Below, piece after piece: positions 1-64,000 of a DNA stretch of 64,000 nt; within the stretch, counting starts at the first letter, position 1; the number at the start of each line of letters is the position of its first letter. Origin of the DNA: Sulfurimonas denitrificans DSM 1251 (GTDB lineage Bacteria; Campylobacterota; Campylobacteria; Campylobacterales; Sulfurimonadaceae); NCBI RefSeq assembly GCF_000012965.1, contig NC_007575.1:1550001-1614000 (forward strand), read 5' to 3'. The translations under genes were made by a program, and so were the position numbers. Under the pieces are notes generated by a model. The model was not told where the DNA came from. It saw only the letters and a program-made list of their open reading frames with translations, and did not search any database.

Positions 1-430
1 TAGCACTTGGCATATAGTTCCCAGTCTCAATGTCCGCATAACCAAACATAATTCCTTGATCCCCTGCTCCAACTTCACCATCTTCTTTATCAACACCTTG
101 ATTTATATCTGGAGATTGGGAGTTTAGAAGAACTTGAAGCTCTACCTCTTCTGGGTGAAGACACTCCTCTTTTGTAAAGTATGGATTGCCATCATAACCG
201 ATGCCAACAAGTGCGTCATGAACAATTTTTTTGTACTCTTCTGTTGTTACTCTAGTCTTTGAGGTAACTTCGCCACCAATAATTATATGTTTTCCAGCAA
301 CAAAAACTTCTGACGCAACTCTTGATTTTGGATCACCAATAATGAGCCTATCAACTATGCTATCTGCAATAATATCCGCACACTTATCTGGATGTCCAGG
401 GCTAACTACTTCACTCGTAAATAAATACAT
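1..430 (-). CDS. metK: S-adenosylmethionine synthetase, N-terminal part (runs off window edge)
   Basis: MetK makes S-adenosylmethionine from methionine and ATP in the cytoplasm. The visible 143 codons start MYLFTSEVVSPGHPDKCADI, with the family's GHPDK ATP-binding motif, and later show GAGDQGIMFGYA, the conserved hexapeptide region. I chose the ATG at 430 because AAGGAA lies just upstream; the ATG four bases further upstream is out of frame. The C-terminal two thirds lie outside the window. The gene follows lsrK on the same strand after a 77-base gap, so co-transcription is possible. The family assignment is secure. Confidence 0.97.
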   Translation of the reverse strand, partial: MYLFTSEVVSPGHPDKCADIIADSIVDRLIIGDPKSRVASEVFVAGKHIIIGGEVTSKTRVTTEEYKKIVHDALVGIGYDGNPYFTKEECLHPEEVELQVLLNSQSPDINQGVDKEDGEVGAGDQGIMFGYADIETGNYMPSA

Positions 431-507
431 ACATTTCCTTGAATTATTATCAGCATACAGAGATGTCTCTTTGTACACTAGTTTGCAAAGCCCCTTTTGA
501 TATTGAC

Positions 508-2070
508 CTAAAGGCCAGGTGCTCTCCACATTGAAGTCGTAATACTATCATCTACTAACTTTAATTGTACTGCATACGCTTTTTCAAACTTGATTTTTAT
601 CTCATCATAAATTTTTTTATTTTCCATATTTGGCTCATATACTCTATCCCAGACAACTAGCTTTTTTGCCGCCTCTGTTATATCTTTGTATATTCCAATC
701 CCAACTCCAGCAGCCATGGCACCGCCAAGCGCTGTTGCTTCTGTAACACGAGGAATTTTCACTCTACATCCAGTTACATCAGAGAGGATTTGAGGCCAAA
801 GCAAACCCTTAGAAGCTCCTCCTGCAAAAACTATAGTATCAAGTTCTACGCCTGTAAAATCTCTAATTTTATCAAGATTTATGGATGAGACTATAGCGGC
901 ATTTTCTTGCAAACTTCTAAACATAGAGGCTCGATTACAAAGTTCTGGGTTTATATTAAGGTTTAAAAAGCTTGGAGCCGCATGGTACCATTTACCATAC
1001 TTCATGGAGTCTGAAAATATAGGCAAAATTCCATAAGAGCCAACGGGAACCCTTGAAGCTTTTTCTTCTAGAAGTGCGTAAACGTCAACGCCCTTCTCTT
1101 TAGCTTCAAGCTTCTCCATGTCACAAAACGCATCTCTAAACCATCTCATAACAAGACCGCTAAAAAAGGTAATGCCTTCTGCTTGTGATTGATTTGAGAC
1201 TACATGTGGATTTACTCTTATGCCCATGTCAAGCGGCGGAGGCGTATTTTTATCTATATTTACAACCTGCTGCCAAAAAGAACCGCCTAAAATAGCGGCT
1301 TGTCCGACATCCACAACGCCTAAACCAGCTGAACCTAGCTGAACATCGCCGCCGCCCATAACCACTTTTGTATTTACCGACAATCCGCTCTCTTTTGATG
1401 CCTTGTCTGTAACGCTTCCCATAAGAGTTCCTACTTCTAAAACTTTTGGAAAAATATCGTCTTTTAAACCGACTTTTTTTGACATGTCACTTGCCCAATC
1501 ACGGTTTTTTAAAGAGAATATCCCGGTAGTTCCACCGTTACTAGGATCAGTTGCTATAACTCCACAAAGTCGTGCCAATATCCAGTCGCCTATCATGGAA
1601 ACTTTAGCTACTTTTTCGTACATGTCAGGTCTGTTGTTTTTAAGCCACATGATGCGAGGAAGCGCACCCAGAGCAAAAGTCTGTCCCGACTCTGCGTAAA
1701 ACTCCTCTTCAATTACTCCAAAATTCTCTTTTAAATAGCGTACCTCTTTGTCCGCTCTTGCGTCAACATTTGCAACTGCCCAAAGTTCATCTCCGTCTTT
1801 GTCGTAAAGCACTATCCCCTCGCGCATACTTGTAGCACTCAAAGCCGCTATATCATCTCCGCTTAGATTTGCACGCTCTAAAGAGTCTCTTATGCACTGA
1901 CATGTAAGAGTCCAGTTTGCTTTAAAATCAAAACTCATGGAGTTTGGTACGCCCTCTTCTTCCAAATGCGTCCACTCTTTTTGTGCAACACTTATCTGAT
2001 TTCCCGACATGTCAAATATAACTGCTCTAACACTCCCCGTTCCTGCGTCTATTGCCATTAAATATTGCAT
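508..2070 (-). CDS. lsrK: Autoinducer-2 kinase (LsrK-type FGGY carbohydrate kinase)
   Basis: LsrK phosphorylates the quorum-sensing molecule AI-2 in the cytoplasm and so traps it in the cell. The 520-residue protein matches the enterobacterial LsrK pattern along its length: MAIDAGTGSVRAV at the N-terminal phosphate site, STSMREGIVLYD near residue 83, NVDARA near 100, DPSNGGTTG near 174, GGGDVQLG near 240, FAGGASKG near 415 and a C-terminus TTSMWRAPGL almost like that of LsrK. The length is typical. ATG 2070 follows AGGAAAA. The gene lies 16 bases after brnA and upstream of metK. No lsrACDB transporter or lsrR is visible. Another FGGY sugar kinase is possible, but the match to LsrK is closer than to xylulokinase or glycerol kinase. 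Confidence 0.88.
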   Translation of the reverse strand: MQYLMAIDAGTGSVRAVIFDMSGNQISVAQKEWTHLEEEGVPNSMSFDFKANWTLTCQCIRDSLERANLSGDDIAALSATSMREGIVLYDKDGDELWAVANVDARADKEVRYLKENFGVIEEEFYAESGQTFALGALPRIMWLKNNRPDMYEKVAKVSMIGDWILARLCGVIATDPSNGGTTGIFSLKNRDWASDMSKKVGLKDDIFPKVLEVGTLMGSVTDKASKESGLSVNTKVVMGGGDVQLGSAGLGVVDVGQAAILGGSFWQQVVNIDKNTPPPLDMGIRVNPHVVSNQSQAEGITFFSGLVMRWFRDAFCDMEKLEAKEKGVDVYALLEEKASRVPVGSYGILPIFSDSMKYGKWYHAAPSFLNLNINPELCNRASMFRSLQENAAIVSSINLDKIRDFTGVELDTIVFAGGASKGLLWPQILSDVTGCRVKIPRVTEATALGGAMAAGVGIGIYKDITEAAKKLVVWDRVYEPNMENKKIYDEIKIKFEKAYAVQLKLVDDSITTSMWRAPGL

Positions 2071-2086
2071 ATTTTTTTCCTAATAT

Positions 2087-2341
2087 CTAAGATACAGAGA
2101 GTTCTTTTTGAAGTAACATTTTTATAAATGACTGATAAGGAATATCCAGTGCATTTGCTCTTACTTTTATGGTCTCAAGCATATCTTCAGGAAGTCTTAG
2201 CGATATAGTTTTTGTACTTTTTTTAAGCTTGCTAAAGCGTACAACTTTTGCACTTTTGACATCAAAAAAATCAGTGACATCATTTTTTTCCCAAAATGCC
2301 ATCTCTTCGTTTTGGTCTTTAAATTTTGGTAAAGTTTTCAT
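2087..2341 (-). CDS. brnA: BrnA-type CopG/RHH antitoxin
   Basis: Small 84-residue protein, probably the antitoxin that neutralises the adjacent BrnT-like toxin and represses the operon. The C-terminal half carries the ribbon-helix-helix pattern TKTISLRLPEDMLETIKVRA followed by ALDIPYQSFIKMLL, typical of CopG-family antitoxins. The N-terminus has acidic and aromatic residues (FKDQNEEMAFWEKND), as in BrnA-like proteins that wrap the toxin. Its start overlaps the toxin gene end by 23 bases, so translation is probably coupled. The toxin-before-antitoxin order is characteristic of brnTA. lsrK begins 16 bases downstream. Confidence 0.85.
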   Translation of the reverse strand: MKTLPKFKDQNEEMAFWEKNDVTDFFDVKSAKVVRFSKLKKSTKTISLRLPEDMLETIKVRANALDIPYQSFIKMLLQKELSVS

Positions 2342-2636
2342 ATAAAATTTTCTCCTTTTTGCTCATAGGTCTTGCAGATATGACCCTTATTTTATTTTTT
2401 CGTTTTGTAAATATAACCGTCGCAAGCTGTTTCTCATTGGTATATCCAAGCACTACACATCTACACTCATCATCAGATGAATGGCTTTTATCTTCAAGCA
2501 AAACCAATGGCTCATTAAAGAAAATCTCCTCTATGATTTGCCATTTTAAACCATGTTTTATCTCATTTTTAAGAATATTTCCATCATCCCACTCAAAGCC
2601 GACCAACTCATCTAAGTCTAAACATTCAAACGCCAT
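2319..2636 (-). CDS. brnT: BrnT-type ribonuclease toxin
   Basis: 105-residue protein of the BrnT toxin family (RelE-like fold), expected to cleave RNA and arrest growth when free of antitoxin. It shows the family signature GFEWDDGNILKNEIKHGL near residues 12-29, then VLLEDKSHSSDDECRCVVLGYT and a C-terminal RKNKIRVISARPMSKKEK, where the Arg and Ser residues correspond to the conserved RIISAR motif. The length is slightly above the usual 90-95. ATG 2636 follows AAAGGGA. A consensus sigma-70 promoter overlapped by a palindrome lies directly upstream, as expected for an autoregulated toxin-antitoxin operon. No frameshift is seen, so the module appears intact. Confidence 0.88.
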   Translation of the reverse strand: MAFECLDLDELVGFEWDDGNILKNEIKHGLKWQIIEEIFFNEPLVLLEDKSHSSDDECRCVVLGYTNEKQLATVIFTKRKNKIRVISARPMSKKEKILYENFTKI

Positions 2637-2648
2637 AGATTCCCTTTG

Positions 2649-2688
2649 TGTATATTGTGATTATATACATTTAAAAATAAATTGTCAA
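2649..2688 (-). promoter_or_regulatory. brnTA promoter with overlapping palindromic operator
   Basis: On the minus strand TTGACA (2688-2683) and TATAAT (2665-2660) are both perfect hexamers, separated by exactly 17 bases. The -10 is embedded in the dyad TGTATAT-N7-ATATACA (2649-2669). Such a site fits binding by a dimeric RHH antitoxin that blocks RNA polymerase. That BrnA is the binder is inferred from autoregulation known in the family. This is the clearest consensus promoter in the window and probably drives brnT, brnA and lsrK. Confidence 0.85.
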
Positions 2689-2734
2689 AATAAATTTTAT
2701 CTCCAACCATTGCACAGCCTCATCAACATTTTTG

Positions 2735-2750
2735 GTGTCAGCCACCATTT
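2735..2750 (+). repeat. 16-bp repeat, copy 1
   Basis: GTGTCAGCCACCATTT is identical to 3255-3270. Each copy opens an intergenic block that contains inverted repeats, and the two blocks flank the small membrane protein gene at 2835-3167. The origin is unknown; a REP-like or mobile palindromic element is possible. Confidence 0.7.
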
Positions 2751-2785
2751 TGTAGCGTTAGCGATAGTGTAGGAGAGACGCTACA
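2751..2785. repeat. Inverted repeat TGTAGCG / CGCTACA
   Basis: Perfect 7-bp arms (2751-2757 and 2779-2785) with a 21-base loop begin directly after repeat copy 1. No coding potential was recognised in this 190-base gap. The structure belongs to a hairpin-rich block 3' of the membrane protein gene. Confidence 0.55.
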
Positions 2786-2805
2786 AAGCGTGAATGAGAA
2801 ACATT

Positions 2806-2829
2806 CTATGAGAGTTTAGACTCTCATAG
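2806..2829 (-). terminator. Hairpin downstream of the small membrane protein gene
   Basis: CTATGAGAGT, a TTAG loop, then ACTCTCATAG: perfect 10-bp arms 5 bases past the end of the gene at 2835. It is well placed to end that transcript, but no clear U-tract follows on the minus strand. It may instead be a 3'-end-stabilising hairpin or part of the repeat block. Confidence 0.5.
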
Positions 2830-2834
2830 TTGGG

Positions 2835-3167
2835 TTAAAATCCAAAAAAAGCCAAAACATTTGCTGCTGCTGGAATAGAAAATATCACACCCCACAATAG
2901 CCACCAAATTTTTATAAATTTATTTTCTTCTTTAAGCGCGCCATATATTACTATAGCTCCTGCTCCTGATATGATAATTAAAGCCAATGGATTAGCTGCT
3001 TTTCCAAAAATAGCCAACATTACTGCAAGGAAAAACAATATCACAAATGGGCCTTTAATATGGTCTCTTATTTCTTTTTTTCTCTTCTCTTCTTTGCTTA
3101 TTAGTTTACCATCGTGCCAAACCTTATCACTCTTTAAGTTCTCGCTGTTTTCAGTTAGCTTTTCCAT
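2835..3167 (-). CDS. Small inner-membrane protein, unknown function
   Basis: The 110-residue protein is not recognised as a named family. A charged N-terminus (residues 1-38, rich in Lys and Glu) precedes about three hydrophobic segments: FVILFFLAVMLAIFG, LALIIISGAGAIVIYGAL and IWWLLWGVIFSIPAAANVLA. It is thus probably a three-span inner-membrane protein with its N-terminus in the cytoplasm. The start ATG 3167 follows AAAGGA. An 18-bp palindrome lies just upstream of the Shine-Dalgarno site, suggesting transcriptional control. It stands alone, with repeat-bearing gaps on both sides. Confidence 0.75.
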   Translation of the reverse strand: MEKLTENSENLKSDKVWHDGKLISKEEKRKKEIRDHIKGPFVILFFLAVMLAIFGKAANPLALIIISGAGAIVIYGALKEENKFIKIWWLLWGVIFSIPAAANVLAFFGF

Positions 3168-3183
3168 ATCGTGTCCTTTTTTC

Positions 3184-3201
3184 TATCACGATGTCGTGAT
3201 A
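3184..3201. promoter_or_regulatory. Palindromic operator candidate upstream of the small membrane protein
   Basis: TATCACGA-TG-TCGTGATA is a perfect dyad with 8-bp arms, 16 bases upstream of the ATG at 3167 and downstream of an A/T-rich promoter-like stretch (TATTAT/TATACAAT on the minus strand, about 3215-3232). The position near the transcription start fits a repressor site. I cannot name the regulator. Confidence 0.6.
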
Positions 3202-3254
3202 ATTAATATATTGTAATTGTATAATATTTTATTTTGTTTTGTGTATTAATTTGA

Positions 3255-3270
3255 GTGTCAGCCACCATTT
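3255..3270 (+). repeat. 16-bp repeat, copy 2
   Basis: Identical to 2735-2750. It is followed by two imperfect copies of AGAGCTTTTG (about 3276-3297) and then by the perfect inverted repeat at 3324-3352. Direct orientation with copy 1. Confidence 0.7.
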
Positions 3271-3323
3271 CATCAAGAGCTTTTGCAAGAGCTTTTGTGA
3301 CCACATGTTAAAGCATGTTAGGT

Positions 3324-3352
3324 GCATTCGCAATGACGGTCATTGCGAATGC
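3324..3352. repeat. Perfect 14-bp inverted repeat
   Basis: GCATTCGCAATGAC, one G, then GTCATTGCGAATGC. It lies 18 bases 3' of the monooxygenase gene and could act as its terminator, but no T-run follows on the minus strand. The GTCATTGCGA core resembles intergenic palindromic repeats known from many bacterial genomes; that link is from memory and unverified. Confidence 0.7.
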
Positions 3353-3370
3353 AAATGAAGTAAATTTAGC

Positions 3371-3658
3371 TTACCCCAAAACCTCTAACTCGTCGCTGTA
3401 TTTGTCTTCGCAGTACTGCTCGTAGCTTGATTTATAAACTTTATAGTGCTCAGAATTTCTATGCCCGTCAAGTGCCGCTTCATCTCTCCATGTCTCAACC
3501 GCAAAAAACTTCTCAGGTCTGTCTTTGCATTGAAAAATATCGTAAAATATGCAGCCGTCTTCCGCTTTAGAAGGTTTTACCATAGCAGTTAAAAGCTCTT
3601 TCATCTTTTTTACACCATCTTTTTTTGCTATAAATGTCACTTTTTTAGTAATTGTCAT
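3371..3658 (-). CDS. Antibiotic biosynthesis monooxygenase (ABM) family protein, YgiN-like
   Basis: 95-residue single-domain protein of the ABM fold, a dimeric ferredoxin-like family that includes YgiN quinol monooxygenase and many uncharacterised members. Visible family features are KVTFIAKKDGVKKMKELL at the N-terminus, EDGCIFYDIFQ near residue 35 and KFFAVETWRDEAALDGHRNSEHY near 50-72, with the usual W and H. It is cytoplasmic and needs no cofactor in the known relatives. ATG 3658 follows AGAGAAG. It is divergent from glnD. Substrate and role are not predictable; family confidence is high. Confidence 0.85.
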   Translation of the reverse strand: MTITKKVTFIAKKDGVKKMKELLTAMVKPSKAEDGCIFYDIFQCKDRPEKFFAVETWRDEAALDGHRNSEHYKVYKSSYEQYCEDKYSDELEVLG

Positions 3659-3744
3659 CTCTTCTCTCTTATTGCTTGATTGATTTTTAATCAGAGGATT
3701 ATATCGAATTTGATTATAATAGGAAAAAAGTTAAGGTTATTGAT

Positions 3745-6258
3745 TTGGATATAGTTTTAGATATTGAAAATATTATAGAGCAAAATGGAAGTGATTTTGA
3801 GCTCTCTAAACTTTTTAAAATATATATAAATGAGTATAAAAACTCTTTGTCTGAGCTTTTTAAAAAGAGTCAAGGAAAAGATTTTTTAGTTCGTCATACA
3901 AAACAACTCGACTCTATTATCTCTTTGATGTACAAAACAATCTTAAGACGTATATTTGGCAATTATATACCTATGAGAAGCTCTATTCCCATAGCTATTG
4001 TAGCTCTTGGAAGTTATGGCAGAGAGCAGTTGTGTGTTCATAGCGATATAGATTTACTTATAGTTTATGAGAAAATTGATGGGTTTAATAGCGAACTTAT
4101 CATAGAGAAATTTTTCTATCTTGCTCTTGATGCTGGGCTTAAGTTAGGACATAGAGTACATGTAGTAGATGACCTCTTTCTCTCAAGTAAAGAGGAAATT
4201 ACTATTAGAACAGCTTTAATGGAAGCGAGGTTTATAACAGGTTCAACTCTAACATGGCACAGCACTACAAATGTACTAACTAAGATACGTCTGCACAACC
4301 AAAGAGAGTTTATACTAGCAAAGATAAACGAATCTCAGCTAAGACATAAAAAGTACCCACAATCGATGCAACCAAATATAAAAGAGAGTGCAGGAGGACT
4401 TAGAGACTCAAATCTTCTCTTTTGGATAGCACAAACCATTTATGGCGTTAAAACGTTAAAAGATTTAACTGGCTCGCTATTTTTAGATGAGGAGTATAAA
4501 GATTATAGGATTGCCTTAGAGCTGCTCTTTCGTGTTAGAAGCGCTCTTCATCTAATTACAAAAAAACATGAAGATAGGCTTTTGCTTGAGCTTGTACCTG
4601 AAGTAAGTGCTATGCTTGGATTTAAAAACCATACAAAAATGGTAACTAAAGTTCTTGAAGCGCAGTGGCGTATAAGCAACTTTACTCAGATTTTTGTAAA
4701 AAAAATGGCAAGAGAGTTTATAACTGACATGTCACAATTTGCAAAAATAAAAAAAGGGCGGATTTGTAGAGGTATTTATCTCATTGATGATGTAGTTTAT
4801 GCCTCTTACAACATACCAATTTTACCACTAAATAGACTACTTGAAATTTTAGTTATGCTTGAAGACAAACCATATAAATTTGACGCTGGATTTTTAAATC
4901 AACTAACATACGCAAAGATACAATACCCACTCACATCAAAGAGCTATAGCATTTTAAGAGAATTTTTTAAGAAAAACTACATGTATGAATTCTTAAAGCT
5001 TTTTTATGACGCAGGAGTTCTTCATCATCTATTTCACAGTTTTAAAAAAGTGCATCATCTACCGCAGTTTGACGGATATCATCACTACCCTGTAGATATT
5101 CACTCCATAAAATCAGTTCAAGCCTTAGAAAACATTCAAGACTCTTTTATAAAAAATATTTATGACTCTCTTAGTGAAAACGATAAATTTCTTCTAAAAA
5201 TTATAACTTTTTTTCATGATAGCGGAAAAGGCAGAAATCAAGACCATAGCGAAGTTGGCGCAAAACTAGTAGCGCTATTTGCAAAAAAAATAAAGCTCAA
5301 AGATGAAGATATCCAAAGGTGCATTACACTTGTAAAACATCATGTAACTATGAGCAACATCGCTTTTAAAGAAAATATCCACAATGAAAAAACTCTATAT
5401 AAATTTATGTCAAATATAGAAGATGTAAAAAATCTAAAACTTCTTTATATCCTAACTTATGCTGATATAAATGGTGTTGGAGAAGGAGTTTTTAACTCTT
5501 TTAACTCAAATCTTCTTTATGAACTTTACATAAATACACTTGAAGCCGCTGAGAATTTTGGAAGAATAAATGATGCAACAAAGAGAATAAATATAGAAAA
5601 ACGCTTAGCAAAGCTTCCAGAATTTCTAAAACTCCCTAGAGTTTTGAGAAATAAACTCCTACATGTAGAGTCTGAACTCTTCTTTTTTAAACACTTACCA
5701 CTTGATATTATAAAAATTGCAACTATTGCAAAAGAGACTCAAAGATATAACTTCTCAATCAATACCCAAAAATCACTAAGCATAGAGATTTATAGAAAAA
5801 TACCCCTAAACATCGGCTATCTTCTAGCAATGCTTAGCCACCTTGATGTAGCTTCAATGGAGATTTTCACACTTTTTGATGATTTGAAATACTTTAAGAT
5901 AGAGTTTATAGAGCATGTTGATGAGAGCGATGCCTTTCATATAGAAGAGATTATAAACAATGCTTTTGACATGAACAGACATGTCAGACTAAAAAACGTA
6001 AAGATTTATCCAAAAGAGATACAAATAGATTGTGAACACTCACTCACTTACGCTGAAATCACAGTTAACACACAAAATCAAAAAGGGCTCTTAGCTTATA
6101 TAATGGAGTGTTTTGAGGAGTTAAACATAAATATTGTAACTGCAAAAATACACAGTACAAAGCATAAAGTAAGAGATAGCTTCTTAATCGAGAAACAAAA
6201 CGATATATGCAATAATGTCGAGAAAATATATAAAACATTGATAACTAAAGGCAAGTAA
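3745..6258 (+). CDS. glnD: [Protein-PII] uridylyltransferase / uridylyl-removing enzyme
   Basis: GlnD senses glutamine and adds or removes UMP on PII signal proteins, so setting nitrogen assimilation. Of 837 residues, the nucleotidyltransferase motif GSYGRE...SDIDLL lies at about 89-105, a PII-uridylyltransferase helical region follows, the HD hydrolase motif FFHDSGKGRNQDHS is near 490, and an ACT domain closes the protein (AEITVNTQNQKGLLAYIMEC). Only one ACT repeat is obvious where two are usual; the preceding region is divergent. The start is TTG 3745 with TTAAGG eight bases upstream; I see no better ATG. The stop overlaps the glmS ATG by one base, implying coupling. Confidence 0.92.
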   Translation: MDIVLDIENIIEQNGSDFELSKLFKIYINEYKNSLSELFKKSQGKDFLVRHTKQLDSIISLMYKTILRRIFGNYIPMRSSIPIAIVALGSYGREQLCVHSDIDLLIVYEKIDGFNSELIIEKFFYLALDAGLKLGHRVHVVDDLFLSSKEEITIRTALMEARFITGSTLTWHSTTNVLTKIRLHNQREFILAKINESQLRHKKYPQSMQPNIKESAGGLRDSNLLFWIAQTIYGVKTLKDLTGSLFLDEEYKDYRIALELLFRVRSALHLITKKHEDRLLLELVPEVSAMLGFKNHTKMVTKVLEAQWRISNFTQIFVKKMAREFITDMSQFAKIKKGRICRGIYLIDDVVYASYNIPILPLNRLLEILVMLEDKPYKFDAGFLNQLTYAKIQYPLTSKSYSILREFFKKNYMYEFLKLFYDAGVLHHLFHSFKKVHHLPQFDGYHHYPVDIHSIKSVQALENIQDSFIKNIYDSLSENDKFLLKIITFFHDSGKGRNQDHSEVGAKLVALFAKKIKLKDEDIQRCITLVKHHVTMSNIAFKENIHNEKTLYKFMSNIEDVKNLKLLYILTYADINGVGEGVFNSFNSNLLYELYINTLEAAENFGRINDATKRINIEKRLAKLPEFLKLPRVLRNKLLHVESELFFFKHLPLDIIKIATIAKETQRYNFSINTQKSLSIEIYRKIPLNIGYLLAMLSHLDVASMEIFTLFDDLKYFKIEFIEHVDESDAFHIEEIINNAFDMNRHVRLKNVKIYPKEIQIDCEHSLTYAEITVNTQNQKGLLAYIMECFEELNINIVTAKIHSTKHKVRDSFLIEKQNDICNNVEKIYKTLITKGK

Positions 6259-8072
6259 TGTGCGGAATTGTTGGATATTTAGGCAAAAAAGAGACTAAAG
6301 AGATTTTATTGGATGGGCTTAGAGAGCTTGAATATCGTGGGTATGACTCAGCTGGAATAGCAGTTTTAGAAAATGGGCACTTCTCAAACTTCAAAGCAGT
6401 AGGCAAACTCATAAACCTTGAAGAAAAAACTAAAAATTTTAAAACAGATGGTTTTGCAATTGGCATTGGTCATACAAGATGGGCAACACATGGAAAACCA
6501 ACAGAGTTAAACGCTCATCCGCATTTGGGGGAGAGCTCTTATGTAGTTCATAACGGAATTATAGAGAACTACGCAACTCTTAAAAAAGAGCTTCAAAATA
6601 GTGGAATAACATTTTTAAGTCAAACAGATACAGAGGTAATCGTTCATCAATTTGAGAAGAATCTCAAATTATGCAAAGATAGTTTTGAAGCTTTTGCTAA
6701 AACTATAAAAGAGCTACATGGTGCTTATGCTATCTTGCTTGTAACAAAGTCAAATCCTGAGACAATCTTTTTTGCAAAACATGGCTCACCTATGCTTGTT
6801 GGTATAAATGATGAAGATGAGAAGTATTTTGCCTCTTCTGACACTCCTCTAATTGGGCATTGCAAAAGTGTCTCTTATTTTGAAGATGGAGACTATGGGT
6901 ATGTAACTTCTGATGAGATAACCATTTTTAATGCACTTGATATAAAAAAAGAGGCTAAATTTTCTGCTCTCTCACAAAACAAACTTCTTGCTCAAAAAGA
7001 TGGTTTTAGATTTTTTATGGAAAAAGAGATTTATGAGCAGAGCGTTGTTATCTCAGACACACTCATGGGAAGATTAAGAGAAGATGAAGTTGTTTTTGAT
7101 GAGCTTGACTCTACTCTCTTTGATGGCATAAATGAGATAAAACTTTGTGCATGTGGAACTTCTTACCACTCGGCTATGAGTGCTTCTTATCTGTTTGAGC
7201 GTTATTCAAAGATAAAAACATCACTAGAGATTGCAAGTGAGTTTAGATACAGAGAACCAATTATGACAAAAGATACGCTCTTTGTAGCAATCTCTCAAAG
7301 CGGTGAAACTGCCGATACACTTGAAACGTTAAAGATGGCAAAAGCAGCTGGGCTTAAAACTCTTGTAATCTGCAACGTTGATAACTCCTCTATGGTAAGA
7401 GTCGCTGATGCTGCAATTCTTACTCGTGCTGGAATAGAAAAAGGTGTAGCTTCGACAAAAGCATTTGCAACTCAAGTAGTTGTTTTTTGGATGCTCTCTT
7501 TATATGTAGCCAAACTCAAAGGTTCACTTACAAAAATGGAGATTGCTGCACACATCTCAACTCTTAGAGAAGTCCCCTCACATGTAAAAGTGGATGATGA
7601 GATGCATGAGCGCATCAAAAGGGTTTCTAAAAGATATCTTCATGGGCATGGATTTTTCTTTATCGGTAGAGATATATTTTATCCCTTAGCCTTAGAGGGT
7701 GCTCTAAAATTAAAAGAGATTTCATATCTCCACGCAGAGGGTTATCCTGCTGGAGAGATGAAGCATGGTCCTATTGCACTAGCTGATCCTGAGCTTTTTA
7801 CTATTGCGCTACTGCCAAAACATCTTCACTATGAAAAATCAAAAAGCAATGTTGAAGAGTTAAGTGCTAGAGATTCTACTATCTGTGCAATTAGTCAGAT
7901 TCCATTTGATAAAGCGGATGATTTTATAGAGATTACTACATGTGAGAGTTATATGCTTGAGTTTTTTGAGATGATGGTAGTTGTCCAACTTCTCTCATTA
8001 GAAATTTCTATAAGATTGGGAAATGACGTTGATATGCCTAGAAATCTAGCGAAAAGTGTTACTGTAGAATAA
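6258..8072 (+). CDS. glmS: Glutamine-fructose-6-phosphate aminotransferase (isomerizing)
   Basis: GlmS makes glucosamine-6-phosphate from fructose-6-phosphate and glutamine, the first step toward peptidoglycan and lipopolysaccharide. The 604-residue length is standard. MCGIVGYLG carries the catalytic Cys2 of the glutaminase domain; GIGHTRWATHG and VVHNGIIENY follow. Two SIS domains contain CGTSYHSAM, AISQSGETADTLETL and ASTKAFATQ, and the C-terminus DMPRNLAKSVTVE is typical. It overlaps glnD by one base. No glmS ribozyme precedes it, as expected outside Firmicutes. Confidence 0.97.
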   Translation: MCGIVGYLGKKETKEILLDGLRELEYRGYDSAGIAVLENGHFSNFKAVGKLINLEEKTKNFKTDGFAIGIGHTRWATHGKPTELNAHPHLGESSYVVHNGIIENYATLKKELQNSGITFLSQTDTEVIVHQFEKNLKLCKDSFEAFAKTIKELHGAYAILLVTKSNPETIFFAKHGSPMLVGINDEDEKYFASSDTPLIGHCKSVSYFEDGDYGYVTSDEITIFNALDIKKEAKFSALSQNKLLAQKDGFRFFMEKEIYEQSVVISDTLMGRLREDEVVFDELDSTLFDGINEIKLCACGTSYHSAMSASYLFERYSKIKTSLEIASEFRYREPIMTKDTLFVAISQSGETADTLETLKMAKAAGLKTLVICNVDNSSMVRVADAAILTRAGIEKGVASTKAFATQVVVFWMLSLYVAKLKGSLTKMEIAAHISTLREVPSHVKVDDEMHERIKRVSKRYLHGHGFFFIGRDIFYPLALEGALKLKEISYLHAEGYPAGEMKHGPIALADPELFTIALLPKHLHYEKSKSNVEELSARDSTICAISQIPFDKADDFIEITTCESYMLEFFEMMVVVQLLSLEISIRLGNDVDMPRNLAKSVTVE

Positions 8073-8168
8073 TTGATAATAATTATTTCTTATTTTCATA
8101 TAAAATTTATACTTTCTTAGCTATTATTTAGCAAAATATTAGATTAAATTATTATAAAGTGATTTCAC

Positions 8169-10016
8169 ATGACAACAAAATCAAAGCTTCTTTTAGTCGT
8201 AACCATAATGCTATTGGGGCTTACCGCAGCTACAATTGTAAATATAGCCCTTAATTTTAGAGAGTACAGCATAAAAAGTGCTACAGATAAAGCTGAGATG
8301 GCTGCAAATATAGTTAAAGATGGCATCACGGCTCATATGGTTAATGGAATAATGGATAAAAGAGAGTATTTTTTAAACCAAATATCAAGCACTGGAAGTG
8401 TAGAGTTCTTAAGACTCATAAGAAGTCAGGGTGTTATAAAGCAGTATGGAGACGGCTTAGATAAAGAAAATACTAAAGATACCATTGATGAAGAGGTTTT
8501 AAAAACAGGTGAGCCTGTAGAGAAGATTACCGAAACTGCAACTAGTACAAAACTTAGAGTTACTATACCTTACAAGGCAACTTCTGACAATACAGTAGCA
8601 AGCTGTTTAAACTGTCATAATGTAAACAAGGGAGATGTCTTAGGCGTAATAAGTATGGAGTTTGATATTACAGAAACTAGAAACAGCGGAATGATGACTG
8701 TACTAAAAATTCTTGGAATAAATCTTCTATTTATTTTCGTTGTTTTACTATTAATGAATTACTTTGTAACCCCATATATGAAACTTTTTTCAAATCTTCA
8801 AGAGGGAATTAAAAAAGCTTACAGCGGGGATTTCTCTCATGAATTTGTATCAAATGTAGGCGGCGATGCTAAAAATGTAGTAAAACAGATGAACTCTTTA
8901 TTTAGCAAAATGCAAGAAACATTTGGGGATATAAAGTTTAATCTTGCTACTTTTATACCTCAGGGAAGCGTATCAATAAGTGATCCACTACATGAAGCAA
9001 AAACTATCATCAGTGAGTTGTCTGATATTTATAAATTTAAAAAGACTATCGAACTTGATGCTTCAAAAAGTGATGTATATATAAGAATAATTGACATTCT
9101 TAAACTAAAATACCATGTAGGTCATTTTGCTTTTTATGAAGTCAACAATGTTACATCTGAGAGAAAATTGATATACAGTACTGAAGAAGAAACTATCTGT
9201 TTTGAAAAAACTAATAAAAATGCGATGGAGTGCAGAGCGCACAGAACCAATAGTGTTACAATCTCAACAGAATTCCCAAATCTTTGTCGTGCATGTGTAA
9301 GTCAAAACCTAGACTATGTTTGTATCCCTTTTAACATAAATCACGATATATCCCTAACGGTCTCTATGACATCTGGAAATAGAGATGAAGTTGATCTTAT
9401 GAAGAAAAATATCTCAAGTATCAGACACTATCTTGAAGCTGCAAAACCTGTTATTGAGAGTCAAATATTGATGGAAAAACTAAGAGACACTTCTCTTCGT
9501 GATGGAATGACAGGACTTTATAATAGAAGATTTTTAGAAGAGATAATCGATAAAATCATGAGTCAAGCAAACAGAAATAAAGAGACATATGCAGTTCTTA
9601 TGCTCGATGTTGACTTTTTTAAAATGGTAAACGATACTTATGGGCATGATGTGGGAGACAAGGTAATAGTTGCCCTCTCAAAAATATTAAAAAATTCTAT
9701 CCGTGAGTCTGATTTAGCTATTCGTTATGGAGGAGAGGAGTTTCTTATTCTTCTTAGCAATGCAACAGATGAGGGAATTATGCAAGTTGCAAATAAAATA
9801 CACTCTAACTTTGCTGCGCTCTCTTTTGATGTTGGAACGTCAGAGACGCTCAAAAAAACCATAAGCATAGGAATATCAAAATTCCCAACAGATGGAGACA
9901 CTATCTGGAAATGTATAAAATATGCGGACACAGCACTATATGAAGCAAAAAATACAGGAAGAAACAAGATAGTAGAGTTTAAGAAAGATATGTTTAAAAG
10001 CGGGGATGAGTTTTAA
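8169..10016 (+). CDS. Membrane diguanylate cyclase with periplasmic c-type heme-binding domain
   Basis: Makes c-di-GMP in response to an extracytoplasmic signal. Of 615 residues, TM1 is about 6-27. A periplasmic domain (about 28-177) resembles the Tll0287/DUF3365 type and carries CLNCH at 146-150, a CxxCH heme c site. TM2 is about 178-200. A cysteine-containing middle domain (CRAH, CRAC, VCIPF; about 330-430) may be GAF-like, and a C-terminal GGDEF domain has RYGGEEF near 517-523. RESD five residues before GGEEF is a product-inhibition I-site. It is monocistronic, bounded by a hairpin terminator. A redox or gas (NO, O2) sensing role is inferred from the heme site. Confidence 0.88.
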   Translation: MTTKSKLLLVVTIMLLGLTAATIVNIALNFREYSIKSATDKAEMAANIVKDGITAHMVNGIMDKREYFLNQISSTGSVEFLRLIRSQGVIKQYGDGLDKENTKDTIDEEVLKTGEPVEKITETATSTKLRVTIPYKATSDNTVASCLNCHNVNKGDVLGVISMEFDITETRNSGMMTVLKILGINLLFIFVVLLLMNYFVTPYMKLFSNLQEGIKKAYSGDFSHEFVSNVGGDAKNVVKQMNSLFSKMQETFGDIKFNLATFIPQGSVSISDPLHEAKTIISELSDIYKFKKTIELDASKSDVYIRIIDILKLKYHVGHFAFYEVNNVTSERKLIYSTEEETICFEKTNKNAMECRAHRTNSVTISTEFPNLCRACVSQNLDYVCIPFNINHDISLTVSMTSGNRDEVDLMKKNISSIRHYLEAAKPVIESQILMEKLRDTSLRDGMTGLYNRRFLEEIIDKIMSQANRNKETYAVLMLDVDFFKMVNDTYGHDVGDKVIVALSKILKNSIRESDLAIRYGGEEFLILLSNATDEGIMQVANKIHSNFAALSFDVGTSETLKKTISIGISKFPTDGDTIWKCIKYADTALYEAKNTGRNKIVEFKKDMFKSGDEF

Positions 10017-10019
10017 TTT

Positions 10020-10049
10020 TTAGCAATGCAAGTTAAATTGCATTGCTAA
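10020..10049. terminator. Bidirectional intrinsic terminator
   Basis: TTAGCAATGCAA, a 6-base loop, then TTGCATTGCTAA: perfect 12-bp arms with a TTTTT run after it and an AAAA run before it. It sits between the convergent cyclase and mrp genes and can serve both strands. Confidence 0.85.
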
Positions 10050-10075
10050 TTTTTAAGTTTATCTGAACTTGTAGC

Positions 10076-11182
10076 TTACACGCTACAAGCAGATACACCT
10101 GGAGGAGTTGTTGGCTGAACGCTCTCATTGCTCGCTCCACCTTTTGCATTTACCTCTTCAATAGTTGCCCATACAGAAGCAGCAGCAGCCATATAACGTT
10201 TTGCACTCTCACTTGTTGGATTTACAAAAGTGATAGGTTTACCCTCATCCCCGCCAGTTCTAATACTAGGCTCAATTGGAATCTCTGCAATTATCTTTGT
10301 ATCAAACTCTTTAGCCATAGGACCAGATGTTCCTTTTCCAAAGATATCATACTCTACACCAGTATCTGGAGCGATAAAACCACTCATATTTTCAACTATA
10401 CCAGCTATTGGAATATTTAATTTTTTAAACATATCTAATGAACGACGAGAGTCATCAAGAGAAACAGTTTGTGGTGTTGTAACAGTAAGACCAGCAGTTA
10501 CAGGCACGCTTTGAGCCAGTGTTAGTTGTGCATCACCAGTTCCTGGAGGCATATCGATAACTAAAACATCTAAGTCACTCCAAAGAATATCTCTTAAGAA
10601 CTGCTCAATTGCCTTCATAATCATAGCACCACGCCACATAAGTGATTGTCCTGGCTCCATAAGTGAACCCATTGACATAACTTCAATGCCATAAGCCTTC
10701 ATAGGAAGAACTTTATTTCCGGTAACCTCAGGTTTTTGATCTTCAATACCCATCATACGAGGGATATTTGGACCGTAAATATCCGCATCTAAAAGACCTA
10801 CTTTTTTGCCTTGAGCAGCAAGAGCAATAGCTATATTTACAGAAGTAGTTGATTTTCCAACACCACCTTTACCAGAACTTACCATTAAAAAGTTTTTGAT
10901 GTGTGGAGCGATATTTTTATTTTTCGGCTTTTGAGCCTCAGGCATTTTTGGAGCTTTAACATTTACTACAACAGCCCCTGCGCCAACTGCTTTTAGCTCT
11001 TTCGTTGCATCATCCGTAATTTGCTGTGCAACTTCTGGTGCACTAGATGTAATCTCTACATTAAAACTTACATCACTGCCATTTATCTCTATGCTATTTA
11101 CAAATCCAAAAGTAACGATATCCTTAGTAAAACCAGGATATAAAACTTTTGAGAGTGCTGAATTTACAATATCTTTAGTCAT
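10076..11182 (-). CDS. mrp: Mrp/ApbC-type iron-sulfur cluster carrier ATPase
   Basis: Cytoplasmic P-loop protein of the Mrp/NBP35 family that carries Fe-S clusters to target proteins. Of 368 residues, a DUF59/MIP18-like domain (about 1-85) precedes the ATPase with SSGKGGVGKSTTSVNIA (deviant Walker A, about 102), DADIYGPN and VIDMPPGTGDAQLT. The usual CxxC after VENM is absent: the sequence reads VENMSGFIAPDTG, with Ala and Thr in place of the cysteines expected there. A Cys remains at the extreme C-terminus (SACSV). ATG 11182 follows AAGGAAA. It lies downstream of thiC on the same strand; an mrp gene next to ispDF is also found in Campylobacter. Confidence 0.93.
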   Translation of the reverse strand: MTKDIVNSALSKVLYPGFTKDIVTFGFVNSIEINGSDVSFNVEITSSAPEVAQQITDDATKELKAVGAGAVVVNVKAPKMPEAQKPKNKNIAPHIKNFLMVSSGKGGVGKSTTSVNIAIALAAQGKKVGLLDADIYGPNIPRMMGIEDQKPEVTGNKVLPMKAYGIEVMSMGSLMEPGQSLMWRGAMIMKAIEQFLRDILWSDLDVLVIDMPPGTGDAQLTLAQSVPVTAGLTVTTPQTVSLDDSRRSLDMFKKLNIPIAGIVENMSGFIAPDTGVEYDIFGKGTSGPMAKEFDTKIIAEIPIEPSIRTGGDEGKPITFVNPTSESAKRYMAAAASVWATIEEVNAKGGASNESVQPTTPPGVSACSV

Positions 11183-11269
11183 ATCTCATATTTTCCTTAT
11201 ATTTTATTTTTTATAACTCTACCATAATTAAATAAGACAAAAATTATCCTATATCAATAATGATGTTTT

Positions 11270-12670
<1,401 letters not shown>

Positions 12671-12706
12671 TTATATATATCGTATGTTAAGTCATTGGAA
12701 ATATAA

Positions 12707-12744
12707 TCAAATAAAGTTAATCTAATATTAACTCTATTATTTGA
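12707..12744. promoter_or_regulatory. Long dyad between thiC and ispDF
   Basis: Outer arms TCAAATAA/TTATTTGA and inner arms AGTTAAT/ATTAACT pair around a CTAAT loop, with one three-base bulge on the 3' side. On the minus strand it lies 55-92 bases upstream of thiC, so it could be an operator or an mRNA leader hairpin. It is A/T-rich, so chance is not fully excluded. Confidence 0.5.
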
Positions 12745-12837
12745 TTTAATAATTTATAGTAACAATTGAGTATTGCAAGATAAAAACAAGCTTTTGATGT
12801 GTATAATTTCGTAACACTTTCTATTTTAGGAGCCTAT

Positions 12838-13959
12838 TTGCATACTATTACACTTATTTTACTCGCAGCGGGTAGCTCTTCACGTTTTGAACTAGATATA
12901 AAGAAACAGTGGCTAAGAGTTGGCGATAGACCATTGTGGCATTTTGTAGCAGATAGATGCGAAAAAACAGGCTACTTTGATAAAATTATTATCACTTCTT
13001 CTCTTGATGATATAGAATTTATGAAAAATTATGCGGACTATACATTTGTTGAGGGTGGACAAACAAGACAACAATCCCTAAAAAACTCTCTTTTACATGT
13101 AGATACTGAGTATGTACTTGTAAGCGATGTAGCTCGCTCTTGCATAGATGAAGCTTTTTTAAAAAAAATAATTTCACATGTAGGCAAGAGTGACGCTGTT
13201 GTTCCTTATCTAAACATCACAGACACTATCGTATATGACGATAAAACAATAGATAGAGAGCGTGTGAAAAGAGTTCAAACCCCTCAACTCTCACTAACAA
13301 CAGCTCTAAAATCAGCACTCTTAAGAGAAGAAGAGTTTACAGATGAGAGCAGTGCCATAGTGGCAAATGGAGGAAGTAGAGAGTTTATTTTAGGGCAAGA
13401 GAGTGCCCATAAAATAACTCATATAGAGGATTTAAAAAAACTCTCATGCCTTAGTGCGCCATCAAGCGACACATTAAGTGGTGTTGGTTTTGATGTCCAC
13501 GCCTTTGATGATAAAGGTGAGATGTTTTTAGGTGGCATAAAGATAGATTCTGAGTATGGCTTTCTGGCTCATAGTGATGGAGATGTGGCTATTCATGCTC
13601 TAATCGACGCACTTCTTGGTGCTGCTGGCATGGGAGATATCGGTATGATGTTTCCAGACAATGATGTAAAATACAAAGGGGCAGATTCTAAAGAACTCTT
13701 AGGAACTCTTGTTACAAAACTTCGCCATTTTGGATTTGTTATAGTAAATGTAGATATAACTATTGCAGCAGAGAAACCAAGGATTGGCAATTATAAAATG
13801 GCAATGAGAAAGAAAATTAGCTCCATTTTGGGCATTGATGCTCAAAGAGTAAACATTAAAGCTACAACAACAGAGAAACTCGGTTTTATCGGTAGAGGTG
13901 AAGGTGTGGGCGTTATTGCAAATGCAAATTTAAAATATTTTGATTGGACAAAGATTTGA
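12838..13959 (+). CDS. ispDF: Bifunctional IspD/IspF isoprenoid enzyme
   Basis: Fusion of 2-C-methylerythritol 4-phosphate cytidylyltransferase (IspD) and 2-C-methylerythritol 2,4-cyclodiphosphate synthase (IspF) of the non-mevalonate isoprenoid pathway. The N-terminal half has LILLAAGSSSRF (CTP site) and KRVQTPQL. The C-terminal half has VGFDVHAF (metal ligands Asp and His), FLAHSDGDVAIHAL and KATTTEKLGFIGRGEG. I start it at TTG 12838, seven bases after AGGAG; the in-frame ATG at 12799 lies before that ribosome-binding site. The fusion is usual in Campylobacterota. It overlaps the next gene at its stop. Confidence 0.95.
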   Translation: MHTITLILLAAGSSSRFELDIKKQWLRVGDRPLWHFVADRCEKTGYFDKIIITSSLDDIEFMKNYADYTFVEGGQTRQQSLKNSLLHVDTEYVLVSDVARSCIDEAFLKKIISHVGKSDAVVPYLNITDTIVYDDKTIDRERVKRVQTPQLSLTTALKSALLREEEFTDESSAIVANGGSREFILGQESAHKITHIEDLKKLSCLSAPSSDTLSGVGFDVHAFDDKGEMFLGGIKIDSEYGFLAHSDGDVAIHALIDALLGAAGMGDIGMMFPDNDVKYKGADSKELLGTLVTKLRHFGFVIVNVDITIAAEKPRIGNYKMAMRKKISSILGIDAQRVNIKATTTEKLGFIGRGEGVGVIANANLKYFDWTKI

Positions 13960-14843
13960 AGATACTTATAATAGAAAATGAAGTTTATTTAGCCCAGAGC
14001 ATTGCTACTAAGCTAAGCGAATTAGGTCATGTATGTGAAATGTGTACATCTACAAGAGATGCAATAAAAAGTAACAACTACGATGTCGTACTTCTTTCAA
14101 CAAATATAAATGGTCAAGATTTCAACCCTGTAATAGAGACTTTTAAGAAATCTATCATTATTTTAATGGTTTCTTATATAAGCAACGACACTGTCTCAAA
14201 ACCACTCTCTGCTGGAGCTAAAGATTATATTCTTAAACCTTTTATGATTGAAGAGCTAATTAGAAAGATAAACCATTATCAAGATTATGAAAAATTAAAA
14301 AAGAGAAATATTGCATATGACAGATATTTAACACATAATTTCTCATCAATTTCTACTGAGCACAACTTTGAAAACATAGAACTTCCTCTGTTTATCTCAA
14401 GTACTTATCAAAAACATGCAGACTCTTTTGCTTTTGAATATGCAAAGAAAAAAAATCTTCCACTTCATTTCATAACTCTAAGTGATTCTAAAGCCATGAG
14501 TGAGATTGAGTCTATTACAGAGAACTCTCTTATTTACATAATAGATTTACAAATATTTAAAAAAGCAGAGAGAAAAGCCCTCTATGCTCTACTTGAAAAC
14601 AAAAAAGCGATTCTATCAAGCAGTGATAAAATAGAAGATGATGAGTTCTCTATCATAGAGATGAAGAGTGAAAATAATATTTTTGATCAAGGTGAAATTT
14701 TACCAATTGAAGAGTATGTAAAGTTTATAGTTTTAAATTATCAGCATAAATTTCCAGATACAGAATTATCAAAAAAACTCGGCATTAGTCGTAAAAGTTT
14801 ATGGGAAAAGCGAAAGAAGTATGACATTGTTAAGAAAAAATAA
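13956..14843 (+). CDS. HP1021/Cj1608-like atypical response regulator
   Basis: About 295 residues: an N-terminal receiver-like domain, a central region and a C-terminal DNA-binding helix-turn-helix (KKLGISRKSLWEKRKKYDI). In the receiver the phosphoacceptor Asp is replaced by Ser (VVLLSTN where LLD is normal) and the acidic pocket reads IIENE. The signalling Lys (ILKPF) is kept, so control by phosphorylation is unlikely. Length, domains and position after ispDF and before an ATP sulfurylase gene match H. pylori HP1021 and C. jejuni Cj1608, which bind oriC and respond to redox state. The start is TTG 13956, overlapping the ispDF stop; TTG 13944 is possible. Confidence 0.85.
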   Translation: MKILIIENEVYLAQSIATKLSELGHVCEMCTSTRDAIKSNNYDVVLLSTNINGQDFNPVIETFKKSIIILMVSYISNDTVSKPLSAGAKDYILKPFMIEELIRKINHYQDYEKLKKRNIAYDRYLTHNFSSISTEHNFENIELPLFISSTYQKHADSFAFEYAKKKNLPLHFITLSDSKAMSEIESITENSLIYIIDLQIFKKAERKALYALLENKKAILSSSDKIEDDEFSIIEMKSENNIFDQGEILPIEEYVKFIVLNYQHKFPDTELSKKLGISRKSLWEKRKKYDIVKKK

Positions 14844-16011
14844 AACACTTCTTATAGACAAAGAAGCAGCCTCTGCGCTTGAACTATTAAAAGATGGGCT
14901 TTTGTCTCCCGTTGAATCACTGATGAATGAAGAGCAGAGCAAAAGTGTTCTAAAAACAGGACTCTTTAATGGCAAATCATTTCCTTTTCCTTTTATTTTA
15001 GCGCCTTCTGGAAAGATGAATTCAGAGGTTTTATCTTCACTTGAACCAAATGAAGAGGTTACTATTCTTTTTAATAACAAACCATTTGCAGAACTAAGAG
15101 TTGATGAAGTTTTTCATATAGATCCAAGTGAGAGAATAAAGCAGATATATGGAACTGATGACATATCTCATCCTGGAGTTTTTACTACACTTAAGAGAAT
15201 TGGCTCTCTAGCAGTTTGTGGAGAATATACACTAGTAAATAAATCTAGCAATAACAACAAACAGGCAATAGAAGAAGCTAAAAAACTAATAGATGCAAAA
15301 CATACAACTGCTCTTGTAATGGCTGCAAATCCTCTCCACCGTGCTCACGAGAAGCTGATTCGACAAACATTAGAGCATACAGATTTGCTTGTTATCTTTT
15401 TGTTAAAACCATATACAGAATCAAATCTAAACTACAACATCAGAAAAGAAACGCTTGACTATTTTATAAATAATTTTCTTACAAAAAATCATGTAGTTAT
15501 TGTTCCTTTGGAAAATAGCTATATATTTGCTGGTTACAATGAGATAATCATTGATGCGATTGTTGCTAAAAATTATGGTTGCGATAAGCTAACAATTGGG
15601 CGAAATCATGCAGGTCTTGGGATGTTTTATGATTGTAATTCAAATAAATCCATAGTTGATAAAGTTGTTGGTATAGATATAGAAATTACTGTTGCAAGCG
15701 AGTATGTTTATTGCGATATTTGCACAACATTAGTCAGTAAAAACACATGCCCTCATGGACAACATCACCAAATCTCATATAGTGCCACTTCAATTTTAGA
15801 GCTTCTTGAGCTTGGTATTTTGCCACCAACTATTCTTATAAGAAAAGAGATTTCCGCTGTAATTCTCTCAAAACTTCATCAAAAAAGATTTAAAAATCTT
15901 GGAAAACTATATTATGATATTTTACCAACAGAGGGTCTCTTAGAAGAGCATACTGAGACAGATTTTTATCTTGAACTTATGAAACTCTACCAAACAACAT
16001 CATTAACTTAG
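14821..16011 (+). CDS. ATP sulfurylase (sulfate adenylyltransferase) family protein
   Basis: 396-residue homolog of Sat, which interconverts sulfate and ATP with adenylylsulfate and pyrophosphate. A PUA-like N-terminal half is followed by the nucleotidyltransferase half with NPLHRAHE (HxxH retained) near 178 and GRNHAGLG near 260. The QTRN tract normally before PxHRxH reads MAAN, so the sulfate-binding Gln and Arg are missing. YCDICTTLVSKNTCPHGQHH (about 297) is a likely zinc site. It overlaps the regulator gene by 23 bases. The position equals that of Cj1609. No cysC, aprAB or PAPS reductase gene is near, so activity and direction are uncertain. Confidence 0.8.
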   Translation: MTLLRKNKTLLIDKEAASALELLKDGLLSPVESLMNEEQSKSVLKTGLFNGKSFPFPFILAPSGKMNSEVLSSLEPNEEVTILFNNKPFAELRVDEVFHIDPSERIKQIYGTDDISHPGVFTTLKRIGSLAVCGEYTLVNKSSNNNKQAIEEAKKLIDAKHTTALVMAANPLHRAHEKLIRQTLEHTDLLVIFLLKPYTESNLNYNIRKETLDYFINNFLTKNHVVIVPLENSYIFAGYNEIIIDAIVAKNYGCDKLTIGRNHAGLGMFYDCNSNKSIVDKVVGIDIEITVASEYVYCDICTTLVSKNTCPHGQHHQISYSATSILELLELGILPPTILIRKEISAVILSKLHQKRFKNLGKLYYDILPTEGLLEEHTETDFYLELMKLYQTTSLT

Positions 16012-16018
16012 GATATAT

Positions 16019-16525
16019 ATGAACTGGTTTTTTATAACGCTAGGATATAGCGGGCTTGCTCCAAAAGCCCCTGGAACAGTTGGAACACTCCTCTCACTTC
16101 CTCTTGGGATGCTGATTCTTATCTATTTTGATGCACAGACTCTATTTTTGGCAACTATACTTATCTCAATTATCGCAGTTCGTGAGATAAATAAATATGA
16201 AGCAAAAAGCGGTATCCATGACGACAAGCGTATAGTTATAGATGAACTCGCTGGAATGTGGTTTGCCCTAAGTGTTGCACCTGCCATAAGTGTGAGTTTT
16301 GGCGAAGTAGCTGACTTGGAAAATGGATTTCTTATTCAAAGTCTCTTATCTTTTGCACTATTTAGATACTTTGATATAACCAAACCATCTATCATAGGGA
16401 GATTAGACAGAGAAGCTAAAGGCGGGCTTGGTGTTGTTGCCGATGACGTAGTAGCTGGTTTTGTAGCAGGTATTTTAAGTGCTCTTATTTGGCAAGGTTT
16501 TTTAGAGCTCCAAAAGATGCTCTAA
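16019..16525 (+). CDS. pgpA: Phosphatidylglycerophosphatase A
   Basis: Membrane enzyme removing the terminal phosphate of phosphatidylglycerophosphate to give phosphatidylglycerol. The 168 residues show GLAPKAPGTVGTLLSLPLG, then the PgpA acidic motif DDKRIVIDELAGMW, FRYFDITKPSIIG and DDVVAG, together with about three or four membrane spans. ATG 16019 follows TTAGGATAT, 7 bases after the ATP sulfurylase stop, so it is the last gene of the ispDF-regulator-sat-pgpA operon. The same order occurs in Campylobacter. Confidence 0.94.
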   Translation: MNWFFITLGYSGLAPKAPGTVGTLLSLPLGMLILIYFDAQTLFLATILISIIAVREINKYEAKSGIHDDKRIVIDELAGMWFALSVAPAISVSFGEVADLENGFLIQSLLSFALFRYFDITKPSIIGRLDREAKGGLGVVADDVVAGFVAGILSALIWQGFLELQKML

Positions 16526-16526
16526 A
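16499..16526. terminator. Hairpin at the pgpA stop, candidate convergent terminator
   Basis: TTTTAGAGC, a 10-base loop, then GCTCTAAAA: perfect 9-bp arms covering the pgpA stop codon. It lies between convergent genes, but neither strand has a long U-run after it, so efficiency is uncertain. Confidence 0.4.
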
Positions 16527-16537
16527 AGCGTACAGCT

Positions 16538-17041
16538 TTATATAGATAGCGGGTCGTCTGATGGCTCTATCTCTTCAAAGTCTTCTATTATCTGATCAAA
16601 CATTTTCATACTGTTTTTTGCTTTTACTATCTGCTCTTCAAAGATTGAACTTGAAGCTGGGAATGCTTCTGCTAACTCCTCATAGATTAAAATACGCCCA
16701 TTTATGTGTCTGTTTATCTCACTAAAAGCACCTCTTAAAAACTCTTTTGAATTTGTATGTCTAAATAGTGCTCTAACCATTTTAACACGCTCTTTTATAG
16801 GGATAGACTCATCTATCGCTTCTGCGATTCTTTTTATATCAAGTCTTGATAGATAAACTCCACTAATTGCTGGAGCTAAAAGTTTTGTACTTAAGGCATC
16901 TACAAACTGAGGAACGGGAACCTCATCCTCTTTATCAGTAGTTTCATCACCATTTTGTGAGCCTTCTGAATCTATTGAACAACTACTTTTTACAAATTTA
17001 TCAAACTCTGCTCTTAAATCACTTAAATCTTCTCTATTCAT
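16538..17041 (-). CDS. Hypothetical protein, last gene of TorD/polyferredoxin operon
   Basis: 167-residue soluble acidic protein not assigned to a family. Residues 18-42 are a low-complexity acidic linker (DSEGSQNGDETTDKEDE). The rest is predicted mostly helical (LSRLDIKRIAEAIDESIPIKERVKMVRALFR; HINGRILIYEELAEAF). It has no membrane segment. The start is ATG 17041, five bases after AGGAG; a GTG one codon upstream is less likely. It sits 16 bases after the AroE-like gene and so belongs to the chaperone/ferredoxin operon. A role in maturing a molybdenum or iron-sulfur enzyme is inferred only from context. Confidence 0.7.
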   Translation of the reverse strand: MNREDLSDLRAEFDKFVKSSCSIDSEGSQNGDETTDKEDEVPVPQFVDALSTKLLAPAISGVYLSRLDIKRIAEAIDESIPIKERVKMVRALFRHTNSKEFLRGAFSEINRHINGRILIYEELAEAFPASSSIFEEQIVKAKNSMKMFDQIIEDFEEIEPSDDPLSI

Positions 17042-17057
17042 CACTTCTCCTATTTTA

Positions 17058-17855
17058 TTAAAATTTCATATCACTTTTATCATGCTCTAGATGTTTTTTA
17101 TCTTCCAAAAACTCAAAAGTAGCTTGACTTATCACATCCAACATATCATCAAAACCCAGATAAGGAGCTCCTACTTCAAGTGCTCTTACTTTGAGTGCTG
17201 AGAACTCTTTTTTTTGTTTCATATCAAGATTAATGGGGCTTAATTTGCTAACCATAGAAAGAGAGTTAAAATCAGAAAAATCGATAACAGCATCATATAA
17301 AGACAAATCTACTTCCATGTTATCTGCAAGACGATTTATGTCCGCACTCTTCTCGCCTATTTCCTCGCAAAAGAGCATTAACTGCTCTATCTCATCAAAA
17401 TAAAAACTTATATTAAACTCTTTTGCAAAAAAGAGAAATGCTCTAGCTCTCTCATCAACCCCAAGAAGTGCTACTTTTTTAACACCTTTATCTTTTAAAA
17501 ATTTTACAAGAGTTTTGTATAGCAAAACATCTCCGACAAGCCTGTTTTCATCTCTTATGACAATATCACACAACCCGCTAAATTCTACAGCTTCACTCTT
17601 TTGGCTAAGAGTCTCTAAGACATTTTTCATATACTCATTTGAGATTAAAGCACCATTTACATGTGAGTTTTTCATATTTGAGAGCGTAAAGAAAAAATCA
17701 TCCTCCCGTATATTCATAGGAATCATCATTGCATTTTTGTTTCTTGCTTTAAATAGCTTATTTAGTGTTGCAGAGATGCTATTTTGTCCAGCAAATTCTC
17801 CTATAAAACCATAAAGCTGTGTGTGATGTGATATCTCATTTGCATCATTCATCAT
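17058..17855 (-). CDS. Shikimate dehydrogenase-like protein, probably not a true AroE
   Basis: 265 residues. The N-terminus YGFIGEFAGQNSISATLNKLF resembles the AroE substrate domain opening, and KKVALLGVDERARAFLFFAKE (about 140) resembles its Rossmann glycine region, but weakly. Where AroE has a catalytic Lys after NVTxP, this protein reads VNGALISNEYM, so shikimate chemistry is doubtful. I start it at ATG 17855, nine bases after AAGGAGG and overlapping the ferredoxin stop as ATGA. It is embedded in the TorD/polyferredoxin operon, which suggests an accessory role for a redox enzyme rather than aromatic biosynthesis. Function unproven. Confidence 0.65.
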   Translation of the reverse strand: MMNDANEISHHTQLYGFIGEFAGQNSISATLNKLFKARNKNAMMIPMNIREDDFFFTLSNMKNSHVNGALISNEYMKNVLETLSQKSEAVEFSGLCDIVIRDENRLVGDVLLYKTLVKFLKDKGVKKVALLGVDERARAFLFFAKEFNISFYFDEIEQLMLFCEEIGEKSADINRLADNMEVDLSLYDAVIDFSDFNSLSMVSKLSPINLDMKQKKEFSALKVRALEVGAPYLGFDDMLDVISQATFEFLEDKKHLEHDKSDMKF

Positions 17856-18961
17856 GTTACATAACCTCCTTTTATTCCCCAAAGTTCTCTTGCTTCTTCA
17901 TCTTCAGCTTTGCATCTGTAACAGAGTTTATCGCTAGAATTTGTACTAAAAATAACATTACACTCATCACATCTTCTCACCTTAAAAGTGATTAAATTTT
18001 GAACTGTTGGTTCAAAAAACTCCTTTACTCTATATGTAGGCGAGAGTGTAATAGCCTCTGGCTCACAAACATCATGACAAATATGGCACTTAATACACAA
18101 AAACGGATCAAACTCTATCTTAGAATTTTTAATATCAGAACTTAACGCTCCACTTGGACAGACTCTATAGCACATCTGACATGCAGTACATGTAGTCTCA
18201 TTCACCATTTTCATGGATGTGAATGTGAGCTCATCTGATTCTATTATATGATAGATTGATGGTTTCTCTACACGCTTTAGAGCCGTAAAGAAGAGCTTTC
18301 TTCTATCTGTTATACGTTTTTGCTTTAGCAGTGCTATATCGCTCTTTTTGAGAGTATGCTCAACCAACTCATCTGTTGCTTTTTGTATCTCTTTTTCAAA
18401 CTCTATCTTTGATTTAACTATACCCTTGAGATTTACCTTAGAGAAAAACTCTCTTCTTGAACTCTGCTCTTTTAAATCTGCCTCTTTTTCATACTTGATA
18501 TACTCAAGTTTTATAACCGAGTCACTCTCCATAGCTTCAAGTATATAAGAAGCCTCTTCATAATTTTTCTCTATTTGAGGCTTGCACTTGTGTGCAATAG
18601 CGCACTCATCACAATGCCCCATATCAAAAATCATCTCTTTTTTAAGAAGAGCCATAGAGATAATATTTTCTATGTTTAGTGCCGCAATACATGGTACATT
18701 TTTTCTACATGATATAAGGTTGTCGCTATCTTCTATATAGTTAAAAAAGAAATCCGTTGTACTAAAATCATCCAAATATAGTGCTTCATTTGGACAGACA
18801 CTATCACAAGCTCCACAACCTACACACGCTGAAAAGTTGATTGATGGCAAAGGGTTACCTCCAACAACTATCGCCTCAGTTGGGCAGACAATTTCACATC
18901 TGTTACACTCACTCTCCTTTGAGAGTGACCTTACGCAACGGCTTGTCCTTAGCTGTATCAT
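17852..18961 (-). CDS. Multi-cluster 4Fe-4S polyferredoxin
   Basis: 369-residue soluble iron-sulfur protein, probably an electron carrier or cluster donor. Cys motifs from the N-terminus: CNRCEIVCP (about 19), CVGCGACDSVCP (about 46), scattered CRKNVPC and CDECAIAHKC (about 85-127), CTACQMCYRVCP (about 260), CIKCHICHDVCEP (about 289), and a C-terminal zinc-ribbon-like CDEC...CYRC pair (about 333-352). There is no signal peptide. A charged helical linker (about 140-235) separates two halves. It lies one base after the TorD-like gene and overlaps the next gene by four bases. The partner enzyme is not in the window. Confidence 0.85.
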   Translation of the reverse strand: MIQLRTSRCVRSLSKESECNRCEIVCPTEAIVVGGNPLPSINFSACVGCGACDSVCPNEALYLDDFSTTDFFFNYIEDSDNLISCRKNVPCIAALNIENIISMALLKKEMIFDMGHCDECAIAHKCKPQIEKNYEEASYILEAMESDSVIKLEYIKYEKEADLKEQSSRREFFSKVNLKGIVKSKIEFEKEIQKATDELVEHTLKKSDIALLKQKRITDRRKLFFTALKRVEKPSIYHIIESDELTFTSMKMVNETTCTACQMCYRVCPSGALSSDIKNSKIEFDPFLCIKCHICHDVCEPEAITLSPTYRVKEFFEPTVQNLITFKVRRCDECNVIFSTNSSDKLCYRCKAEDEEARELWGIKGGYVT

Positions 18962-18962
18962 C

Positions 18963-19580
18963 TTAAGCTTTTTGCTCTTTTGTCAAATACTCATTGTCAC
19001 TAAGAATAAATTCTAATGCCAAATCAGAGGCATCATAGTAAAGAGGCGTTCTTGCTTCATACTTTACATTTATAAGATACATTGGAGCCCATCTGAGTAG
19101 ATGTTTATTTAAAAATTCACTCTGTGTCTCTCTTAAGACTTTAATTGACTCTTTATCATTTGCTTCAAGAGCCTTTACCTCAGCCTCGACAAGATGATGC
19201 ATAAACTCCAGCTCAACTCCAATGTGATCAGCAGATACAGCTCTTGCAGCTTCATAATCAACCACAAAGTTAAACGCACTGTACATATCAGTCACAGGAT
19301 TTGCTCCGCCTGTTTCAATCTTTTGGTCTTCACGTGTGTAAAAAGTTTCATAAGGGATAAGGTGCAGTATAGATAAATTTACAAAATCTGGATTTAAATA
19401 CTCCTCTAAGAGTTTTTTATCTTCAATCTCTAAAAAAGGTTCCCAAGTTTTAAGTGTTGGGAAAAAATCTAAAATATTCTCATCATTTCTTATCATACGC
19501 AACACCCCTTCATCTAACTCTTGAAGTAACACACGAGATAAAAGTGCATAAATATTTGCTCTTGCTTTGCTGTTTTGCAT
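18963..19580 (-). CDS. TorD/DmsD-family redox enzyme maturation chaperone
   Basis: 205-residue all-helical cytoplasmic protein with the TorD-family pattern: NSKARANIYALLSRVLLQEL at the N-terminus and GVELEFMHHLVEAE with the conserved HIGVELEFMHHL helix near 120. Upstream of this helix the family's E-x4-D region appears as YETFYTREDQ. These chaperones bind Tat signal peptides of molybdoenzymes such as formate, DMSO or TMAO enzymes and help cofactor insertion. It is the first gene of a leftward four-gene operon. No molybdoenzyme catalytic subunit adjoins, so the client is unknown; NapA, encoded 19 kb away, usually relies on NapD. Confidence 0.85.
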   Translation of the reverse strand: MQNSKARANIYALLSRVLLQELDEGVLRMIRNDENILDFFPTLKTWEPFLEIEDKKLLEEYLNPDFVNLSILHLIPYETFYTREDQKIETGGANPVTDMYSAFNFVVDYEAARAVSADHIGVELEFMHHLVEAEVKALEANDKESIKVLRETQSEFLNKHLLRWAPMYLINVKYEARTPLYYDASDLALEFILSDNEYLTKEQKA

Positions 19581-19739
19581 TCTTTTTTTCTTTATTTTGA
19601 TTTTTTAGTTTATGATTCTATCCAAAAAGTCTAAATTTAGGATTATGAGTTTAAAATTTATATGCTCTCTTGCAATTGATTTAAAACAAATTTATTAGCT
19701 ATTACATGTGTTAAAATTCACCTAAAAAAAGGATTTCCT

Positions 19740-20156
19740 ATCACTTACACACTCATTCATACCATTCATATTTTTTCAGTTTTTATATATGGCGGTTTTT
19801 TATTTGTTGACATTCTCTTTTTATCAAAAATGAATCAAACACTTAATCAAGAAGAGCACACTAAAGCTAGAGAAGCGATTATGGTACATGTAAGAAAAGT
19901 TGTCCCTTATGCTCTAATGGTAGCTGTTGCTAGTGGTCTCTTTCTTTTTTCTCAAGTTTTTGGAAAAATTGAAAATGGCTCACTCTCTTACTTTCAAACA
20001 CTCCTTAGCATTAAAGCTTTTTTTGGATTGTGGTTAGGATTTAGAGGAATAAACCAAAAACTTTTCAAGATAAATCCGTGGGTATTTAAAAATCACTTTT
20101 TCCCCTTTAGCCTCGTTGTCATCATTATCTTATTATCACAATTTATGTATTTATAG
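19740..20156 (+). CDS. Four-span membrane protein lacking a standard start codon
   Basis: The frame is open from 19680, and its protein-like region begins ITYTLIHTIHIFSVFIYGG, a hydrophobic segment with two His, directly joined to the part that starts at ATG 19830 (MNQTLNQEEHTK). Beginning at 19830 would delete the first membrane span. No ATG, GTG or TTG exists in frame between 19680 and 19830. ATC 19740 lies six bases after AAAGGA, so an AUC start is the best fit, giving 138 residues. Later spans are VPYALMVAVASGLFLFSQV, FQTLLSIKAFFGLWLGF and FFPFSLVVIIILLSQFMYL. A cytochrome- or CopD-like role is a guess. Confidence 0.6.
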   Translation: MTYTLIHTIHIFSVFIYGGFLFVDILFLSKMNQTLNQEEHTKAREAIMVHVRKVVPYALMVAVASGLFLFSQVFGKIENGSLSYFQTLLSIKAFFGLWLGFRGINQKLFKINPWVFKNHFFPFSLVVIIILLSQFMYL

Positions 20157-20240
20157 ATAAAAGAAAAATAAGATAAATTCATAATAATATCTTTTAAAAT
20201 ATGCTATGATTCATTTAAATAATGTAATAAAGGCTCGTTA

Positions 20241-22139
20241 ATGTTTAAAAATTTAAGTATTCATAAGAAGATGAACTATTTTATAGCGATGGTAACTGTC
20301 TCTGTATTCTCAGCAGCTATATCTATATTTATAGCTATGGGATATGTAGATTCTCAGTATGAACATCTACATGAAAACTCTATGATTGGTGGATTAACAA
20401 CACTGAAAATAGAAAAAAACCTAAATTATGTAAGCAGACTCTCAAGAGATATTATGCTTGGCGGAGATTATGAAAAAAATTTAGCAAACCTCGAAAAAAC
20501 TCTACACAACATAGAAGATGGATTTAATTCTCTTGAGATACTTATGGCAAAAGATGACTCTCTTAATATGGTTAAAGAGGCAAAAACATCAACAATGCTA
20601 TTTTTAAATAATACACTTAAAATGATGAAGTCTCTTGATGCCCAAGACATAAAAGATAACAAAACTCAAATCTATGCTAACTACTCTGAAGAACTTACTC
20701 CTTTTGCAAACACATCAAGAGATTCATTTAAAAAACTTGTAGAATTTAAATCAAAAGAGCTTGAGGATGCCTCTTCTTCACTAGCTAAAGTGTTAAATGT
20801 TTTTAAATACTTAGCTCTTGTTGCTGGTATTGCTGTTGGTCTTATTGTTTTAATACTCGCAACAATTATTAGAAAATCGATAACTTCTGGAATAAATAAT
20901 TTCACATCTCTTATAAGCTATGTTGCTAAAGGCGATTTTAGTCATAAGGGCAGTGAAAATGATAGAAATACAGAACTTGGAATTATGGGACATGAACTCT
21001 CTAAGCTTATAGAACATACACAAAATCTTATTCATGAGATAAATACAACAATTACAGATGCTTCAAAAGGTATCTTTTCTCATAAAATCTCATCTGATGG
21101 CATGAGCGGAGAGTTTGTAGATGCTATAGAGAGTGTTGAGAAAAGCATTGAGTTCATGAAGACTCAACATGCAAAAGCACAAAGAGATGTTTTTAACTCA
21201 AAAATCAGCACAAAGAGTGTAAATGTTTCAGAGTCACTCTCACTAATAATCTCTGATTTAAGTTCAAATATCAATGATTTAAAAACTATAACATCCGCTA
21301 CAAAAGAAGCATCAGAATCTGCTATGAACTCAAAAAATGATATTTTAAATATCACACGAGAGTTAAACGCATTAACAGAGCAGGTAAATACAAACAACCA
21401 CAGTATCTTAGAAATTACAAACCAAGCAAATGAGATAACCTCTGTAATTCAGTTGATTACAGATATAGCAGACCAAACAAACCTTCTAGCTCTCAACGCT
21501 GCGATTGAAGCTGCTCGTGCAGGTGAACATGGTCGTGGGTTTGCAGTTGTTGCGGATGAAGTACGTAAACTAGCTGAGAGAACACATAAAGCAACAGGTG
21601 AGATTTCAGTATCTATAAAATCATTACAACAAGATATGAATGAGATACAAACAAGCTCCGAGATGATGAAAGCAACAGTTGAAGACTCTACTCAAAAAAT
21701 GAATGGGTTTGAGAGTGCTCTAATTGAACTTAGCAATAACTCACTTAAAATGGTTGACTACTCTTATGGAATGGAGAACAGCATATTTATAGTTCTTGCA
21801 AAGTTAGAACATATTTTATACAAATCACGTGTTTATAACTCTATTGTTTCACTTAAAAAAATGTTTGAACAACAAGATACTCACCAGTGCGCACTTGGTA
21901 TTTGGTACGATGATGAGGGCAAGAGAAGATTTGCTGAAACTTCATCATTTAACAAATTATCAACTCCTCATGAGATAGTTCATAAAAATGCAAACGCTAA
22001 TCTATTTTATTTAGATCAAAGAGCTGATGAGGAGACTCTGAAAAATTCTCAAAATATTATTAATAACTTTGATAATATGGAAAAAGCTTCTGAAGAGCTA
22101 TTTGCACTCCTTGACACAATGCTTCAAGAGTCAAAATAG
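20241..22139 (+). CDS. Methyl-accepting chemotaxis protein with C-terminal CZB zinc domain
   Basis: 632-residue transmembrane chemoreceptor signalling through CheW/CheA. TM1 is about 14-34, a periplasmic four-helix domain spans about 35-185, and TM2 is about 188-210 ([20 protein letters not shown]). A HAMP-like region follows. The signalling hairpin tip [30 protein letters not shown] is near 417-446. The C-terminus (about 530-632) matches a chemoreceptor zinc-binding (CZB) domain: [13 protein letters not shown] and [10 protein letters not shown] supply the expected His and Cys ligands. In known relatives CZB senses zinc or hypochlorite. It is a single gene, distant from the cheVAW cluster at 51-55 kb. 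Confidence 0.9.
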
Positions 22140-22149
22140 CTAAAAATCC

Positions 22150-22518
22150 CTACTCCCACTCATCATAAATTGAGCTGGAGTGTTTCTCTTTTTTGTAACG
22201 TCTTGAGTTTTTAGTTTTTTCTAACTGATTTGAGATGTATAAAATATCATCTTTAATCTCTTCTATCTCTTTATCACTATCTTGATAAGAGATAATCTTT
22301 TTTACAATTTTTTGAAGATCTTGCAAATCCCCTTTGTAAATATCTATCTCTTCAACTCTATTTAGCACTTTTTGACTATTTTGTACCTTTTTAGAGTAAC
22401 TCTCTTTTGTGATATTTTGAGTAGTTAAAAGATAAGATAGAATGCTCTTATGAAATCGCTCCAATGCTCTTATGTATCGGAGTCTAAGTGAATTGTCTAT
22501 AGCTTTTTGCGATGCCAT
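22150..22518 (-). CDS. Hypothetical small coiled-coil protein
   Basis: 122-residue soluble, highly charged protein. Long heptad-like helices (residues about 20-60 and 70-105, e.g. EEIKDDILYISNQLEKTK) suggest a coiled coil, and the C-terminus is basic then acidic (RRYKKEKHSSSIYDEWE). I recognise no family. It ends 10 bases from the convergent chemoreceptor gene and is divergent from the rhodanese gene. The strong start context and continuous frame support a real gene, but no function can be given. Confidence 0.65.
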   Translation of the reverse strand: MASQKAIDNSLRLRYIRALERFHKSILSYLLTTQNITKESYSKKVQNSQKVLNRVEEIDIYKGDLQDLQKIVKKIISYQDSDKEIEEIKDDILYISNQLEKTKNSRRYKKEKHSSSIYDEWE

Positions 22519-22583
22519 CTCTAACCTATTATTTATTTATTGATACAATTATAACTTAATAACAAACCATGGAGAACAATTAC

Positions 22584-22982
22584 TTGAAAAAAATCTTAAT
22601 ATCGTTTCTACTTCTGTCCGCTTCACTCTTAGCAACCGTTATAAATGAAGAAGCCTCACAACAACTAATCGATTCTAAAACTCCGATAGTAGATATAAGA
22701 ACACCCGCTGAATGGAAAGAGACAGGTCTTTTAAAAGGGTCTATCCCAATTATGCTTTTTGATGAAAAAGGCAACTACGACTTAAAAGATTTTATAGATA
22801 AATTAAATAATGCAGTAGATACAAAAAAACAGTTTGCAATAATTTGCCGAACAGGGAGCAGGACTAGAGTTTTAGCACCATTTTTATCACAAAAATTAAA
22901 CTATGATGTAATAAATATAAAAAGTGGCATACTATATGCCAAATTTATAAAACTTCCTATAGAACCATACTCTGCTAAATAG
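22584..22982 (+). CDS. Secreted single-domain rhodanese
   Basis: 132-residue periplasmic sulfurtransferase-type protein. The signal peptide is KKILISFLLLSASLLA. The mature part shows PIVDIRTPAEWKETG (CH2A-like motif) and the active-site loop CRTGSRT near residue 93, with Cys as sulfur acceptor. I prefer TTG 22584 over ATG 22569 because the only ribosome-binding site, GGAG at 22571-22574, lies inside the longer version. A periplasmic rhodanese fits a sulfur-metabolising organism, but the substrate is not defined by context. Its end overlaps the convergent RND gene by eight bases. Confidence 0.88.
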   Translation: MKKILISFLLLSASLLATVINEEASQQLIDSKTPIVDIRTPAEWKETGLLKGSIPIMLFDEKGNYDLKDFIDKLNNAVDTKKQFAIICRTGSRTRVLAPFLSQKLNYDVINIKSGILYAKFIKLPIEPYSAK

Positions 22983-25900
22983 CTTTTTTTTCTATCTTAT
23001 TTACTAACGCATAGAGCGTTGGTAGATAGACAAGATTTAAAATTGTTCCCCAAATAAGACCAAAACCTATAGAAATAGCGATTGGTTGAAGTATTACGGC
23101 TTGCCCTGTTGCGTAAAAAATAAGAGTAAAAAGTCCTAAAAATGTGGTAAGCGTTGTTATAATAATTGGACGAAGTCTAAGTTTAGCCCTTAGTAAAAAC
23201 TCTTCTAATTTATGAGTGCCATGTAAAAAATCTAACATTATTATTCCATCATTGACAACGACTCCAGCAAGTCCTAATATCCCTATAATAGAAGTCATTG
23301 AGAGATTTATACCTAAAATTTTATGTCCAACTAGCGCACCTAAAACCGAGAGCGGAATAACACTCATAACCATAAGCGCATATTTTACCTTTGAAAATAT
23401 CAACAAAAGAGATAAGAAAATCAAAAACAGTGCCAAAAATATAGCCTTTTGCATATCGTTTCTTAATTGCTCTTTCTTCTCTTTTTCACCCAATAACATA
23501 ACATCTATACCACTCGCTCTTAGCTCATCTAGAGTTGGTTCAAGCTTGTCGAGCACCTCTTGTGAGGTTGTTTTTCTCTTATCAATAGTTGCAAAAAAGG
23601 TTTTTATAATACTTCCATTTAGTTTATTTATCTTCTCATAATCTCTTATCTCAATAATATCTGCAACTTGTGTTAATTTTACAGACTTACCCTCGCCAAA
23701 AGGAATACTAAAATTTAAAAAAGTATCAATACTATCTTTTTTAATATCCTCTGTTTTTATCTCCATCACACCTCTTTCATTGAAAGTTGTTGACTGTTTT
23801 TGCTCTAAAAAATATGCACTAAGTGTTCTAGCGATGCTAGCTTCACTAAGCCCTAAACTCTCCCCATAAGAGTTTATCTTTATCTTATACTCCATCTTTC
23901 CTAATTTTATATTATCACTAAAATTTCTAATTCCCTCAACTGATTCTATCTTCTCTTCTAACTTTTTTATCCCATCTTGGAGTAGCTCATCATTCATTCC
24001 AGATAAACTTATCTCAATATCGCTTCTTATTAACCCAGGCTTATCTTCCATAACGCCCAAATCTTCCATGTTGTATCTGTTTTTAAACTCTTTAATAATA
24101 TCTCTTGCCCTTGGAGAGAGCTCATACGTCTGTTCTTTGCGTATCTTTAATGGATCATTGAAATTGAAATTCAGATTTAAAATAGGGGTTATATAACTAT
24201 CTACAAAATTAGTGCTTGCTCTATCATGTAGTTCCATCGTTATCATAAAAACACCACTATTTCTTTGTGTCTCTCCAGAGAGACTTCTTCTATATCCAAT
24301 AATATTGGAGATTGCTTTTAGTGAGAACTCCTCTTTATGTTTTACCAACTCATCTTCTATCTCTTGTGAGATTTTATATGTCTCTTCAAGTGGAGTATTT
24401 ATATCTACCTTTCCAGATATGTAGAGAAAATTTCCATCAAAATTTGGGAAAAATTGAAATTTCATACTACTTGCCATGTATATAGAGATTATAGGAATTA
24501 GAACTAAAAAGAAAAAAAGTGATATTTTTTTAAAATGCAAAAAGCGTAAAATGACTCTCTCATACATATTTTGTAATGGAATCCAATTTACTCTATTGTT
24601 ACTCTTTCTTAAATATTCATTTGCATGTAGCGGTAAAAACAAAAAGCTCTCTATAAGTGAGCCAAGCAACATTATAATTACAGTAATCGGTATAAGCAGG
24701 ATAAAAAGTGCGGTCTCTCCTTGCATCATAAAGATAGGTAAAAATGCTACAACGGTTGTTAAAGTGGCAAGAGTAACAGGCAAGAGCATCTCTTTTGTTC
24801 CTCTTATAGTAGCCTCTAATCTATCCACTCCTTCATCTATATATCGCTGTATATTTTCACTTACAACAATCGCATCATCAACAACTATTCCTATAACTAT
24901 GAGCGCTCCTAAGAGTGAGACAACATTTATTGAGTAACCCATATAGTAAATAAAAGTGATTCCAATAAGAAATGAAAATGGGATTCCAAGTGCTACAATA
25001 ATAGCAATTCTTAGATTTATAAGAATATACAAAGATAAAAAAACCAAAATAAGACCGAGCATGAGGTTTGAGATAATAATGTCAAGTCTATCTTTAATCG
25101 GTTTTGAACTATCTTCATAAAATGTAAAATCTACATCTTTATAGTTTTTTTGTTGAGCTAAAACATACTCTTGGAGTCTTTTAGACAAAACTATAGCATC
25201 ACCACTTACTCCTTTTGATATATTTAAGGAGATAGTTTTTTTACCATTATATGTAGCTAACGTGTCAATTTGCGGATACTCTATGCTGATTTCTGCAATA
25301 TCTGAGAGTTTTACGTATCTGTTATCAATATTTAAAATAGCATCTCTATATCCATTGACATCAGCTTTGCCGTTTGCTGTTGAGATAAATACGAAGTTCC
25401 CTCTTTGTTCAATATCTCCAATTGGAAATATATATGAGAGATTTGAAATAGCCCCCAAAACTGCCCCATGATTTAAGCCATAAGCTAAAAGCGCTTCAGA
25501 GTTGATTTTGATTGTTACTTGTTCATCAGAATCACCGCGAATCAAAATTTCACTAACTCCAGGCACCTTTGCAGCTTTTGATTTCATATCTTGCGCAATT
25601 ACACTCAATTGACCAATAGATAACACTGAAGATGAGATAGCTAGTTTTATGAGCGGTTTAGATTTTTCTAAAAGTGTGGTGAGCGGCTCATTCATATCAC
25701 TTGGTAAATTTTGTCTGCTAAGTGCTACCGAATCCTTTACACGGCTAAGAGTTAGCTCTCTGTTTGCACCTTTACTTAATGTTAAAACTATCGCAAATGC
25801 ACCTGGTGAAATCGTGGTTTCACTCTTATCTATCCCGTTTATGTCACTAAGAGAATCTTCTATATCGCGAACTGCCATCTTATCCATTGTGTTGGCACTT

Positions 25901-26055
25901 GCACCCTTATACGAGCCCATAACACTTATCTTATCGAGCTCCATATCTGGAAACATCTCTTTAGGAATATTTATATATGAGTTAATCCCCATAAATATAA
26001 CAAACGCTAATAGCGCATGGTTAAGCCTACTGTTTTTTATAAAATATTCTATCAA
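22975..26055 (-). CDS. RND-family efflux transporter (AcrB/HAE1 type)
   Basis: 1026-residue inner-membrane proton-driven exporter. TM1 is near the N-terminus (LNHALLAFVIFMGI), and a large periplasmic loop starts IPKEMFPDMELDKISVMGSY. TM2-6 (about 325-470) include GALIVIGIVVDDAIVVSENI with the adjacent Asp pair needed for proton relay. A second periplasmic loop and TM8-12 follow (LGLAGVVVNDGIIMLDF, where one Asp is Asn). The length is typical. No membrane fusion protein or TolC gene is adjacent, unusual for this family. It ends inside the rhodanese stop region and follows the 157-residue hypothetical gene by nine bases. Confidence 0.92.
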   Translation of the reverse strand: MIEYFIKNSRLNHALLAFVIFMGINSYINIPKEMFPDMELDKISVMGSYKGASANTMDKMAVRDIEDSLSDINGIDKSETTISPGAFAIVLTLSKGANRELTLSRVKDSVALSRQNLPSDMNEPLTTLLEKSKPLIKLAISSSVLSIGQLSVIAQDMKSKAAKVPGVSEILIRGDSDEQVTIKINSEALLAYGLNHGAVLGAISNLSYIFPIGDIEQRGNFVFISTANGKADVNGYRDAILNIDNRYVKLSDIAEISIEYPQIDTLATYNGKKTISLNISKGVSGDAIVLSKRLQEYVLAQQKNYKDVDFTFYEDSSKPIKDRLDIIISNLMLGLILVFLSLYILINLRIAIIVALGIPFSFLIGITFIYYMGYSINVVSLLGALIVIGIVVDDAIVVSENIQRYIDEGVDRLEATIRGTKEMLLPVTLATLTTVVAFLPIFMMQGETALFILLIPITVIIMLLGSLIESFLFLPLHANEYLRKSNNRVNWIPLQNMYERVILRFLHFKKISLFFFLVLIPIISIYMASSMKFQFFPNFDGNFLYISGKVDINTPLEETYKISQEIEDELVKHKEEFSLKAISNIIGYRRSLSGETQRNSGVFMITMELHDRASTNFVDSYITPILNLNFNFNDPLKIRKEQTYELSPRARDIIKEFKNRYNMEDLGVMEDKPGLIRSDIEISLSGMNDELLQDGIKKLEEKIESVEGIRNFSDNIKLGKMEYKIKINSYGESLGLSEASIARTLSAYFLEQKQSTTFNERGVMEIKTEDIKKDSIDTFLNFSIPFGEGKSVKLTQVADIIEIRDYEKINKLNGSIIKTFFATIDKRKTTSQEVLDKLEPTLDELRASGIDVMLLGEKEKKEQLRNDMQKAIFLALFLIFLSLLLIFSKVKYALMVMSVIPLSVLGALVGHKILGINLSMTSIIGILGLAGVVVNDGIIMLDFLHGTHKLEEFLLRAKLRLRPIIITTLTTFLGLFTLIFYATGQAVILQPIAISIGFGLIWGTILNLVYLPTLYALVNKIEKKAI

Positions 26056-26064
26056 TTTCTTTGC

Positions 26065-26538
26065 TTATAAAAGAGATTTTATAACATTGCTTACACCTTG
26101 GTGCAAGTTATAGTTTGAGATTGGAAAATCGATAGCTTCATCTTGAAGATTTACACTATTTTTTGATAGGTAAGCTCCCAAGAGAGTAAGGTCTATCTCT
26201 TTATAATTACTACATGTAGCGCTTGAAAGCTTCGTTCTTAGCAAAATACCCGCTTCATTTGATTTTTGAATTGTAAATGCCAAACTCTTTAGACTCACAA
26301 AATCATTCCATCTAAAAAAAAGTTCAGGTGTTAGCTCATTCTCTGCTTTGCCCTCTGGATTAAAAAGCATATTTGCATCTCTTAATGGGATTAAGACACT
26401 CAAAATCGCCTCGCTAAAAGGTACAACTCTGCCTCTCCAAAATGGAGATTCATTTCTCTTTTGTAACTCATTTTCTAAAACTTCTAAAATTGTTTTCATA
26501 TCTGCACTCTTAAATAGTGTATAACTCTCTTGCTTCAT
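26065..26538 (-). CDS. Hypothetical protein upstream of the RND pump
   Basis: 157-residue soluble protein, no family recognised. It has no signal peptide or membrane span. Notable stretches are ESPFWRGRVVPFSEAILSVL, NPEGKAENELTPELFFRWND and DLTLLGAYLSKNSVNLQDEA. The conserved look (many aromatic and Pro positions, little low complexity) suggests a folded domain. The start ATG 26538 lies close after a divergent promoter region shared with the DUF445 gene. The nine-base gap to the RND gene implies co-transcription, but nothing shows a role in efflux. Confidence 0.65.
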   Translation of the reverse strand: MKQESYTLFKSADMKTILEVLENELQKRNESPFWRGRVVPFSEAILSVLIPLRDANMLFNPEGKAENELTPELFFRWNDFVSLKSLAFTIQKSNEAGILLRTKLSSATCSNYKEIDLTLLGAYLSKNSVNLQDEAIDFPISNYNLHQGVSNVIKSLL

Positions 26539-26622
26539 AATTTTTCCATTCTATTTTAAATCCGTGCCATTATAAAATCTTTTTAGTATAATTTTGCTTT
26601 TATTAATTACTAGGAGCTTAAA

Positions 26623-27333
26623 TTGAATATATCTAAAACGTTTCTAACAAACGCTTTTGCATTAACACTTGTTCTTTTATCTTTTTTATTTGAAGGCACC
26701 ATTGGCTCTTTGGCTCTGTATGGAGGTCTTTTTGCACTCTCAGGTGCACTTACAAATCAACTTGCAATCCACATGTTGTTTGAAAAAGTACCATTTCTTT
26801 ATGGCTCTGGGGTTATTGCACTTAAATTCGAAGCTTTTAAAGAGTCTATCAAAACTCTTATGATGACTCAATTTTTTACAGAGGAGCAACTTGATAATTT
26901 CTTTAAAAATGAAGAGAAGAAGCTAGATTTAACACCTATAATTGAGAAAACAGATTTCTCACCAGCCTTTGATGCACTAAGCAAAACAGTAATGGAGTCA
27001 TCTTTTGGAGGAATGCTAGGAATGTTTGGAGGAGCTAGTGTTTTAGAGAACTTACGTGAGCCTTTTTCTTTAAAGATGAAGAACGCTATTGTAAAAATTG
27101 TAAATACTCAAAGCTTTAATGAAACACTACAGTATCATCTTCAAAACTCATCACTAAGCAAAGATACACTCAAATCTATAGAGAACATCATAGACACAAG
27201 GCTAAATGAACTTACTCCCAACATGGTAAAAGAGATGATTCAAAAAATAATTCATGAACATCTCTCTTGGCTAGTTGTTTGGGGTGGAGTTTTTGGCGGA
27301 ATTATAGGAGTAGTCAGCTCATTTTTATTTTAA
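26623..27333 (+). CDS. DUF445-family membrane protein
   Basis: 236-residue protein with an N-terminal hydrophobic hairpin (TNAFALTLVLLSFLF; IGSLALYGGLFALSGALTNQLAIHMLFEK) and a C-terminal span (HLSWLVVWGGVFGGIIGVVSSFLF). TNxLAIHMLF is the DUF445 signature. The soluble middle is helical and probably periplasmic or membrane-associated. The start is TTG 26623, seven bases after AGGAG. It ends four bases into the convergent S4 gene. The family's function is not established. Confidence 0.85.
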   Translation: MNISKTFLTNAFALTLVLLSFLFEGTIGSLALYGGLFALSGALTNQLAIHMLFEKVPFLYGSGVIALKFEAFKESIKTLMMTQFFTEEQLDNFFKNEEKKLDLTPIIEKTDFSPAFDALSKTVMESSFGGMLGMFGGASVLENLREPFSLKMKNAIVKIVNTQSFNETLQYHLQNSSLSKDTLKSIENIIDTRLNELTPNMVKEMIQKIIHEHLSWLVVWGGVFGGIIGVVSSFLF

Positions 27334-27533
27334 GAGACCTCTATAGTTACATCCGCAACTTCTATAACATCACCTTGGCGAATTTTTGCTCTTTTTCTAA
27401 GCTCAATTTCGCCATTTCTTCTTACATGACCATCTGCAACAATCAGCTTTGCTTCAGCTCCACTATCAACTAAATCTAAAACTTTTAAAAGCTTAAAAAG
27501 CTCTATATACTCATCTTTTAGCTCATACTTCAT
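27330..27533 (-). CDS. S4-domain RNA-binding protein (YbcJ-like)
   Basis: 67-residue protein consisting of one S4 domain: YIELFKLLKVLDLVDSGAEA then LIVADGHVRRNGEIELRKRAKI, with the usual G-x-V-x-N-G-x-x-x-x-x-R pattern for RNA contact. Related small S4 proteins (YbcJ, RlbA) bind structured RNA such as rRNA. It is cytoplasmic and lies downstream of the 180-residue hypothetical gene with a six-base gap, probably in one transcript. Confidence 0.88.
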   Translation of the reverse strand: MKYELKDEYIELFKLLKVLDLVDSGAEAKLIVADGHVRRNGEIELRKRAKIRQGDVIEVADVTIEVS

Positions 27534-27539
27534 CTCTTT

Positions 27540-28082
27540 TTATGCTTCTTTGTCTAAAACTGAAAAACCTAAATCGTACATAGCCTTATCTACCATCTCA
27601 GTAGCTCTTTTCATAGTCTCTTGAGATATCTCTGGAAGTTTGCCTCCCCACATCTCTTCAGCTTCTTTGAATCCTCTAAGCATTCCTTCTCTGCCAGCAC
27701 GAAGCAGTTTTTCATCTCCACCTGCCCCATTTATAACAAAATCAGATATTCTTTTTGATGTTTGATCTACTCCAAAAAAACCATCTTTGCTAACCAATTC
27801 ACTCGCTTCATCTTTAGACAGAGATGCTATTGGTTTTCCGTTATATCCTATATCTTTTAAAAAACTTTGAAACGACGCATAATCGTCTTTTGATGTGTTA
27901 CCACCACCAAGGAGCGTGTTTTGAACTGTTGCGGAGTTAAAAGCCATTGCGTTAGCATTTTGTTTAATCTGCTCTCTTATCTCCATCGCCTCATCTTTTG
28001 AGATTTTTTCAGTGTAGAGCGTTTTAATTGGCGTTGCACTTTTTAGCGCACTTGGAAGAGTTGTATTTGATGATATTTGCAT
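27540..28082 (-). CDS. Hypothetical protein, Ser/Ala-rich N-terminus
   Basis: 180 residues, no signal peptide or membrane span. The N-terminus (MQISSNTTLPSALKSAT) is flexible. A helical part follows (DEAMEIREQIKQNANAMAFN), and a C-terminal segment LRAGREGMLRGFKEAEEMWGG plus EISQETMKRATEMVDKAMYDLG resembles domains seen in uncharacterised, sometimes flagellum-associated campylobacterial proteins. I cannot name the family confidently. It is the first gene before the S4-domain gene, divergent from the cold-shock gene. Confidence 0.65.
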   Translation of the reverse strand: MQISSNTTLPSALKSATPIKTLYTEKISKDEAMEIREQIKQNANAMAFNSATVQNTLLGGGNTSKDDYASFQSFLKDIGYNGKPIASLSKDEASELVSKDGFFGVDQTSKRISDFVINGAGGDEKLLRAGREGMLRGFKEAEEMWGGKLPEISQETMKRATEMVDKAMYDLGFSVLDKEA

Positions 28083-28178
28083 GTCATAGCCTTTAATTTA
28101 ATTTACATAACACAATATCGACTTATTTATAGCTTTATTAAAGTTTTCAATTTTAAACGCAAAACTTAAAATTTCAGC

Positions 28179-28309
28179 TATAATTCTGCTCGATGAAAGA
28201 TTTTTGTGTGCGAGTTCATCTATAGTATATTCTGCTAGACAAACGACTCTCCCTATAACTTGACTCCACTTTTTAACGAAAGTGAATTTTTACCAAAGAG
28301 GTACTACAC
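28179..28309 (+). promoter_or_regulatory. csp promoter and long 5' leader
   Basis: TATAAT (28179-28184) in AGCTATAATTC gives an expected start near 28191 and a leader of about 118 bases. No good -35 is seen. The leader includes a tiny reading frame MKDFCVRVHL (28194-28226) and a hairpin CACTTT-N6-AAAGTG (28267-28284) just before the ribosome-binding site AGAGG. Long structured leaders are typical of cold-shock genes; function here is inferred. Confidence 0.6.
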
Positions 28310-28528
28310 ATGGCAGAATTGCTAGACGGATCAGTTAAATGGTTCAATGAAGAAAAAGGTTATGGTTTCATTCAACAAGAAAATGGCGGTAAAGACGTAT
28401 TTGTACACTTTCGCCAAGTAAACAGAACAGGACCAGGTCGTGTTTCATTATCTGAAGGTCAAAAGGTAACTTTTGAACTAGGAGAAGGTCAAAAAGGTCC
28501 TCAAGCTGAGAATGTAACTCCTTTATAG
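28310..28528 (+). CDS. Cold-shock domain protein
   Basis: 72-residue CspA-family RNA/ssDNA chaperone. It opens with [17 protein letters not shown], with RNP1 (KGYGFI), then VFVHF (RNP2), and later [20 protein letters not shown], the typical fifth strand and end. It is cytoplasmic and melts RNA secondary structure. ATG 28310 follows AGAGG by eight bases. It is monocistronic, with a long leader before it and a hairpin after it. Confidence 0.97.
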
Positions 28529-28536
28529 GACGTTAC

Positions 28537-28557
28537 TTTGCGGGTTTATCCCGCAAA
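28537..28557 (+). terminator. Hairpin terminator after csp
   Basis: TTTGCGGG, TTTAT loop, CCCGCAAA: perfect 8-bp G/C-containing arms 8 bases after the csp stop. The following CTTCTAAAC is only mildly T-rich, so termination strength is uncertain, but position and structure fit. Confidence 0.65.
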
Positions 28558-28595
28558 CTTCTAAACTATTTTCCAACTATCTATTTCAAGTAAAT

Positions 28596-29012
28596 TCAAA
28601 CTCCCTTTATAAAAACAAAACTCTTTTTAAAAAAACCACTTTTTTCATAAAATCTATGAGCATCTTCTCTTTGAAATCCTGATGATAATACTATATTTTG
28701 GCACATCCCCATTTTTGCATAATCAGCCAGAAATTCAAGCATCATTTTTCCATAACCCATTCCCCTATAATCTTTACATGTTACCAAATCAAATAAAAAA
28801 AGATGCCTTTTGTCATACAAATTAGTCTGTATTGCAGCGCCTGCATAAGTTATAAGTTTTTCTCCATCCATAATTCCAAACATCTTATATTCTATACTTC
28901 TCATCTCATATATCAAGTCTTCAAACTCATTATACGAGAGTGTTGTACGAAGTTGGCAAAGAACATCGTATGCCATCTGTAACTCTTTTAAATCAAGCTC
29001 TCTTATCTGCAC
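28596..29012 (-). CDS. GNAT-family N-acetyltransferase
   Basis: 138-residue acetyl-CoA-dependent acetyltransferase. The coenzyme-binding motif is RGMGYGKMMLEFLADYA (about 83-99, the R-x-x-G-x-G form), preceded by the strand LFLFDLVTCKDYRG and followed by AHRFYEKSGFFKKSFVFIK, the usual motif B end. It is cytoplasmic. The acceptor substrate is unknown. It lies divergent from mqo and convergent with csp. Confidence 0.88.
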   Translation of the reverse strand: MQIRELDLKELQMAYDVLCQLRTTLSYNEFEDLIYEMRSIEYKMFGIMDGEKLITYAGAAIQTNLYDKRHLFLFDLVTCKDYRGMGYGKMMLEFLADYAKMGMCQNIVLSSGFQREDAHRFYEKSGFFKKSFVFIKGV

Positions 29013-29088
29013 TCAAACCCCTTATAAATAGTAAGAATTATAACTAATTTGATACAATACGCCCATATAAAACAGGTATGGGATATCA

Positions 29089-30585
29089 ATGGCTACTAAA
29101 AACTTTGAAGTTGTGATTATTGGTGCTGGTATTTCAGGCACCGCTTTAGCTTATGAACTCTCTAGATATACAGATATTAATTCTATTGGAATTATAGAAA
29201 AATATAGTGATATTGCTACATTAAACTCTTGTGGAACAAGCAACTCTCAAACTATACATGTAGGCGATATTGAAACAAACTATACTCTTCAAAAGGCTGC
29301 TATAACTAAACGTACTGCGAAAATGGTTGAGAAGTATTGTCTGCAACACCAATATCAAAACAAGATAATCTTCTCTCATCAAAAAATGGCACTTGGCGTT
29401 GGTAAGAAAGAGGTGGAATTTTTACTTCATAGATATGAGGAGTTTTCTGAGCTTTTTCCATATCTTGAAGTGTGGGACAAAGAGCGATTAAAAGAGCTTG
29501 AGCCTCGCGTTGTATTTGATGTAGATGGAAATGAGCGTAAAGAGGAGATAGTTGGCATAGGAACGAGGGATCAATGGACAACAGTTGATTATCAAAAGCT
29601 CTCACACTCGTTTTTACAAAATGCGAAAAAAGAGCCAGATACAAATATTGAGCTTTTTTTAAACACAAGAGTTGATGAGATTAAAAAGAGTAAAAAAAGA
29701 GGTTATGTTGTAAAGAGCGAAAAAGGCACTTTTTATGCTGATTTTGTGGTTACTGATGCTGGAGCGCACTCTCTTTATTTAGCGCATAAAATGGGATTTG
29801 GTTTAAATCTTGGATGCTTACCAGTGGCTGGAAGCTTTTACATGACAAATGAGAAGATGCTAAATGGCAAGGTCTATATGATCCAAAATCCAAAACTCCC
29901 CTTTGCTGCTCTTCATGGAGACCCTGATATCTTAGCTAATGGATACACACGTTTTGGTCCAACTGCGCTTATGCTTCCAAAGTTAGAGCGATACAAAAAA
30001 GGGACATTTTTAGATTTTTGGAAGACTCTTAGGCTTGATAAAAATATAGCAATTGCTCTTTACAAACTCTTAAGAGAGCGTGATATTCGCAACTATATAT
30101 TTAAAAATTTTCTCTTTGAGATTCCATTTATCAATAAATATCTATTTTTAAGAGACGCTAGAAAAATTGTTCCATCTCTTAGAGTAAGTGAGTTTAAATA
30201 TGCTAAAGGTTTTGGTGGAGTTCGTCCTCAAGTACTAGATAAAGAGCAACAAAAACTTCTACTAGGAGAAGCTTCAATATGTACAGGAGAGGGACTGATT
30301 TTTAACATGACGCCTTCTCCAGGGGCAACGTCATGTCTTGGTAATGCAGAGAGGGATTTAAAGTATATTGTAAAATATTTAGGCAAAAATTTTAATGAAA
30401 AAAAATTCAACGATGAACTTACAGATGGCGATTACTGCGTACTTAGCGCACCAATAGAGTCACAAAAAGCAGTAGTAAATCTAATAAGAGCAGAGATAAA
30501 AAGAACTGAAGAGAAGTATCTCAAAGAGTTACATGTAGGCAAGCCTGATGAGAGTTTTTGGGATAGACCACATAGTAAAATATAG
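29089..30585 (+). CDS. mqo: Malate:quinone oxidoreductase-type FAD enzyme
   Basis: 498-residue FAD protein expected to oxidise malate to oxaloacetate and reduce the quinone pool at the inner face of the membrane. The N-terminus has VVIIGAGISGTALAYELSRY (Rossmann GxGxxG) followed by IIEKYSDIATLNSCGTSNSQ, typical of Mqo. GLGIGTRD-like VGIGTRDQWTTVDY, LPVAGSFYMTN and FGPTALMLPKLERY are also Mqo-like, as is MTPSPGATSCLGNAERD near the C-terminus. It has no membrane span, as usual for this peripheral enzyme. A related 2-hydroxyacid oxidase is less likely. A small lipoprotein gene follows after eight bases. Confidence 0.9.
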   Translation: MATKNFEVVIIGAGISGTALAYELSRYTDINSIGIIEKYSDIATLNSCGTSNSQTIHVGDIETNYTLQKAAITKRTAKMVEKYCLQHQYQNKIIFSHQKMALGVGKKEVEFLLHRYEEFSELFPYLEVWDKERLKELEPRVVFDVDGNERKEEIVGIGTRDQWTTVDYQKLSHSFLQNAKKEPDTNIELFLNTRVDEIKKSKKRGYVVKSEKGTFYADFVVTDAGAHSLYLAHKMGFGLNLGCLPVAGSFYMTNEKMLNGKVYMIQNPKLPFAALHGDPDILANGYTRFGPTALMLPKLERYKKGTFLDFWKTLRLDKNIAIALYKLLRERDIRNYIFKNFLFEIPFINKYLFLRDARKIVPSLRVSEFKYAKGFGGVRPQVLDKEQQKLLLGEASICTGEGLIFNMTPSPGATSCLGNAERDLKYIVKYLGKNFNEKKFNDELTDGDYCVLSAPIESQKAVVNLIRAEIKRTEEKYLKELHVGKPDESFWDRPHSKI

Positions 30586-30593
30586 GAAAAATT

Positions 30594-30734
30594 ATGAAAA
30601 ATTTATTTTTAATGGGTGTTTTAAGTTTGCTTCTACTTGGATGCAGTACAAAAGAGTTTAATTCTGGAGTCAAGAGCATAACTAGCGATATAACAAACGC
30701 TTTTGAGGGTTCAAAAGACAAATCTGCTCAATAG
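30594..30734 (+). CDS. Small entericidin-like lipoprotein
   Basis: 46-residue protein: MKNLFLMGVLSLLLLGC is a lipoprotein signal peptide with lipobox LLGC (Cys17), followed by a short polar tail (STKEFNSGVKSITSDITN...) with alternating small residues like entericidin-family peptides. It is expected to be anchored in the outer or inner membrane. A ribosome-binding site AGGAAAA precedes ATG 30594. It follows mqo by eight bases. The function is unknown; entericidins in other species are linked to envelope stress. Confidence 0.75.
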   Translation: MKNLFLMGVLSLLLLGCSTKEFNSGVKSITSDITNAFEGSKDKSAQ

Positions 30735-30740
30735 TAATAA

Positions 30741-30769
30741 TTGGCTTTTAAACAACGATTAGCTATAAT
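30741..30769 (+). promoter_or_regulatory. Sigma-70-type promoter for the ABC-F gene
   Basis: TTGGCT (30741-30746), 17 bases, TATAAT (30764-30769). The expected start is near 30776, about 45 bases before the ABC-F ATG at 30821. Confidence 0.65.
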
Positions 30770-30820
30770 CGCAAAAAAACAGTGAGCAGGGTAAAATCTC
30801 TGCCTAAACAAGAGAAAACA

Positions 30821-32425
30821 ATGGTAACAGTACAAAATTTAATAATGCGTTATGGAAATAGAGTTCTATTTCAAGATATAAACCTTAAACTTGACCGTCA
30901 CAAAAGATATGGACTTATCGGCGCAAATGGTGCAGGAAAAACAACTTTTTTAAAGATACTTTGTGGTCAAATTAAAGAGTATGAGGGTGAGGTAATAATT
31001 CCAAAGGCGAATAAAGTTGGTGTTTTAGGACAAAATCAGTACGCTTATGAAGATTTTACTATAGCAGATGCAGTTCTTTATGGAAACAAAAGACTCTATG
31101 ATGCAATCAAAGAGAAAGAGATAATTTACGCAACAGGTGACTTTGAAGATGACGCAGTAAATGAGCGTCTTGCAGAGCTTGAGACAATCTGTGTTGAAGA
31201 AGACCCTACTTATGAGTATGATGTAAATATTGCAAAAATCCTAGAAAATGTAGGTATCCCTGCAAGTCAGCACAACGACCTTATGAGTTCACTTGATAGT
31301 GCTGATAAATTTAAAGTTCTTTTAGCTCAAGTTCTTTATCCTAAACCTGACGTACTTTTCCTTGATGAGCCTACGAACAACCTTGATATTCAAACTATTA
31401 GCTGGTTAGAAGATGAGCTTCAGCGCCATGAAGGAACAATGGTTGTAATCTCACACGATAGACACTTCTTAAATGCAGTTGTTACAAATATACTCGATGT
31501 AGATTATCAAAAAATTCGTGAATTTACTGGTACTTATGATGATTGGTATATCGCTGCAAATGTTATAGCAAAACAACAAGAGCTTGGAAATGCAAAAAAA
31601 GAGAAAGAGAAAGAGGAGCTTGAGGCTTTCGTTCGTCGCTTTAGCGCAAATGCTTCAAAAGCAAAACAGGCAACTTCAAGACAGAAAAAACTTGACAAGC
31701 TTGTAATTGATGACATAAAGCCATCTTCAAGAAGAGACCCAAGTATTGTGTTCAAAGCAAAAAGAGTTATGGGCGATGAAGCGCTACATGTAAAAGACAT
31801 CAATCACTCTTATGGCGATAATGAAGTTTTAAAAAATATAACTCTGAAGTTTGAACCAGATGAAAAAGTCGCACTTATTGGACCAAACGGTGTTGGTAAA
31901 ACCACTCTTTTAAAAATAATAATGGAAGAGATGAAACCAGCAAGTGGAACAATCCATTGGGGAGCTACTATTGAGAGTAGTTATTTTCCTCAAGATACAG
32001 CTGATATAATCAAAGGCGATGGCACTCTTTATGATTGGTTAAGAGGCTTTGACCCAAAACGTGATATCTCAGAGATTAGAAACTGTTTAGGAAGAATGCT
32101 TTTCTCGGGCGAACAGCAAGAAAAATCAGTTATAAGCATCTCAGGTGGTGAAAAACATAGAATGATGCTTAGTAAAATGATGCTTGAGGGCGGAAACTTT
32201 TTGGTTTTAGATGAGCCATCAAACCACCTTGACTTAGAGGCAATCATTGCACTTGGAGAAGCACTTTTTAACTTTAAAGGCAATGTTATTTGTGTTTCAC
32301 ATGACCGTGAACTTTTAGATGCTTTTGCAAATCGCATTATTGAGCTAAGAGAAGATGGAAGCTATGTTGACTTCAAGGGAAGTTATGAAGAGTTTGCAGA
32401 GGCAAAAGAGAAAGGTCTAATCTAA
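30821..32425 (+). CDS. ABC-F family ATPase, YbiT-like
   Basis: 534-residue cytoplasmic tandem ATPase of the ABC-F class, which act at the ribosome E-site and have no membrane domain. Walker A motifs are GANGAGKTT (about 32) and GPNGVGKTT (about 350). Walker B is FLDEPTNNLD and VLDEPSNHLDLE. The linker between the domains is charged (EKEKEELEAFVRRFSANASKAKQ). The first signature is degenerate (SSLDSADKFKVLLAQ), as in E. coli YbiT, while the second is intact (ISGGEKHRMML). I start at ATG 30821 (MVTVQNLIMRYGN); an upstream GTG at 30782 would add 13 atypical residues. Confidence 0.92.
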   Translation: MVTVQNLIMRYGNRVLFQDINLKLDRHKRYGLIGANGAGKTTFLKILCGQIKEYEGEVIIPKANKVGVLGQNQYAYEDFTIADAVLYGNKRLYDAIKEKEIIYATGDFEDDAVNERLAELETICVEEDPTYEYDVNIAKILENVGIPASQHNDLMSSLDSADKFKVLLAQVLYPKPDVLFLDEPTNNLDIQTISWLEDELQRHEGTMVVISHDRHFLNAVVTNILDVDYQKIREFTGTYDDWYIAANVIAKQQELGNAKKEKEKEELEAFVRRFSANASKAKQATSRQKKLDKLVIDDIKPSSRRDPSIVFKAKRVMGDEALHVKDINHSYGDNEVLKNITLKFEPDEKVALIGPNGVGKTTLLKIIMEEMKPASGTIHWGATIESSYFPQDTADIIKGDGTLYDWLRGFDPKRDISEIRNCLGRMLFSGEQQEKSVISISGGEKHRMMLSKMMLEGGNFLVLDEPSNHLDLEAIIALGEALFNFKGNVICVSHDRELLDAFANRIIELREDGSYVDFKGSYEEFAEAKEKGLI

Positions 32426-32475
32426 TAATTTAAGCTTTTTCTAACTTAAACCACCGCCTAAAAAAGGAGATTTAA

Positions 32476-33315
32476 ATGCAAAAATATAGAGATTTTTTAG
32501 GGCTGGGAATCGCTGGAAACTTTGCTCTTCACTTAGCTCAAGCTGGGGAGCTTGAAGATTTTAAAAATATCATTACAACCGATGAAGCAGCCCCTAAGGG
32601 GATGTTTCCTTTTTATCTTCCATCTTTTGTAAATAACGCAAAATATATTTTATCCACCTACCCTCTCTCAAGTACTACAATAAAACTGCCATCTCAACAT
32701 GTAAACATTCAAGCTGAGCCTGAAGTGGCACTTATTTGCGACTTGGAGTATGAGAATAACAGAGTCTCAAAAATTACACCAACTCACTTTGGCGCTTACA
32801 ACGACTGCTCTATTAGAGTAGCAGGAGCCGCTAAAATAAGTGATAAGAAAAACTGGGGTGCAGACTCTAAGGGCATAAGTGAAAATCTAATCAACATAGA
32901 CTCTTTTACAAATGGTAGCATAATGGACAATTACTCAATTTGCTCTTTTTTAAAAAGAGATGATGAGTTACATGCTTATGGAGAAAATGTGGAGCTGTTG
33001 GGTTATAGCTACTTTTATGAAAAATTACTTGATTGGATGCTAAAGCAGATAAACACTCAAGAAGATTTTGGACCACTAGAGCCTTTGAGCCAATATATTT
33101 TAGAGTGCCAAAATCCAAATAAAGCCATAATTAGCATAGGGGCTACTAGATATACCCCTTATGGCGAGAGCACTTTTTTAAAAGAGAGTGATGAACTTTT
33201 TGTGATTCTTTACAATCACACAATTTTATCTTTAGAAAAAATCATAGAGAGCATCAAAAATAACACTCTTGAGGCTTTACAAATAAGCCTCTTAAGACAA
33301 AAAGTAGTGAGATGA
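32476..33315 (+). CDS. DUF5718-like protein, FAH-fold resemblance
   Basis: 279-residue cytoplasmic protein of an uncharacterised family I provisionally equate with DUF5718. Conserved-looking segments are GLGIAGNFALHLAQAGE, QAEPEVALICDLEYEN, PTHFGAYNDCSIR and SIGATRYTPYGESTF. Their arrangement recalls fumarylacetoacetate hydrolase-type proteins, where an Glu-x-Glu metal site occurs, but I cannot confirm metal residues. AAGGAG precedes ATG 32476. It overlaps the next gene by four bases (ATGA), so the two are translated together. Confidence 0.7.
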   Translation: MQKYRDFLGLGIAGNFALHLAQAGELEDFKNIITTDEAAPKGMFPFYLPSFVNNAKYILSTYPLSSTTIKLPSQHVNIQAEPEVALICDLEYENNRVSKITPTHFGAYNDCSIRVAGAAKISDKKNWGADSKGISENLINIDSFTNGSIMDNYSICSFLKRDDELHAYGENVELLGYSYFYEKLLDWMLKQINTQEDFGPLEPLSQYILECQNPNKAIISIGATRYTPYGESTFLKESDELFVILYNHTILSLEKIIESIKNNTLEALQISLLRQKVVR

Positions 33316-33650
33316 ATAGAGGGAAGAAACTAGACCTATTTATTGGTGCAGAGATAGAAGATGGCTGGGCGGAGCTTAAAGATGCTAGAAAATCAGAAAT
33401 ATCAAATGAGCCTTTAGCCCCATCAAAACATTTTTTACTCTTTAAAAAAGAGAAAAGAAGAGGAAAAACTGTTACTTTAGTTGGAGAGTTTCACTTGAGT
33501 ATTGATGAGCAAGAGAGAGTCTTAAAAAATCTAAAGAAAAAGCTCGGATGCGGCGGTACATGTAGGGATGGATGGATGGAATTTCAAGGCGAACTAAAAG
33601 ATAAACTAAAAATATTGCTTGAAGAAGAGAACTTTAGATTTAAAAAATAG
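33312..33650 (+). CDS. SUI1/YciH-family translation factor-like protein
   Basis: 112-residue protein with a C-terminal SUI1 (eIF1-like) domain: KKLGCGGTCRDGWMEFQGELKDKL is the conserved loop-strand region equivalent to GCGTGGTVKDG...IQGD in YciH. The N-terminal part is a short basic tail region (KKEKRRGKTVTLVGEF). It is presumed to bind the 30S subunit; the bacterial role is modest fidelity control of initiation. Coupled by a four-base overlap to the DUF5718-like gene. Confidence 0.85.
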   Translation: MNRGKKLDLFIGAEIEDGWAELKDARKSEISNEPLAPSKHFLLFKKEKRRGKTVTLVGEFHLSIDEQERVLKNLKKKLGCGGTCRDGWMEFQGELKDKLKILLEEENFRFKK

Positions 33651-33683
33651 TTACAACTGCCTAAAATTTAATCAGTTTTTTAA

Positions 33684-35123
<1,440 letters not shown>

Positions 35124-35126
35124 TTC

Positions 35127-36377
35127 TTAAGCAATCTCTTCTAACTTGAGTGGTGTTGCCACACTTACATGTGTGGTAACGCTATATCTATTTCTCCCGC
35201 CCTCTTTTGCACTATATAGCATCTCATCAGCTTTATTTATTAGAACCTCTTCATCCAAAGCGCTATCGGCTACACAACATGCTACACCTATTGAAATTGT
35301 CAAAAATGTATCTATTTTAGATGCTTCATGCTCTATCTTAAGCTCTTTGACTGCGTTGCAAATATTTTGGGCGGTTGTTATTGTGTTTACCTCTGAAGTG
35401 TCTGTAAGTAAAATTCCAAACTCCTCACCACCTAATCTAAAGACAAAATCACCAGGACGTTTTAAGAGTTCTTTAAAAACAGAAGCTACACTCTTTAGTG
35501 CAACATCTCCTTTTACGTGTCCATAAGTATCATTGTATTGTTTAAAATAGTCAATATCAAGCATCATAAAAGTAATATAGGTATAGTTTCTTTTTGCTCT
35601 TTTTATCTCTCTCTCATAAACCATATTAAAATATCTTCTGTTATGCAAAGATGTTAATGAATCTGTATATGAAGCGCTCTCAAGCCTTTTGTTTGCGATT
35701 TTAAGTTTTTTACTAGCTATCTCAAGAGCATTTTGATCACTTTGAATACTTTTGAGCACATAGTATGAGATGACCATAACACCAAAAATAATAATCAATA
35801 AAAAAGTTCCTATTTTATACAAAGAGGAGTCATAAATGAGTAAAAAGTTTTTTCGCTCATACTTTGCTAAATCTATCTCATAATTAATAAGTTTTTTTAT
35901 TACTTTATGTACATCTGTTACTCTTTTTTCTATCTTATCAAAGGGTAAATTTTTTATATCATCTGCACTATCTAATGCCGTATATATATTTAAGAAAAAG
36001 TCATTTGTATTTTTAATCTCACCTGAGACGTACTCTACATAAGCAATCTCTTCGTCTCTTTTAAAGTGAGATTTATAACTTTTCCATTCGTTCTCAATTC
36101 TCTCTACTGAGAGTTTAATCTCTGAGCGAATTTCATCTAAAGGTATTTTCATCTCTTTTGCTTTGTATGCTGTGCCTAGGTTATCATGATATGTTTGAAG
36201 GATTATATTTAGCTCATTTACTGGCACAAATGAGCCAAAATAGAGTGCATCAAATTTTTTTTTCATTGAGTTTATATTTATTGCACCCATTATTCCAATG
36301 AGCAGCAAAGATATAGAGAGAATGATAAATATAGAAAAAAGTTTACTTCTTAATTTTAGTGTATCAATAAAATTCAT
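35127..36377 (-). CDS. Membrane diguanylate cyclase
   Basis: 416-residue inner-membrane c-di-GMP synthase. TM1 is about 12-34 (LFSIFIILSISLLLIGIMGAI), a periplasmic helical domain of about 150 residues resembles four-helix-bundle MCP-type sensors, and TM2 is about 186-208 (IGTFLLIIIFGVMVISYYVL). A short coiled coil leads to GGDEF: DSLTSLHNRRYFN and FRLGGEEFGILL (GGEEF active site), with RPGD five residues before it as the inhibitory I-site. It is a single gene, divergent from the nap-linked Crp/Fnr regulator gene. The input signal is unknown. Confidence 0.92.
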   Translation of the reverse strand: MNFIDTLKLRSKLFSIFIILSISLLLIGIMGAININSMKKKFDALYFGSFVPVNELNIILQTYHDNLGTAYKAKEMKIPLDEIRSEIKLSVERIENEWKSYKSHFKRDEEIAYVEYVSGEIKNTNDFFLNIYTALDSADDIKNLPFDKIEKRVTDVHKVIKKLINYEIDLAKYERKNFLLIYDSSLYKIGTFLLIIIFGVMVISYYVLKSIQSDQNALEIASKKLKIANKRLESASYTDSLTSLHNRRYFNMVYEREIKRAKRNYTYITFMMLDIDYFKQYNDTYGHVKGDVALKSVASVFKELLKRPGDFVFRLGGEEFGILLTDTSEVNTITTAQNICNAVKELKIEHEASKIDTFLTISIGVACCVADSALDEEVLINKADEMLYSAKEGGRNRYSVTTHVSVATPLKLEEIA

Positions 36378-36497
36378 TTAACTCCCTATAAACATCATTT
36401 AACTAAAGCAAACGCTATACCAATTAGCTATTATTTGTCTAAAATAAAACTCTTTTATGTTAAAATTCAAAATCTATGAAACAAGAGCAAAATAAAT

Positions 36498-37163
36498 ATG
36501 AATGAAAAGTTAAATTACATCAAAGAGCTGTCGTTTTTTAACTCTCTTGATGATGAAAAATTAAAAATCATCGACTCTATTTCAAAAATAACCACCTACG
36601 CAAAAAACTCTATACTTTACTATGAAAATGATACTAACAATAAAATATTTTTTTTAGTTTCAGGTCTTATAAAAGTATATAAGATTGATAAATTTGGAAA
36701 TGAGATCTTTCTTTACTATATCTATAAAGATTCTCTAATCTCAGAACTTACAACACTTAGCAGCGATATGATTTACTGCTTTTCAAATGCCGAACCTGTA
36801 GAGGAAAGTATTATTTTAGAGGTCGATTTTTCAGAGTTCAAAAAAGAGTTTTTATCAAAAAACATACTAAATAATGAGTTTATAAATGAAATTTTGACAA
36901 AAACTCATCAGCTTCACTGCGTTGTAAACAGAGAACTTGTTTTTGATGCCACCGCTAAAGTGGCATTTACTCTCTGTAATGACTTAAAAATGTTTAACTC
37001 TCTAAAACGACATGAAATCTCTTTTATGCTTCATATTCAACCTGAGACTCTATCAAGAGTTTTAAACAAGCTTAAAAGAAACTCTATCATTGACATTGAA
37101 AATTCAAATGTTATAATCCTAAATAAAGAGATGTTAAAGAGCGCATATAAAGGTAATATGTAA
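36498..37163 (+). CDS. Crp/Fnr-family regulator next to the nap operon
   Basis: 221-residue DNA-binding regulator. The N-terminal cyclic-nucleotide-type beta-barrel (about 10-130, IFFLVSGLIKVYKID) precedes a long helix and a C-terminal winged helix with the recognition helix PETLSRVLNKL. The E-x-x-S-R spacing matches Fnr/Dnr-type proteins that read TGAy half-sites. The N-terminal cysteine cluster of oxygen-sensing FNR is absent, and Cys residues are few. The sensor gene begins directly after the stop. The TGAC-N4-GTCA site before napA is a plausible target, so nitrate, nitrite or NO control of nap is inferred. Confidence 0.88.
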   Translation: MNEKLNYIKELSFFNSLDDEKLKIIDSISKITTYAKNSILYYENDTNNKIFFLVSGLIKVYKIDKFGNEIFLYYIYKDSLISELTTLSSDMIYCFSNAEPVEESIILEVDFSEFKKEFLSKNILNNEFINEILTKTHQLHCVVNRELVFDATAKVAFTLCNDLKMFNSLKRHEISFMLHIQPETLSRVLNKLKRNSIIDIENSNVIILNKEMLKSAYKGNM

Positions 37164-38171
37164 ATGATAAAATCAAATAAAATTAGTACAAAAATAAAGT
37201 TCATCGGTGCGCTTCTTATATTTCTAATTGCTTCTGTTATCGGAACAACCATATATCTAAACCATCAAAATATCAAAGATGCTCTTGTAATAAATATTGC
37301 TGGAAAACAGAGGATGTTAACACAAAAAATTTCAAAAAATATCTTTTATATTCATTATCAATCTTCACATGATTTTAGTGAACTAGATGATGCTTGTAAT
37401 GAGTTTGTAGATGGATTAAATACTTTAAAATTTGGGAATTTTGACAAGCAAATCTCTCCTTTTCATACATATGAAATCTCTATACAAATTTCAGAAGTTG
37501 ATAAATTATGGGGTCAGTTTTATAAAAATGTACAGAGTTTTAAACTTTTAAAAAATGCGCAAATCAAGGATGAGAACAGTATAAATAGTATCGTTGCATC
37601 TATTTATAAAGAGAATAGTGTGCTTCTAAAAAATGTTGATAAATTAGTTACGCTATATACAAATCATAGTGAAGAGAAAACCAATTTTATTAAAAACTTT
37701 CAATACACATCGGCGTTTATTCTCTTTGTACTATTTTTATACTCTCTTGCTCAACTAAAATCTATCGAATCACATGTAGATTCATTTATGCAGTACTCTA
37801 AAATGTTAGTTGGAAATGAAGATATATCTAGTCTCTCACCTATAAAACTAGAAGCGGAGAGCGAAGTTGAGATTAAAGAGGTAAGTGACACCATAAACTG
37901 TTTCATAAGCAAGATAAACTCAGCAGTTGAGTACTCTAATGAAGCACTTCTTCAATCTCAAAAAGCTTCATCAAAACTAGAAGAGCTCACAGATGAATTT
38001 GATACTATTTTAGCAGAAATCAAGGGTAATTCATCCGCTTCAACACATCTAAATAATAGCGAGGATATGGTTATAGAATCTACTGAAGTGCTAATTAGTT
38101 CAACAAAAAAATTGACAAACCTTAAAGCAGAGCTCGATAAGCTTATCAAAAGTTGCCAAGAATTAAAGTAA
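37164..38171 (+). CDS. PilJ/NarX-like sensor membrane protein without output domain
   Basis: 335 residues. TM1 is about 12-32 (FIGALLIFLIASVIGTTIYL). The periplasmic domain (about 33-175) opens with INIAGKQRMLTQKISKN, the PilJ/NarX P-box-like signature associated with nitrate/nitrite binding. TM2 is about 178-196 (SAFILFVLFLYSLAQL). The remaining cytoplasmic 135 residues are helical (HAMP/coiled-coil-like, EVSDTINCFISKINSAVEYS) and hold no kinase, GGDEF, MCP or DNA-binding motif. It starts directly at the base after the Crp/Fnr stop (TAAATG). A role as nitrate sensor signalling by protein contact is inferred. Confidence 0.8.
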   Translation: MIKSNKISTKIKFIGALLIFLIASVIGTTIYLNHQNIKDALVINIAGKQRMLTQKISKNIFYIHYQSSHDFSELDDACNEFVDGLNTLKFGNFDKQISPFHTYEISIQISEVDKLWGQFYKNVQSFKLLKNAQIKDENSINSIVASIYKENSVLLKNVDKLVTLYTNHSEEKTNFIKNFQYTSAFILFVLFLYSLAQLKSIESHVDSFMQYSKMLVGNEDISSLSPIKLEAESEVEIKEVSDTINCFISKINSAVEYSNEALLQSQKASSKLEELTDEFDTILAEIKGNSSASTHLNNSEDMVIESTEVLISSTKKLTNLKAELDKLIKSCQELK

Positions 38172-38403
38172 TCTTAAAAAAAGTCATTTCTATCTCTTAT
38201 CTTCATTCTTACTGTTACTTATATTTACACTATTATAAATATTAAACAAATCTTAATTAAAAAAACTACTTCTATGACTAAAGTCAAAGATTTTATCATC
38301 CTAAAATGCTACTATTTATTATGTTAATGGGCACCTTAACAAAAAAGTAAGGTTTATTAACTTACAAAATTCGTGTTTCTAAAATCATTTAAGAGGAGAA
38401 AAT
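38172..38403 (+). promoter_or_regulatory. nap promoter region with Fnr-type box
   Basis: The 232-base region before napA holds ATGAC-TAAA-GTCAA (38274-38287), a Crp/Fnr-type dyad, and an extended -10 TGC-TACTAT (38307-38315). With a start near 38322 the dyad centre lies at -41.5, the class II activator position. A second dyad, GTTAA-N8-TTAAC, spans 38323-38340 at the inferred start and might bind another regulator. The napA ribosome-binding site is AAGAGGAG. All is read by eye; the start site is not measured. Confidence 0.65.
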
Positions 38404-41226
38404 ATGTCACTTTCGAGAAGAGAATTTCTTAAAAGTTCAGCGGCAGCATCTGCAGCAGCAGCGATTGGTATGAGTGTACCAGCAGAGCTAGAGGCAGCAG
38501 CGGCTACGGCTGAGGGCGACTGGAGATGGGACAAGGCAGCTTGTCGTTTCTGCGGTACAGGTTGTGGAATTATGATGGCAACAAAAAACGGTAAAATTGT
38601 TGCTGTTAAGGGGGATCCAGCGGCTCCAGTAAATCGTGGTCTTAACTGTATTAAGGGTTACTTTAATGCTAAGATTATGTATGGTGCAGATAGATTAACT
38701 CAGCCATTACTTAGGGTTGATGCGAATGGAAAATTTGATAAGCAGGGTAAATTTGCTCCAGTATCTTGGAAGAGAGCTTTTGATGAGATGGAAATCAATA
38801 TCAAAAAAGCACTCAAGCATGGCGGTCCAGAATCAGTTGGTATTTTTGCTTCAGGGCAATATACAATTATGGAGGGCTATGCAGCTCAAAAGATGATGAA
38901 GGGTGGATTCCGCTCAAACGCATTTGATCCAAATGCTCGTCACTGTATGGCATCTGCGGTTGTTGGTTTTTATCAAACATTTGGTGTTGATGAACCTTCT
39001 GGCTGTTACGACGATATTGAATTAACAGATACTATTGTATCTTGGGGTTCAAACATGGCTGAGATGCACCCGATTTTATGGTCTCGTGTAACTGATAGAA
39101 AATTATCAGACCCAGATCGTGTAAAGGTCGTATCTATCCAAACTTATACACACAGAACTTCAGATATTGCAGATATTGAGATTATATTCTCTCCAAATAC
39201 TGACCTTGCACTTTGGAACTATATCGCTAGAGAGATAGTTTATAGAGATGCGGCTGAGGGAATTATTGACTGGGATTTCATAAAAAAACATACTATCTTT
39301 ACAGCTGGACCAGTAAATATTGGTTATGGTATGAGAAGAGCTGGTGAAAAATCTCTAACAGATGGTAAATATACTCCGCTTGAGATGGAGATTATCTCTA
39401 AAGAGATGAAAACTACTGTTTCTAAAAAAGAGGGTCCTGCGCTAGAACCATATGGTTATAAAGCTGGTGACACAATGGAGCATACTGCTGGAACTTTAGG
39501 ACACTGGGAAATCTCATTTGAAGATTATAAAAAATCTCTTGAGCCATATACACTAGAATATACTGCAGCAATTGTAAAGGGTGACCCTGATGAAAATATG
39601 GAGCTTTTCCAAAACAAACTTCAAGCATTAGCAAATCTTTATATTGAAAAAAATAGAAAAGTTGTATCTTTCTGGACAATGGGTATGAATCAACATACAC
39701 GTGGTACTTGGGTAAATACACTTTCATATAATGTTCACTTTATGCTAAACAAACAAGCTGTTCCAGGTTCTGGAGCGTTCTCTTTAACAGGACAACCATC
39801 AGCTTGTGGTACTGCTCGTGAAGTTGGTACATTTACACACAGACTTCCAGCTGATATGATGGTTGCAAATCCTGCGCACAGAAAAATCGCTGAGAACAAG
39901 TGGATGGTTCCTGAGGGAACAATAAATCCTGTTGGAACTCAAGATATCATGAGAATCCACCGCGATATTGAAGATGGTCTAATCAAATTTGCATGGGTAA
40001 ATGTTTGTAATCCTTACCATGACACTGCAAGTGCTAGTCACTGGATTAAAGCAGCTCGTGAGATGGACAACTTTATTGTTACTTCTGATGGATACCCAGG
40101 TATCTCTGCAAAAGTTTCAGACCTTATCTTGCCTTCTGCTATGATTTATGAGAAGTGGGGAGCTTATGGAAATGCTGAGCGTCGTACACAACATTGGAGA
40201 CAACAAGTTCTTCCAGTTGGTGATGCGATGAGTGATACATGGCAGTGGATTGAGCTTTCAAAAAGATTTACAGTAAAAGAAGTATGGGGCGAATGGGCAC
40301 CATCTGGCTCTAGAAAAGAAGCTCTTCCTAGCGTTATAGAAAAAGCTAAAGCTATGGGGTATAACGAAAATACAACTATGTTTGAAATTCTTTTTGCTAA
40401 TGATATTGCAAAATCTTACAAACTTGATCAAAATGATCCAATTCAAAAAGGTTATGATAATACAGAAGGTTACGGAGACAGCAGAAAAGTTGTTGGAAGT
40501 GATGGAAAAGTATTTGAAGGTTATGGCTTCTTTATTCAAAAATATCTTTTTGAAGAGTATGCTGCATTTACACGTGGACACGGGCATGACCTTGCACCAT
40601 TTGACATGTACCATAAAGTTCGTGGTCTTAAGTGGCCAGTTGTTGATGGTAAAGAGACTCAGTGGAGATTTAACGCTAAGTACGATCCTTATGCTGCAAA
40701 AGCTACAAAAGAGAGTGGTAACTCACATGCATTCTACGGAACTATTGCAAAAGCTCTAAAGAGCGGAGATTTAAAAGGTATGGATAAAAATACTGAACAA
40801 AAATCATTAGCTAACAAAGCTAAAATCTTTGCTCGTCCATACATGGATCCACCAGAAATGCCAGATGACAACTACGATGTTTGGTTATGTACAGGTCGTG
40901 TACTAGAACACTGGCACTCAGGAACAATGACTATGCGTGTACCTGAACTATATCGTGCAGTTCCAGAAGCTCTATGTTATATGAATCCAAAAGATGCTGA
41001 AGCTAAAGACCTTAAACAAGGTGCTCTATGCTGGATTGAATCTCGCCGTGGTAAAGTTAAAGCTAGGGTAGAGACTCGTGGTAGAAACAGACCTCCAAGA
41101 GGATTGGTCTTTGTTCCATGGTTTGATGAAAAAGTATTTATCAACAAAGTTTGTCTTGATGCAACATGTCCAATGTCAAAACAGACAGACTTTAAAAAAT
41201 GTGCTGTAAAAATCTATAAAGCGTAA
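38404..41226 (+). CDS. napA: Periplasmic nitrate reductase catalytic subunit
   Basis: NapA reduces nitrate to nitrite in the periplasm with a bis-MGD molybdenum cofactor and one 4Fe-4S cluster. Of 940 residues, SRREFLK is the Tat signal motif with AEAAAA-like cleavage near 35. CRFCGTGC (C47, C50, C54) and NCIKG (C82) bind the cluster. RHCMASAV supplies the molybdenum Cys near 182. Further MGD-binding motifs include [10 protein letters not shown] and [17 protein letters not shown], and the C-terminus has [15 protein letters not shown]. The length is the longer campylobacterial form. It heads napAGHBFL. AAGAGGAG precedes ATG 38404. Confidence 0.98.
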
Positions 41227-41245
41227 CCAATAAATTAAAGGAGAG

Positions 41246-42070
41246 ATGGCTATTTTGACTAAAAGCCATCTAAAGAAGATGAATAACAAAATGCAAAGTG
41301 ATAGAAGAAAATTTATTCTTAGAATGGCTAGAGGAGCTGGTATTGCTGCTTTAGGTGGATTTGTATGGAGTGCGTATGTTGATGAAGTAACAGCATCACA
41401 GCTCTTGCTTCGTCCACCTGGTGCCATAAAAGAGGAAGATTTTTTAAAAACATGTATAAAGTGTGGGCTTTGTGTTGAAGCTTGTCCTTATAATACTCTA
41501 TTGCTTGCAAAACCAGGTGATCATAAACCTCTAGGGACTCCATATTTTATTCCTAGAGATGTTCCTTGTTATATGTGCCCAGATATTCCTTGTGTTCCTG
41601 TATGTCCTACAGGTGCACTTGATGAAGCTAGTGTTACAACTAATGGCAAACTAGACATAAATATATCAGAGATGGGACTTGCAGTAATTGACAGAGAGAC
41701 ATGTATTGCTTTTTGGGGAATTCAGTGTGATGCATGTTATAGAGCATGTCCAATTTTGGGTCATGCTATAAGTGTTGAATACAACAAAAACGAAAGAACT
41801 GGAAAACATGCATACTTAACACCTGTTGTTCATGCTGATGCATGTACTGGCTGTGGACTTTGTGAAAAAGCTTGTGTAACTGAGAAAGCTTCTATTTTTG
41901 TACTTCCAAAAGAGGTTGCAATGGGTAAAGCTGGAAACTATTACATCAAAGGCTGGGATAAAAACGATGAGAAACGTTTAGAAGATGCTACTGAGATAAA
42001 AACAAAAACAGAAATAAGCAAAGAGAGTGCGATTGACTCTTTAAATGATACGGGAGGTTTATACAAATGA
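41246..42070 (+). CDS. napG: Nap quinol dehydrogenase ferredoxin subunit NapG
   Basis: 274-residue Tat-exported ferredoxin that, with NapH, passes electrons from menaquinol toward NapA. The twin-Arg motif is SDRRKFILRMARGAG. Four 4Fe-4S motifs follow: CIKCGLCVEACP, CYMCPDIPCVPVCP, CDACYRACP and CTGCGLCEKACV. ATG 41246 is very close to GGAGAG; TTG 41255 or ATG 41279 would give a more usual spacing and a more usual short n-region before RR, so the exact start is open. It overlaps napH by four bases. Confidence 0.95.
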   Translation: MAILTKSHLKKMNNKMQSDRRKFILRMARGAGIAALGGFVWSAYVDEVTASQLLLRPPGAIKEEDFLKTCIKCGLCVEACPYNTLLLAKPGDHKPLGTPYFIPRDVPCYMCPDIPCVPVCPTGALDEASVTTNGKLDINISEMGLAVIDRETCIAFWGIQCDACYRACPILGHAISVEYNKNERTGKHAYLTPVVHADACTGCGLCEKACVTEKASIFVLPKEVAMGKAGNYYIKGWDKNDEKRLEDATEIKTKTEISKESAIDSLNDTGGLYK

Positions 42071-42894
42071 GTATGCTTTGGAATAAATACCGTTATCTAT
42101 TTTTTAGAAGAACAACTCAAATATCTCTACTGTTTTTATATTTTGGTGCAAATGCTTGGGGTTGGACTCTTCTAATGGGGAATCTTAGCTCATCGTCGCT
42201 GCTTAAAACAGTTCCTCTAAGCGATCCATACGCTGTGCTACAGATGATTGCAGCAGGTGCTATTATAGCTACTGACTTGGTAATAGGAGCTCTTATTATA
42301 ACTATTTTCTATCTTATAGTTGGAGGTCGTGCTTTTTGTAGTTGGGTTTGCCCAATTAACTTAGTAACCGACGCAGCCGCACTTTTAAGAAGACAAATTG
42401 GTGTTGATAGTTTTGCAAAAAAACAGCCCGCAACGCGTAATATGCGCTATTGGGTTTTAGCTCTTAGTTTAATTATATCATTTGCTATGGGTGTAGCAGC
42501 ATTTGAGTTTATATCACCAATATCTATGCTTCACAGAGGCATTATATTTGGTATTGGTTTTGGATGGGCAGCAGTGCTCATTATTTTTCTTTTTGACCTT
42601 TTAGTTTTAAAAAATGGTTGGTGTGGGCATATATGTCCGCTTGGTGGATTTTATTCACTTGTTGGTAAATTTAGTTTGATTAGAGTACATCACACACAAG
42701 AAAACTGCACGCTTTGTATGAAATGTAAAGTTGTTTGTCCAGAGGGGCAAGTTCTTTACATGATAGGCAAAGAGACTATTCCTGTTCTTTCAGGAGAGTG
42801 TACAAACTGTGCTAGATGTATAGAAGTTTGTGATGATGATGCTCTTAATTTTTCAATCAGAAAACTAGTAAAAAATAATAAATCGGGAGAGTAA
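42067..42894 (+). CDS. napH: Nap quinol dehydrogenase membrane subunit NapH
   Basis: 275-residue inner-membrane protein with four to five spans that oxidises menaquinol together with NapG. Features: FCSWVCPINLVTD and CGHICPLGGFYSL (the paired CxxxCP motifs of NapH), then two cytoplasmic 4Fe-4S motifs CTLCMKCKVVCPEG and CTNCARCIEVCDD. It overlaps napG by ATGA and is followed by napB after one base, consistent with tight operon translation. Confidence 0.96.
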   Translation: MSMLWNKYRYLFFRRTTQISLLFLYFGANAWGWTLLMGNLSSSSLLKTVPLSDPYAVLQMIAAGAIIATDLVIGALIITIFYLIVGGRAFCSWVCPINLVTDAAALLRRQIGVDSFAKKQPATRNMRYWVLALSLIISFAMGVAAFEFISPISMLHRGIIFGIGFGWAAVLIIFLFDLLVLKNGWCGHICPLGGFYSLVGKFSLIRVHHTQENCTLCMKCKVVCPEGQVLYMIGKETIPVLSGECTNCARCIEVCDDDALNFSIRKLVKNNKSGE

Positions 42895-42895
42895 A

Positions 42896-43606
42896 ATGAA
42901 AGCAATGGGTAAAATAACGATTGGTTTAGTTACTGCTGCACTACTAATGGTTGGTTGTGTAAGTGAGAGCGCTAAATCTACTCCACAAAAAGCTGTGGAT
43001 AAAACTGTAACTGAAGAGTCTTTGGGCTTAAGAAAAACTGACTTATATACCGAAGATGCTACGGTTGCTTCTAAAACTGAGTATAGATCAGCTCAAGCTA
43101 CTACAAGTACGAAGATAAAAAGAGCATTTCAAGATGCTCCACCTATGATTCCTCACGATACAGTTGGAATGCTTCCAATAAAATCGGAAGATAATAGATG
43201 TGTAACATGTCACATGCCTGAAATCGCTGGAGCAATGGGTGCTACTCCAATTCCTGTTTCACACTTTACAGATTTTAGACCAAGAGCTAAACTTGTAAAT
43301 AATGAGGTAGTTATTGCAACTGATACGTATAAGAATGAGACACAAATTGTTAAAAAAAGTGATTTACAAAATGCTAGATTTAACTGTAATCAGTGTCATG
43401 CTCCACAATCTCAAGGAAATTTACTTGTAGAGAACACTTTTGAACCAGTATATACTTCAAAAGATGGTGCAAATAAATCAAGTTGGGATGAGAGTAAATA
43501 TACTAAATCATTAGATACAGTTATTGGTGGTCCAAGTTTTGTAACAGAGGGTGACTTAGCAAATAAAAATTCTAAAGCTGGCAGCCTAGAAGGTTCAGCT
43601 CATTAA
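42896..43606 (+). CDS. napB: Nitrate reductase diheme cytochrome NapB
   Basis: 236-residue periplasmic diheme cytochrome c feeding electrons to NapA. Two CxxCH sites are seen: CVTCH (102-106) and CNQCH (164-168), with distal His candidates MIPHDTVGMLP and VSHFTDFRPR as in NapB. The N-terminus (KITIGLVTAALLMVGC) looks like a lipoprotein signal with Cys21, though Met at -3 is atypical. It is longer than usual NapB because of an 80-residue linker between signal and heme domain. The stop is overlapped by napF by one base. Confidence 0.95.
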   Translation: MKAMGKITIGLVTAALLMVGCVSESAKSTPQKAVDKTVTEESLGLRKTDLYTEDATVASKTEYRSAQATTSTKIKRAFQDAPPMIPHDTVGMLPIKSEDNRCVTCHMPEIAGAMGATPIPVSHFTDFRPRAKLVNNEVVIATDTYKNETQIVKKSDLQNARFNCNQCHAPQSQGNLLVENTFEPVYTSKDGANKSSWDESKYTKSLDTVIGGPSFVTEGDLANKNSKAGSLEGSAH

Positions 43607-44088
43607 TGCAAAGAAGAGAGCTATTTAGCTCTCTTGCTTCTTCACTAAAGGGTGAAAAAAAGCAAGAGAAGCAGTTAAGACCGCCTTATTTTGGTGATGA
43701 ATCTCTTTTTCATAATGAGTGTAACAGATGTGATGGAGTATGCGCCACTGTTTGTGAAGAAGATATAATTAAAATAGCAGATGACAAAACTCCGTATATA
43801 CTATTTTCTTATAATGGTTGTACCTACTGCGACAAGTGTACTGATGTTTGTGAGTTTGGCGTTTTAAAATTAGAAGATAAAAAATACTTAAACGCTATAA
43901 TTACCATAAACAGAGACAAATGTTTAAGTTGGAGTCATACCATGTGTTTTTCATGTAAAGATCCCTGTTTAGACAATGCCATAGATTTTAAGGCTATGTT
44001 TATGCCAGAGATAAACAATAAATGTACATCATGTGGGTTTTGTATAAGCAGATGCCCTACTGATGCGATTGATATAAAGGTGCTCTAA
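43606..44088 (+). CDS. napF: Ferredoxin-type protein NapF
   Basis: 160-residue cytoplasmic iron-sulfur protein of the NapF type, thought to help load or activate NapA before export. It starts QRRELFSSLASSLKGEKK, typical of NapF, with cluster motifs CNRCDGVCATVCEED, CTYCDKCTDVCEF, CLSWSHTMCFSCKDPCLD and CTSCGFCISRCP. It lacks a Tat signal with a hydrophobic core, consistent with cytoplasmic location. It overlaps both neighbours by one base. Confidence 0.93.
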   Translation: MQRRELFSSLASSLKGEKKQEKQLRPPYFGDESLFHNECNRCDGVCATVCEEDIIKIADDKTPYILFSYNGCTYCDKCTDVCEFGVLKLEDKKYLNAIITINRDKCLSWSHTMCFSCKDPCLDNAIDFKAMFMPEINNKCTSCGFCISRCPTDAIDIKVL

Positions 44089-45038
44089 TGAGACTATTTC
44101 TAATTTTAACGCTTCTACTCTCTTCACTTTTCTCAGCTGCTATGAAAGAGCCTCTAGCGCACTTTAGCGCAAGCGGTTCTGTTGTAGATTTAGTATATAA
44201 AGATGGTAAGCTTTACTGCGCAACAGCTGCAAGTGCTGTAGATATATTTGATTTTGAAACAAAAAAACTACTCAACAAAATAGAAGTTGCGCAGATTTTA
44301 GATTTTATGGGTGACACAATAGATTCAAAAGTCTATTCAGTTGATGTTATAGAGGACAAAGTACTTATACTTTCACAAGATAAAAAAGGTTTTAGAAGAG
44401 TTCATATTCATCAAAACGGTGTTACAAAACCTTTATTTGATTACTCAAAATCACTCACTGTTGCAAAAGCTAAATTTTTAGATGCTAACACCATACTCTT
44501 AGGACTTCTAAGTAATGAGTTAATCTCTTATAATATAGCAAAAAACTCACAAAATTGGTCTGTGCAAGTTTCAGGTGCAAAATTTTCAGATTTTGTTTTA
44601 AATGAAGAAAAGAGTGAAGTTGTAGTTGCAGATGAGAGTGGAAATTTAAAAATACATGGTACAAAAGATGGAAAGTTTTTAAAACTTTTAGCTGATCAAA
44701 ATCTAGATAATGTTTTTCAAGTGGATTATAAAAAAGGTGTTATAGCAACTGCTGGGCAAGATAGACGAATGGTTGTTTATGTTCCAAAATTTGATTCAGC
44801 ATACTATACGGAATCAAAATTCTTAATTTATAGCGTGGGTCTCTCGCCAAGTGGAAAGATTGTCGGATATGCTTCTGATGAAAACAATAATGTTACTCTT
44901 TTAAATACCATAACAAAAGCAAATCTTGGGAAATTTACAGGGAGTAAAATGACTCTCTCCAAGATACTATTTATCAATGAAAATGATTTTTTAGTTGCAA
45001 GTGATGATAAAGTCATTAATCAATATAGTATAAAATAA
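44088..45038 (+). CDS. napL: NapL-type WD40-like periplasmic protein
   Basis: 316 residues with signal peptide LFLILTLLLSSLFSA. The mature protein has repeated beta-blade-like units (VVDLVYKDGKLYCATAASAV; VVVADESGNLKIHGTKDGK; VIATAGQDRRMVVYV) typical of a beta-propeller. The position after napF matches napL of Campylobacter and Wolinella nap operons, where its role is accessory and not fully defined. It starts at the last base of napF. Confidence 0.88.
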   Translation: MRLFLILTLLLSSLFSAAMKEPLAHFSASGSVVDLVYKDGKLYCATAASAVDIFDFETKKLLNKIEVAQILDFMGDTIDSKVYSVDVIEDKVLILSQDKKGFRRVHIHQNGVTKPLFDYSKSLTVAKAKFLDANTILLGLLSNELISYNIAKNSQNWSVQVSGAKFSDFVLNEEKSEVVVADESGNLKIHGTKDGKFLKLLADQNLDNVFQVDYKKGVIATAGQDRRMVVYVPKFDSAYYTESKFLIYSVGLSPSGKIVGYASDENNNVTLLNTITKANLGKFTGSKMTLSKILFINENDFLVASDDKVINQYSIK

Positions 45039-45057
45039 TCAATAAAGGAGAGATGCC

Positions 45058-45501
45058 ATGGAGTATAATGAGAGTGAGTTTTTAATAGAAACCAAGGTTC
45101 CAAGTGATGAAGTTATTATCTCTAGAACTGATTTAAAGGGCAATATTACCTACGCTAATGAACTTTTTTGTGAAATAAGTGGTTACACACTTGAAGAACT
45201 TCTTACAAAATCTCACAATGTTGTAAGGCATCCTGATATGCCACATAGTATTTATAAAGATTTGTGGCAGACGCTCAAAGATGAAAAACAGTGGGTAGGA
45301 GTAGTAAAAAATCTTCGTAAAGATAGAGGATTTTACTGGGTAAAAGCCATAGTTTCTGGAGTTTATAAAGATGGAGAACTAGTTGAGTACAAATCACTAA
45401 GAGCTCCAATAAGTTATGGTGAAAAACTTCAACATCAAAAACTATATGATAAAATACGCAAAGAAAATGGCGAAAAATCAAGAAGAGTAGTTTACGAATA
45501 A
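45058..45501 (+). CDS. Stand-alone PAS-domain protein inside the nap operon
   Basis: 147-residue cytoplasmic protein formed by one PAS domain: SRTDLKGNITYANELFCEISGYTLEELLTKSHNVVRHPDMP, then VKNLRKDRGFYWVKAIVSGVY. The HNVVRHPDMP motif is typical of Aer-type PAS domains, which can bind FAD. No effector domain follows; the last 30 residues are charged and helical. AAGGAG precedes ATG 45058. It lies between napL and napD with 19- and 30-base gaps, so it is co-transcribed. A redox-sensing or chemotaxis-linked role is inferred from fold only. Confidence 0.85.
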   Translation: MEYNESEFLIETKVPSDEVIISRTDLKGNITYANELFCEISGYTLEELLTKSHNVVRHPDMPHSIYKDLWQTLKDEKQWVGVVKNLRKDRGFYWVKAIVSGVYKDGELVEYKSLRAPISYGEKLQHQKLYDKIRKENGEKSRRVVYE

Positions 45502-45531
45502 GATTTATAGTTTAATTAAAAAGGAAAAAAG

Positions 45532-45921
45532 ATGAATATATCAAGTATAGTAGTAAAAACCGCTCCAAAATATATAGATGAAGTAGTTCAAAGTCTAAAA
45601 GATTGTGAAGCATGTGATTATCATATGCATGATGGATTGGGCAGAATCATTATTACGATTGAGGGTGAGGGAGTGTCTGAAGAGCTTGAGAAGCTTAGAA
45701 TCATTGAAGCGATTCCACATGTAGTAACAGCTGATATGCAGATGGCTTATAGTGAAGACGAACTAGATGCCCACATGGAAGTTATTAAAGGTGGGAATGC
45801 TGTGCCTAAAATGTTAAATGATGATAGTATGGATATTAACAAGATTATGTATAACGGTGATTTAAAGAAAAAAGATGATTTAGCTACTTTTACTAAAAAA
45901 TTTGATGAGACACAGAGGTAA
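45532..45921 (+). CDS. napD: NapA maturation chaperone NapD
   Basis: 129-residue cytoplasmic chaperone that binds the NapA Tat signal before export. The ferredoxin-like fold begins NISSIVVKTAPKYIDEVVQSL and continues GRIIITIEGEGVSEELEKLRIIEAIPHVVTADMQMAYSED, typical of NapD. It is longer than many NapD proteins by a C-terminal polar tail of about 35 residues. AAGGAAAA precedes ATG 45532. Confidence 0.92.
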   Translation: MNISSIVVKTAPKYIDEVVQSLKDCEACDYHMHDGLGRIIITIEGEGVSEELEKLRIIEAIPHVVTADMQMAYSEDELDAHMEVIKGGNAVPKMLNDDSMDINKIMYNGDLKKKDDLATFTKKFDETQR

Positions 45922-45924
45922 ATT

Positions 45925-46218
45925 TTGTCTGCAATATTTGAATCAACTATAAAAATGGCGCAAGACAGCAGGGCAGATTGGTATATTGAACTAAGAGATA
46001 CTCTTGAAGATACAACTGAAATATGTGCAGATTTGCAAGAGTACTCAAAAAAAATAGAAGAGCTAGGAGCTCTTTATGGTGGAAATATTGAAGTAAAATG
46101 GAGCAAAGATATGAATGTGCCACCATTTGTTATGGATACCATAAGATTTGAGATGTCACAACTTCAAAGAGAGATTGAAGAAGAGACAGGCGAGAGTCTC
46201 ATCAAAGATAAGGCTTAA
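45925..46218 (+). CDS. Hypothetical protein after napD
   Basis: 97-residue acidic helical protein without a recognised family. Segments include TIKMAQDSRADWYIELRDT, EICADLQEYSKKIEELGALY and a C-terminal RFEMSQLQREIEEETGE. The start is TTG 45925 with AGAGG six bases before. It sits three bases after napD and five before the next unknown gene, so all three share one transcript. It might serve Nap assembly, but nothing in the sequence proves it. Confidence 0.7.
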   Translation: MSAIFESTIKMAQDSRADWYIELRDTLEDTTEICADLQEYSKKIEELGALYGGNIEVKWSKDMNVPPFVMDTIRFEMSQLQREIEEETGESLIKDKA

Positions 46219-46223
46219 TTAAT

Positions 46224-46652
46224 TTGGAAGCAAAAGCTATAAAATCATTAGAGTATCTTGATGTTGATGCCATTGATAAACATTTAGAGAATGTTGAATA
46301 TATCATCATGGCTGCTCCATCTCCTGAGCGTTTCATCCAAACTCCAATTCACTTTACTATATTTTTAAACACTACACAGAACTTTTCACAAGAGATTCAA
46401 GAGGCGATTTTTGGAAAATTTTTAATTGAAAACGGTATAAAAAATCCTCAAGAAATCATGAGTCAACTTATGCCCGTTGGTTTTTCAACTGGTGTGCATG
46501 AAACCCATATGCCACTTCTTTTAATTAAGCATGAAGATGTAAACTCAATCCCGCATAAAACTATGTTTGTGATGGATTTTTTAGCAGATTCTGAGAACTT
46601 TAGTGAGACTAAAGAGAAGAGTTTAACTGGGTGGAGCTACAGCTACAACTAA
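46224..46652 (+). CDS. Hypothetical protein, last gene of nap operon
   Basis: 142-residue soluble protein, family not recognised. It has an N-terminal helix (AKAIKSLEYLDVDAIDKHLENVE), a Pro-rich stretch (AAPSPERFIQTPIHFTIFLN) and a C-terminal aromatic tail (LTGWSYSYN). The start TTG 46224 lies eight bases after AAGG. It follows the previous unknown gene by five bases. It converges on pepP with 46 bases between, holding only a short TCTGTTT/AAACAGA hairpin. Confidence 0.7.
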   Translation: MEAKAIKSLEYLDVDAIDKHLENVEYIIMAAPSPERFIQTPIHFTIFLNTTQNFSQEIQEAIFGKFLIENGIKNPQEIMSQLMPVGFSTGVHETHMPLLLIKHEDVNSIPHKTMFVMDFLADSENFSETKEKSLTGWSYSYN

Positions 46653-46698
46653 TCTGTTTAAAACAGAGTAAATAAAGTCATGTTCGGATTAGAACCAC

Positions 46699-47991
46699 TC
46701 AATGTGCTTTATTGGTATTGCAAATAGCTTCTATCTCATCTATGCTCTTAGCGATATTAGAAGATAGATTTTCATATCCACTCTCTGTTACTAAGATATC
46801 ATCTTCTATCCTGATACCAATCCCTCTGTATCTCTTTGGAACACCTTTATCATCTTTATCAATATATAGTCCTGGCTCAATTGTTAAAACCATTCCCTCT
46901 CTTAGAGCTATCTCTTTATTGTTTTTATCTCTATATGGCGCTGGGTCATGTACATCTATGCCCATCCAGTGCCCTATTCCATGTGGGTAATACTTCTTAT
47001 GCTTTTTCTCTTTTATAGCTTTTTTTAGACTGCCTTTTAAAATTTTAAGCTTTATCAAGCCCTCGCATAAGAGCCTCTCTGCACTCTCTTGAAGTTTGCT
47101 TCTCATTACATGTGGTTTTATCATGCTAATAACTTTTAATTGAGTATCCAAAACCAAGTTATAGAGCTCACTTTGAGGCTCACTAAACTTCGCATCTACT
47201 GGAATGGTTCTTGTGATATCACTTGCATAGTAGTTATGCTCACACCCAGCATCAATCAAAATAAGCTCGCCACTAACAAGAGGTTTGTCATTTTGTATAT
47301 AGTGAAGAGTATTTGCGCTGTTTCCACATGCAACTATCGAGGTATATGCATCGCTATAAGCTGCATTACTCTTAAACTCATGCTCTATTTCAGATTGAAG
47401 ATGATACTCGCTCTTACCCTCTTTGTTCATGTGCATGACTCTATGATGCGCTTTTGCTGTAATTGCGATTGATTCACGTATTAGCTCTATCTCAGAGGCA
47501 GATTTTATAAGCCTCATTTTTTGTACATGTGGAATTATGTCTAGTTTTTTTTCAAAAAGTTTTGTATGTTTTAAAATCTTTTTTATATCACTTTTTTTTG
47601 AATTTATCTCAAAATAGATATTTTTTTTACCTTTTATTGAGGCTTTAAAAATCTTTTTAAACTCATCTATCTCATACACTTCATCTACCAAAAATATTTT
47701 TTTTGCCTCTTTAACACCTAACCTTTTTCCATTCCATAACTCTAAGGACTTATCTTTTTTTTGGACAAAAAGAGCTGTTTTTACTCCCTTTTTTGTTTTA
47801 ATAAACATAAGCGCAGAATTATCCTCTTTAAAGCCACACAGGTAGTAGAAGTTACTATCTTGTCTATATGGATGATGTGTATCATGAGAACGAACAGCCT
47901 CTTTTGCACTGAAGATAACTGCGATAGAGTCGTTTAAAAAACTCTTTGCTAGAGTGTCTCTTCTTTTTTTATATTCACTCTCTTTTATCAC
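46699..47991 (-). CDS. pepP: Xaa-Pro aminopeptidase (peptidase M24B)
   Basis: 430-residue cytoplasmic dimetal protease that removes N-terminal residues before proline. An AMP_N domain (about 1-150; SFLNDSIAVIFSAKEAVRSHDT) precedes the pita-bread catalytic domain. Metal ligands are visible in LIDAGCEHNYYASDITRT (two Asp), HGIGHWMGIDVHDP (His), TIEPGLYI (Glu) and GIGIRIEDDILV (Glu). I take GTG 47991, seven bases after GAGGGGG and overlapping the upstream stop as GTGA; TTG 47997 is an alternative. It is the last gene of the long leftward array. Confidence 0.93.
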   Translation of the reverse strand: MIKESEYKKRRDTLAKSFLNDSIAVIFSAKEAVRSHDTHHPYRQDSNFYYLCGFKEDNSALMFIKTKKGVKTALFVQKKDKSLELWNGKRLGVKEAKKIFLVDEVYEIDEFKKIFKASIKGKKNIYFEINSKKSDIKKILKHTKLFEKKLDIIPHVQKMRLIKSASEIELIRESIAITAKAHHRVMHMNKEGKSEYHLQSEIEHEFKSNAAYSDAYTSIVACGNSANTLHYIQNDKPLVSGELILIDAGCEHNYYASDITRTIPVDAKFSEPQSELYNLVLDTQLKVISMIKPHVMRSKLQESAERLLCEGLIKLKILKGSLKKAIKEKKHKKYYPHGIGHWMGIDVHDPAPYRDKNNKEIALREGMVLTIEPGLYIDKDDKGVPKRYRGIGIRIEDDILVTESGYENLSSNIAKSIDEIEAICNTNKAH

Positions 47992-48584
47992 TTGCAAGCC
48001 CCCTCAAGCCACTCTATATTTTTTGAAATTATCTCATCAAGAGCTATACTTAGAGCTTCTGCTCCACCTGAGGCATCTGCTGTTTTGGCATCAACTTTTG
48101 AAGTAAATTTATTTGTAGAGAGAGTGTTGTTTGTTTTTGCATCAACTAAAGATAGGTTAACTACTATATTTACATGTGAGCTACTCATATTTTTTGTATA
48201 AAACTGCATAAACTCCTCAATATCTATCTCTAAAATATATTCGCTCTTAACTCTTGATTTAAAAGAGTGAACACTCTTAAATATGTCAGAGTCTCTTATG
48301 CTTTTAAATAGTTCTGAGGTTATAGAGCTATTTGGCGACTCTTGCCACTGTGACTGTGAATATGAAAATATCTTGTTATCTGATTCTGTATAGTCCATAT
48401 CCAAAGAGAGCAAAGAGGGAGTGCTAAATGCTTGAGAGATTTTTAACGATTTATCTCTACAACCGCTGGCGCTGCTCTTTATCTGAGTATCTTTAGTGAT
48501 AACTCTAAACTCACTTACATGTGGTTTTATAGTTGTGCATCCGACAAATAAAAAAATCGTTATTAGTGCAAAAAAAATCTTCAT
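47988..48584 (-). CDS. ABC-type transport auxiliary lipoprotein of the Mla-like system
   Basis: 198-residue lipoprotein: MKIFFALITIFLFVGC is the signal with lipobox FVGC. The mature part (RVITKDTQIKSSASGCRDKSLKISQAF ... SITSELFKSIRDSDIFKSVHSFKS) fits the auxiliary lipoprotein family found with MCE transporters (LetB/PqiC-like). I start at ATG 48584, seven bases after GGGGAG; a longer frame from 48653 would hide the signal peptide. It lies one base after the MCE gene and is expected in the envelope as outer-membrane partner. Confidence 0.82.
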   Translation of the reverse strand: MKIFFALITIFLFVGCTTIKPHVSEFRVITKDTQIKSSASGCRDKSLKISQAFSTPSLLSLDMDYTESDNKIFSYSQSQWQESPNSSITSELFKSIRDSDIFKSVHSFKSRVKSEYILEIDIEEFMQFYTKNMSSSHVNIVVNLSLVDAKTNNTLSTNKFTSKVDAKTADASGGAEALSIALDEIISKNIEWLEGACK

Positions 48585-48585
48585 A

Positions 48586-49548
48586 TTACTTCTCCCCTGG
48601 TCCTTTTTTAATCTGTTCTTGCATAAAGAGTACATCAGCTGGACTTCTATCATGGTCTCTTAGAGTCTCTTCCATTTTAATTATAAGGTTTTGCATCTCT
48701 ATGAGTGTATTGTTTAAAGTTGGTAAAATATCATTTGTAATCTCTTTAATATTAAAATCTCCACTCTTCACTGCACTTTTAAATGCGTCCATAGACTCTT
48801 TAATTCCTAAATAACTATTTGAAATTGAACCAAATGAACTCGATATTTTGTCTTCCCAAACTATGCTGCTATCTATAAATTTTGCAATTCGTGGAAGCAT
48901 TTCATCGAGTTTTTCAGAAGCACTATTTAGATTTTTCATAGTTTCTTGAAAGTTCTCAATTGTCTCATCATCTAAGGTTTTGTTTAATTTTGAGATAAAA
49001 ATATTGCTATTTCTCAAAAGAAGAGTTATCTCTTTTTGATTTTCATCTCTTAATGCGCCACTAAGACGTTGAAGCGTATCTGATAAATTTAGAGTAATAT
49101 CGCCAAGCGTATTTTCAAGTTTTATCAAAAGAGATGGAATAGTTTTTATAACAGGGTACGCTTCTGCATCCTCTTTTTTTAAAAGTGGTGCGCTATCATC
49201 CCCATAACTTAGGTTTATATAACTTAACCCTGTTATCCCTTGTGATGTAAGCTGCGCCATTGTTGAGGATTTTATTGGTGTTGATTTTAGTACACTGACT
49301 AAAACTACTACCTCTTCAGAGTTATTTGGATTTATGCTAAGACTTGTTACTTTACCAACACTTATCCCTCTAAATTTTACAGGAGCATCAAGATTTAAAC
49401 CCAAAACAGACTCTTCAAAATATATTGCGTATGTCTTCATTTCAATATCTTGGGATGGTTTAAGTAGCCAATACCCAAATCCAAGCATTAAAAATATCCC
49501 CACAATCATTAAAAAACCAATTAAACTATAATTTGCTCTATTATTCAC
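48586..49548 (-). CDS. mlaD: MCE/MlaD-type substrate-binding protein
   Basis: 320-residue inner-membrane-anchored periplasmic lipid carrier. A single N-terminal span (SLIGFLMIVGIFLMLGFGYWLL) is followed by one MCE domain (GLNLDAPVKFRGISVGKVTSL ... MAQLTSQGITGLSYINLSYG), then a long helical C-terminal region (about 150-320), which is larger than in E. coli MlaD and may form a bridge or oligomer. It is in the order mlaE-mlaF-mlaD-lipoprotein. Phospholipid transport is inferred from family. Confidence 0.9.
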   Translation of the reverse strand: MNNRANYSLIGFLMIVGIFLMLGFGYWLLKPSQDIEMKTYAIYFEESVLGLNLDAPVKFRGISVGKVTSLSINPNNSEEVVVLVSVLKSTPIKSSTMAQLTSQGITGLSYINLSYGDDSAPLLKKEDAEAYPVIKTIPSLLIKLENTLGDITLNLSDTLQRLSGALRDENQKEITLLLRNSNIFISKLNKTLDDETIENFQETMKNLNSASEKLDEMLPRIAKFIDSSIVWEDKISSSFGSISNSYLGIKESMDAFKSAVKSGDFNIKEITNDILPTLNNTLIEMQNLIIKMEETLRDHDRSPADVLFMQEQIKKGPGEK

Positions 49549-49553
49549 AGCCC

Positions 49554-50294
49554 CTACCTCTTAATACCATTAAAAAAAGTCTCAATAAAGTCATTTTTAA
49601 CGCTAAATATATTATCTAAATTACCCTCATAGACCACTTTTTTATTATCGATTATGGCAACATAATCAAGTGTATCATAGATTGAGCGTAAATCGTGCGA
49701 CACCATTACAATACTAAGCCCTAACAAATCCCTTAATTTAACTATCAAAGAGTCAAACTCTCTAGCTGATATTGGATCAAGTCCACTTGTTGGTTCATCT
49801 AAAAAAAGAAGTTTGGGGTCCATGGCAAGCGCACGTGCAAGACCTGCTTTTTTTTTCATACCACCACTTATTTGTGATGGGAAAAGGTACGCATCCTCAG
49901 CTTTTAATCCGACTATATTTATCTTAAAAGAGACAATTTCATCAATCATAGCTTCTGAGAGATCGCTATACTCTACAAGTGGAAGGGCTATGTTATCACG
50001 CAGATTTAGAGATGAAAAAAGTGCTCCATATTGGAACAAAACACCCCAACTGCGTCTAAGCTCCATTGCATCTTTGTACCTGATTTTTTTTAAATTATGT
50101 CCAAGAACTTCAATCTCTCCTCCATGAAACTCTTGAAGCATTACCATCTCTCTAAGTATAGTTGTTTTACCGCATCCACTTGGACCCAATATGCCATATA
50201 TACTTCCCTCTGGCACACTAAGATTTACACTCTCATGAACTACTTTTTCGCCAAATGCAGTTCTTACATTTCGTAGTTTAATTATGCTATTCAT
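49554..50294 (-). CDS. mlaF: Mla-type ABC transporter ATPase
   Basis: 246-residue cytoplasmic ATPase energising the lipid transporter. Walker A GPSGCGKTT (about 37), signature ISGGMKKKAGLARALA (about 143, the MlaF form), Walker B LLFLDEPTSGLDP and the H-loop VSHDL are present. It overlaps the mlaE stop by one base and precedes mlaD by five bases. Confidence 0.94.
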   Translation of the reverse strand: MNSIIKLRNVRTAFGEKVVHESVNLSVPEGSIYGILGPSGCGKTTILREMVMLQEFHGGEIEVLGHNLKKIRYKDAMELRRSWGVLFQYGALFSSLNLRDNIALPLVEYSDLSEAMIDEIVSFKINIVGLKAEDAYLFPSQISGGMKKKAGLARALAMDPKLLFLDEPTSGLDPISAREFDSLIVKLRDLLGLSIVMVSHDLRSIYDTLDYVAIIDNKKVVYEGNLDNIFSVKNDFIETFFNGIKR

Positions 50295-51415
50295 TATATC
50301 CCCAAGTTTGTAAAAGCTATTGAGAAAATAGCATCACATATAATTACCGCGAAGATTGACTCAACTACACTCTTTGTTGTGTTTAACCCTATGCTTTGCG
50401 TATCATCTTTAACAAGCAAACCTTGATAGATTGCAATAGTTGCAATTAAAAATGCAAAGAAAGGTCCTTTGCTTATACCTACTATAAAATGCTTTATATT
50501 TATAACCTCATTAAATCTATCCAAAAACATATCAACGGTTATATTTAAATCAAGATTTGCAACAATCATTCCACCAATTATCGCCATGATATCTGAGACA
50601 AATATAAGAAGTGGCATCGTTATCATAAGGGCTATTATTTTTGGAACAACCAAAAATCTATATGGATCAAATCCCATTGTCTGCATTGCATCAAGCTCTT
50701 GAGTTATCTTCATCGCACCAATTTGTGCCGTAAAAGCAGAACCACTTCGCCCAGCTATTACTATAGCAGTTATCAACGGAGAGAGTTCTCTGAGTATTGA
50801 GAGTCCTAACATGTCAACTATAAATATATTTGCACCATAAAGTTTTAATTGATACGCAGATTGGTAAGCCACAACCACACCAATCAAGAAACTAGTAAGA
50901 GAGATGATTCCTAATGCTTTTATGGCACACTCATTCATCTCAAAAGCTATCTCTTTGTGGCGAATATTTTTAAAAGAGATAAGATAGCGGAGTTTATGAC
51001 TAAATAGTTCGCCCATAAATGCCATAAAAGAGAGTATTCCTAGATAGGCTTTATAGCTTTTTTCACCTATTTTCTCAACTCTGTTTCTCTTCTTTTTTTT
51101 TGCTATTTTCTTGAGTGTTATTTTTTGAACTCTAATTAATTCCAACATGTCAAGAACATCTCTATTGTGACATGTAATATCTACTTTTAACTCTTTGAGC
51201 TCAAGCTCTTTTTGTAAGTTATTTAAAAAAATAGAGCCTGCGCTATCCAAAAACGATAGTTCAAGAAGATCGATAACTACAGCATTTTCTTTTGAAAAAG
51301 CTATCTTATCTATCTCTTTTTTATATTTCATAAGATTGTAAAGAGTAAGCTCCCCTTTAAATTTTAAAGAGAGCTTATTATCACTATAAATAGTTTTAAA
51401 AGAGGAGTAGTTCAT
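50294..51415 (-). CDS. mlaE: MlaE-type permease with N-terminal STAS domain
   Basis: 373-residue inner-membrane permease. Residues about 1-100 form a STAS-like domain (LSLKFKGELTLYNLMKYKKEI; AVVIDLLELSFLDSAGSIFLNNLQKEL), a part that in E. coli is the separate protein MlaB. A basic linker (KKIAKKKKRNRVEK) leads to the MlaE domain with five or six spans and IVIAGRSGSAFTAQIGAMKITQELDAMQTMG, the conserved coupling segment. Fused STAS-MlaE proteins are known in other bacteria. It lies nine bases after cheW. Confidence 0.93.
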   Translation of the reverse strand: MNYSSFKTIYSDNKLSLKFKGELTLYNLMKYKKEIDKIAFSKENAVVIDLLELSFLDSAGSIFLNNLQKELELKELKVDITCHNRDVLDMLELIRVQKITLKKIAKKKKRNRVEKIGEKSYKAYLGILSFMAFMGELFSHKLRYLISFKNIRHKEIAFEMNECAIKALGIISLTSFLIGVVVAYQSAYQLKLYGANIFIVDMLGLSILRELSPLITAIVIAGRSGSAFTAQIGAMKITQELDAMQTMGFDPYRFLVVPKIIALMITMPLLIFVSDIMAIIGGMIVANLDLNITVDMFLDRFNEVINIKHFIVGISKGPFFAFLIATIAIYQGLLVKDDTQSIGLNTTKSVVESIFAVIICDAIFSIAFTNLGI

Positions 51416-51424
51416 GCAGAGAGT

Positions 51425-51916
51425 TTAAAAATCTCTTTGTAGAAGTTTTTTAACCTTTAAGATAGTTATGATTCTATCTTCTTGTTTACCAACACCATCA
51501 ATTACAGTATTATCACCGCTTGCTGTATCTGGTGCTGGTCCAATATTTGACTTTTTAATTCTTATCGCCATTGTAAGTCTATCAATTACAAATCCAGCAA
51601 CATCATCCCCATCTCTCATAACGATAAATCTTGTCTCTTCGTTATGTTTTTTAGGACTAAGTCCAAATTTGAGGCGTAAATCAATAAGAGGAATAACAGC
51701 ACCGCGCATATTAAACACACCAACAACATACTTCGGCACTTGTGGCACTCTAGTCCATGGAAATGGCTTGATAATTTCTTGAATAGATAAAATTGGAACA
51801 GCGTACTCTTCGTCTCCAATTACGAAACCAACTAGCTGAACAACATTATCTACGTGTTCCTGATTGGTATCTTTTTGATTTTGTTTTTTGATAATCTGTT
51901 TTAATTTATCGCTCAT
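51425..51916 (-). CDS. cheW: Chemotaxis coupling protein CheW
   Basis: 163-residue cytoplasmic adaptor linking chemoreceptors to CheA. The CheW domain spans about 20-160: VQLVGFVIGDEEYAVPILSIQEIIKPFPWTRVP, VVGVFNMRGAVIPLIDLRLKFGL and FVIDRLTMAIRIKKSNIGPAP. It starts in a four-base overlap with the cheA stop (ATGA). The order cheV-cheA-cheW is the usual campylobacterial one. Confidence 0.96.
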   Translation of the reverse strand: MSDKLKQIIKKQNQKDTNQEHVDNVVQLVGFVIGDEEYAVPILSIQEIIKPFPWTRVPQVPKYVVGVFNMRGAVIPLIDLRLKFGLSPKKHNEETRFIVMRDGDDVAGFVIDRLTMAIRIKKSNIGPAPDTASGDNTVIDGVGKQEDRIITILKVKKLLQRDF

Positions 51917-54324
51917 TTTAAAAACTCCGATCTAAAATTAATGTTTCTTTGAACTACACTCATTAAGTAATCCGCAGAGTATGGCTTAGTAATGTACTCA
52001 ACCATTCCAGACTCAACACCGCGCATTCTATCAGATTTGCCAGTACGAGATGTTACCGCAATTAGAGGCAGATTTTTGTAACGGTTATATTTTTTAATCT
52101 CTATTGCTAGTGAATATCCATCCATTCTCGGCATCTCAATATCAACAAGCATCGCATCAAAATTATGATCACCCTGCTTTAAGATAGCAAGAGCTTCTTG
52201 TCCATCACCAGCTTCAACCAATGTTACTCCAAGTGGCTCAAGTGCTTTTCTCATAATAGTTCTATCAGTTTTTGAGTCATCTACTATCATTATTTTATAA
52301 TCACTAGCTTTTGTTTTTTCGAGTGTTAACATTGCTGCATCAGAAGTACTATCAATAATTGCACTAGCTTTTACATGTTTTGCCATATCCATAATCGCTA
52401 CAACATCAACTATAAGTGTCACACCGCCGTCTCCACGTATTGTAGCTCCTGCAATGCCTTCTATTCCTTTTAAGAACTCTCCTAAAGATTTAATAACTAT
52501 CTCCTCTTGCCCAACAAGAGTATCGACTATTAATCCTAGCTTACTTGCTCCTAAACCAAGAACAACAACATAAGCATATTCACTTGAGTCTAAAATACGC
52601 TCAACTTCAAAAATATCGCCAATGTGAACAAGAGAAAGAACATCTTCACGAAGTCTCATAACAGAGCGTCCCTCAACCGTATAAACTTCATCTTTTGATA
52701 TTCTTACAGTCTCTAAAACTGAAGCAAGAGGAATAGCATAGTGTTCCTCTTGAACACCAACTAAAAGTGCTTGAATAATAGCTAGAGTAAGTGGTATCTT
52801 TAACTTCATAGAAGTTCCAATACCAAGTTCGCTATCTATATCTATGATTCCGTTTACTTTTTCTATATTTGTTTTTACAACGTCCATGCCAACACCACGC
52901 CCTGAGACGTTTGTGACAACAGTCGCTGTTGAGAAGCCTGGCTTAAAGATAAGGGCAAATGCCTCTTTATCGCTCATATTATCAGCTTCTTTTTCTGTTA
53001 TAAGCCCTCTTTCTAAAGATTTTCTCTTTAACATGTCAACATCAAGACCTTTTCCATCATCATCAATCTGAATAACGATTTGGTTGCCTTCATTATAAGC
53101 TTTTAACTTAATAGTACCTGTTTCACTTTTGCCTTGTTCAAGACGGATTTTAGGCATTTCAACACCATGATCACACGAATTTCTGATAATGTGAACTAAA
53201 GGGTCGCCTATCTCTTCTACAATAGATTTATCAAGTTCTGTATCTTCACCAGATATCTCAAGCTCTATTTTTTTGTTAAGTTCTCTACTTAAATCTCTAA
53301 TCATTCTAGGGAATTTGTTAAATACTTTGCCAATTGGAAGCATTCTTGTTTTCATAACTGCGATTTGTAAGTCAGTCGTAACAATAGAAACAATAGAAAC
53401 AACTTGGTTTAGCTCTTCTAAAAAGCTCTCACCCTCATAACGTTCTTCAACATCATCGTTTATTTTAATAAGTCTATTCTTAGCAAGAACAAGCTCTCCA
53501 ATAAGGTTCATCAGATGGTCAAGCCTCTTAACATCAACACGAATAGTCTGTTCAACATTAGATTGTTTTTTCGCTGGAGAGGCAGCTCTTGCATCATCAT
53601 TTGAATCAGAATCATCACCAAGAGAAGAAGGTCTTCTTGCTGGAGTAACTACTGCTGGAGCTTTTGCTACAGGCACATATTCATCTTCAGTGCCATTTGT
53701 CTCTGATGTTGCACCATCTTCATTAGTAGCTTTTTGTTCTCTTTTTATCTTGTCTTCTTCTTGTCTCTGCTTCAGAAGCCTCTCAATCTCCGCTTCCAAC
53801 TCATCTGCATCCATATTATCATAATCAAGTTCATCACTCTCTTGCGTCTCAACTACAACTTCTTTTTTAACCTCTTTTGGCTCACTTTGCGTCGCCTTAG
53901 GTGTAGATATAGTTGTCTGTGGAACTTCTATATTTGTCTCTCCTTTAGCACATTTGTCAAGTCTTGAAACACAGCCAGAGACATCAATTCCGCTATCTGC
54001 ACTTGTATCACGAATAGTATGCAAGAGAGCTTTCATCAAATCAATAGACTCTAAGATAACATCCATAATAGCTGGAAGAATGACAAGTTCCCCATGTCTA
54101 GCTCTGTTTAATACATCTTCCATATGGTGAGTTAAATGAGTTAAAACATCAAAATTTAAAAATGATGAAGCGCCTTTTACGGTATGTGCTACACGAAATA
54201 TTCTATTTAAGAGTTCTAAATCATCTGGTCTTGTTTCTAACTCAACTAAATCCTGATCTAGCTGCTCTATAAGCTCGAAAGATTCAACTAAAAAATCTTG
54301 TAATATCTCTTGAAATTCATCCAT
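51913..54324 (-). CDS. cheA: Chemotaxis histidine kinase CheA with C-terminal receiver
   Basis: 803-residue cytoplasmic kinase. Domains in order: HPt with phosphorylated His47 (RVAHTVKGASSFL); a long acidic linker (about 130-255); P3 dimerisation with RVDVKRLDHLMNLIGELVLAKNRL; ATPase with HIIRNSCDHGVE (N box), DDGKGLD (G1) and GRGVGMDVV (G2); a CheW-like regulatory domain (about 520-660); and a receiver with MIVDDSKTDR, Asp in MLVDIEMPRMDG and Lys in ITKPYS. The CheA-Y fusion is standard in Campylobacterota. It is coupled to cheW by overlap. Confidence 0.97.
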   Translation of the reverse strand: MDEFQEILQDFLVESFELIEQLDQDLVELETRPDDLELLNRIFRVAHTVKGASSFLNFDVLTHLTHHMEDVLNRARHGELVILPAIMDVILESIDLMKALLHTIRDTSADSGIDVSGCVSRLDKCAKGETNIEVPQTTISTPKATQSEPKEVKKEVVVETQESDELDYDNMDADELEAEIERLLKQRQEEDKIKREQKATNEDGATSETNGTEDEYVPVAKAPAVVTPARRPSSLGDDSDSNDDARAASPAKKQSNVEQTIRVDVKRLDHLMNLIGELVLAKNRLIKINDDVEERYEGESFLEELNQVVSIVSIVTTDLQIAVMKTRMLPIGKVFNKFPRMIRDLSRELNKKIELEISGEDTELDKSIVEEIGDPLVHIIRNSCDHGVEMPKIRLEQGKSETGTIKLKAYNEGNQIVIQIDDDGKGLDVDMLKRKSLERGLITEKEADNMSDKEAFALIFKPGFSTATVVTNVSGRGVGMDVVKTNIEKVNGIIDIDSELGIGTSMKLKIPLTLAIIQALLVGVQEEHYAIPLASVLETVRISKDEVYTVEGRSVMRLREDVLSLVHIGDIFEVERILDSSEYAYVVVLGLGASKLGLIVDTLVGQEEIVIKSLGEFLKGIEGIAGATIRGDGGVTLIVDVVAIMDMAKHVKASAIIDSTSDAAMLTLEKTKASDYKIMIVDDSKTDRTIMRKALEPLGVTLVEAGDGQEALAILKQGDHNFDAMLVDIEMPRMDGYSLAIEIKKYNRYKNLPLIAVTSRTGKSDRMRGVESGMVEYITKPYSADYLMSVVQRNINFRSEFLK

Positions 54325-54335
54325 ATCTATACTCC

Positions 54336-55277
54336 CTACTTCATATGAGCACGAACAATACGTGCTACTTCATTATAAAATGAACTTGCTTTAAACTTAA
54401 CTAGGTAAGCTTCACCGCCAGCCTCAACACCTCTATCTTCACTAAAATGATCACTAATTGAAGAGTTAAAGACGATTGGAATAGTGCTAAAACGCGCATC
54501 TTCTTTAACATTTGCCGCAAAGTGAAAGCCATCCATTCTGGGCATTTCAACGTCTGAAACTATTATCTTTAAGTTTTTTGATATTTTATCTCCATAGAGC
54601 TCATAAAGTTCATCTAACTTCTCAAGTCCCTCTTCACCATCTATCGCCTCTAGTACATCAAAGCCCATATTTACAAGTGCCTCTTTGACTATTTTTCTAG
54701 CCGTTGAGCTATCATCTAAAACAAGTGCTAAACCTGAAAAACTCTCGATTTCAGTATTGTTAAACTGAGTATCTGGCTCATAAAGACCAAGGTCTTGAAC
54801 GACGCTCTCTAGGTCCAATATAAGAAGAACGTTATCGCCTTCTATCTTCGTAACTCCAGTTATTTTGCTTCCCTCAATTGATGCACTATTGCTCATAAAA
54901 GATGCGGGCTCTATATCTGACCAACTAATACGTCTAATTCTTTTTGCTTCATGAACTATAAAACCTATAAGCACATTATTAAACTCAGTAATAATAACTC
55001 TTGAATTTTTTTCCATCGCTTGGGGCTGTTTTATCTTCATCCATTTTGCGAGATTTACAACTGGAATAACAATACTCCTTAAATCAAATATACCCTCTAT
55101 AAACTCTGGTGTTCCTGGAAGCTCTGTTAGTTTTGGCAACTTTATTATTTCACGAACTTTAGAGACGTTTATCCCATAAATTCCCTCATAAACTCTATCT
55201 TCTTCTTGTTTAAAGATGCGAAAATCAACAAGCTCCATCTCATTTGAGCCAACTTTCAATGAGTTGTCTATATTCAT
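54336..55277 (-). CDS. cheV: Chemotaxis scaffold protein CheV
   Basis: 313-residue protein with an N-terminal CheW-like domain (about 10-160; YGINVSKVREIIKLPKLTELPG; IEGIFDLRSIVIPVVNL) and a C-terminal receiver (about 180-313; ALVLDDSSTARKIV, phosphoacceptor Asp in IIVSDVEMPRMDG, Lys in AYLVKFK). CheV couples receptors to CheA and can act as phosphate sink. It lies 11 bases before cheA in the same transcript. Confidence 0.95.
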   Translation of the reverse strand: MNIDNSLKVGSNEMELVDFRIFKQEEDRVYEGIYGINVSKVREIIKLPKLTELPGTPEFIEGIFDLRSIVIPVVNLAKWMKIKQPQAMEKNSRVIITEFNNVLIGFIVHEAKRIRRISWSDIEPASFMSNSASIEGSKITGVTKIEGDNVLLILDLESVVQDLGLYEPDTQFNNTEIESFSGLALVLDDSSTARKIVKEALVNMGFDVLEAIDGEEGLEKLDELYELYGDKISKNLKIIVSDVEMPRMDGFHFAANVKEDARFSTIPIVFNSSISDHFSEDRGVEAGGEAYLVKFKASSFYNEVARIVRAHMK

Positions 55278-55280
55278 ATG

Positions 55281-56018
55281 CTAAATCCCTTTTGAGAAAA
55301 TTTTCTCTTCAAATAACTCTATATGTTGCGTTGATTTTACTATAAAGTATCTTTGATTGCAAGCAAAAGCACCAAGATTAATATATATAAAATCTCTCAT
55401 TTTTATCATTTTATTTTGATGAAAATGCCCCTCAACAAAATAGTCACACCTATATTTACCCTCTAATCTTCGCAACATAAAACTCTCTAAACCAATAAAT
55501 TCTTTACAATCATTTTTTTGACTTAAATATTTATCCAAACGCTTTAAAATACCATTATTTAAAAGTGTGTCAATCACTCTAAGTATTATGAGTACATAGT
55601 GATTTCTAATAATTTTTGTATAAATTTTATAACCAATCGCACCCTCTATATCCCCATGACAAAGAAGAACTCTCTTATCTTTATAGTTACATGTAAGTGG
55701 TTGAGATGAGATTGGAAAAATTTTTACATTTGGAAAAACCTCAGAGAGATTAAAATCATGATTTCCCTCAAAGTAGAGAACTTCTATCTCATTTGATATC
55801 TTATTTATCAACGCTATTGCTTCTTGATTAAATACATGTGTAGAGGGAATTTCACCAAAAAGTGAATCAAAAATATCGCCCATAAGTATTAATTGAGTTG
55901 GGCGCAATGTTTGAGAGTTAATCTCTTTTAAAAAATCTAAAAAGAGTGGACGCTCATAAGAAAAATGAGCATCTGCAACTACAAATGCGCCCTCTAATAT
56001 CTCTGGCTCTTTTTGCAT
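55281..56018 (-). CDS. Metallophosphoesterase, LpxH-like (UDP-diacylglucosamine diphosphatase candidate)
   Basis: 245-residue calcineurin-type phosphoesterase. Metal-binding motifs run in order: VADAHFS (D-x-H), LMGDIFDSLFG (GDxxD), YFEGNHDFN (GNHD), LLCHGD and VEGHFHQNKM (GHxH). LpxH hydrolyses UDP-2,3-diacylglucosamine in lipid A synthesis, and GDIFD plus EGNHDF fit that family. No other lpx gene is near. A general phosphoesterase remains possible. It lies five bases after argC and four before cheV. Confidence 0.8.
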   Translation of the reverse strand: MQKEPEILEGAFVVADAHFSYERPLFLDFLKEINSQTLRPTQLILMGDIFDSLFGEIPSTHVFNQEAIALINKISNEIEVLYFEGNHDFNLSEVFPNVKIFPISSQPLTCNYKDKRVLLCHGDIEGAIGYKIYTKIIRNHYVLIILRVIDTLLNNGILKRLDKYLSQKNDCKEFIGLESFMLRRLEGKYRCDYFVEGHFHQNKMIKMRDFIYINLGAFACNQRYFIVKSTQHIELFEEKIFSKGI

Positions 56019-56022
56019 CTAC

Positions 56023-57027
56023 TTAAGGCACATACGCTATATTTGGAATTCCAAGCTCTTCATCAAACCCCATCATCAAGTTTGCATTTACAACAGCAGC
56101 AGAAGATGCGCCTCTCATCAGATTGTCTATCGCACTTGAGATAAATAGTATGTTGTTCTTCTGCTTGACATAAATATCACAAAAGTTAGTTCCTGCTACG
56201 CTCTTCATATCTACTGGATTTTTACTAACTCTTACATGTTTTGCATCTTTGTAAAACTCACTCAAAATTGAAAATGCATCAAAATCACCCTCAACTTGAA
56301 TATAGATAGAACTCAACATCCCACGAGTAACAGGCACTAAATGAGGAACAAAATGCACCTCATCAAAATCAACTCCAAGCTTTTGAGCAATCTCTGGTGC
56401 ATGTCTGTGAAGGAGTGGATTATAAGCAAATAGATTCTCATTTACATTTACGAAATGTGTTACATCACTTAACTTTTTACCAGCTCCACTTACTCCAGTT
56501 TTTGAGTCAACAATAATTGGCGTATGCGCTACACGCTTATCCATAAATGGCAACAGACCCAAAATAGCAGAAGTTGGAAAACATCCAGGATTTGCTACAA
56601 GTTTCGCCTTTTTAATCTTTTGAGCAAATAGTTCAGGAAGCCCATATACTGCATGTAAGAGATTCTCTACATCTGTATGAGGACAGTAAAACTCTTCATA
56701 AATATCTTTAGAGAGTCTATAATCAGCCGATAAATCAACTACTTTTAACCCTTTTTCTATTAATGGTTTAACATACGCCATAGCCGCTTGATGAGGAACT
56801 GCCAAAAAGACAAGTTCGCACTTTTTTGCTAATTCATCAATATCTACTTTTACAACATTGCACTCAAAAGCACCCTTTAGTGATGGGTGCAATTCGCTTA
56901 GAGTTGCTCCTCCTTCTGTATTTGCAACATAAGAGAGGTTAAACTTTGGATGCTTGAGAAGAATTTTAATAAGTTCAAGTCCAGTATATCCACTAGCTCC
57001 GATAACGCCTACATCAATGGCACTCAA
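56023..57027 (-). CDS. argC: N-acetyl-gamma-glutamyl-phosphate reductase
   Basis: 334-residue arginine-biosynthesis enzyme reducing N-acetylglutamyl phosphate with NADPH. GVIGASGYTGLELIKILLKHP is the Rossmann motif, VANPGCFPTSAILGLLP holds the catalytic Cys near 148, and HRHAPEIAQ with FVPHLVPVTRGM carries the conserved His. The length is typical. The start is TTG 57027, eight bases after AAGGAGA, inside the end of greA (14-base overlap). No other arg genes are adjacent. Confidence 0.96.
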   Translation of the reverse strand: MSAIDVGVIGASGYTGLELIKILLKHPKFNLSYVANTEGGATLSELHPSLKGAFECNVVKVDIDELAKKCELVFLAVPHQAAMAYVKPLIEKGLKVVDLSADYRLSKDIYEEFYCPHTDVENLLHAVYGLPELFAQKIKKAKLVANPGCFPTSAILGLLPFMDKRVAHTPIIVDSKTGVSGAGKKLSDVTHFVNVNENLFAYNPLLHRHAPEIAQKLGVDFDEVHFVPHLVPVTRGMLSSIYIQVEGDFDAFSILSEFYKDAKHVRVSKNPVDMKSVAGTNFCDIYVKQKNNILFISSAIDNLMRGASSAAVVNANLMMGFDEELGIPNIAYVP

Positions 57028-57511
57028 AGACTATCTCCTTATAAGTAACTTCAATTATTTCAAACTCTTTTTGACCATTTGGAAGTTGAACTTTTACATC
57101 ATCGCCCTCTTCTCGTCCAAGAAGCTGTTTTGCTAAAGGAGAGTTAAACGAAATAAGCCCTATATCTGGGTTTGATTCACATCCACCTACTATTGTATAT
57201 GTATATTCTATCTCGCTGATTACATCACAAACAACAACAGTTGAACCAAAGCTGACTTTAGTATGTTCAAGCTCAGTTGGATCTACTATCTTTGAAGAAC
57301 CAATTAGTTCTGCTAGTTCAGCTAAACGGTTATCTAAAATCTTTTGCTGCTCTTTTGCTGCGTGATACTCAGCATTTTCTTTTAAGTCACCGTGTTCAAG
57401 TGCCTCTTCTATATCTTTAACAACACGAGGTCTCTTAACCTCTTTTATATTTTTTACTTCAGCTTGGAGTTTGTTATATCCAAACAGTGTCATTGGCTCT
57501 ATTTTTTGCAT
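57014..57511 (-). CDS. greA: Transcription elongation factor GreA
   Basis: 165-residue factor that restarts backtracked RNA polymerase. The coiled-coil tip carries the acidic pair in ALEHGDLKENAEYHAAKEQQ (near 38-55), and the C-terminal FKBP-like part shows IGLISFNSPLAKQLLGREEGDDVKVQLPNG. An extra six or seven N-terminal residues precede the usual MTxxGYxKL start, so MTLFGYNKL (ATG six codons in) is an alternative start. It overlaps argC by 14 bases. Confidence 0.96.
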   Translation of the reverse strand: MQKIEPMTLFGYNKLQAEVKNIKEVKRPRVVKDIEEALEHGDLKENAEYHAAKEQQKILDNRLAELAELIGSSKIVDPTELEHTKVSFGSTVVVCDVISEIEYTYTIVGGCESNPDIGLISFNSPLAKQLLGREEGDDVKVQLPNGQKEFEIIEVTYKEIVFECH

Positions 57512-57542
57512 AAACTATTCTCTTTCTTATATTTTCTGCAAA

Positions 57543-58421
57543 TTATAGCAAACTTATCACTCTCATTTGCGAGAGGTCAAACTCTATCTTTTGGTTTTTG
57601 CACTCAATAGTTATTATGCATCCACTTTTGCTTATCTTTTTCGCATTTTTTATCTCTTCTAAAAGCGTTATGCTCTCTTTTGAACTCTCATCATACGCAA
57701 AAAGTGTCTCATTTTTTATAAAAAAATCTCGCCCGCCACCACAACCATCGCCTATAATGCCTCTGCATTTAAGCGGATTCTCTTTTTTTTCTTGTATCAT
57801 CTTTACAGCCTCGCTGCACATTACAAGTCCAAAAGTAGCAGTTACTCCGACAAAGCTTCCTTTATCTTTTACTTGTGCTTCTTCAGAAGAAAATACAACT
57901 TTGTACTTTTTTTTAAATCCTCTTTTTCTCAACTCATAGCGGATTTTTGAACCAAACTTATCGCCATAGCTTTTAAAAATATCATCTACATGTACCTTTG
58001 TTGGGTCTAATCTTTTGGCACTTCCAAGAGAAGATATAAGCTTTTTATAGCATTTTTGAGCAAGAGCTAATTTCGCTTTTATATCATCAATAGCATCAAG
58101 AACAACGTCATACTCATCAAAGTTAAAGTTTTTTATCCACTCTTCATCTATACGAGCATTTATTATCTCTACATCTGGATAGTGTTTTTTTAGAGCTTCA
58201 ACTTTTATCTCACCCTCATGCAGTTCAGACCAGAGTTGGCGATTTTGGTTACTCACATCATAAGTGTCAAAATCTACTATTGTTATATCACTCACGCCAC
58301 TTCTGCATAGACAATCAAGACAGTGTCCGCCAACCCCACCAACGCCTAAGAGCAAAATTTTTGCATTTTGAAGTTTAAGAAAGTCATCTCCTAAGAGAGA
58401 TTTTATGCGCTCATATCTCAT
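57543..58421 (-). CDS. tcdA: TcdA-like tRNA threonylcarbamoyladenosine dehydratase (ThiF/E1 family)
   Basis: 292-residue cytoplasmic adenylating enzyme of the ThiF/E1 fold; TcdA forms the cyclic form of t6A37 in tRNA. Nucleotide site: LLLGVGGVGGHCLDCLCRSG (about 24); then DFDTYDVSNQNRQ with the conserved Arg, and DAIDDIKAK. The catalytic Cys region is CRGIIGDGCGGGRDF or CYKKLISSLGSAKRLDP, the latter matching TcdA's sSxGaaxrxDP. It follows surE by four bases. Other E1-like roles are less likely. Confidence 0.87.
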   Translation of the reverse strand: MRYERIKSLLGDDFLKLQNAKILLLGVGGVGGHCLDCLCRSGVSDITIVDFDTYDVSNQNRQLWSELHEGEIKVEALKKHYPDVEIINARIDEEWIKNFNFDEYDVVLDAIDDIKAKLALAQKCYKKLISSLGSAKRLDPTKVHVDDIFKSYGDKFGSKIRYELRKRGFKKKYKVVFSSEEAQVKDKGSFVGVTATFGLVMCSEAVKMIQEKKENPLKCRGIIGDGCGGGRDFFIKNETLFAYDESSKESITLLEEIKNAKKISKSGCIITIECKNQKIEFDLSQMRVISLL

Positions 58422-58424
58422 TTT

Positions 58425-59219
58425 TTACTCTATCCACTCTTTAAGTTTATTCATACTTTTGTATGCACTCATGTCAAGCTGTATAGGAGTTATAGAGATA
58501 TTTCCAGCTTCAATAGCCTCATAATCGCTAATGCCCTTAATTCCTTCTCTTGGTAAAAAATCCAGAGGATGAAGCCCTAGCCAGTAGAACTCCTCGCCTC
58601 TTGGATTTCTATGTATGTGTGAATCATTTGCATAAAATCTATATCCAGCATAAGTTACAACCATCTTTGCATCTCTATTGTCAGTAGAATCAAGGTCTGG
58701 CGGAATATTTACATTTAAAAACTCTCTTTGTGGCAGAGGAAAAGAGCCATTTTTTATCTTTATAACAAGCTCTTTTATAACCTTTTGCGCCAGAGTAAAA
58801 TCGCCCTGAGGGTCACTAAAATCCATAACTTGAGAGATAGCGATAGAAGGAACGTCATGAAGAACTCCCTCCATAGCACCCGCTGCTGTTCCTGAGTATG
58901 TAATATCCTCGCCCATATTTGAGCCTCTATTTATTCCGCTGATAAGCAAATCTGGTTTTGAATCCACATATATTGTACTAAGTGCGAGATACACGCAGTC
59001 ACTTGGAGTCCCATCATCAAGCTTAAAAAAGTTATCATCAACTCCAACAAAACGCAAAGGTCGTACAAGCGTTAAAGAGTGCCCACATGCTGATTTCTCA
59101 CTTGCAGGCGCTACTACCATAACCTCAACATCCTCAAGTTCCTTGAGTGCTTTTACTAAAGCACGTAACCCTTTTGCTTCATAACCATCATCGTTTGTTA
59201 CTAAAATTTTATATCTCAA
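58425..59219 (-). CDS. surE: 5'/3'-nucleotidase SurE
   Basis: 264-residue nucleoside monophosphate phosphatase. LVTNDDGYEAKGLRAL gives the metal-binding Asp pair near 8-9. APASEKSACGHSLTLVRPLR (Ser and Asn sites), DGTPSDCVYLAL, DLLISGINRGSNMGEDITYSGTAAGAMEG follow. The length is standard. It is the first gene of the long leftward array, with a promoter expected in the 243-base gap shared with modE; I found no consensus -35/-10 pair on this strand. Confidence 0.96.
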   Translation of the reverse strand: MRYKILVTNDDGYEAKGLRALVKALKELEDVEVMVVAPASEKSACGHSLTLVRPLRFVGVDDNFFKLDDGTPSDCVYLALSTIYVDSKPDLLISGINRGSNMGEDITYSGTAAGAMEGVLHDVPSIAISQVMDFSDPQGDFTLAQKVIKELVIKIKNGSFPLPQREFLNVNIPPDLDSTDNRDAKMVVTYAGYRFYANDSHIHRNPRGEEFYWLGLHPLDFLPREGIKGISDYEAIEAGNISITPIQLDMSAYKSMNKLKEWIE

Positions 59220-59389
59220 AAAAAATCCTTAAATTTGTTAAAAAATTATTGTGTGTCGATATTCTAACATCACTTATCAAAAAATAAAATTGTACACTCT
59301 CGTTGCTCTAGTTTGTTAAAGTTGGGAACTTGGAAGTGAGAAGATATTTTTCTCCCTTTACTCTTTTTTTTAATTTAAGTTTGAATGTT

Positions 59390-59418
59390 TACAAAAGTTA
59401 ATTTTGATACTATAACAA
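59390..59418 (+). promoter_or_regulatory. modE promoter
   Basis: TTTACA (59390-59395), 17 bases, TATAAC (59413-59418): a good sigma-70 match. The expected start is near 59425, about 38 bases before the modE ATG. No ModE-type dyad overlaps it, so autoregulation is not evident. The remainder of the 243-base gap is A/T-rich with no other recognised feature. Confidence 0.65.
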
Positions 59419-59462
59419 AATCGCTTTTTTAAGCAGCTACACTATTTTAAGAGGTGTTTTAG

Positions 59463-60239
59463 ATGAAGATAGATGGTCGTTTTTGGCTAACGAAAGATAA
59501 TGAGAGTTTTTTAGGTTCCGGCAGAATTGAACTTTTAAAGAAAATAGAAAATACTGGTTCCATAAACGCTGCTGCTAAAGAGATGAAGATGAGCTACAAA
59601 GCCGCTTGGGAGCGGATAAACTCTATGAATAAGTTAGCAGATGAGCCGCTCATCACAAGAACTACTGGAGGAAAAGGCGGAGGTGGAACAACTCTTACTC
59701 CTTATGCGTATGAACTTATAAAAACTTATGACCGCCTAAACGAAGTGCATCGCCAATTTATAGACCGTTTTGCCGAAGCTGGTGATGATGCTGAGCATCT
59801 TGCTAAAATATTAAACAGAACATTTTTAACAACAAGTGCTAGAAATCAGATTCCCTCCACCATCAATAGCATAAAGATTAATGGTTTAAACGCAGATATT
59901 GAGCTCGCAATGTTTAAAGAGTGCTCCATAACCTCTACTATTACTGAAAAATCTACAAAAAATATGCTACTTCACACCGATAGCAAAGTATATGCAATCA
60001 TAAAATCAAGCGACATAAACATCTTAAATGAAGCTCCAAGCCCTAATAAAAACATAAATATTATCGAGGGAGTTATAGAGTCCATAGAGATTTCTCAAGA
60101 CTCACTTGAGGTAGCATTTAGAATAAATGAGAACATACTTCTTATTGCTCTCTTAGATAAAGAGAGTGCCGCTTCACTAAAAAAAGGCGCTAAAGCTTAT
60201 GCTCTTATAAATACCAACAATATAATAATAGGCTTATAG
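59463..60239 (+). CDS. modE: ModE-family molybdate-responsive regulator
   Basis: 258-residue DNA-binding molybdate sensor. The N-terminal winged helix (FLGSGRIELLKKIENTGSINAAAKEMKMSYKAAWERI; TTGGKGGGGTTLTPYA) is the ModE/LysR-like reader domain. The C-terminal half contains two Mop (TOBE) units, ARNQIPSTINSIKINGLNADI and KNINIIEGVIESIEISQDSL, that bind oxyanion. AAGAGGTG lies before ATG 59463. A ModE-type operator sits 37 bases past its stop, upstream of the transporter genes, making them the likely target. Confidence 0.95.
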   Translation: MKIDGRFWLTKDNESFLGSGRIELLKKIENTGSINAAAKEMKMSYKAAWERINSMNKLADEPLITRTTGGKGGGGTTLTPYAYELIKTYDRLNEVHRQFIDRFAEAGDDAEHLAKILNRTFLTTSARNQIPSTINSIKINGLNADIELAMFKECSITSTITEKSTKNMLLHTDSKVYAIIKSSDINILNEAPSPNKNINIIEGVIESIEISQDSLEVAFRINENILLIALLDKESAASLKKGAKAYALINTNNIIIGL

Positions 60240-60276
60240 CCTACTATTAAATAAAACTTTAAGAATTATTTGATTA

Positions 60277-60310
60277 ACATTCGTTATGTTTTTACAGACA
60301 TAACGAATGT
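60277..60310. promoter_or_regulatory. ModE operator
   Basis: ACATTCGTTATGT, 8 bases, ACATAACGAATGT: perfect 13-bp arms. The core CGTTATGT-N8-ACATAACG closely matches the known E. coli modA operator pattern CGTTATAT-N8-ACATAACG. It lies between modE and the transporter genes, so molybdate-loaded ModE is expected to repress them. Confidence 0.88.
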
Positions 60311-60459
60311 CTTTAGCACTAAGAATAGTGTTTGAAAAATTTAAAAAATTATTAAAAGAAGTGGTTGGCTATGGCTTTTACATCTACCGTTATGTCACAA
60401 AAGATACAAAACTTTTTTTGCTCTTGCACTATGCTTGGAAACAAGCAAAAGAGTATTAG
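60307..60459 (+). CDS. Candidate 50-residue small protein in the molybdenum operon
   Basis: Reading frame of 50 codons, basic and aromatic: it opens MSLALRIVFEKFKKLLKEVV and ends LLLHYAWKQAKEY. The stop TAG overlaps the AGGAG ribosome-binding site of the permease, a typical operon junction. The ATG lies inside the right arm of the ModE operator and has no clear ribosome-binding site; GTG 60328 in IVFEKF is an alternative start. An overlapping 35-codon frame (60371-60478) looks less protein-like. No family is recognised; an amphipathic helix is possible. Confidence 0.45.
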   Translation: MSLALRIVFEKFKKLLKEVVGYGFYIYRYVTKDTKLFLLLHYAWKQAKEY

Positions 60460-60467
60460 GAGTTTAG

Positions 60468-61493
60468 ATGCAATATAAAAAAGAGGCTAAATATCTACTC
60501 CTTGCAACAGTTATTTTAACTCTTATTGCGTTGTTGTCTCTTTTGTGGGGGCAGTATCAGATAGATATGAGCACATTTGCTCAGTATATAAATTACAAAT
60601 TCTTCTCCAAAGGAGAAATTGACGCTCAGACGTTTGCTCTAATAGACAACATTATCTTAGAGATTCGCCTCCCTCGTGTAATTTTGGCGGTTCTCATAGG
60701 TGCTGCACTTGCAACGAGTGGAGCAGTTTTTCAAGCGATGTTTGTAAATCCTCTTGTCTCTCCCGGCATTTTAGGAGTTCTCGCTGGGGCATCTTTTGGG
60801 GCAGCTTTAGGGATGCTTATCTCTGAGCATTGGTATATTGTTCAAATTATGGCGTTTATTTTTGGGTTTATATCTGTAGGTTTTGCCGTGCTTATTGGCT
60901 CTATGGTAACCTCCTCCCGCTCAACTGTGATGCTGGTTCTTGGCGGTGTTATCAGCGGCTCTTTATTTACCTCCTTGCTCTCTATCATCAAATATGTTGC
61001 AGACCCTTACAGCACTCTTCCTGCCATAGTTTACTGGCTTATGGGTTCACTCTCTATGGCGCAGTTAGACGAGGTTTTTCTTGTAGCAATTCCTATTTTG
61101 ATAAGCATTGCTGGGATGATATTTATGAGTAAATATTTTGATTTAATGAGCCTTGGCGATGAGGAGGCAAAAGCACTTGGTGTAAATGTAAAACTTATCC
61201 GCATCCTAGCTATCATCCTTGCTACACTTGCTAGTTCACTTAGTGTAGTTATGGCTGGAATTATTGGCTGGGTTGGACTTATCATTCCACACATTATCCG
61301 CATGGCATTTGGTCCTTCGCACCGCTTACTTATTCCCCTCTCAGCGATATTGGGAGGAGCTTTTTTGCTTCTTGCTGATGCCATTTCAAGGCTAGCTCTT
61401 AGTATTGAGATACCAATTGGGATACTCACTTCACTCATAGGCATTCCTATCTTCATACTAGTTTTAAAAAATGCGAGGGCGGCATGGAACTAA
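60468..61493 (+). CDS. FecCD-family ABC permease, probable molybdate/tungstate importer
   Basis: 341-residue inner-membrane permease of the FecCD/BtuC type with about ten spans. Motifs: LRLPRVILAVLIGAALATSGAVFQAMFVNPLVSPGILGV-like segment near 68-105, and GIIGWVGLIIPHIIRMAFGPSHR near 260, the ATPase-coupling loop. FecCD permeases normally import iron-siderophores or B12, but the ModE operator upstream and modD downstream point to molybdate or tungstate, as in Haemophilus MolB. AGGAG lies five bases before ATG 60468. It overlaps the ATPase gene by ten bases. Confidence 0.88.
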   Translation: MQYKKEAKYLLLATVILTLIALLSLLWGQYQIDMSTFAQYINYKFFSKGEIDAQTFALIDNIILEIRLPRVILAVLIGAALATSGAVFQAMFVNPLVSPGILGVLAGASFGAALGMLISEHWYIVQIMAFIFGFISVGFAVLIGSMVTSSRSTVMLVLGGVISGSLFTSLLSIIKYVADPYSTLPAIVYWLMGSLSMAQLDEVFLVAIPILISIAGMIFMSKYFDLMSLGDEEAKALGVNVKLIRILAIILATLASSLSVVMAGIIGWVGLIIPHIIRMAFGPSHRLLIPLSAILGGAFLLLADAISRLALSIEIPIGILTSLIGIPIFILVLKNARAAWN

Positions 61494-62269
61494 AACCTGT
61501 CATAGAAGTAAATAACCTTCACTTCTCATACAAAAATCACAATGTTTTATCAGGTGTGGATTTAAAACTCTACAAAGGAGAAGTCGTCTCCTTGCTTGGA
61601 CCAAATGGATGTGGAAAAAGTACGCTTATCAAACTCATCTTGAAGCTTATAAAAGGCAGAGGCGAGATAGCGATAGCTAATAAAGCGCTAGAGAGTTATT
61701 CACACAAAGAGATAGCCTCACATGTAGCCTATATTCCGCAGTATAACAACACGCCTTTTAACTACTCCGTGCTTGAGATGGTGCTTATGGGAAGAGTCTC
61801 AAAGCTTGGCTTTTTCGCCATTGCTAGTGCAAATGATTATGAAGTAGCAAACAAAGCACTCCAAAAAATAGGCATCGAGCATCTTAGAGATAAAGCTTTT
61901 GGACAGCTCAGTGGCGGACAAAAACAGATGGTTTTACTTGCTCGCTCCATTGCTCAAGAGGTCAATATTTTTATCATGGATGAGCCTGTTGCAGGGCTTG
62001 ATTATGGCAACCAGATAAGACTCTTAGAGCTTATTAGCGAGTTAAGTGCGCAGGGATATACATTTTTAAAAACCACGCACTACCCTGACCATGCACTTTT
62101 GATTTCAAGCCGTGTTGTCGTTATGGATGGCGGAAAAATCATAGCAGATGGTGCGCCAGCAGAGGTAATCACAAAAGAGATGATTCAAGATGTTTACTCC
62201 ATAAACACAGACATTATCACACACGATTCACACAAAAGATGTGTTCCGATTTTTCAAAAAACTATATAA
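61484..62269 (+). CDS. ABC transporter ATPase, probable molybdate/tungstate importer
   Basis: 261-residue cytoplasmic ATPase of the FecE/BtuD/MolC type. Walker A LLGPNGCGKST (about 37), Q-loop YIPQYNN, signature LSGGQKQMVLLARSIA (about 142), Walker B IFIMDEPVAGLD and switch His in KTTHYPDHAL are intact. It overlaps the permease gene by ten bases. A short basic tail follows (DSHKRCVPIFQKT). The substrate is inferred from operon context. Confidence 0.92.
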   Translation: MELKPVIEVNNLHFSYKNHNVLSGVDLKLYKGEVVSLLGPNGCGKSTLIKLILKLIKGRGEIAIANKALESYSHKEIASHVAYIPQYNNTPFNYSVLEMVLMGRVSKLGFFAIASANDYEVANKALQKIGIEHLRDKAFGQLSGGQKQMVLLARSIAQEVNIFIMDEPVAGLDYGNQIRLLELISELSAQGYTFLKTTHYPDHALLISSRVVVMDGGKIIADGAPAEVITKEMIQDVYSINTDIITHDSHKRCVPIFQKTI

Positions 62270-62286
62270 AAACAGAGGATTTAAAA

Positions 62287-63105
62287 ATGGATTTACTATT
62301 TGAAGATGCAGGTTATTTTGACTTAACAACATACGGGCTTGGCATTGGCGAGAAAAAGGGTGTCATGAGCTTTGCACCAAAAGCAGAGATTGTGCTTTGT
62401 GGAGTAGATGAAGTTAGAACTATCTTAAATAATCTTGAGATACAACACACTTTTTTCAAAAAAAACGGTGAAAAAGTTATGGCTCAAGAGGTTATCTTAG
62501 AGTGCAAAGCAGAGGCTTCAAAACTTCATAAAGCGTGGAAAATCTCTCAAAATATTTTTGAGTACATGAGCGGTATCGCAACCTATACTCACAAAATGGT
62601 TACTCTAGCTAAAGAGGTAAACCCAAATATAAGCGTCTCAACTACTAGAAAAAATTTCCCTACAGCCAAAGAGTTGATGCTAAAAGCTGTCATATGCGGT
62701 GGTGGAGCGCCCCATAGAATTGGGCTTTTTGACTCTATTTTGATATTTGAACAGCATCTAAACTTCTTTAGCGATAAAGCGGAGTTAGAAAAAAGCTTCA
62801 AAAAATTAAAGTATGCCTTTATTGAGAAAAAGGTCGCCGTTGAAGTTGAGAGTTTTGAACAAGCGCTTTACTTTGCATCTCTAGGTGCTGACATACTTCA
62901 GTGCGAAAAAATGGAGTATGAAACTCTTAAAAAGTGTATAACTTTAAAAGAGCAATATCCACACCTTTTACTCTCGGCAACTGGCGGTATAAATGAGTCA
63001 AACATTGCCGAGTTTGCAAAATGCGGAGTTGATTTTATCGTTACTTCCTCACCTTACCATGCAAAACCTCTTGATATTAAAGTCACTATAAAAGAGGCAC
63101 TATGA
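62287..63105 (+). CDS. modD: ModD, nicotinate-nucleotide pyrophosphorylase-like molybdenum operon protein
   Basis: 272-residue protein of the QPRTase (NadC) fold. DLLFEDAGYFDLTTYGLGIG at the start matches ModD; later VSTTRKNFPTAKELMLKAVICGGGAPHRIGLFDSIL resembles the NadC phosphate-binding and catalytic region (TRKTxPG in NadC, here TRKNFP), and LLSATGGINESNIAEFAKCGVDFIVTSSPY the C-terminal PRPP loop. ModD genes accompany molybdate transporters, and their reaction is not established. ATG 62287 is seven bases after GAGGA. It overlaps the binding-protein gene by four bases. Confidence 0.88.
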   Translation: MDLLFEDAGYFDLTTYGLGIGEKKGVMSFAPKAEIVLCGVDEVRTILNNLEIQHTFFKKNGEKVMAQEVILECKAEASKLHKAWKISQNIFEYMSGIATYTHKMVTLAKEVNPNISVSTTRKNFPTAKELMLKAVICGGGAPHRIGLFDSILIFEQHLNFFSDKAELEKSFKKLKYAFIEKKVAVEVESFEQALYFASLGADILQCEKMEYETLKKCITLKEQYPHLLLSATGGINESNIAEFAKCGVDFIVTSSPYHAKPLDIKVTIKEAL

Positions 63106-64000
63106 GAGTTTTAATTTTAATCTTTTTTATAGTTTTTTCTCTACATGCAAGAACTATCACCGATGATAGCGGACGAGTTGTCGTGGTTCCTGATAACATA
63201 ACCAAAATTTACGCAGCTTCCCCACCTCTTAGCATGTCTCTTTTGGCATTTAATCCTGATTTGGTTGCAGGGCTTAACTCCCCGTTTAACGAGGTTCAAA
63301 AAAAGTATGTGGGAAGTGCTTATGACAAGCCTATTGTGGGCGGTTTTATGGGACAGGGAAACACTCCAAATTTTGAGATTTTAGCCAGCGTGAAGCCTGA
63401 CGTTGCACTCATATGGACTAGGATGAGAGGGTACGAAAAGATATTGGCAAAACTTGAAAAACTTGGCATCCCTGTTTTACTTGTAAACAACGAATCCATC
63501 TATGACCTTATCACTCAATTTGAACTATTTGCAACACTAACAGGAGAGCGCACAAGAGCAGATGAGCTTATAGCATACACCAAAAAGAGTCTCTCTCTCG
63601 TGGAGCAACTCCAAGAGAGGCTCAAAAAGCAAGAACAGATACGCTACTACTTTGCACAAGGCTTAGATGGGCTTAGCAGTGAATGCGAAGGTTCTTTTCA
63701 TCTTGAGCCGTTTAAATATGCAGGAGCTAAAAACGCACTTGATTGTAAAATGAGTTCAAACTATGGCATGGAGAAGATAGCTTTTGAGACTATTCTTTTA
63801 AGCGACCCTGATGTGATTGTTGCTATGGAGAGCGTTTTTGTAGAGGAGATTGGCAAAAATCAAAGATTTAAAAGCCTCAGAGCTATAAAAGATGCAAAAC
63901 TTTTTCTCGTGCCCTCACATCCATTCAACTACATCTCAAGACCTCCCTCTTTTATGCGACTTCTTGGCATCAGATGGCTTATAGACTCTTTTTATTCATC
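63102..64000 (+). CDS. Periplasmic substrate-binding protein of the FecB/BtuF type (incomplete)
   Basis: At least 299 residues, running off the window. Signal peptide MRVLILIFFIVFSLHA. The mature protein starts RTITDDSGRVVVVPDNITKIYAASPPLSMSLLAFNPD, characteristic of PF01497 binding proteins, and continues FEILASVKPDVALIWTRM and FETILLSDPDVIVAMES. It delivers the ligand to the permease/ATPase upstream. Operon context suggests molybdate or tungstate (MolA-like). It starts in a four-base overlap with modD. Confidence 0.9.
   Translation, partial: MRVLILIFFIVFSLHARTITDDSGRVVVVPDNITKIYAASPPLSMSLLAFNPDLVAGLNSPFNEVQKKYVGSAYDKPIVGGFMGQGNTPNFEILASVKPDVALIWTRMRGYEKILAKLEKLGIPVLLVNNESIYDLITQFELFATLTGERTRADELIAYTKKSLSLVEQLQERLKKQEQIRYYFAQGLDGLSSECEGSFHLEPFKYAGAKNALDCKMSSNYGMEKIAFETILLSDPDVIVAMESVFVEEIGKNQRFKSLRAIKDAKLFLVPSHPFNYISRPPSFMRLLGIRWLIDSFYS

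Follow-up and report, generated by a model that had tools for sequence, protein, structure and literature searches.

A PilJ-domain membrane sensor paired with a Crp/Fnr regulator: a candidate phosphorylation-free nitrate switch in Campylobacterota

In Sulfurimonas denitrificans DSM 1251, the gene for a PilJ-domain membrane sensor that lacks an enzymatic output directly follows the gene for a Crp/Fnr-superfamily regulator and, judging from comparison of genome sequences, these two genes form a module that extends across the phylum Campylobacterota. We propose that the pair is probably a two-protein nitrate switch that operates without phosphate transfer, in which the sensor would control the neighboring Crp protein by direct contact through a hairpin tail. 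The component families are already known; the coupling of a PilJ sensor to a Crp/Fnr regulator is a new variation, of which we found no description in the open-access literature searched. If the proposal is correct, a nitrate-sensor head has been wired to a Crp-family regulator instead of a kinase, and nitrate respiration is turned on by a PilJ sensor with no phosphate relay of the usual kind, in a group that plays a central part in the denitrification and N2O reduction of vents and sediments.

The window analyzed is a 64,000-nucleotide stretch of the 2,201,561-bp S. denitrificans genome, and coordinates refer to it unless a locus is named. The regulator gene, of the NssA type, occupies positions 36498..37163 on the + strand; the sensor gene (37164..38171, +) begins on the base directly after its stop codon and encodes 335 aa. 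napA starts at 38404, 232 bp downstream of the PilJ open reading frame (ORF), and opens napAGHBF (38404..44088, +), which was recognized with NCBIfam models and is probably the operon under control; the genes after it, up to 45921, are putatively napL and napD, named by gene order. A sequence-only reading of this DNA had put the PilJ gene against the Crp/Fnr gene and just before nap, and both placements are correct. A divergent 4HB-GGDEF gene (35127-36377) adjoins the pair here and in many Sulfurimonas genomes; most other families lack it at this place.

The sensor protein matches the Pfam PilJ model over residues 31-134 of its periplasmic part (37254..37565, +; E=5e-18, 65.6 bits against a cut-off of 26.6), and no other Pfam domain scores above its cut-off. 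No kinase, chemoreceptor-tip, cyclase or DNA-binding domain was detected in the ORF. The histidine phosphotransfer and ATPase domains gave no Pfam or NCBIfam match and the methyl-accepting (MCP) signaling domain no Pfam match, which places the protein outside both the NarX/NarQ kinases and the chemoreceptors; the NarQ model aligned weakly with residues 2-252 (20.5 bits versus a cut-off of 553). The segment NIAGKQRMLTQK is flanked by hydrophobic spans at residues ~7-34 and ~183-201, giving the order TM1, PilJ four-helix sensor, TM2, HAMP-like segment and helical hairpin. AlphaFold2 modeled the four-helix sensor with confidence as continuous with TM2, followed by a HAMP-like break, for which Pfam made no HAMP call in the ORF, and a cytoplasmic hairpin of low confidence (pLDDT ~45-60). 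In Foldseek searches the model matched McpN (6gcv), the nearest solved sensor, and sensor-TM-HAMP fragments of NarQ over ~255 columns; TM-scores of 0.77-0.78 by target against NarQ 5jgp and 5iji place it in the sensor-TM-HAMP fold.

Within the PilJ domain, residues 43-54 (INIAGKQRMLTQ; 37290..37325, +) fit exactly the N-box pattern of McpN, [IVL][ND]xAGxQRML[ST]Q, the nitrate box defined previously (PMC6381276), so that the protein carries both the domain and the box of McpN-type sensors. Its arginine, R50, is present in 41/41 members with a single PilJ domain and 65/65 with two (106/106 nap-type plus double members), and G47 is likewise kept in every nap-type and double-PilJ member. We consider the nitrate box strong evidence. 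The claim of the sequence-only reading, a nitrate-sensor-type PilJ protein with its signature between two membrane spans and no output domain, is borne out by the domain match, the exact box and the flanking spans. The double version, a protein of ~450 aa with tandem PilJ domains, occurs in many Campylobacterota families (L052-L064, L096-L155), in most cases with a nitrate-type box in both domains, and has the same type of Crp partner.

Several known systems resemble parts of this arrangement. NarX and NarQ (of NarXL and NarQP) share the layout of a TM, a PilJ-type four-helix sensor, a second TM and HAMP, as well as a nitrate box with an essential arginine; in contrast to the S. denitrificans protein, they possess dimerization/phosphotransfer and ATPase domains, and their partner is the response regulator NarL or NarP rather than a Crp/Fnr protein. 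McpN of Pseudomonas aeruginosa has the PilJ ligand domain and N-box but ends in a chemotaxis signaling domain, whereas the cytoplasmic part of our protein comprises ~135 aa, including a short hairpin, and has no signaling tip. FecR-type transducers of FecI offer a parallel for the proposed output, in that a signal from the periplasm is handed on when a membrane protein touches a transcription factor in the cytoplasm; there the factor is a sigma factor, and fold and ligand route differ. For Thermus DrpA/DrpB with DnrT, a nitrate signal from periplasm or membrane has likewise been proposed to reach a regulator of the Crp family with no two-component system involved; however, no PilJ domain or nitrate motif is reported, the genes form a separate operon downstream of nar, and the mechanism proposed is indirect (PMC6282519).

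The pairing itself is the second line of strong evidence. PilJ homologues were found in 149 of 397 genomes of the phylum at E<=0.001, many of them full length and 45-77% identical, and the ORF is therefore not a chance reading frame. The neighborhood survey that the sequence-only reading had called for gave a uniform answer: in every one of the ~115 Campylobacterota loci whose upstream sequence is available, a count in which some genomes are sampled twice, the PilJ gene comes immediately after a Crp gene of the same orientation, and the two genes mostly overlap or are separated by <=20 bp. One apparent exception (L118) was discarded as an ORF-calling artifact. The contexts vary: pairs are found at nap, at nrfHA with a CcsB-type maturation gene, at clade II nosZ with nosD and among unrelated genes. 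In Sulfurospirillum (L134:995-6290) the pair follows nrfHA, the CcsB-type gene and a gene for a 216-aa protein without a Pfam match. When genome contigs were scanned with the double-PilJ alignment, the full-length matches were from Campylobacterota; distant matches in other phyla covered sensor parts alone, and no Crp neighbor was called upstream of these. That the PilJ gene always directly follows one type of regulator suggests that its product tells this regulator when nitrate is present.

The regulator combines a cNMP-binding fold with a Dnr-like helix-turn-helix (IQPETLSR) by Pfam, is 44.7% identical to the nap-adjacent homologue of Wolinella succinogenes and groups with it in the tree, features that assign it to the NssA type. 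Its best PDB match is DNR (3dkw), an NO/heme regulator, which raises the alternative that the genes are merely cotranscribed, the Crp protein sensing a ligand of its own (NO via heme, as in DNR) and the PilJ protein sensing nitrate independently, in a role that is minor or has nothing to do with the regulator. Unpaired Nss proteins, which must function without a PilJ partner, lend this some weight. Against it stand the invariance of the pairing and the tree, in which a single branch (SH-aLRT 98) splits paired Crps from their unpaired relatives, with residues specific to the paired group (N97, R145, L163, N167, Q181 and R194); moreover, NssA of W. succinogenes is reported to respond to nitrate and not specifically to NO (PMC6682613). 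We consider this alternative unlikely.

Distances among Crp proteins co-vary with those among PilJ proteins beyond what NapA accounts for (partial r of 0.77 for the tail and 0.78 for the sensor, p=0.002, n=25), and within the genus Sulfurimonas a nap-type pair is present in 18/25 NapA+ versus 0/6 NapA- genomes (p=0.002), although phylogenetic clustering inflates several of these statistics. Two Sulfurimonas genomes have nap without any pair (G266 and G311), five have nap with just a distant, nos-type pair (G009, G015, G027, G037 and G129), and outside the genus many napA genes occur without a nap-type pair. An apparent excess of Crp co-variation in the tail over that in the sensor (partial 0.64 versus 0.11) arose because single, double and box-less sensors had been pooled; when each homogeneous group is taken by itself, the tail co-varies with Crp no more than the sensor does, and since the excess vanishes there we do not use it as evidence for the tail.

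The sequence-only reading had described the cytoplasmic part as only a helical coil. The helical character stands, and the description is too modest: residues 200-335 (37761..38168, +) comprise the HAMP-like segment and a helical hairpin (235-286 and 293-333), a candidate docking tail whose last ~40 residues contain the motif SED(I/M)xIxSxExLx6LxxLxxxL (SEDMVIESTEVLISSTKKLTNLKAEL; residues 299-324, 38058..38135, +). This motif is common to single-PilJ, double-PilJ and nosZ-linked members, and E300, I304, L317 and L324 are invariant in a 33-row tail alignment. Its conservation bears on the suggestion that the protein is a ligand buffer, or else the degenerate remnant of a sensor kinase or chemoreceptor that has lost its output and simply binds nitrate. 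The want of a known output domain would fit such an origin, yet motif and length are maintained across the phylum, even in nos-linked copies that could not use a nitrate box; because a buffer would not need the tail, buffering finds no support, and we rejected it together with decay as highly improbable.

The tail also bears on a different possibility, that the PilJ protein is a nitrate coreceptor for another signaling protein (a chemoreceptor array, a histidine kinase or the 4HB-GGDEF protein) and just shares an operon with Crp. HAMP plus a helical hairpin is reminiscent of a truncated chemoreceptor, a search with the tail profile, whose strong matches were solely PilJ proteins of 311-494 aa, found weak matches in chemoreceptors of ~530 aa, and the GGDEF gene is a frequent neighbor in Sulfurimonas. 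Against this, the chemoreceptor signaling tip is absent, and the Crp gene, unlike the GGDEF gene, is always there, its adjacency to PilJ kept in nos and nrf contexts as well. A coreceptor role thus appears decidedly unlikely. Direct contact with the adjacent regulator, as the sequence-only reading had suggested, is the best-supported reading of the comparative data: the genes are inseparable, the paired Crps stand apart, the tail motif is conserved, the partners co-vary beyond NapA and operators are present at likely targets. Neither the co-variation nor the fold model of a Crp-PilJ read-through fusion proves such contact; the model had a pTM of 0.41 and gave no confident relative placement, and a different alignment raised the confidence of the tail just slightly.

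A direct-contact switch might work as follows. Nitrate in the periplasm would bind to a membrane dimer at the interface between its two PilJ domains, as the exact box and the fold suggest, and binding would shift the helices through TM2 and the HAMP-like segment as in the homologous NarQ. The short cytoplasmic hairpin with the SED motif would then be the output, contacting the NssA-type Crp and altering its activity; the Crp might be set free from the membrane or, alternatively, be kept in an active form. The regulator would finally act at TTGAC-N4-GTCAA sites upstream of napA, which would agree with the NssA regulation reported in W. succinogenes and with the operator counts.

The consensus of the Nss operator is TTGA-N6-TCAA (PMC11539149). 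With <=1 mismatch and within 250 bp upstream, it was found at 53/53 pair-linked napA genes, compared with 19% in shuffled sequences, and at 11/20 napA genes in genomes without a pair at the same tolerance; the difference between linked and pair-less napA is significant (p=2e-6), with shared ancestry weakening the operator p-values. In the S. denitrificans window the predicted site is ATGACTAAAGTCAA (38274..38287, +), which taken alone is not above chance, so that its significance comes solely from the comparative test. Exact operators precede 8/9 of the pair-linked nosZ genes.

S. denitrificans itself has a second Crp-PilJ pair, directly upstream of clade II nosZ (L032:7526-9118, corresponding to G000:C1 ~1367525-1369117), and nosZ-adjacent second pairs occur in other genomes as well. 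This pair has an exact TTGAC-N4-GTCAA operator and a sensor without a nitrate box, which Pfam PilJ did not match at E<=0.001. Among nosZ-linked sensors R50 is replaced by K in 9/9 and G47 by N in 8/9, and their Crp partners form one group in the tree (support 100). In NarX/NarQ, the arginine-to-lysine change abolishes the response to ligand (PMC8199190). The duplicated pair has kept tail and regulator but not the box, and so would answer to something else or to nothing. It is possible, though on balance doubtful, that the phosphorylation-free pair is the general switch for nitrate in Campylobacterota and that its nosZ copy, with a rebuilt ligand site, senses another denitrification signal, perhaps nitrous oxide or a respiratory-chain cue.

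These observations connect with published genetics in W. succinogenes, where the cell is reported to respond to nitrate, NO and N2O through NssA, NssB and NssC and to require NssA for nitrate induction of nap (PMC6682613). The genome that we take as strain DSM 1740 (G167; 2,110,355 bp) encodes three homologous Crps: one has a PilJ partner beside nap, one is unpaired, and one is unpaired and directly precedes nosZ. By position and relatedness, the PilJ-paired, nap-adjacent gene appears to be NssA. The S. denitrificans system shares with the Nss regulators the Crp protein, the nap-adjacent NssA-type gene and the operator, but differs in its PilJ partner, which the accessible published accounts, treating the regulators alone, do not mention; a review states that the mechanism by which Nss senses nitrate and N2O in Campylobacterota is still to be found (PMC8139620). 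The Crp-PilJ pair supplies the nitrate branch with a specific sensor candidate, and does so in an organism whose Nss genetics has been published, and box-less nosZ copies provide a natural comparison for what the other Nss branch senses. As a minor feature of the window, a sigma-70-like promoter, a perfect 12/12 match with a TG extension that is not conserved in relatives, lies within the 3' end of the Crp gene (37090-37117), 46 bp before the PilJ start.
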